Shown here: piece by piece, positions 1 through 37,985 of the stretch
Layout of the letters: every line of letters starts with the position of its first letter
Position numbering within the stretch: position 1 is the first letter of the stretch
Assembly (NCBI GenBank): GCA_026417375.1
Contig: JAOADJ010000027.1
Span: forward strand, 1-37,985
Direction: 5' to 3'
Source: Melioribacteraceae bacterium
GTDB taxonomy: Bacteria > Bacteroidota > Ignavibacteria > Ignavibacteriales > Melioribacteraceae
DNA length: 37,985 nucleotides
Translations under genes and position numbers: made by a program
The notes under the pieces: model-generated
The model's input: only the letters and a program-made list of their open reading frames with translations
Databases searched by the model: none
What the model was told of the DNA's origin: nothing

Positions 1-944
1 TTGAACAATCAGTTGGTAAAGATTCAACAACCGGGCATTGGGAACTTGGTGGAATTATTACTACTAAAGAATTTCCTGTTTTTCCAAATGGATTTCCCAA
101 AGAAATAATTGATAAATTTATTCATGAAACTGGTGTTAAAGGAATTCTTGGAAACTATGCTGCATCAGGAACGCAAATAATTGATGATTTAGGTGAAGAA
201 CATGTTAAAACCGGTTTTCCGATAGTTTATACTTCAGCTGATTCTGTTTTTCAAATTGCTGCTCACGAAGAAATCATTCCATTAAATAAACTTTATGAAA
301 TTTGTAAAATTACCCGCGAAAAAGTAATGATTAATGAAAATGAAGTTGGAAGAATTATTGCTCGTCCATTCATTACAATTGATGGTAAATTTACAAGAAC
401 AACTAATAGAAAAGATTTTTCTGTAAATCCACCCAAATGGACTATTTTAAATTATTTGCAAGATTCAAACATAGAAACAGTTGCTGTCGGAAAGGTAAAT
501 GATCTTTTTAATTATTACGGAATTAAACATCAATTCAAAACAAAAAGTAATAATGAAGGTATTGAAAAAATTATTTACGCAAATAAAAATTTTAATAACA
601 GTTTAATATTTGCAAACTTAGTTGATTTTGATGTTTATTATGGTCATAGAAACGATCCTGAAGGATTTTATAAAGCATTACAGGAATTTGATAAACAACT
701 TCCAAATATCATTGATTCACTTGATGACAACGATTTTCTCATCTTAACTGCCGATCATGGAAATGATCCAACAGATATAAGTACAGATCATACAAGAGAA
801 TATGTTCCTCTACTATTTTTTAATAAAAACAGAAAAGGTAAAAATTTAGGAATAAGAAATACTTTTGCAGATGTTGCTCAAACTGTTGCTGAATTTTTTA
901 AAGTTAATAACGACTTAAATGGAATAAGTTTTTTAAATGAATAA
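1..944 (+). CDS. deoB: Phosphopentomutase, C-terminal part (5' end outside window)
   Basis: Interconverts (deoxy)ribose 1-phosphate and 5-phosphate in nucleoside catabolism, in the cytoplasm. The frame is open from base 3, with no start in the window, so about 313 C-terminal residues of a roughly 390-residue protein are visible. Family hallmarks are the GKDSTTGHWE segment at the very start (catalytic Thr region), GRIIARPF, the FTRT.NRKDFS..PP stretch, and the metal-binding TADHGNDP...TDHTREYVP near the end. The first internal Met (327) is not the true start, because the family-conserved sequence continues upstream of it. The stop overlaps the next small ORF by 8 nt, so it heads or joins the operon that continues to the sigma factor gene. 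Adjacent microcompartment vertex genes suggest a link to sugar-phosphate metabolism. Identification is firm; the operon role is inferred. Confidence 0.95.
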   Translation, partial: EQSVGKDSTTGHWELGGIITTKEFPVFPNGFPKEIIDKFIHETGVKGILGNYAASGTQIIDDLGEEHVKTGFPIVYTSADSVFQIAAHEEIIPLNKLYEICKITREKVMINENEVGRIIARPFITIDGKFTRTTNRKDFSVNPPKWTILNYLQDSNIETVAVGKVNDLFNYYGIKHQFKTKSNNEGIEKIIYANKNFNNSLIFANLVDFDVYYGHRNDPEGFYKALQEFDKQLPNIIDSLDDNDFLILTADHGNDPTDISTDHTREYVPLLFFNKNRKGKNLGIRNTFADVAQTVAEFFKVNNDLNGISFLNE

Positions 945-1095
945 AAAAAATGAAAATAAAATTTTTATAGATAAACAAACACTTTTTAACAGAATTAAAA
1001 ATGTTCAAAAATTGCCGGATGAAGTTGTATCAAAGTTTTTAGAAACTAAAGGCAAATTAAAAAAAGACAAATCAAAACATCCAACAAATGAATAA
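937..1095 (+). CDS. Small ORF, possible antitoxin partner of the PIN gene
   Basis: A 52-codon ORF starting ATG AAT AAA, overlapping the deoB stop by 8 nt and overlapping the next gene by 8 nt. Both junctions share the string ATGAATAA, where the new start and the old stop interlock. The product is highly charged, with many Lys and a basic C-terminal tail. A central stretch around residues 18-36 has the form LFNRIKNVQKLPDEV..KFL, reminiscent of the short helical LP-containing modules of some VapB-type/DUF2281 antitoxins. That resemblance is weak and was judged by eye. Its size, position directly upstream of a PIN-domain gene and translational coupling are the usual arrangement of a type II antitoxin. 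It could instead be a non-toxin accessory protein. Confidence 0.6.
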   Translation: MNKKNENKIFIDKQTLFNRIKNVQKLPDEVVSKFLETKGKLKKDKSKHPTNE

Positions 1096-1480
1096 AAAGG
1101 TTGAATTTCTAATTGAAACAGATATAATTTTATTACATCTTCTTCAAGATGATATTTCATATTTATCTGAATTAGAAATTGCAATGATAAATGGAGATTG
1201 TTTTACTTCAGTAATAAATGCAACTGAAATTTATTTTAATAATTACAATGAAGAAGAAAAAAAATCTGTTGATGCTGTTTTAAATTCATTAAAAGTTTTA
1301 GGAATTCATTCAAGATATAGTTTGAACATTTCAGAATTTTTTAATAAAGTTGCGACGCCTCGTGATGCAATTATTTGTTCACTGGCAAAATTTAATAAAT
1401 TACCAATTTTGACTTATGAATTTGATAGATATAAAAATTCTGGAATTAAAATAATTTCTCCATTAGAATTAAGAGGTTGA
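1088..1480 (+). CDS. PIN-domain protein, VapC-like putative RNase toxin
   Basis: A 130-residue protein, the usual VapC length. The pattern of acidic residues fits a PIN nuclease fold: Asp12 in the first strand (LIETDIILLHLL), Glu47 in TSVINATEIYFN, Asp93 in PRDAIICSLAKFNKLPILTYEFDRY, and a last acidic position near Asp113. The segment around Asp93, an alpha helix followed by LP-ILTY and a closing IISPLE strand, is typical of the family. PIN toxins are Mg-dependent RNases that inhibit translation when freed from their antitoxin. The start overlaps the 52-codon ORF, and the stop is one base before the TTG of the first vertex gene, so it is embedded in a housekeeping operon. Toxin activity has not been demonstrated; a domesticated RNase is possible. 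Confidence 0.75.
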   Translation: MNKKVEFLIETDIILLHLLQDDISYLSELEIAMINGDCFTSVINATEIYFNNYNEEEKKSVDAVLNSLKVLGIHSRYSLNISEFFNKVATPRDAIICSLAKFNKLPILTYEFDRYKNSGIKIISPLELRG

Positions 1481-1481
1481 T

Positions 1482-1757
1482 TTGATACTTGGAAGAGTTA
1501 TTGGTACAGTTTGGTCAACAAGAAAAGATGAAGCACTTGTTGGTTCAAAATTTTTAATAGTTCGTCAATTAGATTTAGAATACAAACCAAAGGAATCTAC
1601 TGTTATTGCAGTTGATAGTGTGGGCGCTGGTGTAGGAGAAGTTGTGTTAGTTGCTCAAGGTAGTTCTGCTCGTCAAACAACAATCACAAAAAACAAACCT
1701 GTTGATGCTGTTATTATGGCTATTGTTGATAAACTAGATATTTCAATTAAAGATTAA
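1482..1757 (+). CDS. Bacterial microcompartment vertex protein, EutN/CcmL family (copy 1)
   Basis: A 91-residue BMC-P protein; pentamers of this family cap the vertices of microcompartment shells. It begins with LGRVIGTVWSTRK and carries the family core D.VGAG.GE followed by VLVAQGSSAR, then the PVDAVIMAIVD strand. The start is TTG at 1482, preceded by AGAGG at 1472-1476; no in-frame ATG exists before the conserved first strand. It starts one base after the PIN stop and is followed by a second copy two bases after its own stop. No hexameric BMC-H shell gene is in the window, so the shell, if there is one, is encoded elsewhere or upstream. Confidence 0.9.
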   Translation: MILGRVIGTVWSTRKDEALVGSKFLIVRQLDLEYKPKESTVIAVDSVGAGVGEVVLVAQGSSARQTTITKNKPVDAVIMAIVDKLDISIKD

Positions 1758-1759
1758 TT

Positions 1760-2032
1760 ATGCATCTGGCTAAAGTCATTGGTACAATTTGGGCAACAAG
1801 AAAATATGAATCAATTACTGGTTACAAAATGCAGTTTATTCAACCAATTGATTCATCATTAAAAAAACGTGGTGAACCAATTATTGCGTTAGATACAGTT
1901 GGTGCCGGACCAGGAGAAATTATTATTTATGTAACTGCCAGCGAAGCGGTTATTCCTCTTGATGTTGATATGGCCCCTGTTGATGCATCAATTGTTGGTA
2001 TAATTGATTCTATTAATTCCCCGCAACTATAG
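1760..2032 (+). CDS. Bacterial microcompartment vertex protein, EutN/CcmL family (copy 2)
   Basis: A 90-residue paralogue of the preceding gene: [16 protein letters not shown] start, [10 protein letters not shown] core and [11 protein letters not shown] ending. The loop after the core differs: copy 1 has GSSAR and this copy has ASEAV, so the two are diverged rather than a fresh duplication and may form distinct or mixed pentamers. The ATG lies two bases after the previous stop without a clear Shine-Dalgarno sequence, implying translational coupling. Its stop TAG overlaps the AGGAGG ribosome site of the sigma factor gene. Family membership is clear; the compartment type is unknown. Confidence 0.9.
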
Positions 2033-2040
2033 GAGGTTCA

Positions 2041-2895
2041 ATGAAAATAGTAAAACAATTTACTAATCGTGAAAGCCAATCATTAGATAAATATTTACAG
2101 GAAATAGGAAAAGTTGATCTTCTTACACCAGAAGAAGAAATTGAACTTGCTATTAGAATTAAACAAAATGACTCTCTTGCTCTTGAAAAACTTGTAAAAG
2201 CAAATTTAAGATTTGTTGTTTCGGTTGCTAAACAATATCAGAATCAAGGACTGTCACTCGGAGATTTAATAAACGAAGGAAATTTAGGTTTAATAAAAGC
2301 TGCAAAAAGATTTGATGAAACCCGTGGGTTTAAATTTATCTCTTATGCTGTTTGGTGGATTCGTCAATCAATTTTACAAGCGTTGGCAGAACAATCAAGA
2401 ATTGTAAGATTGCCTTTGAATAAAGTTGGTGATTTAAATAAAATTGTAAAAGCATATAGTTCTTTAGAACAAGAGTTTGAACGTGAACCTAATGCAGAAG
2501 AAATTGCTCAGGAATTAAATATGGATATAAGCGATATTTCTGATACCTTAAAAGTTTCAGGTAAAGCTGTATCAATGGATGCTCCAATTTCACAAGGAGA
2601 AGAGAATAGATTACTTGATGTGCTTGAATCAAATGAACAACCATCACCCGATTCAAATTTAATTACAGAATCATTAAAGAAAGAAATTCAAAGAGCATTA
2701 TCTACTTTATCTGATAGAGAAGCAGAAGTAATTCAACTTTATTTTGGTCTAAATCGTGATAGTGCATTAACACTTGAAGAAATAGGAGAAAAATTTAATT
2801 TAACAAGAGAAAGAGTTAGACAAATAAAAGAAAAAGCTATAAGAAGATTAAGACATGCTTCTCGTAGCAGACACTTGCGTGCTTATTTAGGTTAA
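2041..2895 (+). CDS. rpoD: RNA polymerase primary sigma factor, sigma-70 family, short form
   Basis: A 284-residue sigma factor lacking region 1.1, the size and layout of the Bacteroidota-type primary sigma. Region 1.2 is [22 protein letters not shown]. Region 2 contains [20 protein letters not shown] and, near residues 95-115, the core-binding and -10-reading helix [16 protein letters not shown]. Region 3 follows, and region 4 holds the helix-turn-helix [20 protein letters not shown] at about 243-262. It ends in [10 protein letters not shown] perfect AGGAGG sits at 2031-2036, one of the strongest ribosome sites in the window, so it can be translated well independently of the vertex genes upstream. 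Placing a housekeeping sigma factor in a tight operon with vertex proteins and a PIN module is unusual. Confidence 0.95.
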
Positions 2896-2897
2896 TA

Positions 2898-3590
2898 ATG
2901 ATGTTTAAATTCATTAAGAACTTTTTTTATTATCTACTTTTGTTTTTATTTCTGATTGCGTGTACTCCATCAACAAGTGCACAACGTTACGGAAATAAAA
3001 AACAAAGCAAGCCAAACAACCCACCTACAAAAACAACAAAAGCAAATTCAAAAAATCAAAAACAAAGCAACACCACTATTAACTCTGAAATTCCAGATTC
3101 ACTTCAAGAGTTTGATGAAGCACCACCAAAAGAAAGCTCTATCGATAGAAAAGAATTTATTGCTAATTATAAAAATTATATTAATCCCGATGTTCCACTT
3201 GGTTTCAGAGAAGAGATTTTGTTACAAGTAATTAAATTTTTAGATACACCTTACAAATATGGTGGAAATACAGAAGAAGGAATTGATTGCTCTGGATTTA
3301 CAAGACAAATATTTTTAAATGCATTTAATTTAGAACTTCCAAGAAGCGCAAGAGAACAATTTAAAGTTGGAGAACCAATTGAAAAAGAAGAATTATCATT
3401 TGGGGATCTAGTTTTTTTTAACACACAAAGAAGATCTAATCCCGGGCATGTTGGTATTTACATTGGCGATAATCAATTTATTCATGCGAGCAGAACATTA
3501 GGTGTAACAATTTCTTTTTTAGAAGAAACATATTACAAAAAACGATATGTTGGAGCTCGAAGAGTTGAAAACGATTCTGAATTACATTAA
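2898..3590 (+). CDS. NlpC/P60 family peptidoglycan hydrolase, lipoprotein
   Basis: A 230-residue secreted cell-wall endopeptidase. The N-terminus has a hydrophobic signal and a lipobox LIAC, so it should be lipidated. A low-complexity Lys/Asn/Gln/Thr/Ser linker follows to about residue 60. The catalytic domain covers about 110-225, with nucleophile Cys131 in DCSGF, His184 in GHVGIYIGD and His196 in IHASR, the complete Cys-His-His triad. Such enzymes cleave D-gamma-glutamyl-diaminopimelate bonds in stem peptides. Two adjacent ATGs (2898, 2901) begin right after the sigma factor stop, so it is probably cotranscribed. There is no evidence for substrate specificity beyond the family. Confidence 0.93.
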   Translation: MMFKFIKNFFYYLLLFLFLIACTPSTSAQRYGNKKQSKPNNPPTKTTKANSKNQKQSNTTINSEIPDSLQEFDEAPPKESSIDRKEFIANYKNYINPDVPLGFREEILLQVIKFLDTPYKYGGNTEEGIDCSGFTRQIFLNAFNLELPRSAREQFKVGEPIEKEELSFGDLVFFNTQRRSNPGHVGIYIGDNQFIHASRTLGVTISFLEETYYKKRYVGARRVENDSELH

Positions 3591-3591
3591 T

Positions 3592-3621
3592 AAATATTTT
3601 TCAAGAACAATAAAAATATTT
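3592..3621 (+). repeat. AT-only inverted repeat before fumC
   Basis: A perfect 10-bp inverted repeat, AAATATTTTT (3592-3601) with AAAAATATTT (3612-3621) and a 10-nt loop, lies between the NlpC stop and the fumC ribosome site. It has no following T run, and an AT-only stem is thermally weak. It may be a processing or regulatory hairpin, or chance in AT-rich DNA. Confidence 0.35.
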
Positions 3622-3634
3622 GAGGAGGAGCAAA

Positions 3635-5026
3635 ATGGATTATAGAATTGAAACAGATAGTATGGGAGAAATTCAGGTTCCAAATGACAAATATTATGGA
3701 GCTCAGACAGCAAGATCTTTAATGAATTTTAAAATTGGTGGTGAAAGATTTCCATCGGAATTGATACGCGCATTAGCAATAGTAAAAAAAGCAGCTGCAA
3801 TTACAAATAACGAACTTGGAATTTTACCAAAAGAAAAACTCGATTTAATAATTCAGGCTGCCGATGAAGTAATTGAAGGAAAATTAAATGACCATTTTCC
3901 ACTTGTAGTTTGGCAAACTGGTAGTGGCACTCAAACAAATATGAATGTTAATGAAGTTATATCTAACCGTGCAATTGAAATTGCTGGTGGTGTACTTGGA
4001 AGTAAAAAACCAATTCATCCGAATGATGATGTTAATAAAGCTCAATCAACAAACGATGCCTTCCCAACTGCTATTCATATTGCTGCAGTTGAAGAAATTC
4101 ACAGAAGACTAATCCCTATGGTAACTAAATTGCGTGATGCTCTTAATGCAAAAGCAATTGAGTTTAAAGACATAATCAAAATTGGCAGAACTCACTTAAT
4201 GGATGCAACACCTTTAACATTAGGACAAGAATTTTCTGGTTATGCTCAACAACTTACAAATGGTTTAGCAAGAATTAATGACTCACTTAAAAGATTATAT
4301 GAAATTCCACTTGGTGGAACTGCAGTTGGAACAGGTTTAAATACTCATCCCGATTATGCAGTAAAAGTTGCTGAAAAAATATCTGAGTTAACAGGTAAGA
4401 ATTTTATTACTGCACCGAATAAATTTGAAGCAATGGCTGGTAAAGATGCATTAGTAGAAATGAGTGGTGTATTAAAAACATTAGCAGCATCATTAATGAA
4501 AATTGCAAATGACATTCGTTGGTTAGGAAGTGGACCAAGATGTGGCATTGGAGAAATTTCTTTACCTGAAAATGAACCGGGTAGTTCAATTATGCCGGGC
4601 AAAGTAAATCCAACTCAATCTGAAGCAATGACAATGGTTTGTGCTCAGGTTTTTGGTAATGATGTAACAATTAATTTTGCCGGTGCAAGTGGTAATTTTG
4701 AATTAAATGTTTTTATGCCGGTTATTGCATTTAATATTTTGCAATCAATTAAATTATTAGCAGATGCTTGCGAAAGTTTTGCTGAACATGCTGTTGAAGG
4801 AATTGTTGCAAATGAAATTAATATTAAAAAACACCTCGAAAATTCTTTAATGCTTGTTACTTCATTAAATCCGGTTATTGGCTATGACAATGCTGCTAAA
4901 GTTGCTAAGAAAGCTCATAAAGAAAATAAAACATTAAAAGAAGCTGCTTTAGAATTAGGACTTCTGACTTCAGAAAAATTTGATGAAGTAGTTCGCCCGG
5001 AAAAAATGATTGGTCCCAAAGGATAA
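3635..5026 (+). CDS. fumC: Fumarate hydratase, class II
   Basis: Reversible hydration of fumarate to L-malate in the citric acid cycle; an iron-independent homotetramer. The start chosen is the ATG at 3635, preceded by GAGGAGG at 3622-3628, giving 463 residues starting [17 protein letters not shown] longer reading from TTG 3620 would run through the ribosome site and is rejected. Visible motifs are [15 protein letters not shown] (substrate site), [17 protein letters not shown] with the active-site His, and the superfamily signature [11 protein letters not shown] at about residues 315-325, with the catalytic Ser in its loop. The length matches class II fumarases. It is likely its own transcription unit, bounded by hairpins on both sides. 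Confidence 0.97.
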
Positions 5027-5043
5027 CATAATATTAATTTTTA

Positions 5044-5069
5044 TGTCACCCTTTTCAAAAAGGGTGACA
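5044..5069 (+). terminator. Hairpin after fumC, possible terminator
   Basis: A perfect 11-bp stem TGTCACCCTTT / AAAGGGTGACA with a 4-nt loop, 18 nt after the fumC stop and 11 nt before the next start. The stem is strong but only a short AATTT follows, so it is either a leaky terminator or an mRNA-stabilising 3' hairpin. Confidence 0.55.
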
Positions 5070-5079
5070 ATTTACAGCT

Positions 5080-5370
5080 ATGATTGACTTAAAGAAATTA
5101 ATTTTAATTTTCTTAATAATAAGTTGTACATCTTTAACTGAAAATTCTTCATTAACAAAAGGAACGGTTAAATATATTTCTTTGGAAGGGGGATTTTATG
5201 GAATCATTTCAGAAAACAATGAAAAGTTTGATCCAATAAATTTACCAAATGAATTTAAGAAAGATGGTTTAAAATTTTTGTTTTCATATAAGGAAAGAAA
5301 TGATTTAACAAGTATTCACATGTGGGGAAAAATTATTGAAATTATAGAAATAAAAATGGATATAAAATGA
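5080..5370 (+). CDS. Small putative lipoprotein, unknown function
   Basis: A 96-residue protein with a short hydrophobic N-terminus and a lipobox ending at Cys16 (IFLIISC), so it is probably exported and lipid-anchored. The mature part is small, with beta-type alternation (GTVKYISLEGGFYGIISE...) that could form an OB-like or small barrel fold; this is a guess. Not recognised. The stop overlaps the next ATG by 4 nt (ATGA), so it is translationally coupled to the membrane protein downstream. No clear ribosome site precedes it. Confidence 0.65.
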   Translation: MIDLKKLILIFLIISCTSLTENSSLTKGTVKYISLEGGFYGIISENNEKFDPINLPNEFKKDGLKFLFSYKERNDLTSIHMWGKIIEIIEIKMDIK

Positions 5371-6017
5371 ATTTTGATGGAATAATTTCACTTTTAATTG
5401 CGTGTATTGAATTAGTTTACATTATTAATGCTTTTATTTTTGGTAAAAAAAATTCTATTAACAAATTTACAATTGCAATTTTAGTTTTACTTTTTGGTTA
5501 TCAGTTTTTTGAATTTCTGATTTGTTTTGTCGGTTTGCAAAATCAAATTATAATTTACCTTGCAATGGTTGATATAACATTATTACCACCCCTTGGTTTA
5601 TACTCTTCTTTACTCTTCGCCGGAAAATTAAAAAATTATCATAAACTTATTTTTATCCCGGCATTTTTCTTTATTATTCTTTATGGTTTTTTAATTGGAG
5701 AATTAGCCGTTACTAAATGTACTGTTCTTTATGCTTCATATCATTATCCACTCGGCAATCTTTATGCAACATTTTATTATTTACCAATTATTGGTTCTAT
5801 GATTATATTAAACAAAAAATGGGGATTTGAATCTGACCCTAAAAAGAAAATGCTGACTAGAACATATTTCTTTGGCTTTGCATTTACATTTATACCCTCG
5901 ATGATTTTTGCATTATTCTTTCCAACATTTGTTCAGGCTGTAGAAAGTTTACTTTGCAAAATGGCATTCGTTTTAGCAACTTTTCTTTTCATCTTCATAA
6001 TTAAAAATAAAGAGTAA
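5367..6017 (+). CDS. Integral membrane protein with about seven helices, unknown
   Basis: A 216-residue polytopic membrane protein. Hydrophobic stretches sit near residues 5-25, 32-52, 58-85, 93-116, 125-150, 163-185 and 190-213, consistent with seven transmembrane helices and a short basic tail (FIIKNKE). Helix count and spacing resemble the seven-helix input domains found at the N-terminus of some histidine kinases and cyclases, but no output domain is attached. I do not recognise a family. It overlaps the lipoprotein gene by 4 nt, and the next gene starts one base after its stop, so the three genes likely act together. Confidence 0.7.
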   Translation: MNFDGIISLLIACIELVYIINAFIFGKKNSINKFTIAILVLLFGYQFFEFLICFVGLQNQIIIYLAMVDITLLPPLGLYSSLLFAGKLKNYHKLIFIPAFFFIILYGFLIGELAVTKCTVLYASYHYPLGNLYATFYYLPIIGSMIILNKKWGFESDPKKKMLTRTYFFGFAFTFIPSMIFALFFPTFVQAVESLLCKMAFVLATFLFIFIIKNKE

Positions 6018-6018
6018 A

Positions 6019-6348
6019 ATGACAGAAACTATTTTGAATATTTATATTGTAATTGAAAATGGATTCATTACTTCATTTAAGGCAAAAGATTATCAAATAG
6101 ATGGTGATGATAATTCTAAAATTACTTTCTTAAAAGAAAATGCCAGACAAGATTTTCACATAGCTAAAAGTTTTTTATCACCACAAAATAAAAAGGGAGA
6201 GTTTCTTTCATATAAAAAATTTTCAAAACTTGAAAAACAAGGTTTACAATTTCAATTATTTGAAGAAATTTTCGAATTCTTCAATGTTCCTCAAAATCCA
6301 CTTGTTTGTATAACTCCTGTTGTTGATGGAGAAGTTTATTCCGGTTAA
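6019..6348 (+). CDS. Small soluble protein, unknown function
   Basis: A 109-residue protein without signal peptide or membrane segment, starting one base after the membrane protein gene. The first half alternates polar and hydrophobic residues (ILNIYIVIENGFITSFKAKDYQI); the middle is Lys/Phe-rich and the end contains FFNVPQNPLVCITPVVDGEV. No motif or family is recognised. As the last gene of a three-gene coupled cluster it is likely a cytosolic partner of the membrane protein. Confidence 0.65.
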   Translation: MTETILNIYIVIENGFITSFKAKDYQIDGDDNSKITFLKENARQDFHIAKSFLSPQNKKGEFLSYKKFSKLEKQGLQFQLFEEIFEFFNVPQNPLVCITPVVDGEVYSG

Positions 6349-6356
6349 AAAAAAAT

Positions 6357-6388
6357 CTTGCATATTTTTAGTTTCGAACTTATCTTGA
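6357..6388 (+). promoter_or_regulatory. Candidate promoter for the acyl-CoA synthetase gene
   Basis: CTTG at 6357-6360, a 20-nt spacer, then TATCTTGA at 6381-6388. This resembles the Bacteroidota-type -33 TTTG / -7 TAnnTTTG promoter with the same 20-nt spacing as the lysW and nuoA candidates. Match is 3/4 and 6/8, so it is tentative. It lies about 26 nt before the start codon. Confidence 0.4.
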
Positions 6389-6413
6389 AATCCAACTTTA
6401 AAAGGAGAGTTTC

Positions 6414-8237
6414 ATGGCGATTTATAAAGACTTCAAAACCCTTTCTGAATTATTTCTAATAATGACAAATGAATATGGTCGTAATATGGAAAGACCAGTT
6501 CTACATCATAAAGTAAATGACAAATGGATTGGAATTACTTATGATGATTTATTTAAGTCAACAGAAAATTTTGCATTAGGTTTAGCAACTTTAGGGGTTA
6601 AAAGAGGGGATAAAATTGCAATCATTGCTGAAAACAGACCCGAATGGGTTTACTCAGATTTTGCAATTCTTGGTCTTGGTGCCATCGATGTTCCTTTATA
6701 TCCAATATCAACAGCAGAAACTATTGAATTTTGTTTGAATAACTCCGAATCAGTTGGAATTGTTGTATCAAATAAATTCCAATTAAATAAAGTGTTAAAA
6801 GTTAAGAATAATTGTAAGACATTAAAATTTATTGTTGTAATGAACAATGAAGAAATTTCTGACGAAAAAAATGTATTTACATTTTCTCAAATACAAAGTA
6901 AAGGGTTGGAATTTAAACAATCACATCCTTCTTATTTTGTTGAGAATATAAAGTTATGTCAGGAAAATGAAGTTTGTACAATTATTTATACCTCAGGTAC
7001 AACAGGTGAACCTAAAGGTGTTGTATTGACACACAAAAATATTGTTTCAAATGTTAAAGGTGCTCACGAAGTTTTTGATATTAATGGTGATGATATTTTC
7101 CTCTCATTTTTACCTCTCTGTCATATTTTTGAAAGAATGGCGGGTTATTACACTGCATTTTCATCTGGTGGTCAAATTGCATATGCAGAAAGCATTGAAA
7201 AAGTTGCTCAAAATATGAAAGATATTCGTCCAACAATTATGACTGCAGTACCAAGATTATTTGAAAGAATTTATTCAAAAATAAAACGTAATGTTGAAAG
7301 CCAACCGGAAAAGAAACAGAAAATATTTAATTGGGCAATTGAAATTGGCAAAGAATATCAAATTGCTACTAAATCCGGTCATCCAATTCCAATATTTTTA
7401 TCACTTAAAAGAAAACTTGCAGATAAACTTGTCTTTCATAAATTAAGAGAAGCTACTGGTGGACGTTTAAGATTTTTTATTTCTGGCGGAGCTGCTTTAT
7501 CCAGAGAACTTGGACAATTTTTCGAAGCTGTTGGTATTTTAATAATTGAAGGTTATGGATTAACAGAATCATCACCTGTTTTATCTTGCAACAGAGTAAA
7601 TGATTATAAATTCGGTACTGTTGGTAAACCTTATCCTGGTGTTGAAATTAAAATTGCTAAAGATGGTGAAATACTTGCTTACGGACCAAACATAATGCAA
7701 GGTTATTATAAAAATAAAAAAGAAACCGATGAAACAATAAAAGATGGTTGGCTTCACACCGGAGATATTGGCGTTTTTGATGCTGAAGGATTTTTAATAA
7801 TTACTGATAGAAAAAAACATTTATTCAAAACTACCGGTGGAAAATATATTGCTCCAACACCAATTGAAAATATGTTTTTAGCAAGTAAATATATCGACCA
7901 GTTTGTTTTAATTGGCGATAGAAGAATGTTCTTGAGTGCTTTAATTGTTCCGGATTTTGAAGCATTAAAAGAATATGCAGATGCAAATAGAATTGATTAT
8001 AAAGATATTGATGATCTTGTTCAGAAAAAACAGATTTATGAATTACTTGATAAAGAACTTGACCAATTCCAAAGAAAACTTGCTAACTTTGAACGTGTAA
8101 GAAAATTTGCTGTTCTCGATAAACCATTTACAATTGAAACAGGTGAACTTACTCCTTCTTTAAAAGTTAAAAGAAAAGTAATTGAAGAAAGATATAAAGA
8201 TTTAATTGAGGATATGTATAAAGGTTTAGATGGGTAA
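6414..8237 (+). CDS. Long-chain fatty acid--CoA ligase (AMP-forming)
   Basis: A 607-residue acyl-adenylate-forming enzyme that activates fatty acids to acyl-CoA with ATP and CoA. The P-loop-like adenylation motif YTSGTTGEPKGVVLTHKN begins near residue 192. Further motifs are LPLCHIFERMAGYY, RLRFFISGGAALS, IEGYGLTESSPV and DGWLHTGDIG, then TDRKKHLFKTTGGKYIAP at the hinge before the C-terminal domain, with the expected Lys further on (PSLKVKRK). This is the long-chain (FadD15/bacterial FACL) type, with the gate region intact. ATG at 6414 is preceded by AAAGGAGA. It is followed by a strong terminator, so it is probably monocistronic. Chain-length preference cannot be read from the sequence. Confidence 0.93.
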   Translation: MAIYKDFKTLSELFLIMTNEYGRNMERPVLHHKVNDKWIGITYDDLFKSTENFALGLATLGVKRGDKIAIIAENRPEWVYSDFAILGLGAIDVPLYPISTAETIEFCLNNSESVGIVVSNKFQLNKVLKVKNNCKTLKFIVVMNNEEISDEKNVFTFSQIQSKGLEFKQSHPSYFVENIKLCQENEVCTIIYTSGTTGEPKGVVLTHKNIVSNVKGAHEVFDINGDDIFLSFLPLCHIFERMAGYYTAFSSGGQIAYAESIEKVAQNMKDIRPTIMTAVPRLFERIYSKIKRNVESQPEKKQKIFNWAIEIGKEYQIATKSGHPIPIFLSLKRKLADKLVFHKLREATGGRLRFFISGGAALSRELGQFFEAVGILIIEGYGLTESSPVLSCNRVNDYKFGTVGKPYPGVEIKIAKDGEILAYGPNIMQGYYKNKKETDETIKDGWLHTGDIGVFDAEGFLIITDRKKHLFKTTGGKYIAPTPIENMFLASKYIDQFVLIGDRRMFLSALIVPDFEALKEYADANRIDYKDIDDLVQKKQIYELLDKELDQFQRKLANFERVRKFAVLDKPFTIETGELTPSLKVKRKVIEERYKDLIEDMYKGLDG

Positions 8238-8245
8238 AATATATC

Positions 8246-8295
8246 GACACAGGTTTTTGTTTAATCATTATTAATAAAAACCTGTGTCTTTTTTT
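8246..8295 (+). terminator. Rho-independent terminator after the acyl-CoA ligase gene
   Basis: A 13-bp perfect stem GACACAGGTTTTT (8246-8258) / AAAAACCTGTGTC (8276-8288), a 17-nt loop and a following T7 run to 8295. It starts 9 nt after the stop codon. This is the best intrinsic terminator in the window. Confidence 0.9.
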
Positions 8296-8341
8296 ATCTT
8301 TAATCATACCTATGACATAAAACCTATTACAAGAATTTTAC

Positions 8342-8349
8342 TATATTTG
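8342..8349 (+). promoter_or_regulatory. Candidate -7 element (TATATTTG) for metG
   Basis: TATATTTG matches TAnnTTTG perfectly, 32 nt before the metG start. No TTTG is found 20 nt upstream. The surrounding string TTACTATATTT[G/A]CC recurs before the TonB receptor gene (28771-28784). Confidence 0.45.
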
Positions 8350-8381
8350 CCAACGTTATAAACAATCTCTGAGTATTAAAA

Positions 8382-10424
8382 TTGGAAAAAGAAAAAGTAT
8401 TAGTTACTTCTGCATTACCATATGCTAATGGAAAAATTCATTTGGGACATTTAAGCGGCGCTTATCTTCCAGCTGATATTTATGTGAGATATAAAAGATT
8501 AAATGGTGATGATATTATTTATATATGTGGTTCTGATGAACATGGCGTTCCTATAACAATAACAGCTGATAAAGAAAAAGTTTCTCCTCAGGAAATTATT
8601 GATAGATATCATGAATTAAATCGTTTAGCTTTCGAAAAATTTGGAATGAGCTTCGATATTTATTCAAGAACTAGTTTACCGATTCATCATCAAACCGCTC
8701 AAGAATTTTTTAAATGTTATTATGAACAGGGATTATTGGTTGAAAAAAAATCATTTCAATTTTATGATGAAAAAGCTAAAATGTTTTTACCGGATAGATA
8801 TGTTGAAGGAACTTGTCCACGTTGCGGAAACGAAGAAGCAAGAAGTGATGAATGTGAAAAATGTGGATCTCTTTACGATCCTTCTGAACTAAAAAATCCT
8901 AAAAGCAAAATTACCGGCGAAACACCGGTATTAAAGGAAACTTCACATTACTTTTTCCCTTTAGGTAAATATCAGGAAAGATTAGAAAAGTATATAAATG
9001 AATTGAGTGAAAAATATGGATGGAAAGAAAATGTAATTCAATATTGCAAAGGTTGGTTTAATGATGGTTTGAAAGATCGTGCTGTAACACGTGATTTAGA
9101 TTGGGGAGTAAAAGTTCCTTTGGAAAATGTTCAGAATAAAGTTCTTTATGTATGGTTTGAAGCTGTACTTGGTTATATTTCTGCAACTAAAGAATTATCT
9201 GAAAAGAGAAATGATTCAGAACTATGGAAAAAATATTGGCAGGATGAAAAAACAAAATACATTGCGTTTATTGGAAAAGATAATGTTGTTTTTCATACTA
9301 TTATTTTCCCTGCAATGTTAATGGCATGGAATGATGCAAATAAAGATAAATTTGTTTTACCACAAAATGTTCCGGCAAATGAATTTTTGAATTTTGAAGG
9401 GAAAAAATTTTCCAAATCACGTGGATGGGGAATTGACGTTGATGAATTTTTAGAATTGTTCCCGGCTGATTTATTACGATACACTCTTGCTGCAAATTTA
9501 CCTGAAAATAAAGACACCGATTTTTATTGGAAAGAATTTCAATCAAGAACAAATGGTGAATTGGCTGATATTTTAGGAAATTTTATTAATCGTACACTCA
9601 CTTTTACATTCAAACATTTTGATGGTAAAGTGCCTCAAAGAAATAAGTTAGAAAAAATTGATGAAGAAATGTTAGTTCTTGTTAAAGATGCACCACAAAA
9701 AATTTCTGACTTACTTGAAAAATTTAAAATAAAAGATGCCGTTTTTGAAATGCTAAATGTTGCACGTGCTGGAAATAAATATTTTAATGATTCTGAACCT
9801 TGGAAAACAATTAAAAATGATAAAGAAAAATGTTCTACTACAATTAATATTTGTCTCAACACTATTTTTACTCTTGCAGAAATTTTTGAACCGGTTATTC
9901 CTTTTACAAGTAAAAAAATATTTGAAATGTTAGATTCAACTCCAGTTGAATGGAAAAATTCTGGTCAAACAAATTTAAAAGAAGGTCATCAATTAAAAGA
10001 ACCAGAAATTTTATTTACAAAGATTGATGATAAAATAATCGAAGAACAAATAAATAAACTTCCTAAATCTGAAGAAATAATTATTGAAAAAGATGAAGAA
10101 ATAACAATAGAAGATTTTAAGAAAGTAAAATTAAAAGTAGCACAAATTGTTGCAGCTGAAAATGTTAAAAAGAGTGATAAATTATTGAAACTACAAATTG
10201 ATTTAGGAAATGAGAAACGTCAACTTGTAGCCGGAATTGCAAAAAGTTATTTACCTGAAGAATTAATTGGGAAAAAAGTTTTAGTTGTAGCAAATCTAAA
10301 ACCTGCAAAACTTTTTGGAATTGAATCACAGGGAATGGTTTTAGCATTAGATACTTCAGAAGAAGGAAAAGTAAAACTTATCGAAATAGATCAATCTATT
10401 CAGTTAGGAAAAACAGCTAAATAA
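8382..10424 (+). CDS. metG: Methionyl-tRNA synthetase
   Basis: Charges tRNA-Met with methionine. 680 residues with TTG start at 8382: an in-frame TGA lies just upstream and the conserved N-terminus (VLVTSALPYANGKIHLGHLSG, a HIGH-type motif) begins immediately. A four-Cys zinc knuckle starts at Cys145 (CPRCG...CEKCG). The KMSKS loop is KFSKS near residue 342. The C-terminal 105 residues form the tRNA-binding/dimerisation OB domain (DFKKVKLKVAQIVAAENV...LVAGIAKSY...GMVLA), so this is the full-length homodimeric form. No good Shine-Dalgarno sequence is visible. It appears monocistronic, after a terminator and with its own candidate promoter. Confidence 0.97.
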   Translation: MEKEKVLVTSALPYANGKIHLGHLSGAYLPADIYVRYKRLNGDDIIYICGSDEHGVPITITADKEKVSPQEIIDRYHELNRLAFEKFGMSFDIYSRTSLPIHHQTAQEFFKCYYEQGLLVEKKSFQFYDEKAKMFLPDRYVEGTCPRCGNEEARSDECEKCGSLYDPSELKNPKSKITGETPVLKETSHYFFPLGKYQERLEKYINELSEKYGWKENVIQYCKGWFNDGLKDRAVTRDLDWGVKVPLENVQNKVLYVWFEAVLGYISATKELSEKRNDSELWKKYWQDEKTKYIAFIGKDNVVFHTIIFPAMLMAWNDANKDKFVLPQNVPANEFLNFEGKKFSKSRGWGIDVDEFLELFPADLLRYTLAANLPENKDTDFYWKEFQSRTNGELADILGNFINRTLTFTFKHFDGKVPQRNKLEKIDEEMLVLVKDAPQKISDLLEKFKIKDAVFEMLNVARAGNKYFNDSEPWKTIKNDKEKCSTTINICLNTIFTLAEIFEPVIPFTSKKIFEMLDSTPVEWKNSGQTNLKEGHQLKEPEILFTKIDDKIIEEQINKLPKSEEIIIEKDEEITIEDFKKVKLKVAQIVAAENVKKSDKLLKLQIDLGNEKRQLVAGIAKSYLPEELIGKKVLVVANLKPAKLFGIESQGMVLALDTSEEGKVKLIEIDQSIQLGKTAK

Positions 10425-10511
10425 GTTTTGAAATATTTGATGAAACAATAAAAATTAATCAATGTTAAACAATCACAAATTTAATAAGTAGAAATAAATG
10501 GAGGAAACTGA

Positions 10512-12497
10512 ATGCGTTATACTAAGTTGTTATTTGCTGTAATATTATCATTTATCATAACATCATGTGCAACAGAACATTCCAAAATTGTTGTTGCAGA
10601 ATTCGGAAATCAGAAAATCTACTTAGGTGAATTTGAAAAAGCTTATTCTAAAAATGTTGGTGGAATTGAAAAGGCAAAAACAGATTCATTCCCTTCATAT
10701 CAAAAATTTATGGACTTGTACATTAATTATAAAATGAAATTACGTGATGGAGTTGTTCGTGGATATAATAAAGATGAAGATATGCAAAAAGAATACATTG
10801 ATTATAAAATTAATATTGGTTCAACATTATTTCTTGAAAGAGAATTATATGAACCAAACCTTAAACAGTTATATGAAAGAAGAAAAGTAGAATTTCGTGC
10901 AAGTCATATTTTCTTTAGAGAAGATTCTGTTTGGACAAAAGAAAAAATTATTGCTCATGCAAAAAAATTAATTGACAGCTTAAACAGAGGAGCAGATTTT
11001 GCAAAACTTGCGCGCGAAAATTCTAAAGATGAATATACTGCTTCACGCGGTGGTGATGTTTACTACTTCACAGCTGGTAGAGTAAATAGCCCAGTTATTG
11101 AAGATGTAATTTATTCTCTTGAACCAAACCAAGTTTATCAGGAACCAGTTTATTCAGGATTTGGTTGGCACATTTTAAAATTAACAGAAAAAAATCTTCG
11201 TCGCTCTGCAATAAAATGTTCTCACATTTTGATTAGAACTGAAGATTCAACAGGTGTTTACGATACTGTTAAACCTTACCAGAAAATAAAAGAAATTGAA
11301 GAAGAATTAAAAAAAGGTGCTGACTTTGGGGACCTTGCTCTTAAATATTCAGAAGATCCCGGAAGCAAAAATCAAAAAGGTGATTTAGGTTTTTTTGAAC
11401 GTGGTAGAATGGTGCCTGAATTTGATGAAGCTGCATTTAAATTAAAAGTCGGTGAAGTTTCTCCAATTGTTAAATCACAATATGGTTATCATTTAATAAA
11501 ACTTACTGATGAACAAAAACCAAAATCTTATGAAGAAGAAAAAGAAGATTTACGTGAAATGTTCAAACGTGTTCGCTATAAATCTGAAAATGAAAAACTT
11601 ACAGAAAAATTAAAAAGAGAATTTAATTTTACTTTAGTTAATGAAACTATTCAACAAATTAACCAGGACAAATCAGATTCAGTTCGTATTACACTTGATT
11701 ACAAATCAACAAATTTCTTTAAGAAATATGGAAACAAACCATTAATTAAATTAACAACCAGAACATTTAACGTTGATAGTTTATTTAGTTTTATGATTAA
11801 AAGTCCATCATATTTAGGACAATTTTTAGAACCAAAATTATTTGATAGAGCATTAAATCAATATGTATCTGAAATATTAGTAAGAGAAAAAGCATTGAAC
11901 TATGATAAAGAAGATAAAGAATTTGCTCAACTAATGGATGAATACAGAAATGGAATGTACCTCTTTAAAATTCTTGAAGAAGAAGTCTGGACAAAAGTTA
12001 ATATTGATTCTGCAAAAACAAAATTATTTTGGGAAAAGAATAAAGAAAAGTTTACATGGCCAAACAGAGTTGAATTCAAAGAAATTTATGTAAACAGCGA
12101 CTCACTTAAAAATGTAATTGCCGGATTATTAAAAAATGGTGCAAACTTCGACACACTTTACAATCGTTATAATCAAAGAACAGGTTATGAAAATAATCCA
12201 GGTTTTTATGGATTAGTTGATATAAACTCTAATGAACTTTCTAGAAAAGCAAATTCATTAAAAGAAATCGGACAAATATCAGAACCATTTAAATTTCAGG
12301 ATGGTTGGTCAATAGTTAAATTAATAAGGAAAGATTCTGCTCGCCAGAAAACTTATGATGAAGCTAAAATTGAAGCCGCAAGTATGTATCAGGAGTTTGA
12401 AAGTAAAAGATTAGAAGAAGAATATTTAACCAAATTGAAAAATTTATATAAACCAAAAGTTTATTATGAAGAGCTTAGAAAAGCTTTTAAAAATTAG
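10512..12497 (+). CDS. Peptidylprolyl isomerase lipoprotein with PpiC (parvulin) repeats
   Basis: A 661-residue envelope folding factor. The signal peptide ends at a lipobox with Cys19 (SFIITSC). Two clear parvulin domains lie at about 127-228 (FRASHIFF...GGDVYYF...GWHILKL) and 233-333 (CSHILIR...GGSK-type GDLGFFERGRMVPEFDEAAF...YGYHLIKL). A third degenerate parvulin-like module covers about 519-606 (EFKEIYVN...GFYGLVD...GWSIVKL). It catalyses cis-trans isomerisation at prolines and probably chaperones outer-membrane proteins in the periplasm. GGAGGAA at 10500-10506 supports the ATG. First gene of an envelope operon; the next gene overlaps it by 32 nt. Confidence 0.92.
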   Translation: MRYTKLLFAVILSFIITSCATEHSKIVVAEFGNQKIYLGEFEKAYSKNVGGIEKAKTDSFPSYQKFMDLYINYKMKLRDGVVRGYNKDEDMQKEYIDYKINIGSTLFLERELYEPNLKQLYERRKVEFRASHIFFREDSVWTKEKIIAHAKKLIDSLNRGADFAKLARENSKDEYTASRGGDVYYFTAGRVNSPVIEDVIYSLEPNQVYQEPVYSGFGWHILKLTEKNLRRSAIKCSHILIRTEDSTGVYDTVKPYQKIKEIEEELKKGADFGDLALKYSEDPGSKNQKGDLGFFERGRMVPEFDEAAFKLKVGEVSPIVKSQYGYHLIKLTDEQKPKSYEEEKEDLREMFKRVRYKSENEKLTEKLKREFNFTLVNETIQQINQDKSDSVRITLDYKSTNFFKKYGNKPLIKLTTRTFNVDSLFSFMIKSPSYLGQFLEPKLFDRALNQYVSEILVREKALNYDKEDKEFAQLMDEYRNGMYLFKILEEEVWTKVNIDSAKTKLFWEKNKEKFTWPNRVEFKEIYVNSDSLKNVIAGLLKNGANFDTLYNRYNQRTGYENNPGFYGLVDINSNELSRKANSLKEIGQISEPFKFQDGWSIVKLIRKDSARQKTYDEAKIEAASMYQEFESKRLEEEYLTKLKNLYKPKVYYEELRKAFKN

Positions 12498-13296
12498 TAC
12501 TAATATTTTATTCCTATCTTTTTTTGTTTTTAATTCTTGTACAGAAAAAAAACAAGATGATAAAAAAATAATTAAAGTAAACGAATCAGTTTTAACTGAA
12601 GCAGAACTCGATTCAATGATTTATGAAAAAAGTAACAGTGCCAAATTAAGAGAAGAATTAATTAATGAATGGATTGAAGACGAGATATTATTCCACGAAG
12701 CTCAAAAAGAAGGAATTTTGGAAAACAGTGATTACAAAAAAATCTTAATTAAAGCACAAAAAAAACTTGCAAATTCATTTTTGATAAAAAAAATTTTAGA
12801 AGAACAAGATTTTCAGATTAAAGAAGATGAAGTAAAAAAATATTATGAAGAACATAAAGATGAATTTAAATTAATTGATGATTTGTACAATGTTAAAATT
12901 GCAACTTTAAAAAACTATGAAGATGCAATAACATTTAGAGATAAATTAATCGAAACAAACTGGAACCTGGCAGAAAATTATTTTAAAGCGGAAAAAATTT
13001 CATATGAAATAAAAGAATTAAGTCTGTATAAAAATGAAATTCAACCAATTCAACTTTTGAGAATCTTAAATATTATTAGTGTTAATGAAATATCATCAGT
13101 AATTGAAATTGATAACAATAATTTTTTAATAGTACAGTTACTTTATAAATTCTCAAAAAATGAAATACCTAAAATTGAATTTGTAAACAAAGAAGTTAAA
13201 CAAAAATTATTAGTGAATAAACAAAAAGAGTTCATTGATAATTACATCAAAGAATTGATCTCAGAACATAATTTGGAAATTGAGAGGTTTGAATAA
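12466..13296 (+). CDS. Putative SurA-like periplasmic chaperone lipoprotein without PPIase domain
   Basis: A 276-residue protein, Lys/Glu-rich and mostly helical, with signal peptide and lipobox Cys25 (FFVFNSC). After the Cys it shows the SurA N-terminal pattern: IIKVNESVLTEAELDSMI, then REELINEWIEDEILFHEAQKEG and the helical KKYYEEHKDEF. No parvulin motif is present, so it is likely a chaperone-only paralogue of its two neighbours. The start lies 32 nt inside the upstream gene; there is no later in-frame Met before the signal peptide. Its stop and the next ATG share one base (TAATG). It is poorly conserved, as expected for this class. Confidence 0.8.
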   Translation: MKSLEKLLKISTNILFLSFFVFNSCTEKKQDDKKIIKVNESVLTEAELDSMIYEKSNSAKLREELINEWIEDEILFHEAQKEGILENSDYKKILIKAQKKLANSFLIKKILEEQDFQIKEDEVKKYYEEHKDEFKLIDDLYNVKIATLKNYEDAITFRDKLIETNWNLAENYFKAEKISYEIKELSLYKNEIQPIQLLRILNIISVNEISSVIEIDNNNFLIVQLLYKFSKNEIPKIEFVNKEVKQKLLVNKQKEFIDNYIKELISEHNLEIERFE

Positions 13297-14561
13297 TGAA
13301 AAAAGTAATTTTGTTGTTAATTATATCTTCAACCATTTTTGCTCAAAAAGTTTTAGATAAAATTGTAGCTGTTGTTGATAATGAAATTATTCTTCAGTCT
13401 GAATTAGATTTCAGAGTGAATATAGAGGCAGCTCAGAAAAATTTAAACCCGGCTGATTCAACATTAAGACGAGCTATTTTGAATTCAATAATAGAAGAAA
13501 AATTACTTTATGCTCAAGCAGATATGGATACAATTAAAGTAACTGATGAACAAGTTCAGCAACAACTGGATTATCAAATAAATTATTTCATACAGCAATA
13601 TGGATCTCGTGAAAGATTAGAACAAGTTTATGGAATGCCACTCGAAAAATTGAAACGCTCTCTTCAGGATGATGTTAGAAAAAACATAATGGCTCAATTG
13701 CTTCAGCAAAAAAAGTTTGGACAAATTGAAGCATCAAGAAAAGAAGTTGAAGATTTTTTTGAAACTATAAAAGATTCTTTACCTATTGTTCAATCAAAGT
13801 ATCAAATAGCACATATATTTGTTAATCCTAAAACAGGAGAAAGAATAAAGCAAAAAGCTAAAGCGTTTGCGCAGTCACTTTTAGATTCAATAAAAGCAGG
13901 AAAAGATTTTTCAGAACTTGCGAAAAAATATTCAGACGATCCAGGTAGTGCACAAAACGGTGGCGATTTAGGTTTTCAAAAACGTGGAGTACTGGTTCCC
14001 GAATTTGAAGCTGCTGCTTATTCCTTAGCACAAAATCAAATTTCAAATGTTGTTCAATCTCCTTTCGGATTTCATATAATTCAAATGTTAGAAAGACGAG
14101 GCGATGCAATTCATACAAGACATATATTAGTTAGAATTAAAGCTGATGATGAAGCGGATTTACAAGCAATTGAATTCTTAAATGAAATAAGAGACAGTAT
14201 TGTAAGAGGGAAAAATTCTTTTTCCTATTATGCTAATAAATACAGTGATGATAAAGAAACTGCTAGGTTTGGTGGTGAAATCGGAACTTTAGAAGTAAGT
14301 CAACTTGATAAATCATTACTTGATATTGTTTATAAATTAAAAGAAGGTGATATAAGTTATCCTAAAAGAATTGATGTCGATAGAAATACTTACGGGTTTC
14401 ATATTGTTAAACTGATTAAAAGAATTCCTGAACATAAACCAAGTTTAGATCTTGACTATAATGAAATAAAACGACTCGCTGATTATTCTAAAAAACAAAA
14501 ACTCTATGCAAAATTTGTAGAAGAGATTAAAAAAAATATTTATTGGGAAATTAAAAACTAA
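13296..14561 (+). CDS. surA: SurA-type periplasmic chaperone / peptidylprolyl isomerase
   Basis: A 421-residue protein with a cleavable signal (ILLLIISSTIFA-Q), the SurA_N motif DKIVAVVDNEIILQSELDFR and an N-terminal helical chaperone module to about residue 160. Two parvulin domains follow, at about 168-266 (QIAHIFVNPKTG...GGDLGFQKRGVLVPEFEAAA...FGFHIIQM) and 271-373 (TRHILVRIK...FGGEIGTLE...YGFHIVKL). This is the domain order of E. coli SurA (N, P1, P2, short C-tail). It delivers unfolded outer-membrane proteins. Third member of a run of three SurA/PpiC genes, translationally coupled to the second. Confidence 0.9.
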   Translation: MKKVILLLIISSTIFAQKVLDKIVAVVDNEIILQSELDFRVNIEAAQKNLNPADSTLRRAILNSIIEEKLLYAQADMDTIKVTDEQVQQQLDYQINYFIQQYGSRERLEQVYGMPLEKLKRSLQDDVRKNIMAQLLQQKKFGQIEASRKEVEDFFETIKDSLPIVQSKYQIAHIFVNPKTGERIKQKAKAFAQSLLDSIKAGKDFSELAKKYSDDPGSAQNGGDLGFQKRGVLVPEFEAAAYSLAQNQISNVVQSPFGFHIIQMLERRGDAIHTRHILVRIKADDEADLQAIEFLNEIRDSIVRGKNSFSYYANKYSDDKETARFGGEIGTLEVSQLDKSLLDIVYKLKEGDISYPKRIDVDRNTYGFHIVKLIKRIPEHKPSLDLDYNEIKRLADYSKKQKLYAKFVEEIKKNIYWEIKN

Positions 14562-14573
14562 TCTGAGGAAAAA

Positions 14574-15563
14574 TTGCTTTTAACTCCAAAGGATGATGTA
14601 GAAGCTGTAAAAATTTTATCTGAATCAATTGATAAAATTAAAAATGAAATTTCAAAAACTATTATTGGTCAGGATCAAATAATAAATGACTTATTAATAA
14701 GTTTATTTGCAAAGGGTAACTGTTTATTAATTGGTGTTCCGGGTCTTGCAAAAACTTTATTAATTAAAACTCTTGCAGAAGTTTTGGATCTAAAATTTAA
14801 CAGAATACAATTTACTCCGGATTTAATGCCAAGTGATATAACAGGAACTGAAATAATTGAAGATGATTCAACTTCAAAGAAAAAACAATTCAGATATATT
14901 GAAGGACCTATATTTGCAAATATAATTTTAGCCGATGAAATAAATCGTACACCACCTAAAACTCAATCTGCTTTACTTGAAGCAATGCAAGAACATAAAG
15001 TTACATCTGCAGGTGTAACAAGAAATTTAGAAGAACCATTTTTTGTTTTAGCAACTCAAAACCCTATTGAACAAGAAGGAACTTATCCTTTACCAGAAGC
15101 ACAACTTGATAGATTTATGTTTAATCTATGGTTGGATTATCCCTCTTTTAATGAAGAAATTGAAATAATAAAAACAACAACAAGCGACTATAAACCAAAA
15201 TTAAATAAATTACTTAATGCTGATAACATAATTTATTTTCAAGAATTAGTTAAAAGAGTTCCAGTAGCTGACAATGTAATTGAATATGCTGTTAAATTTG
15301 TCAATCAAACAAGACCTTCAATTTCCAATAATAACTTTGTTAAAGAAAAAGTTTCCTGGGGAGCTGGACCGCGAGCTTCTCAGTATTTAATTATGGCTGC
15401 TAAAACAAAAGCTATTTTTGATGGAAGGTTCACTCCAAATATTGATGATGTAAAATATTTCCTAGTTCCTGTTTTACGTCATCGGATAATTCCAAATTTT
15501 TCTGCCGAAGCTGAAGGTATTAATTCTGTTGATATTATTAAAAAATTATCCGAAGAAATTTGA
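14574..15563 (+). CDS. MoxR-family AAA+ ATPase
   Basis: 329 residues. Walker A GVPGLAKT at 54-61, Walker B ILADEINR with Asp121-Glu122, sensor 1 FFVLATQNPIEQEGTYPLPEAQLDRFMF, and the C-terminal lid with GAGPRASQYLIMAAK. MoxR ATPases act as chaperones that insert cofactors or activate partners, usually vWA-domain proteins. The TTG start at 14574 is supported by GAGGAA at 14565-14570; no ATG alternative lies before the conserved region. Unlike typical MoxR loci, no DUF58 or vWA gene follows; the next gene, which overlaps its stop, is an M23 peptidase. Confidence 0.93.
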   Translation: MLLTPKDDVEAVKILSESIDKIKNEISKTIIGQDQIINDLLISLFAKGNCLLIGVPGLAKTLLIKTLAEVLDLKFNRIQFTPDLMPSDITGTEIIEDDSTSKKKQFRYIEGPIFANIILADEINRTPPKTQSALLEAMQEHKVTSAGVTRNLEEPFFVLATQNPIEQEGTYPLPEAQLDRFMFNLWLDYPSFNEEIEIIKTTTSDYKPKLNKLLNADNIIYFQELVKRVPVADNVIEYAVKFVNQTRPSISNNNFVKEKVSWGAGPRASQYLIMAAKTKAIFDGRFTPNIDDVKYFLVPVLRHRIIPNFSAEAEGINSVDIIKKLSEEI

Positions 15564-16768
15564 AAAGTTTTATAAAGACACTATTAAAATTAATTTTTCT
15601 AGTTGTTATTATTTTTTCTTGTAAAAAAGAAAAAATTGAAGTACAAAAAGAAATTCAACCAAATCCATTTCAACTTGAAATTGATGATTTAATTTCAATT
15701 AAAGATACAATCAAACAATCAGAAACAATCTCTGATATTTTAATTCCCCACAATGTTTCGCTGCAATTAATACATGAATTAGAAAAAAAATCATTAAATA
15801 TTTTCCCATTAAGAAAATTTAAAGCTGGTAATGAAATTTATATTTATGCAAAATGGGATTCTGTAGAAACCCTGAAATATTTAGTTTACCCAATTGATGA
15901 AATAAATTATGTTGTTTATGATTTAAGAGATTCAATAAAAATTTACAAAAAACAAATTCCACATTATATTAAAACAGAATTAGTTCAATTTAAAATTGAA
16001 GAAGGATTAATTCTGGATTTAAAGAAGTTAAATCTTGATACTGAGATAGGATTTACAACTGCTGATATTTATGAAAGCAAAATTGATTTTACAACTTTGC
16101 AACCAGATGATGAATTCAAAATATTAGTTGAACAATATTATGTTGATAATAAACCTGTAAAATTAAGTAAAGTAGTTGCCGCTCAAATAAAATATAAGAA
16201 TAAAGATTATTATGCATTTCTTTACGAAAAGGAAAACAAAAACAGTTATTATGATGAAACAGGCAAAAGTATGCAAGGAATGTTTCTTACTGCACCAATA
16301 AAATTTAGATATAGAATTACTTCAAAATTTTCAAGAAATAGATTTCATCCTGTGCTTTTAAGAAACAAAGCACATTTAGGAACAGATTATGCAGCTGCAC
16401 ATGGAACACCAATTCAATCAACTGCAAACGGAATTGTTGTTGAAGCAAGTTATACAAGTGGAAATGGATATTACGTTAAAATAAAACATAATGCTACATA
16501 TACTACTCAATATTTACACATGTCAAAATTTGCCGCTGGTATAAGAAAAGGAGTTAAAGTTTCGCAAGGTCAAACTATCGGTTATGTCGGAAGTTCTGGT
16601 TTAGCAACTGGTCCACATGTTTGTTATCGATTCTGGAAAAATGGTAAACAAGTAGATCCATTCAGAGAAAAAGGACAATCTTCTGAACCTCTCAATAAAA
16701 AATATTTAAGCGATTATTTAAAATATAAAGATGAAATAATTAAAAAGTATTTTTTATCGCCTGCATAA
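15560..16768 (+). CDS. M23-family peptidase lipoprotein with atypical HxC zinc motif
   Basis: 402 residues with a TTG start overlapping the MoxR stop by 4 nt (TTGA). The signal peptide ends at a lipobox (VVIIFSC). A poorly conserved region reaches to about residue 240, followed by a LytM/M23 domain: HLGTDYAAAHGTP with zinc ligands His272 and Asp276, GNGYYVKIKHN, TQYLHMSKF, GQTIGYVGSSG, then GPHVCYRFWKNGKQVDP. The usual HxH is HVC here (His353-Val-Cys355), so the third zinc ligand would be Cys. Probably a peptidoglycan endopeptidase or a regulator of amidases. I believe the HVC form also occurs in other Bacteroidota M23 proteins, but this could not be checked. Confidence 0.9.
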   Translation: MKSFIKTLLKLIFLVVIIFSCKKEKIEVQKEIQPNPFQLEIDDLISIKDTIKQSETISDILIPHNVSLQLIHELEKKSLNIFPLRKFKAGNEIYIYAKWDSVETLKYLVYPIDEINYVVYDLRDSIKIYKKQIPHYIKTELVQFKIEEGLILDLKKLNLDTEIGFTTADIYESKIDFTTLQPDDEFKILVEQYYVDNKPVKLSKVVAAQIKYKNKDYYAFLYEKENKNSYYDETGKSMQGMFLTAPIKFRYRITSKFSRNRFHPVLLRNKAHLGTDYAAAHGTPIQSTANGIVVEASYTSGNGYYVKIKHNATYTTQYLHMSKFAAGIRKGVKVSQGQTIGYVGSSGLATGPHVCYRFWKNGKQVDPFREKGQSSEPLNKKYLSDYLKYKDEIIKKYFLSPA

Positions 16769-16822
16769 TAATTCATTAAAATGAATAAAAATGCATAAAA
16801 CAATATTTTATTTTTAAAAAAT

Positions 16823-16854
16823 TTTGCACTATGAAAAATTGTTTTTTAATTTTG
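16823..16854 (+). promoter_or_regulatory. Promoter candidate for the lysW cluster
   Basis: TTTG at 16823-16826, a 20-nt spacer and TAATTTTG at 16847-16854, a perfect match to the Bacteroidota -33/-7 consensus. It lies 28 nt before the lysW ATG, in the 114-nt gap after the M23 gene, which holds nothing else recognisable. This is the best promoter match in the window. Confidence 0.7.
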
Positions 16855-16882
16855 CAACACTTTAATTAAAAAGGAATAAAAA

Positions 16883-17050
16883 ATGAACGCAGAATGCCCG
16901 GTATGTGGCGCACAAATTCAATTAGCGAGTGATGCAGTTCAAGGTGAATTACTTGAATGTCCTGATTGTGGAACTGAACTGGAAGTTGTTTCTGTTAATC
17001 CTCCTCAGGTTAAAGAAGCACCTCAAGAAGAAGAAGATTGGGGTCAATAA
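16883..17050 (+). CDS. lysW: Amino-group carrier protein LysW, ending in Gln
   Basis: A 55-residue carrier protein. In the LysW pathway the alpha-amino group of aminoadipate (or glutamate) is joined to the gamma-carboxyl of the C-terminal Glu of LysW, and the later enzymes act on the bound substrate. Two CxxC knuckles, Cys5/Cys8 (CPVCG) and Cys26/Cys29 (CPDCG), bind zinc, and the acidic tail EEEDWG is the classic recognition tail. The last residue is Gln55 (codon CAA, then TAA), where the family has Glu (EDWGE). A terminal Gln cannot be used directly by an ATP-grasp ligase without deamidation. AAGGA at 16871-16875 supports the ATG, and a strong promoter lies upstream. Confidence 0.95.
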   Translation: MNAECPVCGAQIQLASDAVQGELLECPDCGTELEVVSVNPPQVKEAPQEEEDWGQ

Positions 17051-18208
17051 TTGGTTTGGGTTTTAGATTCAACATTAAGAGAAGGTGAACAAACTCCTGG
17101 TGTTTATTTTGATAAACACATAAAGCTTGCTATTGCTAATCTTTTAGATGAAGTTGGAGTTGATATTATTGAAGCTGGCCATCCTATGGTTACACCAGAA
17201 ATTCATGCTGCAGTAAAATCAATTGCACAAAAAGGATTTAAAAGAATAGTTGGAGCTCATTCCCGTTCACTGATTTCTGATGTTGATTTAGCACTTGAAT
17301 GTGGTGTCGGTTTTATTGGAATATTTTATTGTGTATCAGATGAAAGATTAGAAACTGTGTTTAAAAAAGATTTATCGGGTGCTTGTCAATTAATAACCGA
17401 AGTTATTAAATATGCAAAGAATCAAAAACCTGATTTATTGATTCGTTACACTCCTGAAGATACAGTTCGTTCTCAATTTGAAAATGTAATTACAGCTGCA
17501 GTTGCAGCAGTTGAAGCTGGTGCTGATATTATAAGTGTTGCTGATACAACAGGTTATATGGTGCCAGGTACTTCAAGAAGTATGTATGATTATATTTCCA
17601 AATTAAAAGATGAGTTTACAAAAAGAAATTTATCACCTAAAATAGCTGTTCATTGTCACAACGATCGTGGATTAGCATTAGCAAATGCATTGGATGCGTA
17701 TAGAGCTGGAGTTGATATTATTGATGCTTCTGTAATGGGTCTAGGTGAAAGAGCAGGTATTGTCGATCTTGCTCAACTTTTAACAGCGCTTACTATTGAT
17801 TTTAACGAAAATAGATGGAATTTGAAAAAGTTGGTTGAGCTTTATGATCTTGTAAGCAAGCATTCTGGAATTCCTATACCGGCAAACTTCCCAATAACGG
17901 GAAAGAACGCTTTTACACATTGCGCCGGTGTTCACACTCATGCTGCTTCGGTCAACCCGATGCACTATGAAAGTTTAAATCCGGAAATTCTTGGAAGACA
18001 ACGAACATTTTCTCTCGATCATATGTCGGGTATTGCATCGCTAAGGTATGCACTTGCACTTATTGATGAGAGTTCTCTTGATGAAAATCTTCAACTTGAC
18101 GTTTTAAGAGAAGTCAAATCTGTTGGTCAACGTGGTCGCACTGTTGATCTCTCCGAATTAAAGCATATCATTGATGCAGTAAAGCATCACCAAACTTACT
18201 CTAAGTGA
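17051..18208 (+). CDS. lysS: Homocitrate synthase-like enzyme (LeuA/HCS family)
   Basis: 385 residues, DRE-TIM metallolyase. It begins with LDSTLREGEQTPGVYF (catalytic Arg and metal Asp) and carries IIEAGHP, VADTTGYMVPG, the metal motif HCHND (His201, His203) and GLGERAG. It condenses acetyl-CoA with a 2-oxoacid; in this cluster 2-oxoglutarate is the likely acceptor, giving homocitrate, the entry to the alpha-aminoadipate route to lysine. It lacks the long C-terminal LeuA regulatory domain, having only a short one, which fits homocitrate synthase better than isopropylmalate synthase. The TTG start directly abuts the lysW stop. Substrate is inferred from context. The gene symbol is provisional. 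Confidence 0.85.
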   Translation: MVWVLDSTLREGEQTPGVYFDKHIKLAIANLLDEVGVDIIEAGHPMVTPEIHAAVKSIAQKGFKRIVGAHSRSLISDVDLALECGVGFIGIFYCVSDERLETVFKKDLSGACQLITEVIKYAKNQKPDLLIRYTPEDTVRSQFENVITAAVAAVEAGADIISVADTTGYMVPGTSRSMYDYISKLKDEFTKRNLSPKIAVHCHNDRGLALANALDAYRAGVDIIDASVMGLGERAGIVDLAQLLTALTIDFNENRWNLKKLVELYDLVSKHSGIPIPANFPITGKNAFTHCAGVHTHAASVNPMHYESLNPEILGRQRTFSLDHMSGIASLRYALALIDESSLDENLQLDVLREVKSVGQRGRTVDLSELKHIIDAVKHHQTYSK

Positions 18209-18220
18209 GCTTTGCTCACT
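18204..18220 (+). other. Intra-operon hairpin overlapping the lysS stop
   Basis: A 7-bp perfect stem AGTGAGC / GCTCACT with a 3-nt loop, the stop codon TGA lying in its left arm, followed by AATTTGTTTTT. It could attenuate read-through from lysW-lysS to lysX or stabilise the upstream message; the T run is interrupted. Confidence 0.45.
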
Positions 18221-18266
18221 AATTTGTTTTTAATTTATTATTCATATAAAAAATAGGAGTATTAAA

Positions 18267-19145
18267 ATGAAGGTAGGTATGCTTCATTCATTAATTCGTA
18301 AAGATGAAAAATTTCTAATTGATGAATTCAGAAAAATCAAAGGCGTTGAATTGGAATTAATTGATGATCGTGAAATTTCTTTTACACTTGGAAAAAATGA
18401 TTACGATTATGATGTAATTGTTGAAAGATGTATTAATCACTCACGAGCTTTGCATGGATTAAAACTTTTTGAAACTGCCGGTATTAAATGCGTAAATAAA
18501 TATTCTGTTGCAACTATTTGTGGTGATAAACTTTTGACTTCGTGTGCCTTAGCAGAAAATAATGTTCCGCAACCTGAAGTTCGTGTTGCTTTTACTGAAG
18601 AATCTGCTCTTAAAACAATTGAAGAAATGGGTTATCCGGTTGTTCTAAAACCAGCAGTTGGTTCATGGGGCAGGTTACTTTCAAAAATAAATGATCGTGA
18701 TGCAGCTGAAGCAATTCTTGAACACAAAACAATTCTCGGTTCTTATCATCATTCTATTTTTTATATTCAAAAGTATGTTGAAAAAGCACGAATTGTAAAT
18801 GGAGAAAAATTACCCGGTCGTGATATTAGAAGTTTTGTTGTTGGTGATAAATGTATAGCTGCTATTTACAGAACTTCACCACACTGGATTACAAATACTG
18901 CTCGTGGTGGTAAAGCAACAAATTGTCCTGTAACTGATGAATTAAATGATATTTCCGTTCGTGCTGCTAAAGCTGTTGGTGGTGGTATTGTTGCTATCGA
19001 TATTTTTGAAACTGAAAATGGGTTAATGGTTAATGAAGTTAATTACACAATGGAATATAAAAACAGTATTGATACTACTGGTGTAAATATTCCTCAAAAA
19101 ATGGTTGAATATATTTTACAAGTTGCAGAGGGAAGAAATGACTAA
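18267..19145 (+). CDS. lysX: LysW ligase LysX/ArgX, RimK-like ATP-grasp enzyme
   Basis: 292 residues. Uses ATP to join the alpha-amino group of alpha-aminoadipate (LysX) or glutamate (ArgX) to the C-terminal gamma-carboxyl of LysW. ATP-grasp features are [20 protein letters not shown] (glycine-rich loop region), [20 protein letters not shown], then ARGGKATN and [21 protein letters not shown] at the metal and substrate end. The last segment looks like LysX rather than a generic RimK, which together with the homocitrate synthase favours aminoadipate. ATG at 18267 follows TAGGAG. Its end overlaps lysY by 8 nt. It would need LysW with a free gamma-carboxylate, which the encoded Gln terminus does not provide. 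Confidence 0.92.
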
Positions 19146-20184
19146 AATAAAAGTTTCAATAGTTGGAGCATCAGGATATACCGGTGGTGAATTATTAAGA
19201 TTACTTTTATTTCACCCTAATGTTGAAATTAATCAGGTTACATCAGAAAGTTATACAGGAAAATTTGTTTATAAAGTTCACCCTAATTTAAGAAAAGCTA
19301 CTCAACTAAAATTTTCTTCTGCTTCAGAATTACAACAATGTGATTTATTATTTCTATGCTTACCACATAATAGTTCTCAAAACAAAATTGATTTCTATAA
19401 ATCAATTGCTCCTAAAATAATTGATCTTAGTGCAGATTTTAGATTGAAAGATCCAAATGAATATGAAAAGTGGTATGGACATAAACATTCACGCCCGGAG
19501 TTATTAAATGAATTTGTTTATGGAATTCCTGAATTACATCGTGAAGAAATGAAAAAAGCAAACTACATTTCTAGTGCAGGATGTAATGCAACAGCAAGTA
19601 TTTTAGGTTTATATCCATTATTTAAAAATGATTTAGTTTATGAAGATAGAACAGTAATTGAAGTTAAAGCAGGTTCAAGTGAAGGTGGCAATAAAGTAAA
19701 CGAAGGTTCTCATCATCCAGAAAGAAGTGGTGTTGTGCGTTCATATATGCCAACAAAACATCGTCATACCGCTGAAATTTTACAAGAACTTTCTTTTGGT
19801 AAAAATATTCATGTGCATTTTTCTGCAACTGCAATTGATATTGTTCGGGGATTGCTTGCAACTTGTCATGTCTTTCTTAAAAAAGATTTACAAGAAAAAG
19901 ATATATGGAAAATTTATAGAGATGCTTATGGTAACGAGCCATTTATAAGAATTGTAAAAGAAAATGATGGAATTTACCGTTATCCTGAACCTAAATTATT
20001 ATCAGGCACAAACTATTGTGATATTGGATTTAAAAAAGATGAATACTCAAACAGACTTGTTGTAATAAGTGCAATTGATAATTTAATGAAAGGAGCAGCT
20101 GGTCAGGCTCTTCAGGCATTTAATATTATGTTTGGCTTTGATGAAAGAACTGGTTTGGAATTTACCGGCTTACATCCAATTTAA
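19138..20184 (+). CDS. lysY: LysW-aminoadipate semialdehyde dehydrogenase (LysY/ArgC)
   Basis: 348 residues from ATG 19138, which overlaps the lysX stop in ATGACTAA and follows GAGGGA; a longer reading from TTG 19105 lies inside lysX and is rejected. NADPH-dependent reduction of the LysW-bound acyl phosphate to the semialdehyde. N-terminal Rossmann motif [18 protein letters not shown], active-site Cys149 in [10 protein letters not shown] and His in [10 protein letters not shown], and the ASD-family end [14 protein letters not shown]. It is an ArgC homologue; the cluster places it in the carrier-bound pathway, possibly serving both lysine and arginine. The 81 nt after it hold only a weak 6-bp inverted repeat (20186-20202). 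Confidence 0.93.
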
Positions 20185-20265
20185 TAGAATTAATAAAATT
20201 CTTAGATAGATAAACTATATACTTACTCAGAAAGTAAATTATTATAAAATTTAAATAATACAAAA

Positions 20266-20913
20266 ATGTGCAGACTACTTTACGTTAATACAAAACATGA
20301 AACAGAAATTGAAAAATATCTTTATCATTTCTCTTTAATTTCAAAAAATAGTAAAGAGTATCAGGGACATGGTTGGGGCTGTGCATATTTTCAGAATAAT
20401 GAGTGGAAATATTATAAAAATATAAAACCAATTTGGGAAGACAATATTTCTCAGTTTGGAAAAGCAACCAGAATAATTGCCCACGCAAGAAGTGCATTCA
20501 AAGATGAAGGTATTGTCATTGAAAATAATATGCCTTTTTATGACGATAAAAATATTTTTGTTTTTAATGGTGAACTTCGTGGAGTTAAAATAAAAGAAGA
20601 GGGAAGAATTGGTGCCGAAAAAATTTTCAATTTTATTAAAAGATTTGATAAAGGAAATTTTTTTGATGCATTAAAAAAAGGGACTGATATTATAATAAAA
20701 AAATCGAATTATGTCAGAGCTATGAATATTATTATTACTTCAACTAAAAATTCAGCTTTATTATTTACATTTTATAATGAAGATGAAGATTATTTTCAGA
20801 TGTGGAAAAAACAAAATCATGATGAGTTAATAATTTGTTCTCAACCTTTTTCATTAGATATTGAATGGGAACCGATAAATAATAATTCAATATTGGAGTT
20901 TAAATGTATATAA
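20266..20913 (+). CDS. Class II glutamine amidotransferase-like Ntn hydrolase in the lys cluster
   Basis: 215 residues, a stand-alone glutaminase-type domain (YafJ-like). MCRLLYV places the nucleophile Cys2 at the N-terminus after Met removal. IIAHARSAF supplies the Arg (Arg75) that in class II enzymes binds the substrate alpha-carboxylate. FVFNGELRGV gives the oxyanion-hole Asn101-Gly102. The Asp that in GlmS (Asp123, in SETDTE) and YafJ (GETDSE) binds the alpha-amino group of free glutamine is replaced: the aligned segment is GRIGAE, with Gly116 in its place. No synthase domain is attached, and no step of the known LysW pathway needs ammonia. It overlaps lysZ by 10 nt. A proposed role is deamidating the C-terminal Gln of LysW; other side-chain amides or a plain glutaminase are alternatives. 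Confidence 0.88.
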   Translation: MCRLLYVNTKHETEIEKYLYHFSLISKNSKEYQGHGWGCAYFQNNEWKYYKNIKPIWEDNISQFGKATRIIAHARSAFKDEGIVIENNMPFYDDKNIFVFNGELRGVKIKEEGRIGAEKIFNFIKRFDKGNFFDALKKGTDIIIKKSNYVRAMNIIITSTKNSALLFTFYNEDEDYFQMWKKQNHDELIICSQPFSLDIEWEPINNNSILEFKCI

Positions 20914-21695
20914 TTAAAATTGGTGGTGGTAAAGAAATTAATATTAAAGGAATTATTTCTGATTTATCAACATTAAACGAAAAATTTATTATTGTTCATG
21001 GGGCAAATGCTTTGCGTGATGAACTAGCTCAAAAATTAAATTATCAAAAAAGAATTGTTACATCAATTTCTGGTTATGATTCAGTTTTCAGTACTGAAGA
21101 AACTATTGATTTAATGATGATGGCTTATGCAGGATTAAGAAATAAAAGGATTGTTGAATTATGTCAACAGAATAATATTAACGCTGTTGGTTTATCTGGT
21201 TTAGATGGAAAAGTTATTCAAGGAAAAAGAAATAGCGGTATTAAAGTCCGTGAGAATGGTAAAACATTATTGCTAAGAGATTTTTCAGGAAAACCAAAAT
21301 CAATTAATGTTTCTTTGTTGAATTTGTTATTAGAAAATGGTTATACACCTGTTTTAAGTGTACCAATTATTGATGAAAATAATTTTGCTATCAATTCCGA
21401 AAATGATGATATAGTTGCACTTCTTCAAAATGAATTAAAAGCTGAAAAAAATATTTCACTAATTGAAGCACCCGGATTCTTACTTGATAAAAATGATAAT
21501 ACTTCATTGTTAAAAAAAATTTCAAAAAATGAATTAGCTATAATGGAAGAAAAAGTTGAAGGTAGAATGAAAAGAAAAATTCTAGCATTAAGAAAATTGT
21601 TTGAAGCAGGTGATACAACTGTTATTATTTCTGATGGACGAACTGAACACCCAATTTTAGATGCACTAAATGGTAACGGAACAACTATTTCCTGA
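20904..21695 (+). CDS. lysZ: LysW-aminoadipate kinase (LysZ, ArgB-like)
   Basis: 263 residues of the amino-acid kinase family. Phosphorylates the distal carboxylate of LysW-bound aminoadipate (or glutamate). The start IIKIGGGKEI carries the Lys-Gly-Gly ATP loop; FIIVHGANALRDELAQKL follows, then NAVGLSGLDGKVIQGKRN, the LLRDFSGKP segment and the late MKRKILALRKLFEAGDTTVIISDGR. The usual nucleotide motif IN.D....A reads INSENDDIVALLQ. The long GKRN...KVRENGKTLLLRD hairpin resembles LysZ rather than classic ArgB. Its ATG lies 10 nt inside the amidotransferase-like gene, so the two are translationally coupled. Confidence 0.9.
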   Translation: MYIIKIGGGKEINIKGIISDLSTLNEKFIIVHGANALRDELAQKLNYQKRIVTSISGYDSVFSTEETIDLMMMAYAGLRNKRIVELCQQNNINAVGLSGLDGKVIQGKRNSGIKVRENGKTLLLRDFSGKPKSINVSLLNLLLENGYTPVLSVPIIDENNFAINSENDDIVALLQNELKAEKNISLIEAPGFLLDKNDNTSLLKKISKNELAIMEEKVEGRMKRKILALRKLFEAGDTTVIISDGRTEHPILDALNGNGTTIS

Positions 21696-21702
21696 GGAGA
21701 AA

Positions 21703-22857
21703 ATGAAAAATTATAAATCACTTATACAGCAATATGAAATTGACGTTTACCCAAGACGAGATGTAACATTAGTTAAAGGTGAAAATTCAAAAGTCTGGGA
21801 TGACGAAGGAAATGAATACATTGATTTAGCTTCAGGTATTTCTGTGGCAAATGTTGGTCACTGTAATCCAAAAGTTGTTGATGCTATTACACAACAAGCC
21901 AAAACATTAATTACTTGCCCAAATACTTTTTACAATGACACAAAAGCAATTTTTCTTGAAAAATTATTTTCTATAGCTCCAAAAAATTTAACTAAAGCAT
22001 TCTTAACAAATTCCGGAACCGAAGCAATTGAAGCCGCAATTAAATTTGCAAGAGCTAATACAAAGAAAACTAAATTTATTGCAGCAATGAAAGGTTTTCA
22101 CGGAAGAACTTATGGCGCATTAAGTGCAACTTATAAAAAAGAATATCGTGAAGATTTTGAACCACTAGTTCCCGGTTTTTCTTTTGTCCCTTTTAATAAT
22201 TTTGAAAAACTTGAGGAAGCAATTGATGATGAAACTGCAGCTGTAATATTAGAATTAATTCAAGGTGAAGGTGGAATTAACATTGGACAAAAAGAATATT
22301 TTCAAAAAGTTCGTCAATTATGCAGTGAAAAAAATATTTTATTGATTATTGATGAAATTCAAACTGGTTTTTGCAGAACAGGGACAATGTTTGCAATTGA
22401 ACAATATGGAATTGAAGCTGATATGATGACTCTGGCAAAGTCAATAGCTGGTGGTTTTCCTATGGGAGCGTTGCTTTGTTCCGAAAAAATTAATATTGAA
22501 AAAAGTAAACATGGTTCAACTTTTGGAGGCAATCCTTTAGCTTGTGCGGCAGGTAACGCGGCAATTGATTATATGCTTGAAACAAAACTTTGGGAACAAG
22601 CTCAGGAAAAAGGAAAATACTTTAAAGAAAAATTATCTTCTTTTAATCTTTCAAAAGTCAGAGAAATTAGAGTAATTGGTTTAATGATTGGTATCGAGCT
22701 AAAAGAGAAACCTCAGCAAGTTATAGTTGAATTATTAGAAAGAAAAATTTTGTCATTACCTGCTGGTGTAACTGTTTTAAGATTGCTTCCACCACTAACT
22801 ATAACTTATGAAGAACTTGACAGAGCAATTCAAATTCTTGCTGAAGTTTTGGCTTGA
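21703..22857 (+). CDS. lysJ: LysW-lysine aminotransferase (LysJ/ArgD family)
   Basis: 384 residues from ATG 21703 with GAGGAGA at 21693-21699; a start at 21670 would lie in lysZ without a ribosome site and is rejected. PLP-dependent transfer of an amino group from glutamate to the LysW-bound semialdehyde. Motifs: DLASGISVANVGH, LTNSGTEAIEAAIKFAR, GFHGRTYGALS, IDEIQTGFCRTGTMFA and TLAKSIAGGFPMGA with the Schiff-base Lys246, then HGSTFGGNPLACAAG. Class III, acetylornithine-aminotransferase-like; dual use in arginine synthesis is possible. Last gene of the cluster. Genes for homoaconitase, homoisocitrate dehydrogenase, LysK and LysN are not in the window. Confidence 0.93.
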   Translation: MKNYKSLIQQYEIDVYPRRDVTLVKGENSKVWDDEGNEYIDLASGISVANVGHCNPKVVDAITQQAKTLITCPNTFYNDTKAIFLEKLFSIAPKNLTKAFLTNSGTEAIEAAIKFARANTKKTKFIAAMKGFHGRTYGALSATYKKEYREDFEPLVPGFSFVPFNNFEKLEEAIDDETAAVILELIQGEGGINIGQKEYFQKVRQLCSEKNILLIIDEIQTGFCRTGTMFAIEQYGIEADMMTLAKSIAGGFPMGALLCSEKINIEKSKHGSTFGGNPLACAAGNAAIDYMLETKLWEQAQEKGKYFKEKLSSFNLSKVREIRVIGLMIGIELKEKPQQVIVELLERKILSLPAGVTVLRLLPPLTITYEELDRAIQILAEVLA

Positions 22858-22959
22858 AAATTTTGTAAGTCTTTAATTTTTAGAGATTGACATTGTTAAT
22901 TATTAAATAAAAATTTTTATAATAAACATATAGTTAAATAAAAATCATAAATTCTTTCT

Positions 22960-22991
22960 TTTGCATTCTAATTTCAATTGCTTTATTTTTC
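22960..22991 (+). promoter_or_regulatory. Promoter candidate for nuoA-F
   Basis: TTTG at 22960-22963, a 20-nt spacer and TATTTTTC at 22984-22991 (7 of 8 to TAnnTTTG), 23 nt before the nuoA ATG. Spacing is identical to the lysW promoter candidate. The rest of the 157-nt gap after lysJ is AT-rich with nothing recognisable. Confidence 0.55.
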
Positions 22992-23014
22992 GCACACTCA
23001 AAAATTGAAATTTT

Positions 23015-23383
23015 ATGATTATTGATTATATCCCAATATTTTTAGTGATAATTGTTGCAGCTGCTTTTGCGGGGATAGTCGTTTTTTCTTCGGTAATTTT
23101 TGGACCTAAACGACCAAACAAAATAAAAGTAATGCCTTACGAAAGTGGTAAAGATCCAATTGGTACAACTCATGAAAGAATTTCTATTAAGTACTATTTG
23201 GTTGCAATGTTATTTATCATTTTCGATATAGAAGTTATTTATGTTTATCCATGGGCTGTACAATTTAAATCACTCTTTAATGATTTTGGAATTTTTGCTT
23301 TTATCCCAATGTTTATATTTCTAATCGTTCTCGAACTTGGCTTCCTGTATATTTTAATGAAGGGAGGATTAAAATGGGATTAG
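23015..23383 (+). CDS. nuoA: NADH-quinone oxidoreductase subunit A
   Basis: 122 residues, three transmembrane helices, membrane-arm subunit of complex I. The conserved loop [37 protein letters not shown] after helix 1 is diagnostic, including the Glu/Asp pair in the second helix. First gene of the nuo operon; it overlaps nuoB by 10 nt. No evident Shine-Dalgarno sequence. Confidence 0.95.
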
Positions 23384-23892
23384 AAGCAAAATTAACTCAG
23401 GATGGTTTTATAACAACTACCATTGATGCAATTGTTGCATGGGCACGTAAAAGTTCTGTTTGGCCAATGCCAATGGGAATTTCTTGTTGTGCTATTGAAA
23501 TGATTGCCGCTGCAGATCCAAAATATGATATTGCTCGCTTTGGTTCCGAAGTTATGAGATTTACTCCTCGTCAATGTGATTTAATGATTGTTGCGGGTAC
23601 AGTTACTTATAAAATGGCTCAAGTTGTAAGACGCATTTATGACCAAATGCCAGATCCTAAATGGGTTATTGCTATGGGTGCTTGCACTTCTTCAGGTGGA
23701 ATGTATCGCTCCTATAACGTCGTTCAGGGAATAGATCAATTTTTACCTGTTGATGTTTATACTGCTGGTTGCCCTCCAAGACCGGAAAATTTATTAAATG
23801 CTTTAATGACTATACAAGAAAAAATTTCTAAAACTCGTGCAAGAGATTTTCAGGATATTATTCCACAAAAACTTGAATTAATTAATAAATAA
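23374..23892 (+). CDS. nuoB: NADH-quinone oxidoreductase subunit B
   Basis: 172 residues, peripheral-arm subunit carrying the [4Fe-4S] cluster N2, the last in the chain before quinone. Ligand candidates are all present: Cys38-Cys39 (SCCAIEM), Cys104 (GACTSSGG) and Cys133 (GCPPRPE). [14 protein letters not shown] and [17 protein letters not shown] are family signatures. AGGGAGG at 23361-23367, inside nuoA, serves as ribosome site. Confidence 0.96.
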
Positions 23893-23894
23893 AA

Positions 23895-24389
23895 ATGGAT
23901 ATTAAAGATTTAGTTCTTCAAACCTTAAAAGAAAATTTTACAGATTCTATAATCGAAATAACTGATTTCAGAAATGATCTTTCTATTACTGTTAAACAGG
24001 AAAAATTATTTGAATTAGCTAAATTCCTTAAAGAAAATGAAAATTTACTTTTTGAGATGTGTAAAGATGTAACTGCAATTGATTGGGCTACAAGAAAAAA
24101 TAGATTTACAGTTGTTTATCATTTGTATTCCTTTAAGTTGAATTTTAATTTAAGACTAAAATCAAATCTGGAAACAGAACCTTATCAAATTCAATCAGTT
24201 ACACCTATTTGGCAAAGTGCAAATTGGTACGAAAGAGAAACTTATGATATGTATGGAATAGAATTTATTAATCATCCTGATTTGAGAAGAATGTATATGC
24301 CAGAAGGATTTGAATATCATCCTTTAAGAAAAGATTTTCCTGTTTTAGGAATACCAGAATCTTTACCTTTACCACAAAAACCAGAATAA
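23895..24389 (+). CDS. nuoC: NADH-quinone oxidoreductase subunit C
   Basis: 164 residues, 30-kDa subunit of the complex I peripheral arm. A variable N-terminal half precedes the signature VTPIWQSANWYERETYDMYGIEFINHPDLRRMYMPEGFEYHPLRKDFP, seen here at about residues 95-150. It is separate from nuoD, not fused as in E. coli. It starts two bases after the nuoB stop. Confidence 0.95.
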   Translation: MDIKDLVLQTLKENFTDSIIEITDFRNDLSITVKQEKLFELAKFLKENENLLFEMCKDVTAIDWATRKNRFTVVYHLYSFKLNFNLRLKSNLETEPYQIQSVTPIWQSANWYERETYDMYGIEFINHPDLRRMYMPEGFEYHPLRKDFPVLGIPESLPLPQKPE

Positions 24390-24390
24390 A

Positions 24391-25641
24391 ATGGACAAGA
24401 TTAAGAAAGTTTATAGTGACGAAAAAATATACAAGAAGCTTCTTGAAGATAATAATCTTACAATTGAAGATGCTTTAGAAAATGAAATGGTTATAAATAT
24501 GGGTCCACAACACCCGGCAACTCACGGTGTGTTAAGACTCGTATTAAGATTAGATGGTGAAACTGTAATTAAAGTTGTTCCAGAACTTGGTTATTTACAC
24601 CGTGGTTACGAAAAAATGGCTGAGGATATGAGTTTTATAGAATTCATACCTCATACCGATAGATTAGATTATACTGCAACAATGTGTAATAACGTTGCTT
24701 ATGTTTTAGCTGTTGAAAAATTAGCTGGTGTGGAAGCTCCTCCAAGAGCACAATGGATTAGAATGATAATTGCAGAACTTTCCCGTATTGCAGCACATAT
24801 GATTGCTATTGGTACTTTTGCAATGGATGTTGGAGCTGTTACTATGGTTATGTGGACATTCAGAGAAAGGGAAAGAATTCAGGAAATTTTTGATAGAATT
24901 GCTGGTGCAAGATTTACAACTTCTTACACAAGAATTGGTGGCGTAGCTTCAGATATTGATGATGAAGCATTAAAAATGATTAAACATTTTCTTGATACTT
25001 TTGAACCTGGGTTAAAGGATATGGATGATTTGATGCTCCACAACAGAATTTTCATTGAAAGACTTGAAGGTATTGGTGTTTTAACAAAAGAAGATGCAAT
25101 TTCACTTGGAGTAACTGGTCCCAATTTAAGAGCAAGTGGAGTTGAATATGATGTAAGAAGAGCTAAACCTTATTTGTTTTACAATCAAGTAGATTTTAAA
25201 GTCCCTACATATTCTGAAGGTGATTCATTAGCTCGTTATTTTTTAAGAGGTGATGAAGTAAGAGAAAGTGTAAAAATTTTATATCAATGTTTAGAAAAAA
25301 TTCCAAATGGAGAAGTTTTAGCAAACGATCCTAAAAAAGTTCTACCACACAAAACAGAAATTTATACTAAAATGGAAGAACTAATTCACGATTTTATGAT
25401 AATCAATCATGGAATAAATCCACCAGTTGGTGATACATTTTTCAGTGCAGAAAATCCCAAAGGTGAATTAGGTTTTTACATTGTTAGTAATGGTACAGGT
25501 TATCCGTGGAAAATGAAAATTCGTTCACCTTCGTTCTGTAATTTACAAGCAATTTCAAAAATTTGTGAAGGTGCAATGATTTCTGATGTCATTGCTATAA
25601 TTGGTTCTTTAGACCCTGTGATGGGAGAAGCTGATAAATAA
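24391..25641 (+). CDS. nuoD: NADH-quinone oxidoreductase subunit D
   Basis: 416 residues, 49-kDa subunit forming the quinone site with NuoB. MGPQHPATHGVLRLVLRLDGE and the PELGYLHRGYEKMAE segment near the N-terminus, and RSPSFCNLQ...SDVIAIIGSLDPVMGEADK at the end (the usual DPVMGEVDR with Ala for Val and Lys for Arg). It has a roughly 30-residue N-terminal leader, DKIKKVYSDEKIYKKLLEDN, before the conserved core. One-base gap from nuoC. Confidence 0.96.
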   Translation: MDKIKKVYSDEKIYKKLLEDNNLTIEDALENEMVINMGPQHPATHGVLRLVLRLDGETVIKVVPELGYLHRGYEKMAEDMSFIEFIPHTDRLDYTATMCNNVAYVLAVEKLAGVEAPPRAQWIRMIIAELSRIAAHMIAIGTFAMDVGAVTMVMWTFRERERIQEIFDRIAGARFTTSYTRIGGVASDIDDEALKMIKHFLDTFEPGLKDMDDLMLHNRIFIERLEGIGVLTKEDAISLGVTGPNLRASGVEYDVRRAKPYLFYNQVDFKVPTYSEGDSLARYFLRGDEVRESVKILYQCLEKIPNGEVLANDPKKVLPHKTEIYTKMEELIHDFMIINHGINPPVGDTFFSAENPKGELGFYIVSNGTGYPWKMKIRSPSFCNLQAISKICEGAMISDVIAIIGSLDPVMGEADK

Positions 25642-25656
25642 TTTAATTAGGTTAAA

Positions 25657-26130
25657 ATGAAATTTACATTCACAGAAGAAAATTTAAAGAGAATTGAACA
25701 AGTAAGAAAAAAATATCCTACTGCTCTTGCTGCAGTTATGCCCGTAATTTACATAGCTCAAGAACAAAATGGTTTTATAAGTAATGAAGTAATGGAAGAA
25801 ATAGCGAATGTTCTTGATATTGATAAAGTAAATGTTTTAAGTGTTGTTACATTTTATACAATGTATCACACAAAACCAATGGGAAAATATCATGTTCAGG
25901 TATGTACTAATGTTTCATGTATGTTGCGTGGTGCTTATGAAATTTTTGATTTGGTAAAAGACAAATTAGGTATTGAAAATATGCAAGTAACTCAAGATGG
26001 TAAATTTTCTCTTGAAGAAGTAGAATGTATGGGTGCTTGTGGCGGTGCTCCTATGATAGCAATTAATGAAGACTATTACGAAAATTTAACTAAAGAAAAA
26101 GTAGAAGAAATATTGGATTCCTTAAAGTGA
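25657..26130 (+). CDS. nuoE: NADH-quinone oxidoreductase subunit E
   Basis: 157 residues, 24-kDa thioredoxin-like subunit binding a [2Fe-2S] cluster (N1a) through Cys83, Cys88 (CTNVSC), Cys124 and Cys128 (CMGACGGAP). N-terminal helical domain KRIEQVRKKYPTALAAVMPVIYIAQEQNG and VLSVVTFYTMYHTKP are typical. Its stop TGA shares a base with the nuoF ATG. Confidence 0.95.
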   Translation: MKFTFTEENLKRIEQVRKKYPTALAAVMPVIYIAQEQNGFISNEVMEEIANVLDIDKVNVLSVVTFYTMYHTKPMGKYHVQVCTNVSCMLRGAYEIFDLVKDKLGIENMQVTQDGKFSLEEVECMGACGGAPMIAINEDYYENLTKEKVEEILDSLK

Positions 26131-27452
26131 TGGAAAGAATTGTATTACCTCAAATTGAAAACTTACATCAAATAGATGTTTATTTAGCAAATCATGGATT
26201 TGAAGCTGCTCGAAAAGCTTTTTCACTTTCAACAGATGATATAATTGACCAAGTTAAAAAATCTGGACTACGTGGCAGAGGTGGTGCTGCTTTTTCCACT
26301 GGATTAAAGTGGTCATTTATGCCAAAAACAACCGACAAACCAAAATATTTGTGTATTAATGGTGATGAAAGTGAACCCGGTTCTTTTAAAGATAGACAGA
26401 TATTTGAATTCAATCCTTTCCAATTAATTGAAGGAGCTATAATTTCCTGCTATGCAATAGGTGCTAAAGTTGCATATTTATATATTCGTGGTGAATACCA
26501 CAAATGGATTAATTTAATGCAAAATGCTGTTGATATTGCATACGAACGTGGCTTCCTTGGCGAAAAAATGAAAGAAACATTCGGAACAAGTTTTTCATGT
26601 GATTTATTTATACATAAAGGTGCTGGCGCATATATCTGCGGAGAAGAATCATCATTAATGAATTCTATTGAAGGGAAAAGACCATATCCAAGAGTAAAAC
26701 CACCATTTCCTGCTCAGAATGGTTTATGGGGTAATCCAACTACAATAAATAATGTTGAAACAATTACAAATATACCGCCAATAATTAGAAATGGATGGGA
26801 GTGGTTTTCGAAAATCGGAGCTCCAAAACATCCGGGGACAATTTTATTTGGTGTTAGCGGACATGTAAATAAACCAGGTGTTTATGAATTACCAAGTGGA
26901 ACTTTGCTTACCGAAATTATCGAAAATTATGCTGGTGGAGTTTTAGGAGGAAAGAAAATAAAATGTGTAATCCCCGGTGGTTCATCAATGCCTCCATTAA
27001 GAGGAGATCAAATTGAAGGCGTAAGAATGGATGCTGAATCTCTGAAAGAAGTTGGATCTGCAATCGGAACGGGTGGAATTATGGTAATGGATGAAGATAC
27101 AAATCTATTAGATGTATTAATCAGAATTACTCATTTTTATCATCATGAAAGTTGTGGTCAATGTACACCATGCCGCGAAGGTGTTGGTTGGATGGAAAAA
27201 GCATTAAAAAGAATTAAAGCTGGGTTAGGTACTTCAAAAGATTTGGATTTACTTTGTGATGTTGCTAATCATATTGAAGGTAATACTGTTTGTGCACTTG
27301 GTGATGCTGCTGCATGGCCTGTTAAATTTATGATTACTCGATTTAGAGATGAATTTGAAATGTATGTTAATAAAAATGTTGTTATTCCGGTTCCCAATAA
27401 AGTTCATTCTATGAGAGATACTTCCATACCGCTTGCTAGTATTGAAAAGTAA
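26130..27452 (+). CDS. nuoF: NADH-quinone oxidoreductase subunit F (NADH-binding)
   Basis: 440 residues from ATG 26130 (a GTG at 26127 is a possible alternative), overlapping the nuoE stop in TGATG. Binds NADH and FMN and carries the [4Fe-4S] cluster N3. Motifs: SGLRGRGGAAFSTGLKWSFM (NADH/FMN glycine-rich), NGDESEPGSFKDRQI, CGEESSLMNSIEGKRPYPRVKPPFPA, and the cluster ligands in ESCGQCTPCREG with a later Cys in GNTVCALGDAAAWPV. NuoG and the remaining membrane subunits do not follow; the next gene is an HDOD signalling protein. Confidence 0.96.
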   Translation: MERIVLPQIENLHQIDVYLANHGFEAARKAFSLSTDDIIDQVKKSGLRGRGGAAFSTGLKWSFMPKTTDKPKYLCINGDESEPGSFKDRQIFEFNPFQLIEGAIISCYAIGAKVAYLYIRGEYHKWINLMQNAVDIAYERGFLGEKMKETFGTSFSCDLFIHKGAGAYICGEESSLMNSIEGKRPYPRVKPPFPAQNGLWGNPTTINNVETITNIPPIIRNGWEWFSKIGAPKHPGTILFGVSGHVNKPGVYELPSGTLLTEIIENYAGGVLGGKKIKCVIPGGSSMPPLRGDQIEGVRMDAESLKEVGSAIGTGGIMVMDEDTNLLDVLIRITHFYHHESCGQCTPCREGVGWMEKALKRIKAGLGTSKDLDLLCDVANHIEGNTVCALGDAAAWPVKFMITRFRDEFEMYVNKNVVIPVPNKVHSMRDTSIPLASIEK

Positions 27453-27453
27453 T

Positions 27454-27478
27454 CTTAAAACTTTTTAATAGTTTTAAG
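27454..27478 (+). terminator. Hairpin after nuoF, weak terminator candidate
   Basis: CTTAAAACT / AGTTTTAAG, a 9-bp perfect stem with a 7-nt loop, starting 1 nt after the nuoF stop. No T run follows, so termination is uncertain, but it marks the 3' end of the nuo transcript. The remaining gap to 27571 holds nothing clear. Confidence 0.45.
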
Positions 27479-27571
27479 CATCTAATTTGAAGTAAATCAT
27501 TTTTTTTCACTAAACAAAGTGATACTATTACCGATAATAAAGTAAGCATTTTAAATTTTTCTAGGATGGAA

Positions 27572-28744
27572 ATGACTAAAGTCTTATTTATTGTTCATGA
27601 TGAACAAATTAAAAATGTAATTATAAATTGTTATTCATCTTTAAAAGGGGTAGAATTTTCCATAACTGATGATTTTGAACAAGCCGAAGCTTTTATTAAT
27701 TCAAATGATGTTTCAATTTTATTTTGCCAATATACATCAAAATTTGATGGGTTTAATTTCATAAAAAGAATTCAATTAACTAAGCCTAATATTTATAGAA
27801 TTTTAATTTCAGATGATTCAACTAAAAGTAAAATTTTATCTGTTATTAATCATGTACATAAAGTATTAAGGTTACCTTTCAAATGTGATGAATTATTAAA
27901 TTCAACAAAATATTACATCCAATTAGCAAGTGCCGATATTTCTCCGGAAATAATAAATAAAATTAATGGTATGGGCACGGTTCCGGTTTTGCCAGATATT
28001 TATTTGAGATTAGAACGTGAACTATTGAAAAGTGAAGTTTCAATTTCTCGTGTGGCAGATATTATAGGGTTAGATTCTTACATTACGGGACAAATAATGA
28101 GAGTTGTTTTTTCTTCTTTCTATAATATTTCATCCAATACTTTGAGTGTTTTACATGCAATAAATTTTCTTGGTCTTGATATAGTTAAAAGTTTAGTCCT
28201 TTATTTCAAAGTTTTTACAATTAAAAATGTAAAACCCCACACAGCCGAACATTTAAAAAAATTAAGAGCACATTCTATAAAAGTTGCAAAATTGTCAAAA
28301 GCTATAATGAATTTTGAATCTCAAAACAGAGAACTACATGATGCCGCTTTTACTGCTGGTCTTTTACATGATATTGGAAAAGTTGTTCTAATTCATTTTA
28401 ATGACAAACATTTAGTAGCAAATGATTTTGATGATTCTGCTAATTTTAATTTGATTCAAAATGAAGAAGATTATTTTGGAGTAAATCATATTAAAGTTGG
28501 TACATATCTTCTTAACTTATGGAACTTTCCACAAGAATTAGTTATAGCTGTTGCAAAACATCATGACAAAAATATTTTAAACAAAAAAAGCTTTGATATT
28601 TCTCAAGCTGTTTATATTGCTAATTCATTAGTTAATAATATTAACGATAATGTAAAATATATCGTTGAAGAATTTGGTGAAGAGAAATTTAATTACTGGA
28701 AAGAACTTGTTCCAAATGGAGAAGTTACTCATCAATCAAACTAA
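27572..28744 (+). CDS. HDOD-domain signalling protein with degenerate receiver
   Basis: About 390 residues. ATG 27572 is preferred because AGGA at 27563-27566 is well spaced for it; ATG 27566 is in the same frame. The N-terminal 120 residues follow a response-regulator fold (VLFIVHDEQ..., ISILFCQYTSKFDGFNFIKRI, VLRLPF), but the phospho-acceptor Asp position reads Cys and the Lys before the PF motif reads Leu, so it cannot be phosphorylated in the normal way. From about 130 to 360 it is an HDOD/HD-like domain (GTVPVLPDIYLRLERELL, AGLLHDIGKVVL, HHD). HDOD proteins act in signalling networks without confirmed catalysis. Target unknown. Confidence 0.88.
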   Translation: MTKVLFIVHDEQIKNVIINCYSSLKGVEFSITDDFEQAEAFINSNDVSILFCQYTSKFDGFNFIKRIQLTKPNIYRILISDDSTKSKILSVINHVHKVLRLPFKCDELLNSTKYYIQLASADISPEIINKINGMGTVPVLPDIYLRLERELLKSEVSISRVADIIGLDSYITGQIMRVVFSSFYNISSNTLSVLHAINFLGLDIVKSLVLYFKVFTIKNVKPHTAEHLKKLRAHSIKVAKLSKAIMNFESQNRELHDAAFTAGLLHDIGKVVLIHFNDKHLVANDFDDSANFNLIQNEEDYFGVNHIKVGTYLLNLWNFPQELVIAVAKHHDKNILNKKSFDISQAVYIANSLVNNINDNVKYIVEEFGEEKFNYWKELVPNGEVTHQSN

Positions 28745-28750
28745 AAATAT

Positions 28751-28782
28751 TTTTACCTGCCTATAAGTTCTTACTATATTTA
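28751..28782 (+). promoter_or_regulatory. Candidate promoter for the TonB receptor gene
   Basis: TTTT at 28751-28754, a 20-nt spacer and TATATTTA at 28775-28782, each one base off the TTTG/TAnnTTTG consensus, 25 nt before the ATG. The -7 context TTACTATATTTACC nearly repeats the one before metG. Confidence 0.4.
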
Positions 28783-28807
28783 CCTTAAAATATTTTGGTA
28801 ATTATCT

Positions 28808-30925
28808 ATGTTAAGATTTTTATTCTTATTCTTGTTCAGCATTTCGATGTATTATTCACAAAGCAATCAGAATCAGGATACACTTATTTATAAACTCGAT
28901 CAAATTACAATAACAGCAACACGTTATTCAGAAAATATTATGGAAATTCCTTTAGCTGTATCTATCATTCCTAAAAATGAATTGAAATTAAATAGAAATA
29001 TTGGAATTGATGAGTTGTTAAAAAGTGTACCGGGAGTTTTATCACAATCAAGAGCAGGAAATCAAGATGTTAGAATTGTAATAAGAGGTTTTGGAGCAAG
29101 AGGTGCGGGGGATAGAAGTAATTATGCAACAACAAGAGGTATTAAGATTTTACAAAATGGAATTCCGGAAACTGAGCCTGATGGTAGAACATCTTTTGAT
29201 TTGATTGATGTTTCTCTGGCTCAAAATGTTGAAGTAATTCGTTCAAATGCTTCTGCAATTTGGGGGAATGCAAGTGGTGGAGTGATTAATATTTCTACAT
29301 TGCCGAAAGATGAATTTTCTTATAATAAACTTGAATATGCTTCAGGAAATTTTGGATTGAGTAAATTTATTGCAGAAAAATTTATTCAGGATGATTTTCA
29401 AAAACTATCATTGTCCCTTTCAAACTTAAAATTTAGCGGGTGGCGGCAGCATTCTACAAATTATAAAACATTATTTAACATTAATTATTTAAATGACTTT
29501 AAACATTCGAAATTGGGGTTTTACATTAATGCAGTTTCAAATTTTTTTCTTGTGCCTGGTCCACTAACTTTAAATCAATTCAATATAAATTCGCAACAAG
29601 CTAATTCATTTTACTTAAGTAGAGATGAAAGAAGACATAATAGATTAGGAAGACTAGCTATTACTTATGATTACCATATAGATAATGTAAATTCATTTTC
29701 ATCTATGATTTTTGTTTCACCAAAATATTTACAAAGATCCGAAAGAGGAACTTTCAGGGATTTTAATAGATATTTTGTTGGTGGAAGTTTTATTTATAAA
29801 AATGAAAACAACTTTTCAGATCGGTTTAAAAATTTTTTGCTTGCTGGATTTGATGAAGCTTATCAAGATGGAGCTATTTTATTTTATTCTTTATCTCCTA
29901 CAAATGGAAGAGGAAATCAACTAAGAGATAATAAAAGAGAAGGTGCAAATAGTTTTGGTGCATTTGTTCAAAATGAAATTATATATGATAATAAGTTTAG
30001 TGCTATTACTGGTTTAAGATATGATATTGTTTCTTATTACAGTGAAAATTATTTAAATCAAAATCTTGGTTTGCAAGAAAAAGTTTTTAGAAAATTAACT
30101 CCAAAACTTGGATTTACTTATCGATTAAATCCAACTTTTAGTATCTATACAAATTTTGGTGGTGGAGTAGAAGTGCCAGCAGGTAATGAAACAGATCCAT
30201 CTTCAACTTTTGGAGAAGATAAAGTATATTTAATCAATCCATTATTAGAACCAATTAAATCAACAACATTTGAAATAGGTGTTAAGAAATTTATCTATTA
30301 TGAAAATAGTGATTTAATAAAACTAATAAATTATGAACTAAGTCTTTATACAATTAATGTTGAAAATGATATTGTGCCATATCGTGGTGGAAGATTTTAT
30401 TTTACAGCTGCAAAAACAAGAAGAAATGGATTAGAGTTATCATTTAATTTAAAATCAAAATTTAATTTTGATATTTTCTCATCTTTTACTTATTCATCAA
30501 ATAAATATGTTGATTATACTGTCGATTCTATTCATTATAATAAACCAAACAAGTTTGCAAATTATAGTGGAAATTTTGTAGCTGGTATTCCAAATCTGTT
30601 TTATAATGTTGGGTTAAATTATTCACTAAATAGTTTTTATGGATTTTATTCTACTATAACTCTGCAAACTGTAAGCGAATACTTTGTAGATGATGCAAAT
30701 AAAATTAAAGTGCCTGATTTTTCAATAGTAAATTTTTCAATTGGATTTAATCAGTTATCAGTTGCAGGAATAAAAATTTATACAAGTTTTTCTATAAATA
30801 ATTTATTTAATAAAAAATATGTTGCATCAGCTTTTATTAATCCAGATGTAATAAATAATGAACCATATTATATTGAACCCGGATTACCTATAAATTATTC
30901 ATTTAATTTATCATTTCAGTTTTGA
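28808..30925 (+). CDS. TonB-dependent outer-membrane receptor
   Basis: 705 residues. Signal peptide LRFLFLFLFSISMYYS, then directly a plug domain (LDQITITATRYSENIMEIPLAV, LKSVPGVLSQSRAG, VIRGFGARGAG, NVEVIRSNASAIWGNASGGVINI) to about residue 165, then a 22-strand-type barrel rich in aromatic and Asn residues, ending in INNLFNKKYVASAF and a terminal YSFNLSFQF with C-terminal Phe. No N-terminal carboxypeptidase-like extension and no SusD partner are seen, so iron-chelate or cobalamin uptake (FecA/FhuE-like) is more likely than glycan import. The ligand is not determinable. The Feo/Fur genes 7 kb away are on the other strand. Confidence 0.94.
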   Translation: MLRFLFLFLFSISMYYSQSNQNQDTLIYKLDQITITATRYSENIMEIPLAVSIIPKNELKLNRNIGIDELLKSVPGVLSQSRAGNQDVRIVIRGFGARGAGDRSNYATTRGIKILQNGIPETEPDGRTSFDLIDVSLAQNVEVIRSNASAIWGNASGGVINISTLPKDEFSYNKLEYASGNFGLSKFIAEKFIQDDFQKLSLSLSNLKFSGWRQHSTNYKTLFNINYLNDFKHSKLGFYINAVSNFFLVPGPLTLNQFNINSQQANSFYLSRDERRHNRLGRLAITYDYHIDNVNSFSSMIFVSPKYLQRSERGTFRDFNRYFVGGSFIYKNENNFSDRFKNFLLAGFDEAYQDGAILFYSLSPTNGRGNQLRDNKREGANSFGAFVQNEIIYDNKFSAITGLRYDIVSYYSENYLNQNLGLQEKVFRKLTPKLGFTYRLNPTFSIYTNFGGGVEVPAGNETDPSSTFGEDKVYLINPLLEPIKSTTFEIGVKKFIYYENSDLIKLINYELSLYTINVENDIVPYRGGRFYFTAAKTRRNGLELSFNLKSKFNFDIFSSFTYSSNKYVDYTVDSIHYNKPNKFANYSGNFVAGIPNLFYNVGLNYSLNSFYGFYSTITLQTVSEYFVDDANKIKVPDFSIVNFSIGFNQLSVAGIKIYTSFSINNLFNKKYVASAFINPDVINNEPYYIEPGLPINYSFNLSFQF

Positions 30926-30973
30926 GGTAAAAATATTATAATTAAAAATTCATAACTAAATAAAAATTCATTT

Positions 30974-32680
30974 ATGAAAAAATTAATAAACATATTTTGT
31001 TTAATATCATTTGTATTTGCATCTGTTAGTAACTCACAATATCAATATACTTCAAGAGGTAAAAATGGGATGGTGGTTTCAGCAAACCATTTAGCATCTG
31101 AAGTTGGAATTAAAATTCTTAAAAAAGGTGGAAATGCAATTGATGCTGCTGTTGCAACTGGATTTGCATTAGCAGTAACTTATCCATTTGCAGGAAATAT
31201 TGGTGGTGGCGGTTATATGATAATTCAATTTGCAAATGGAAATAACACTGCTATTGATTTTCGTGAACAAGCACCGTTAAATGCAAATCGTGATATGTAT
31301 TTGGATGAAAGCGGAAATTATGTTCCATCATTAAGTCAGGAAGGTGCAACGTCGGTTGCTGTCCCTGGTTCGGTTGCAGGATTAATTTATGCTTTAGAAA
31401 AATATGGTACACAATCTTTAAAGGAAGTAATTCAACCAGCAATTGATTTAGCAAAAAAAGGATTTAAGTTAGATTATAAAACAGCCGAATCTTTTAATTA
31501 TAATAAAAAAGAATTTGAAAGATATTATTCCACAAAAAAAATATTTGTTAAAAAAACATTGTGGAATGAAGGTGATTTATTTATTCAAAAGGATTTAGCT
31601 AAAACTTTAGAAATAATAAAAGAAAAAGGAAAAGATGGTTTTTATAAAGGTAAAGTTGCTGAATTATTGATAAAGCAAATTAATTCTCTTGGTGGCATAA
31701 TAACTCAAAAAGATTTGGATTCATACAAAGTATATGAAAAAGAACCTATAAAAGGTACATATAAGAATTATCAAATAATTTCAATGCCGCCATCAAGTTC
31801 AGGTGGAATTGCATTAATTGAAATGTTAAATATTCTTGAAAATTTTGAAATAGATAAAAATGAATGGGGAAGTAGTGATTATATTCATAAACTTGTTGAA
31901 ACTATGAAATATGCTTATTCAGACAGAGCAGAATATTTAGGTGATGAAGAATTTTATAAAGTACCAAAGTCAATTTTAACTTCTAAAGAATATGCAAAAA
32001 ATATTGCTAAAAAGATTAAAGAAAATTATGGCATTGCAATTCCTTCCAGTGAAATAAAAAATAATTTAAAAGATTATTCACAAGAAAGTTATGAAACTAC
32101 TCATTATTCTATTGTTGATAAGTTTGGAAATGCTGTTAGTGTAACAACAACAATCAATTCTGCATATGGTTCTAAAATAGTTGTTGAAGGTGCTGGTTTT
32201 TTATTGAATAATGAAATGGATGATTTTTCTGCTAAACCTGGTGAAGCAAATCAATTTGGTTTAATTGGGAATGAAGCTAATTCAATTCAACCTCTTAAAA
32301 GACCATTAAGTTCAATGACACCAACAATTGTATTAAAAAATTATAAACCATTTATTGTAATTGGTTCACCTGGTGGTTCAAGAATTATTACAACTGTTTT
32401 ACAAGTAATATTAAATTGTTTAGAATTTGATATGAACATATCAGATGCAATTAATTCACCTCGAATACATCATCAATGGTTACCTGATAAGATTTATATT
32501 GAAAAGTTTGCTATATCAAATGATGTTTTAATTAAATTAGAAAAAATGGGTTATAAATTTGATGATGCAAATAAATTCACAATACTTGGTTTGGCAGAGG
32601 GCATTTTAATTGATCAGGAAAAAAACATTTTTTATGGTGCAGCTGATAAAAGAGGTGCTGGTTCTGCAATTGGTTTTTAA
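30974..32680 (+). CDS. ggt: Gamma-glutamyltransferase
   Basis: 568 residues with a signal peptide (LINIFCLISFVFASVSNS), so periplasmic. Cleaves gamma-glutamyl bonds of glutathione and similar compounds. As an Ntn hydrolase it self-cleaves at the first Thr of TTHYSIVD (about Thr375), giving subunits of roughly 370 and 194 residues. Other motifs: GGNAIDAAVATGFALAVTYPFAGNIGGGGYMI, FREQAP, PLKRPLSSMTPTIV (substrate Ser-Ser) and GSPGGSRIITTVLQ. Separated by 48 nt from the TonB receptor gene, possibly cotranscribed. Full length and apparently intact. Confidence 0.96.
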   Translation: MKKLINIFCLISFVFASVSNSQYQYTSRGKNGMVVSANHLASEVGIKILKKGGNAIDAAVATGFALAVTYPFAGNIGGGGYMIIQFANGNNTAIDFREQAPLNANRDMYLDESGNYVPSLSQEGATSVAVPGSVAGLIYALEKYGTQSLKEVIQPAIDLAKKGFKLDYKTAESFNYNKKEFERYYSTKKIFVKKTLWNEGDLFIQKDLAKTLEIIKEKGKDGFYKGKVAELLIKQINSLGGIITQKDLDSYKVYEKEPIKGTYKNYQIISMPPSSSGGIALIEMLNILENFEIDKNEWGSSDYIHKLVETMKYAYSDRAEYLGDEEFYKVPKSILTSKEYAKNIAKKIKENYGIAIPSSEIKNNLKDYSQESYETTHYSIVDKFGNAVSVTTTINSAYGSKIVVEGAGFLLNNEMDDFSAKPGEANQFGLIGNEANSIQPLKRPLSSMTPTIVLKNYKPFIVIGSPGGSRIITTVLQVILNCLEFDMNISDAINSPRIHHQWLPDKIYIEKFAISNDVLIKLEKMGYKFDDANKFTILGLAEGILIDQEKNIFYGAADKRGAGSAIGF

Positions 32681-32690
32681 TTATTTAAGA

Positions 32691-32724
32691 AAGCAGATTT
32701 AGTTTCCTTACTAAATCTGCTTTT
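32691..32724. terminator. Bidirectional terminator between convergent genes
   Basis: A perfect 13-bp stem AAGCAGATTTAGT (32691-32703) / ACTAAATCTGCTT (32710-32722) with a 6-nt loop. It lies 11 nt after the ggt stop and 10 nt beyond the end of the minus-strand peptidase gene. T residues follow on the plus strand and a TCTTAAAT stretch on the minus, so it can serve both. Confidence 0.85.
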
Positions 32725-32733
32725 ATCAAAAAA

Positions 32734-34524
32734 TTATTTTGCAATTAATTCAAGTGTAAAAGTCATTTCTTTTCCATCTCTTAAAACTACAACATCAACT
32801 TTATCTCCGGCTTTGTAGTCTTGAACAGCATACATAAAATCATAAATGTTACCAACGGTTTTAGGTCCGAACTTTATTATTATATCACCAGCTTTTAATC
32901 CGGCAAGAGCAGCTGGACTTCCTTCCGTTGTTCCGCTTAATTTATAACCATTACCGTTATAACCAAATTCAGGTACTGTTCCAACAGTAACTCTTGTTCT
33001 ACCAACAGGTCTTTGAGCCTGTTCAACTACTTTAACATAATCTGGTTTAGAGTCTAAATTCTGAACGTTGTAAGCTACATCAAAAACAAAGTTTAAAACT
33101 TTTTCTTGTCCGTTAAAATTAATTTTATCAACATCATCAGATGGTTTATGATAATCATTATGAGTTCCGGTAAAGAAAAATAAAACAGGAATATTTTTGT
33201 TCGAAAAAGCCTGATGATCACTACCACCACTTCCACCATCACTCATTGATAATTTAAAATCATATTTATTTTTTGAGTTTAATAATTCTTTCCATATTGA
33301 AGAAGTCCCGCTTCCAATAATAGTTAAATTGTTATCATCTTTTAGTCTACCAATCATATCCATATTTAACATGGCTACAATTTTATTTATATCAATTGGT
33401 GTATTATTGGTGAAATAAGTTGATCCAAGAATACCCAATTCTTCACCAGAAAAAGTTAAAAATATTATTGAACGCTTTAATTGATTTTTCATTGAAGCAA
33501 ATTTTTCAGCAATTTCTAAAACGCCAGTAGTTCCCGAAGCATTATCATCAGCACCATTGTGAATTTGTTTATCATTTCCTTTATACATCGAAGCATCTTT
33601 AAGTTGATCAATTCCTAAATGGTCATAATGTGCACCAATTACTATAAATTCATTTTTTAAATTAGGATCGTTACCTTCTAAATAGCCACCAACATTTGTT
33701 GCTCTTTTTTCAATTTCTTTTACTTCGGTAGTAACATCAACTTTTATTTTTTCTAATAAAATTGAATTTGGTTTTTTTGTATCATCAATTTGTTTTTGAA
33801 TTTTTTCTAATGATAGATTTTGATTTTTGAGAATGTTATCAAAAATTTCTCTTGTAATTTGTAATACAGCAAAATCTTTCATTGCCGGAGCTCCATCATA
33901 TTTTGGATTTGGAAGCTGATCATCATTTTTCGGATAATATCCATTAACGAAAATTATTCCTAATGCTCCTTTCTCTTTAGCTGTATTAGCTTTATATCTT
34001 AATGAAATAAATTTTTCAAATTCAGATTTTGAACTATCATGTTCGGGATGATTTTTTAAAGCAATTACAATTTTTCCTTTAACATCAATTCCTTCATAAT
34101 CGTCATAATTTAATTTAGGTGCTGAAATACCATAACCAACAAAAACAACTTCAGATTTTATTTTTGTTGAACCAGAAAATCCTAATGCAACATAATCAAT
34201 AAATGGTTTTAAAGATTTTTTTGATGGAGAAACTATATTGAATGAATTCTTTTTTGTCATTTCAACTTTTTCAATAAAAGGAAATTCTTGAAACCATTTG
34301 CCATTAAAAATGGGTTTTAATCCATAAGATTCAAACTGTTGTTTTATATATTCAGCAGCTTTTTTCTCTTCAGGTGAACCTGAAAATCTGCCTTTCATTT
34401 CGTCAGATGCCAGATATTGAAGATGTGATTTTATTTCACTTGAAGTAATTTCCGGATTATTAACTTTGTCTTGTGCAAATATTGAAAAGGTTAAAAGAAA
34501 CAAAACTATAAATAAATTTTTCAT
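32734..34524 (-). CDS. M28-family metallopeptidase with PA and PDZ domains, secreted
   Basis: 596 residues with a signal peptide (NLFIVLFLLTFSIFAQ). The order is an N-terminal helix (SHLQYLASDEMKGRFSGSPEEKKAAEYI), a protease-associated (PA) insert at about 110-240 (VFVGYGISAPKLNYDDYEGIDVKGKIVI), the M28 core with the two-zinc ligands in GAHYDHLG, GADDNASG, SGEELGILGS, NMDMIGR and SDHQAF, and a C-terminal PDZ domain (GSPAALAGLKAGDIIIKFG) over about the last 85 residues. Probably an aminopeptidase digesting exogenous or periplasmic peptides. GAGGAA precedes the ATG. It is 39 nt downstream of the MBL gene in the same direction. Confidence 0.94.
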   Translation of the reverse strand: MKNLFIVLFLLTFSIFAQDKVNNPEITSSEIKSHLQYLASDEMKGRFSGSPEEKKAAEYIKQQFESYGLKPIFNGKWFQEFPFIEKVEMTKKNSFNIVSPSKKSLKPFIDYVALGFSGSTKIKSEVVFVGYGISAPKLNYDDYEGIDVKGKIVIALKNHPEHDSSKSEFEKFISLRYKANTAKEKGALGIIFVNGYYPKNDDQLPNPKYDGAPAMKDFAVLQITREIFDNILKNQNLSLEKIQKQIDDTKKPNSILLEKIKVDVTTEVKEIEKRATNVGGYLEGNDPNLKNEFIVIGAHYDHLGIDQLKDASMYKGNDKQIHNGADDNASGTTGVLEIAEKFASMKNQLKRSIIFLTFSGEELGILGSTYFTNNTPIDINKIVAMLNMDMIGRLKDDNNLTIIGSGTSSIWKELLNSKNKYDFKLSMSDGGSGGSDHQAFSNKNIPVLFFFTGTHNDYHKPSDDVDKINFNGQEKVLNFVFDVAYNVQNLDSKPDYVKVVEQAQRPVGRTRVTVGTVPEFGYNGNGYKLSGTTEGSPAALAGLKAGDIIIKFGPKTVGNIYDFMYAVQDYKAGDKVDVVVLRDGKEMTFTLELIAK

Positions 34525-34563
34525 TTATTCCTCAAATTTTCTTATAAAGATTATTTTAACAAA

Positions 34564-35283
34564 TTATTCAGGGATATGCACTAAAAAAAATTCTTTTGCA
34601 GTTTTCCCGATTTCAGTTGCTTGTTCAACTGACATATGAATTTCTAATTGATCATTACTTTTTGCGCCGGCTTCTATAATTGCCAGATCAGAATTTTTAC
34701 AATTTTTGACCAATGAATTACAGTAAGCTGTATCGCCACCATAACAAATCGACTTTTTATTATAAATAAATTTAAAACCTAATGATGGAATTTTAATATA
34801 AGTTTTTTGGTCACTTGATAATTCTCTATGATCAACTTCAAATGGTTTAATTAATATATTTTTTCTTTTAAAGGATTTTTCATTAGTTATTTCTTTAAGA
34901 TTTATTTTATAAGTTAATTCTTTTTTATAAACATTATTAAAAGCTTTATATATACTTTCAATTTCAATGCAACCTTTAGGAAAATAAATATTTAAATCAT
35001 TATTTTTTTTCATAACAGAAAGATAAGTTAATAAACTCCATACTCCGCCAATATGATCATGATGACCGTGAGTAATAAAAATATCGGAAATATTTAATAT
35101 TGTATTTAAACCAACATCTTTTGATAAATCTCTTAAAATACCATCACCTGGATCAACAACAAAAACTGAATTATTAGTAGTAATTAATATTCCAGTAGCA
35201 ATATTAGGAATGGAGGAATAAATTTTAATAAAGAGATCATCTTTCTTCCAAACCAGTGGATATTTTTGAAAATATTTTTTCAT
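34564..35283 (-). CDS. Metallo-beta-lactamase-fold hydrolase, RNase Z-like
   Basis: 239 residues, no signal peptide, cytosolic. The metal motif THGHHDHIGG (His72, His74, Asp76, His77) is complete. Later candidate ligands are VDH, the Asp in GGDTAYC and the His in FLVHIPE at the end. HMSVEQATEIGKTA resembles the segment that precedes the last His in ElaC/RNase Z and related phosphodiesterases, but the exosite arm of true RNase Z is missing or short, so it may hydrolyse another substrate. It starts one base after the feoB stop and is probably cotranscribed with feoAB. No link to iron can be shown. Confidence 0.88.
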   Translation of the reverse strand: MKKYFQKYPLVWKKDDLFIKIYSSIPNIATGILITTNNSVFVVDPGDGILRDLSKDVGLNTILNISDIFITHGHHDHIGGVWSLLTYLSVMKKNNDLNIYFPKGCIEIESIYKAFNNVYKKELTYKINLKEITNEKSFKRKNILIKPFEVDHRELSSDQKTYIKIPSLGFKFIYNKKSICYGGDTAYCNSLVKNCKNSDLAIIEAGAKSNDQLEIHMSVEQATEIGKTAKEFFLVHIPE

Positions 35284-35284
35284 A

Positions 35285-37306
35285 TTAAATAATTATTTGT
35301 GCAACAAGTCCACCAATAAAAAATGCAGTTACCCAGGTCCCCAACCAAATTATTAATCCTTCCTTCAAACCTCTTTCTTTAAGCATTACTACAAATGATG
35401 CAATACATGGAACGAAAAGAGTAATAGTTATAATTGCAACAGTAATTTGCATTGCACTAAGTTTTAATTCAAATAAACCAGCTGCTCCAAAATCTCTTCT
35501 TACCATTCCCATTACAAATGCAGTGGAAGCTTCTTTGGGTAGTTTTAACCAATTCACAGTTAAAGGATTTAAAAAGTCTTGCCATAATTTTAATAATCCT
35601 GTTAAATCTAAAATACCAACAGCTAAAGCCCCAATAAAAAACCAAAAACCAGCTTCCTTCATAAAGCCCCAGCTTCTATAAAAAGTTTTCTTTATGATAT
35701 TATTAAACCGTGGGAAACGCATCATTGGTAAATCAATTAACAATGGTGAACTTTCACCGGGTAATAATTTATTTAATACGGTTGATAAAATAATTAATAC
35801 AGACCCAATAACAGAAATAAAAATTAACATAGGTTTAACGCCAACTCCACTTAATAAAACTGCAATTACAGCAAGTTGTGCTGAACAGGGAATAACAAAT
35901 TGTAAAATTGCTGTTACAATAGATTTTTCTCTTTCAGTTCCTAATAATCTTGTTGTAATATTAGCCATAGTAATACAACCAAATCCAAGCATAATCGGAA
36001 TAACTGCACGACCATTTAAACCAATTTTGTTAAATGCTCTATCCAACATTGTTGCAAGTCGTGGTAAATATCCACTATCTTCTAAAAATGCCATTACTAA
36101 ATAAAATCCAATTACAAGTGGGAATAACAAGAACAATAAATATGTTATTGTCATTGTTATAACCCCAAATTCTCCAAAAAATAATTTTATGTAAGGATTA
36201 TAAAATGTGAATTCACTAACCGCATTTTTCTTTGAAGATAATGATTTGAATTCATTTTGTAATTTTGGATCAGCATCAGCACCATTAGGAAAAATAAAAA
36301 GCTTTTCATCAACTATATTTTCATTTTCATCTATAACTTGAGTTAATATTTCTGTGTTCGAATATTTACTTACGAATGACTTTGTGTGATATTCAAAAAA
36401 TTCTTTGCCAATTTTATTTTCTGTAAAATCTACTATTTCTTGTGAAACAAACTTGCCAATAAAAAAATAAACCAATGTCAACATGACAATTAACAATGGA
36501 ATTCCTGTAATCGGGTTTAACGAAATTCTCCCAATTAAATTAAATATTTCACCTTTGGTAGAATCTTCATATTCAACTTCACTTACAAATTCATTAACTC
36601 TGTTTCTTCTGTTTATATAAATTTTTTCTCTTTCAGTTGAAGAATTAATATTTAAGTTAAATTTAGATGAAATATTAGCATCACCTTCTGCAATCAACAA
36701 AGCTTCTGCTTGTGGAATATTTTGGATAGAAATTTTCTTTAATAGAGATAATACTTCTTCATTTTGAATACCAACTTTTGCATTGTTAATTAAAAAATCA
36801 ATTTTATCAAAACCTTGTTTATCAATCGCAGCAGTTTCAATAATTTCTACTCCTAATAATTCAGAAAGTTTTTTAACATCAATTTTGATTTTTCTTTTTT
36901 TAATTTCATCAGCAAAGTTTAAAATAACTCCAACTTTTTTCCCCATTTCAATTAGTTGTAGTGTTAAAAATAAATCTCTTTCGAGATTAAGAGCATTAAC
37001 TACATTAATTATAATGTCTCCATCTAAAATTATATCTCTTGCAACTTTTTCTTCATCATTAAATGAACCAACACCATAAATACCGGGAGTGTCATAAAGT
37101 TCATAATTCTTATATTTGCCTTTAGTAATAGAAACAGTAGTTCCGGGAAAATTGGAAACATCAACATACATTCCACTAAGAAAATTAAAAATACAAGACT
37201 TTCCTACATTGGGGTTCCCAACCAAGACTATTTTTTTTGTTTTATTTTCTAAATCAGTTTCTAAATTGATTTGTTTTAACTCTACTTTTATTTCATCAGA
37301 TTTCAT
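35285..37306 (-). CDS. feoB: Ferrous iron transporter B
   Basis: 673 residues. N-terminal G domain with G1 GNPNVGKS (30-37), G2 Thr in PGTTV (56-57), G3 DTPG (72-75) and G4 NFAD (130-133). The membrane part contains two Gate-type segments, the first with LMLGFGCITMANITTRLLGTEREKSIVTAIL and FVIPCSAQL. Between the first transmembrane helix (about residue 285) and the first Gate region lies a soluble insert of roughly 80 residues, longer than expected. FeoB imports Fe(II) across the inner membrane under low oxygen. It overlaps feoA by 4 nt (ATGA) and lies in fur-feoA-feoB order. Confidence 0.96.
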   Translation of the reverse strand: MKSDEIKVELKQINLETDLENKTKKIVLVGNPNVGKSCIFNFLSGMYVDVSNFPGTTVSITKGKYKNYELYDTPGIYGVGSFNDEEKVARDIILDGDIIINVVNALNLERDLFLTLQLIEMGKKVGVILNFADEIKKRKIKIDVKKLSELLGVEIIETAAIDKQGFDKIDFLINNAKVGIQNEEVLSLLKKISIQNIPQAEALLIAEGDANISSKFNLNINSSTEREKIYINRRNRVNEFVSEVEYEDSTKGEIFNLIGRISLNPITGIPLLIVMLTLVYFFIGKFVSQEIVDFTENKIGKEFFEYHTKSFVSKYSNTEILTQVIDENENIVDEKLFIFPNGADADPKLQNEFKSLSSKKNAVSEFTFYNPYIKLFFGEFGVITMTITYLLFLLFPLVIGFYLVMAFLEDSGYLPRLATMLDRAFNKIGLNGRAVIPIMLGFGCITMANITTRLLGTEREKSIVTAILQFVIPCSAQLAVIAVLLSGVGVKPMLIFISVIGSVLIILSTVLNKLLPGESSPLLIDLPMMRFPRFNNIIKKTFYRSWGFMKEAGFWFFIGALAVGILDLTGLLKLWQDFLNPLTVNWLKLPKEASTAFVMGMVRRDFGAAGLFELKLSAMQITVAIITITLFVPCIASFVVMLKERGLKEGLIIWLGTWVTAFFIGGLVAQIII

Positions 37307-37536
37307 TTTTCTTTTAACTCATGAATTTTAATTTTTTTTGCTAAATCAAAACCTATTGCAATTTCCTGACGGTTTTTTTGAACTACAATTGTTCCACCAG
37401 GTAATTTATGTGAACATTTTAATTTATCACCTTCACTTATACCTAAACGAATTAATTGAGATTTAATATCTCCACTCGGAAGTTTTAAAACTTTTAAATA
37501 ATGACCTTTGGAAATTTTATCTAGTGTTTTATCCAT
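37303..37536 (-). CDS. feoA: Ferrous iron transport protein A
   Basis: 77 residues, a single SH3-like cytosolic domain that supports FeoB. Typical pattern: LPSGDIKSQLIRLGISEGDKLKCSHKLPGGTIVVQKNRQEIAIGFDLAKKI. It overlaps the regulator gene by 8 nt in ATGGATAA and feoB by 4 nt, so the three are translationally coupled. Confidence 0.94.
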   Translation of the reverse strand: MDKTLDKISKGHYLKVLKLPSGDIKSQLIRLGISEGDKLKCSHKLPGGTIVVQKNRQEIAIGFDLAKKIKIHELKEK

Positions 37537-37981
37537 TTTTATTTCTTTTGCAATTTATATTAATGCATTTTCCAAAAATGTTGAATGAATAACCATTAGG
37601 TAAAAAACCTAAATCTTTTGAAATTTCTTCAACTATTTTTTGAATTCTCGGTTCTTCAAATTCTTTTATTGCACCACAATTTGTGCAAATTAAATGGTCA
37701 TGACTTACTTTTCCAATATTTGACTCATATCTGGTTTTATTTTCACCAAAATTTCTTTTAGAAAACAAACCACATTGAGCTAATAATTCTAGAGTATTAT
37801 AAACCGTAGCTCTTGAAATATTACTTTTACTTTTTTTCATTTTTAGAAAAAGTTCATCAGCACCAAAATGTCCATCAAAATTTATTGCATAATCTAAAAC
37901 TTCAAATCTTTCAGGAGTAATTCTATTTTCCCCTTCTTTCAAAAACTTTCTAAATTTTTCGTGAGCTTCTTTTCTTTCCAC
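37529..37981 (-). CDS. fur: Fur-family metalloregulator (start near window edge)
   Basis: 150 residues from GTG 37981; the true start could lie a few codons beyond the window edge, since the frame stays open. Winged-helix DNA-binding domain at 20-85 (RITPERFEVLDYAINFDGHFGADELFLKMKKSKSNISRATVYNTLELLAQCGLF), metal and dimer domain after, with SHDHLICTNCGAIKEFEE. Structural zinc Cys pairs are CTNC and CININC. It most likely controls the downstream feoAB genes in response to iron; Fur versus PerR cannot be decided. The regulatory DNA would be outside the window. Confidence 0.88.
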   Translation of the reverse strand: MERKEAHEKFRKFLKEGENRITPERFEVLDYAINFDGHFGADELFLKMKKSKSNISRATVYNTLELLAQCGLFSKRNFGENKTRYESNIGKVSHDHLICTNCGAIKEFEEPRIQKIVEEISKDLGFLPNGYSFNIFGKCININCKRNKNG

Positions 37982-37985
37982 TTTT

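Follow-up and report, generated by a model that had tools for sequence, protein, structure and literature searches.

What might a stand-alone class II Ntn protein do in the middle of a gene cluster for lysine biosynthesis on the carrier protein LysW? The question is raised by the window analysed here, a stretch of 37,985 nucleotides from a Melioribacteraceae bacterium (contig JAOADJ010000027.1), in which the gene for such a protein stands among the lys genes (Table 1). From the computed gene order, co-occurrence with LysW, residues and fold, and from the lack of a LysK above the cut-off, we infer a reaction and roles for the conserved residues, and we consider it probable that the gene encodes a [LysW]-lysine hydrolase that is not orthologous to LysK and takes its place.

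Table 1. Features of the lys cluster in the window.
Feature	Coordinates	Strand	Remarks
lysW, carrier protein	16883..17050	+	55 aa, ends EEDWGQ; TIGR01206 76.8 bits, cut-off 53.2
homocitrate synthase-like gene, HMGL family	17051..18208	+	best model TIGR02146, 340.5 bits, below cut-off 413.55
lysX, ATP-grasp ligase of LysW	18267..19145	+	TIGR02144 over cut-off; motif read
lysY, ArgC-type reductase	19138..20184	+	TIGR01850 416 bits, over cut-off; ATG at 19138 from sequence
candidate [LysW]-lysine hydrolase (putative LysK substitute), EgtC-like Ntn protein	20266..20913	+	215 aa, ATG start, begins Met-Cys-Arg
lysZ, [LysW]-aminoadipate kinase	20904..21695	+	NF010659 over cut-off
lysJ, class III aminotransferase	21703..22857	+	TIGR00707 over cut-off; LysJ model 451 bits, below cut-off 700

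Gene order and co-occurrence with LysW

The cluster of the window, which lies in a genome of 2.83 Mb that is 99% complete, has the order lysW - homocitrate synthase-like gene - lysX - lysY - Ntn gene - lysZ - lysJ. An earlier note made from the window had described a stand-alone class II Ntn protein encoded between lysY and lysZ and overlapping lysZ. This description was correct: the open reading frame at 20266-20913 shares 10 nt with lysZ, whose ATG is at 20904. For lysJ, the start was read from the sequence as the ATG at 21703, which follows GAGGAG, the mechanical ORF start being 21670. The sole Pfam match of the Ntn protein is to GATase_4 (PF13230), over the gathering score (31.1 vs 23 bits).

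For 90 of 98 distinct homologues, lysY, the Ntn gene and lysZ were present on one locus. In 89 of these 90 loci the Ntn gene is located between the other two on the same strand, with median gaps of 22 and 0 nt, and the only exception to this order (L064) is due to a contig break. In one locus (L181), 4.6 kb separate lysY from the Ntn gene. The remaining 8 homologues have no lysY or no lysZ on the locus, some of them lying at contig ends and some in split clusters (L133, L150, L168). These three split clusters are gammaproteobacterial and carry lysY with the Ntn gene, lysZ and lysJ not being found on the locus.

The Asn-Thr of the HWITNT motif is present in 85 of 89 LysX matches, second copies counted. 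It appears to be the same pair as the Asn-Thr of the aminoadipate-specific LysX of Sulfolobus, as given in PMC10433800. Since this pair is common, the loci have the appearance of lysine clusters, and this holds also for the gammaproteobacterial ones without a nearby homocitrate synthase. Paired adjacent LysX-like ligases, one of which is without Asn-Thr, were observed in three loci (L180, around 4196-5900; L181, around 10135-12000; L153, around 4236-5944); these are possibly a LysX and an ArgX sharing one carrier and one hydrolase.

The distribution of the gene was analyzed in 97 genomes, comprising that of the window and its relatives. The Ntn gene is present in 35 and LysW exceeds its cut-off in 33; all 33 genomes with LysW over the cut-off carry the Ntn gene, in agreement with the assignment of the protein to the LysW pathway in the earlier note. 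Two of the 64 genomes without LysW over the cut-off carry the gene as well (G002, 77% complete, and G042, in 460 contigs), flanked in each case by further lys genes (L071, L072). In a set of 395 Bacteroidota, the same 20 genomes hold both LysW and the Ntn gene, 17 of them being already part of the 97-genome set. In the phylum of the archaeal carrier G468 (193 genomes), all 5 LysW genomes carry the Ntn gene, two of these (G468 and G486) being carriers known beforehand. In the phylum of G488 (198 genomes), the gene is present in 2 of the 3 genomes with LysW over the cut-off (G488, a carrier known beforehand, and G828) and absent from the third (G711); LysW matches at E <= 1e-7 occur there in 9 genomes, and G754 was left out of the locus inspection. 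For these two phyla combined, the Ntn gene is present in 7 of 8 genomes with LysW over the cut-off. Co-occurrence of clustered genes owes partly to common descent.

GTDB contigs were also scanned with the Ntn protein, and the best 80 of 235 relatives were taken. Among these 80, carriers are titled Ignavibacteria, Calditrichota, KSB1, Gammaproteobacteria, Deltaproteobacteria/Binatia and Woesearchaeota/Archaeon AR15. No match to the Ntn enzyme was found in 72,556 plasmid records at E <= 1e-5, and no relatives of the Ntn enzyme or of Deinococcus LysX were found in viral contigs.

Some LysW-like proteins occur in another setting. Two genomes encode LysW-like proteins that score below the LysW cut-off and end in DWDE (G023, L055:5432-5590) and DWDD (G038, L054:5738-5902); LysX, LysY, LysZ and the Ntn gene were not found on either locus, L055 having a LysJ-like gene, and these proteins may be carriers that serve some other function. 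Four loci (L191-L194) in the phylum of G488 encode LysW-like zinc ribbons without a DWGE/DWGQ tail, and lys genes were not found on these loci.

LysK in genomes with and without the Ntn gene

LysK is an M20 metallopeptidase described by the model TIGR01902. It was not found over the cut-off in any of the 97 relatives, of 44 further carrier genomes or of 12 chosen LysW genomes, the last two lists sharing G468, G486 and G488; in the control, the cut-off was exceeded in 4 of 14 genomes. The archaeal carriers G468 (Archaeon GW2011_AR15, one chromosome record of 1.16 Mb) and G601 gave no LysK candidate even in a loose first look. No LysK-like M20 gene was found in the 124 loci with the Ntn gene, which range from about 2 to 20 kb. 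As LysK was not found in the carrier genomes, there is an obvious role for the Ntn protein.

A distant M20 or other hydrolase might instead be the true LysK, in which case the Ntn protein would be a regulator or a proofreader stripping mis-loaded amino acids from LysW. Below-cut-off M20 proteins are present in 41 of the 97 relatives at E <= 1e-20, and one of those found in carriers could be a distant LysK. However, these matches are not tied to the LysW cluster, being found independently of the Ntn gene (18/35 carriers vs 23/62 non-carriers, p 0.2); 17 of the 35 carriers have none at this threshold, and G468 and G601 are without any candidate. We therefore regard this alternative as unlikely. 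Of the 4 non-Ignavibacterial loci with named flanks, 2 have an M20 or amidase gene of another subfamily in their vicinity. These genes encode an M20-type amidohydrolase (TIGR01891; L116:405-1595, minus strand) and an AtzE-like amidase (L130:1828-3186, plus strand), each some kilobases from a gammaproteobacterial lys cluster; both are probably unrelated to the hydrolase step, and still count as possible rivals.

LysK-type systems were sampled via plasmids and solved structures. In 9 plasmid LysW/LysX loci, a LysK-like M20 gene is present in 6 (Deinococcus 1, Streptomyces 5) and the Ntn gene in none; these controls omit H22, one of 9 LysW-bearing records, and the LysX-bearing H8 and H10-H13, H8 being the same as H22. 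On the Deinococcus plasmid, W-X-Y-Z-J are followed by an annotated [LysW]-lysine hydrolase and the Ntn gene is absent. The other three plasmid loci (L171, L207 and L209) have neither the Ntn gene nor a LysK-like match within the short stretch examined; an annotated M20 lies at the edge of the stretch in L209, and L171, from Thermomicrobium, has LysX, LysW not being found. We expected LysK in G711, which has a LysW-X-Y-Z-J cluster without the Ntn gene (L188). No LysK over the cut-off was found in this genome, the contig of the cluster ending after lysJ, nor in G721, where a LysW-X-Y locus (L190) is cut before lysZ.

The candidate hydrolase would resemble LysK in the proposed reaction and in its place in the pathway. 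In contrast, the Ntn protein belongs to an unrelated family with a Cys nucleophile instead of a metal, and its gene lies between lysY and lysZ whereas lysK follows lysJ in Deinococcus.

Active site and fold of the Ntn protein

The Ntn protein of the window has Cys2, His73-Ala74-Arg75-Ser76-Ala77, Asn101-Gly102 and Gly116. Cys2, Arg75 (in HARSA), Asn101-Gly102 and Gly116, which had been singled out in the earlier note, are all invariant in 60 of 60 homologues, whose records bear the titles Ignavibacteria, Gammaproteobacteria, Deltaproteobacteria/Binatia, Calditrichota, KSB1 and archaea; because Gly116 was invariant in a separate count of 35 of 35 homologues as well, its presence is not due to chance. 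When the Ntn protein was aligned jointly with GlmS and 4 EgtC-like proteins, 3 of which pass the EgtC cut-off, Cys2, Arg75, Asn101 and Gly102 were shared by all five. Column 116 holds Gly in the Ntn protein and Asp in the 4/4 EgtC-like proteins and in E. coli GlmS (SETDTE), so that the Asp previously placed there in GlmS was found where expected. In class II enzymes, the Asp binds the amine of the substrate and the Arg binds the carboxylate. Loss of the Asp with retention of the Arg predicts a gamma-glutamyl substrate whose alpha-amine is peptide-bound.

An AlphaFold2 model of the Ntn protein, built with 60 homologues, has a mean pLDDT of 93.6. Its nearest solved fold is that of EgtC, an Ntn amidohydrolase of ergothioneine biosynthesis (TIGR03442; PDB 4zfj/4zfk/4zfl), with Z 25.9 and an rmsd of 1.8 Å over 201 residues at 17% identity; Foldseek likewise puts EgtC first. 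The glutaminase domains of GlmS and PurF come next, with Z 21-22 (GlmS 21.9). A single-sequence PDB search gave a weak match between EgtC and the Ntn protein, and a PDB profile search with the Ntn family matched only a spurious designed filament.

The likeness to EgtC includes the N-terminal Cys2-Arg3 and the Arg and Asn-Gly motifs, and would extend to function: EgtC is a stand-alone hydrolase acting on a gamma-glutamyl amide within a biosynthetic pathway, an activity that is proposed for the Ntn protein as well. According to PMC11993508, the sulfur of the ergothioneine pathway comes from gamma-glutamylcysteine and EgtC cleaves off glutamic acid. The two proteins nevertheless differ in several respects. 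The Ntn protein scores 47.6 bits against the TIGR03442 cut-off of 218.65, it has Gly at the site of the amine-binding Asp, and the distance from Asn-Gly to position 116 is shorter than in 3/4 EgtC-like proteins and in GlmS. In addition, its gene is LysW-linked and not part of an egt cluster.

The GATase_4 assignment is what would be expected of an ordinary glutaminase or amidotransferase subunit feeding ammonia or glutamate into the pathway, and the fold, the Cys, the Arg and the Asn-Gly are indeed shared with class II glutaminase domains such as those of GlmS and PurF. The Ntn protein, however, stands alone, no synthase partner being found among its conserved neighbours; Gly occupies, in all 60 homologues, the position that would hold the amine of free glutamine, and the substrate proposed here is peptide-bound. 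Moreover, no ammonia is required where LysJ supplies the amino group by transamination. Supply of ammonia by the Ntn protein was rejected, and a glutaminase role in general is very unlikely.

Proposed reaction, the tail of LysW and LysA

The Ntn gene recurs in lysine clusters across many unrelated bacteria, and in some archaea, where LysK was not found, and its product most likely performs the last step of the pathway. LysX would join 2-aminoadipate to the gamma-carboxyl of the C-terminal Glu of LysW, LysZ, LysY and LysJ would convert the bound aminoadipate to lysine, and the Ntn enzyme would then free lysine from LysW. In the studied systems described in PMC10433800, LysX attaches its amino acid to LysW through the gamma-carboxyl of the C-terminal Glu; LysW-lysine is thus itself a gamma-glutamyl amide, and unlike the substrate of EgtC it has its alpha-amine tied up in a peptide bond. 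In the proposed mechanism, Cys2 would attack the gamma-carbonyl of the C-terminal glutamyl residue and lysine would leave, after which water would hydrolyse the gamma-glutamyl thioester and regenerate LysW-Glu. The free alpha-carboxylate at the C-terminus of LysW would be bound by Arg75, and the oxyanion hole would be made up of Asn101/Gly102. Gly116 would have replaced the amine-binding Asp because the amine of the C-terminal residue is engaged in a peptide bond.

The LysW of the window ends in Gln, as the earlier note had read it, and the 3 solved LysW end in EDWGE. From this Gln it had been proposed that the Ntn protein is a dedicated deamidase that turns a pro-LysW ending in Gln into a LysW ending in Glu ahead of ligation by LysX, with no part in the release of lysine. 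That LysX ligates to a terminal Glu wherever this has been studied speaks for such a step, and the missing Asp suits a peptide-bound residue. However, the Ntn gene is also present with Glu-ending LysW. In the clusters of the relatives, the LysW tail is Glu in 23 of 33 cases and Gln in 10; tails could be read for 78 of the 98 distinct homologues, giving Glu in 53, Gln in 25 and nothing else. A confinement of the Ntn gene to Gln-ending LysW is ruled out by these counts. A dedicated deamidase, which would also leave the LysK step unfilled, is therefore very unlikely. What stands of the original argument is the fit of the lost Asp and the retained Arg to a peptide-bound LysW C-terminus; its extension to a dedicated maturation of Gln is unsupported.

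The hydrolase that we favour could deal with both tails. In this sub-case, the same active site would hydrolyse the side-chain amide of a Gln-ending LysW to produce the first Glu, by a chemistry identical to that of lysine release, so that one Ntn enzyme would both free the product and activate the carrier. Encoded Glu and Gln would then be interchangeable and the catalytic Glu need not be encoded, which would allow drift between Glu and Gln in carrier lineages and would explain the changes between them, of which at least 13 were counted on a quick tree of the Ntn enzyme in which 43 of the 95 inner branches have weak support. The restriction of all 78 readable tails to Glu or Gln is consistent with this, as is the Glu at the end of 12 of 12 LysW seen without the Ntn enzyme (8 plasmid-borne, 3 solved and that of L188), although so few enzyme-less LysW make for a weak test of whether Gln is confined to carriers. 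A C-terminal Gln could also lose its amide spontaneously or by the action of another protein. We hold this double function only tentatively, at a little under an even chance, and deamidation of LysW-Gln by the Ntn enzyme may well take place, as a side benefit and not as the reason for the gene.

The analysis puts forward a candidate for the final reaction of lysine biosynthesis on LysW, which is otherwise missing in the carrier groups. If it is true, the generic GATase_4 family label is to be corrected, lysine prototrophy becomes predictable in these groups, and a second, cysteine-based chemistry exists for unloading an amino-group carrier protein. A literature search that covered few subscription journals gave no report naming the Ntn enzyme of LysW clusters. 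The nearest published statement, in a paper on Caldithrix abyssi, is a remark on non-orthologous displacement; the Ntn gene is present in a metagenome-assembled Caldithrix sp. genome (L149).

The carriers also differ from non-carriers with respect to LysA. LysA over the cut-off is missing in 18/35 carriers vs 10/62 non-carriers (p 4e-4) and, when genomes at least 90% complete are considered, in 11/28 vs 8/55 (p 0.025). Among single-contig carriers, G013 lacks any LysA match at E <= 1e-20, and in G048 all LysA matches fall below the cut-off. LysA-less carriers such as these probably depend on the LysW route, and lysine must then be freed from LysW somehow. The genome of the window has LysA over the cut-off (336 bits), as do 16 other carriers, so that in these genomes the LysW route need not be the source of lysine. 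By score, LysA divides into a strong class (above 380 bits), found in 51 of the 62 non-carriers and 6 of the 35 carriers, and a weaker one (320-360 bits), found in 11 carriers including the genome of the window; the latter may represent a decarboxylase with a different substrate specificity.
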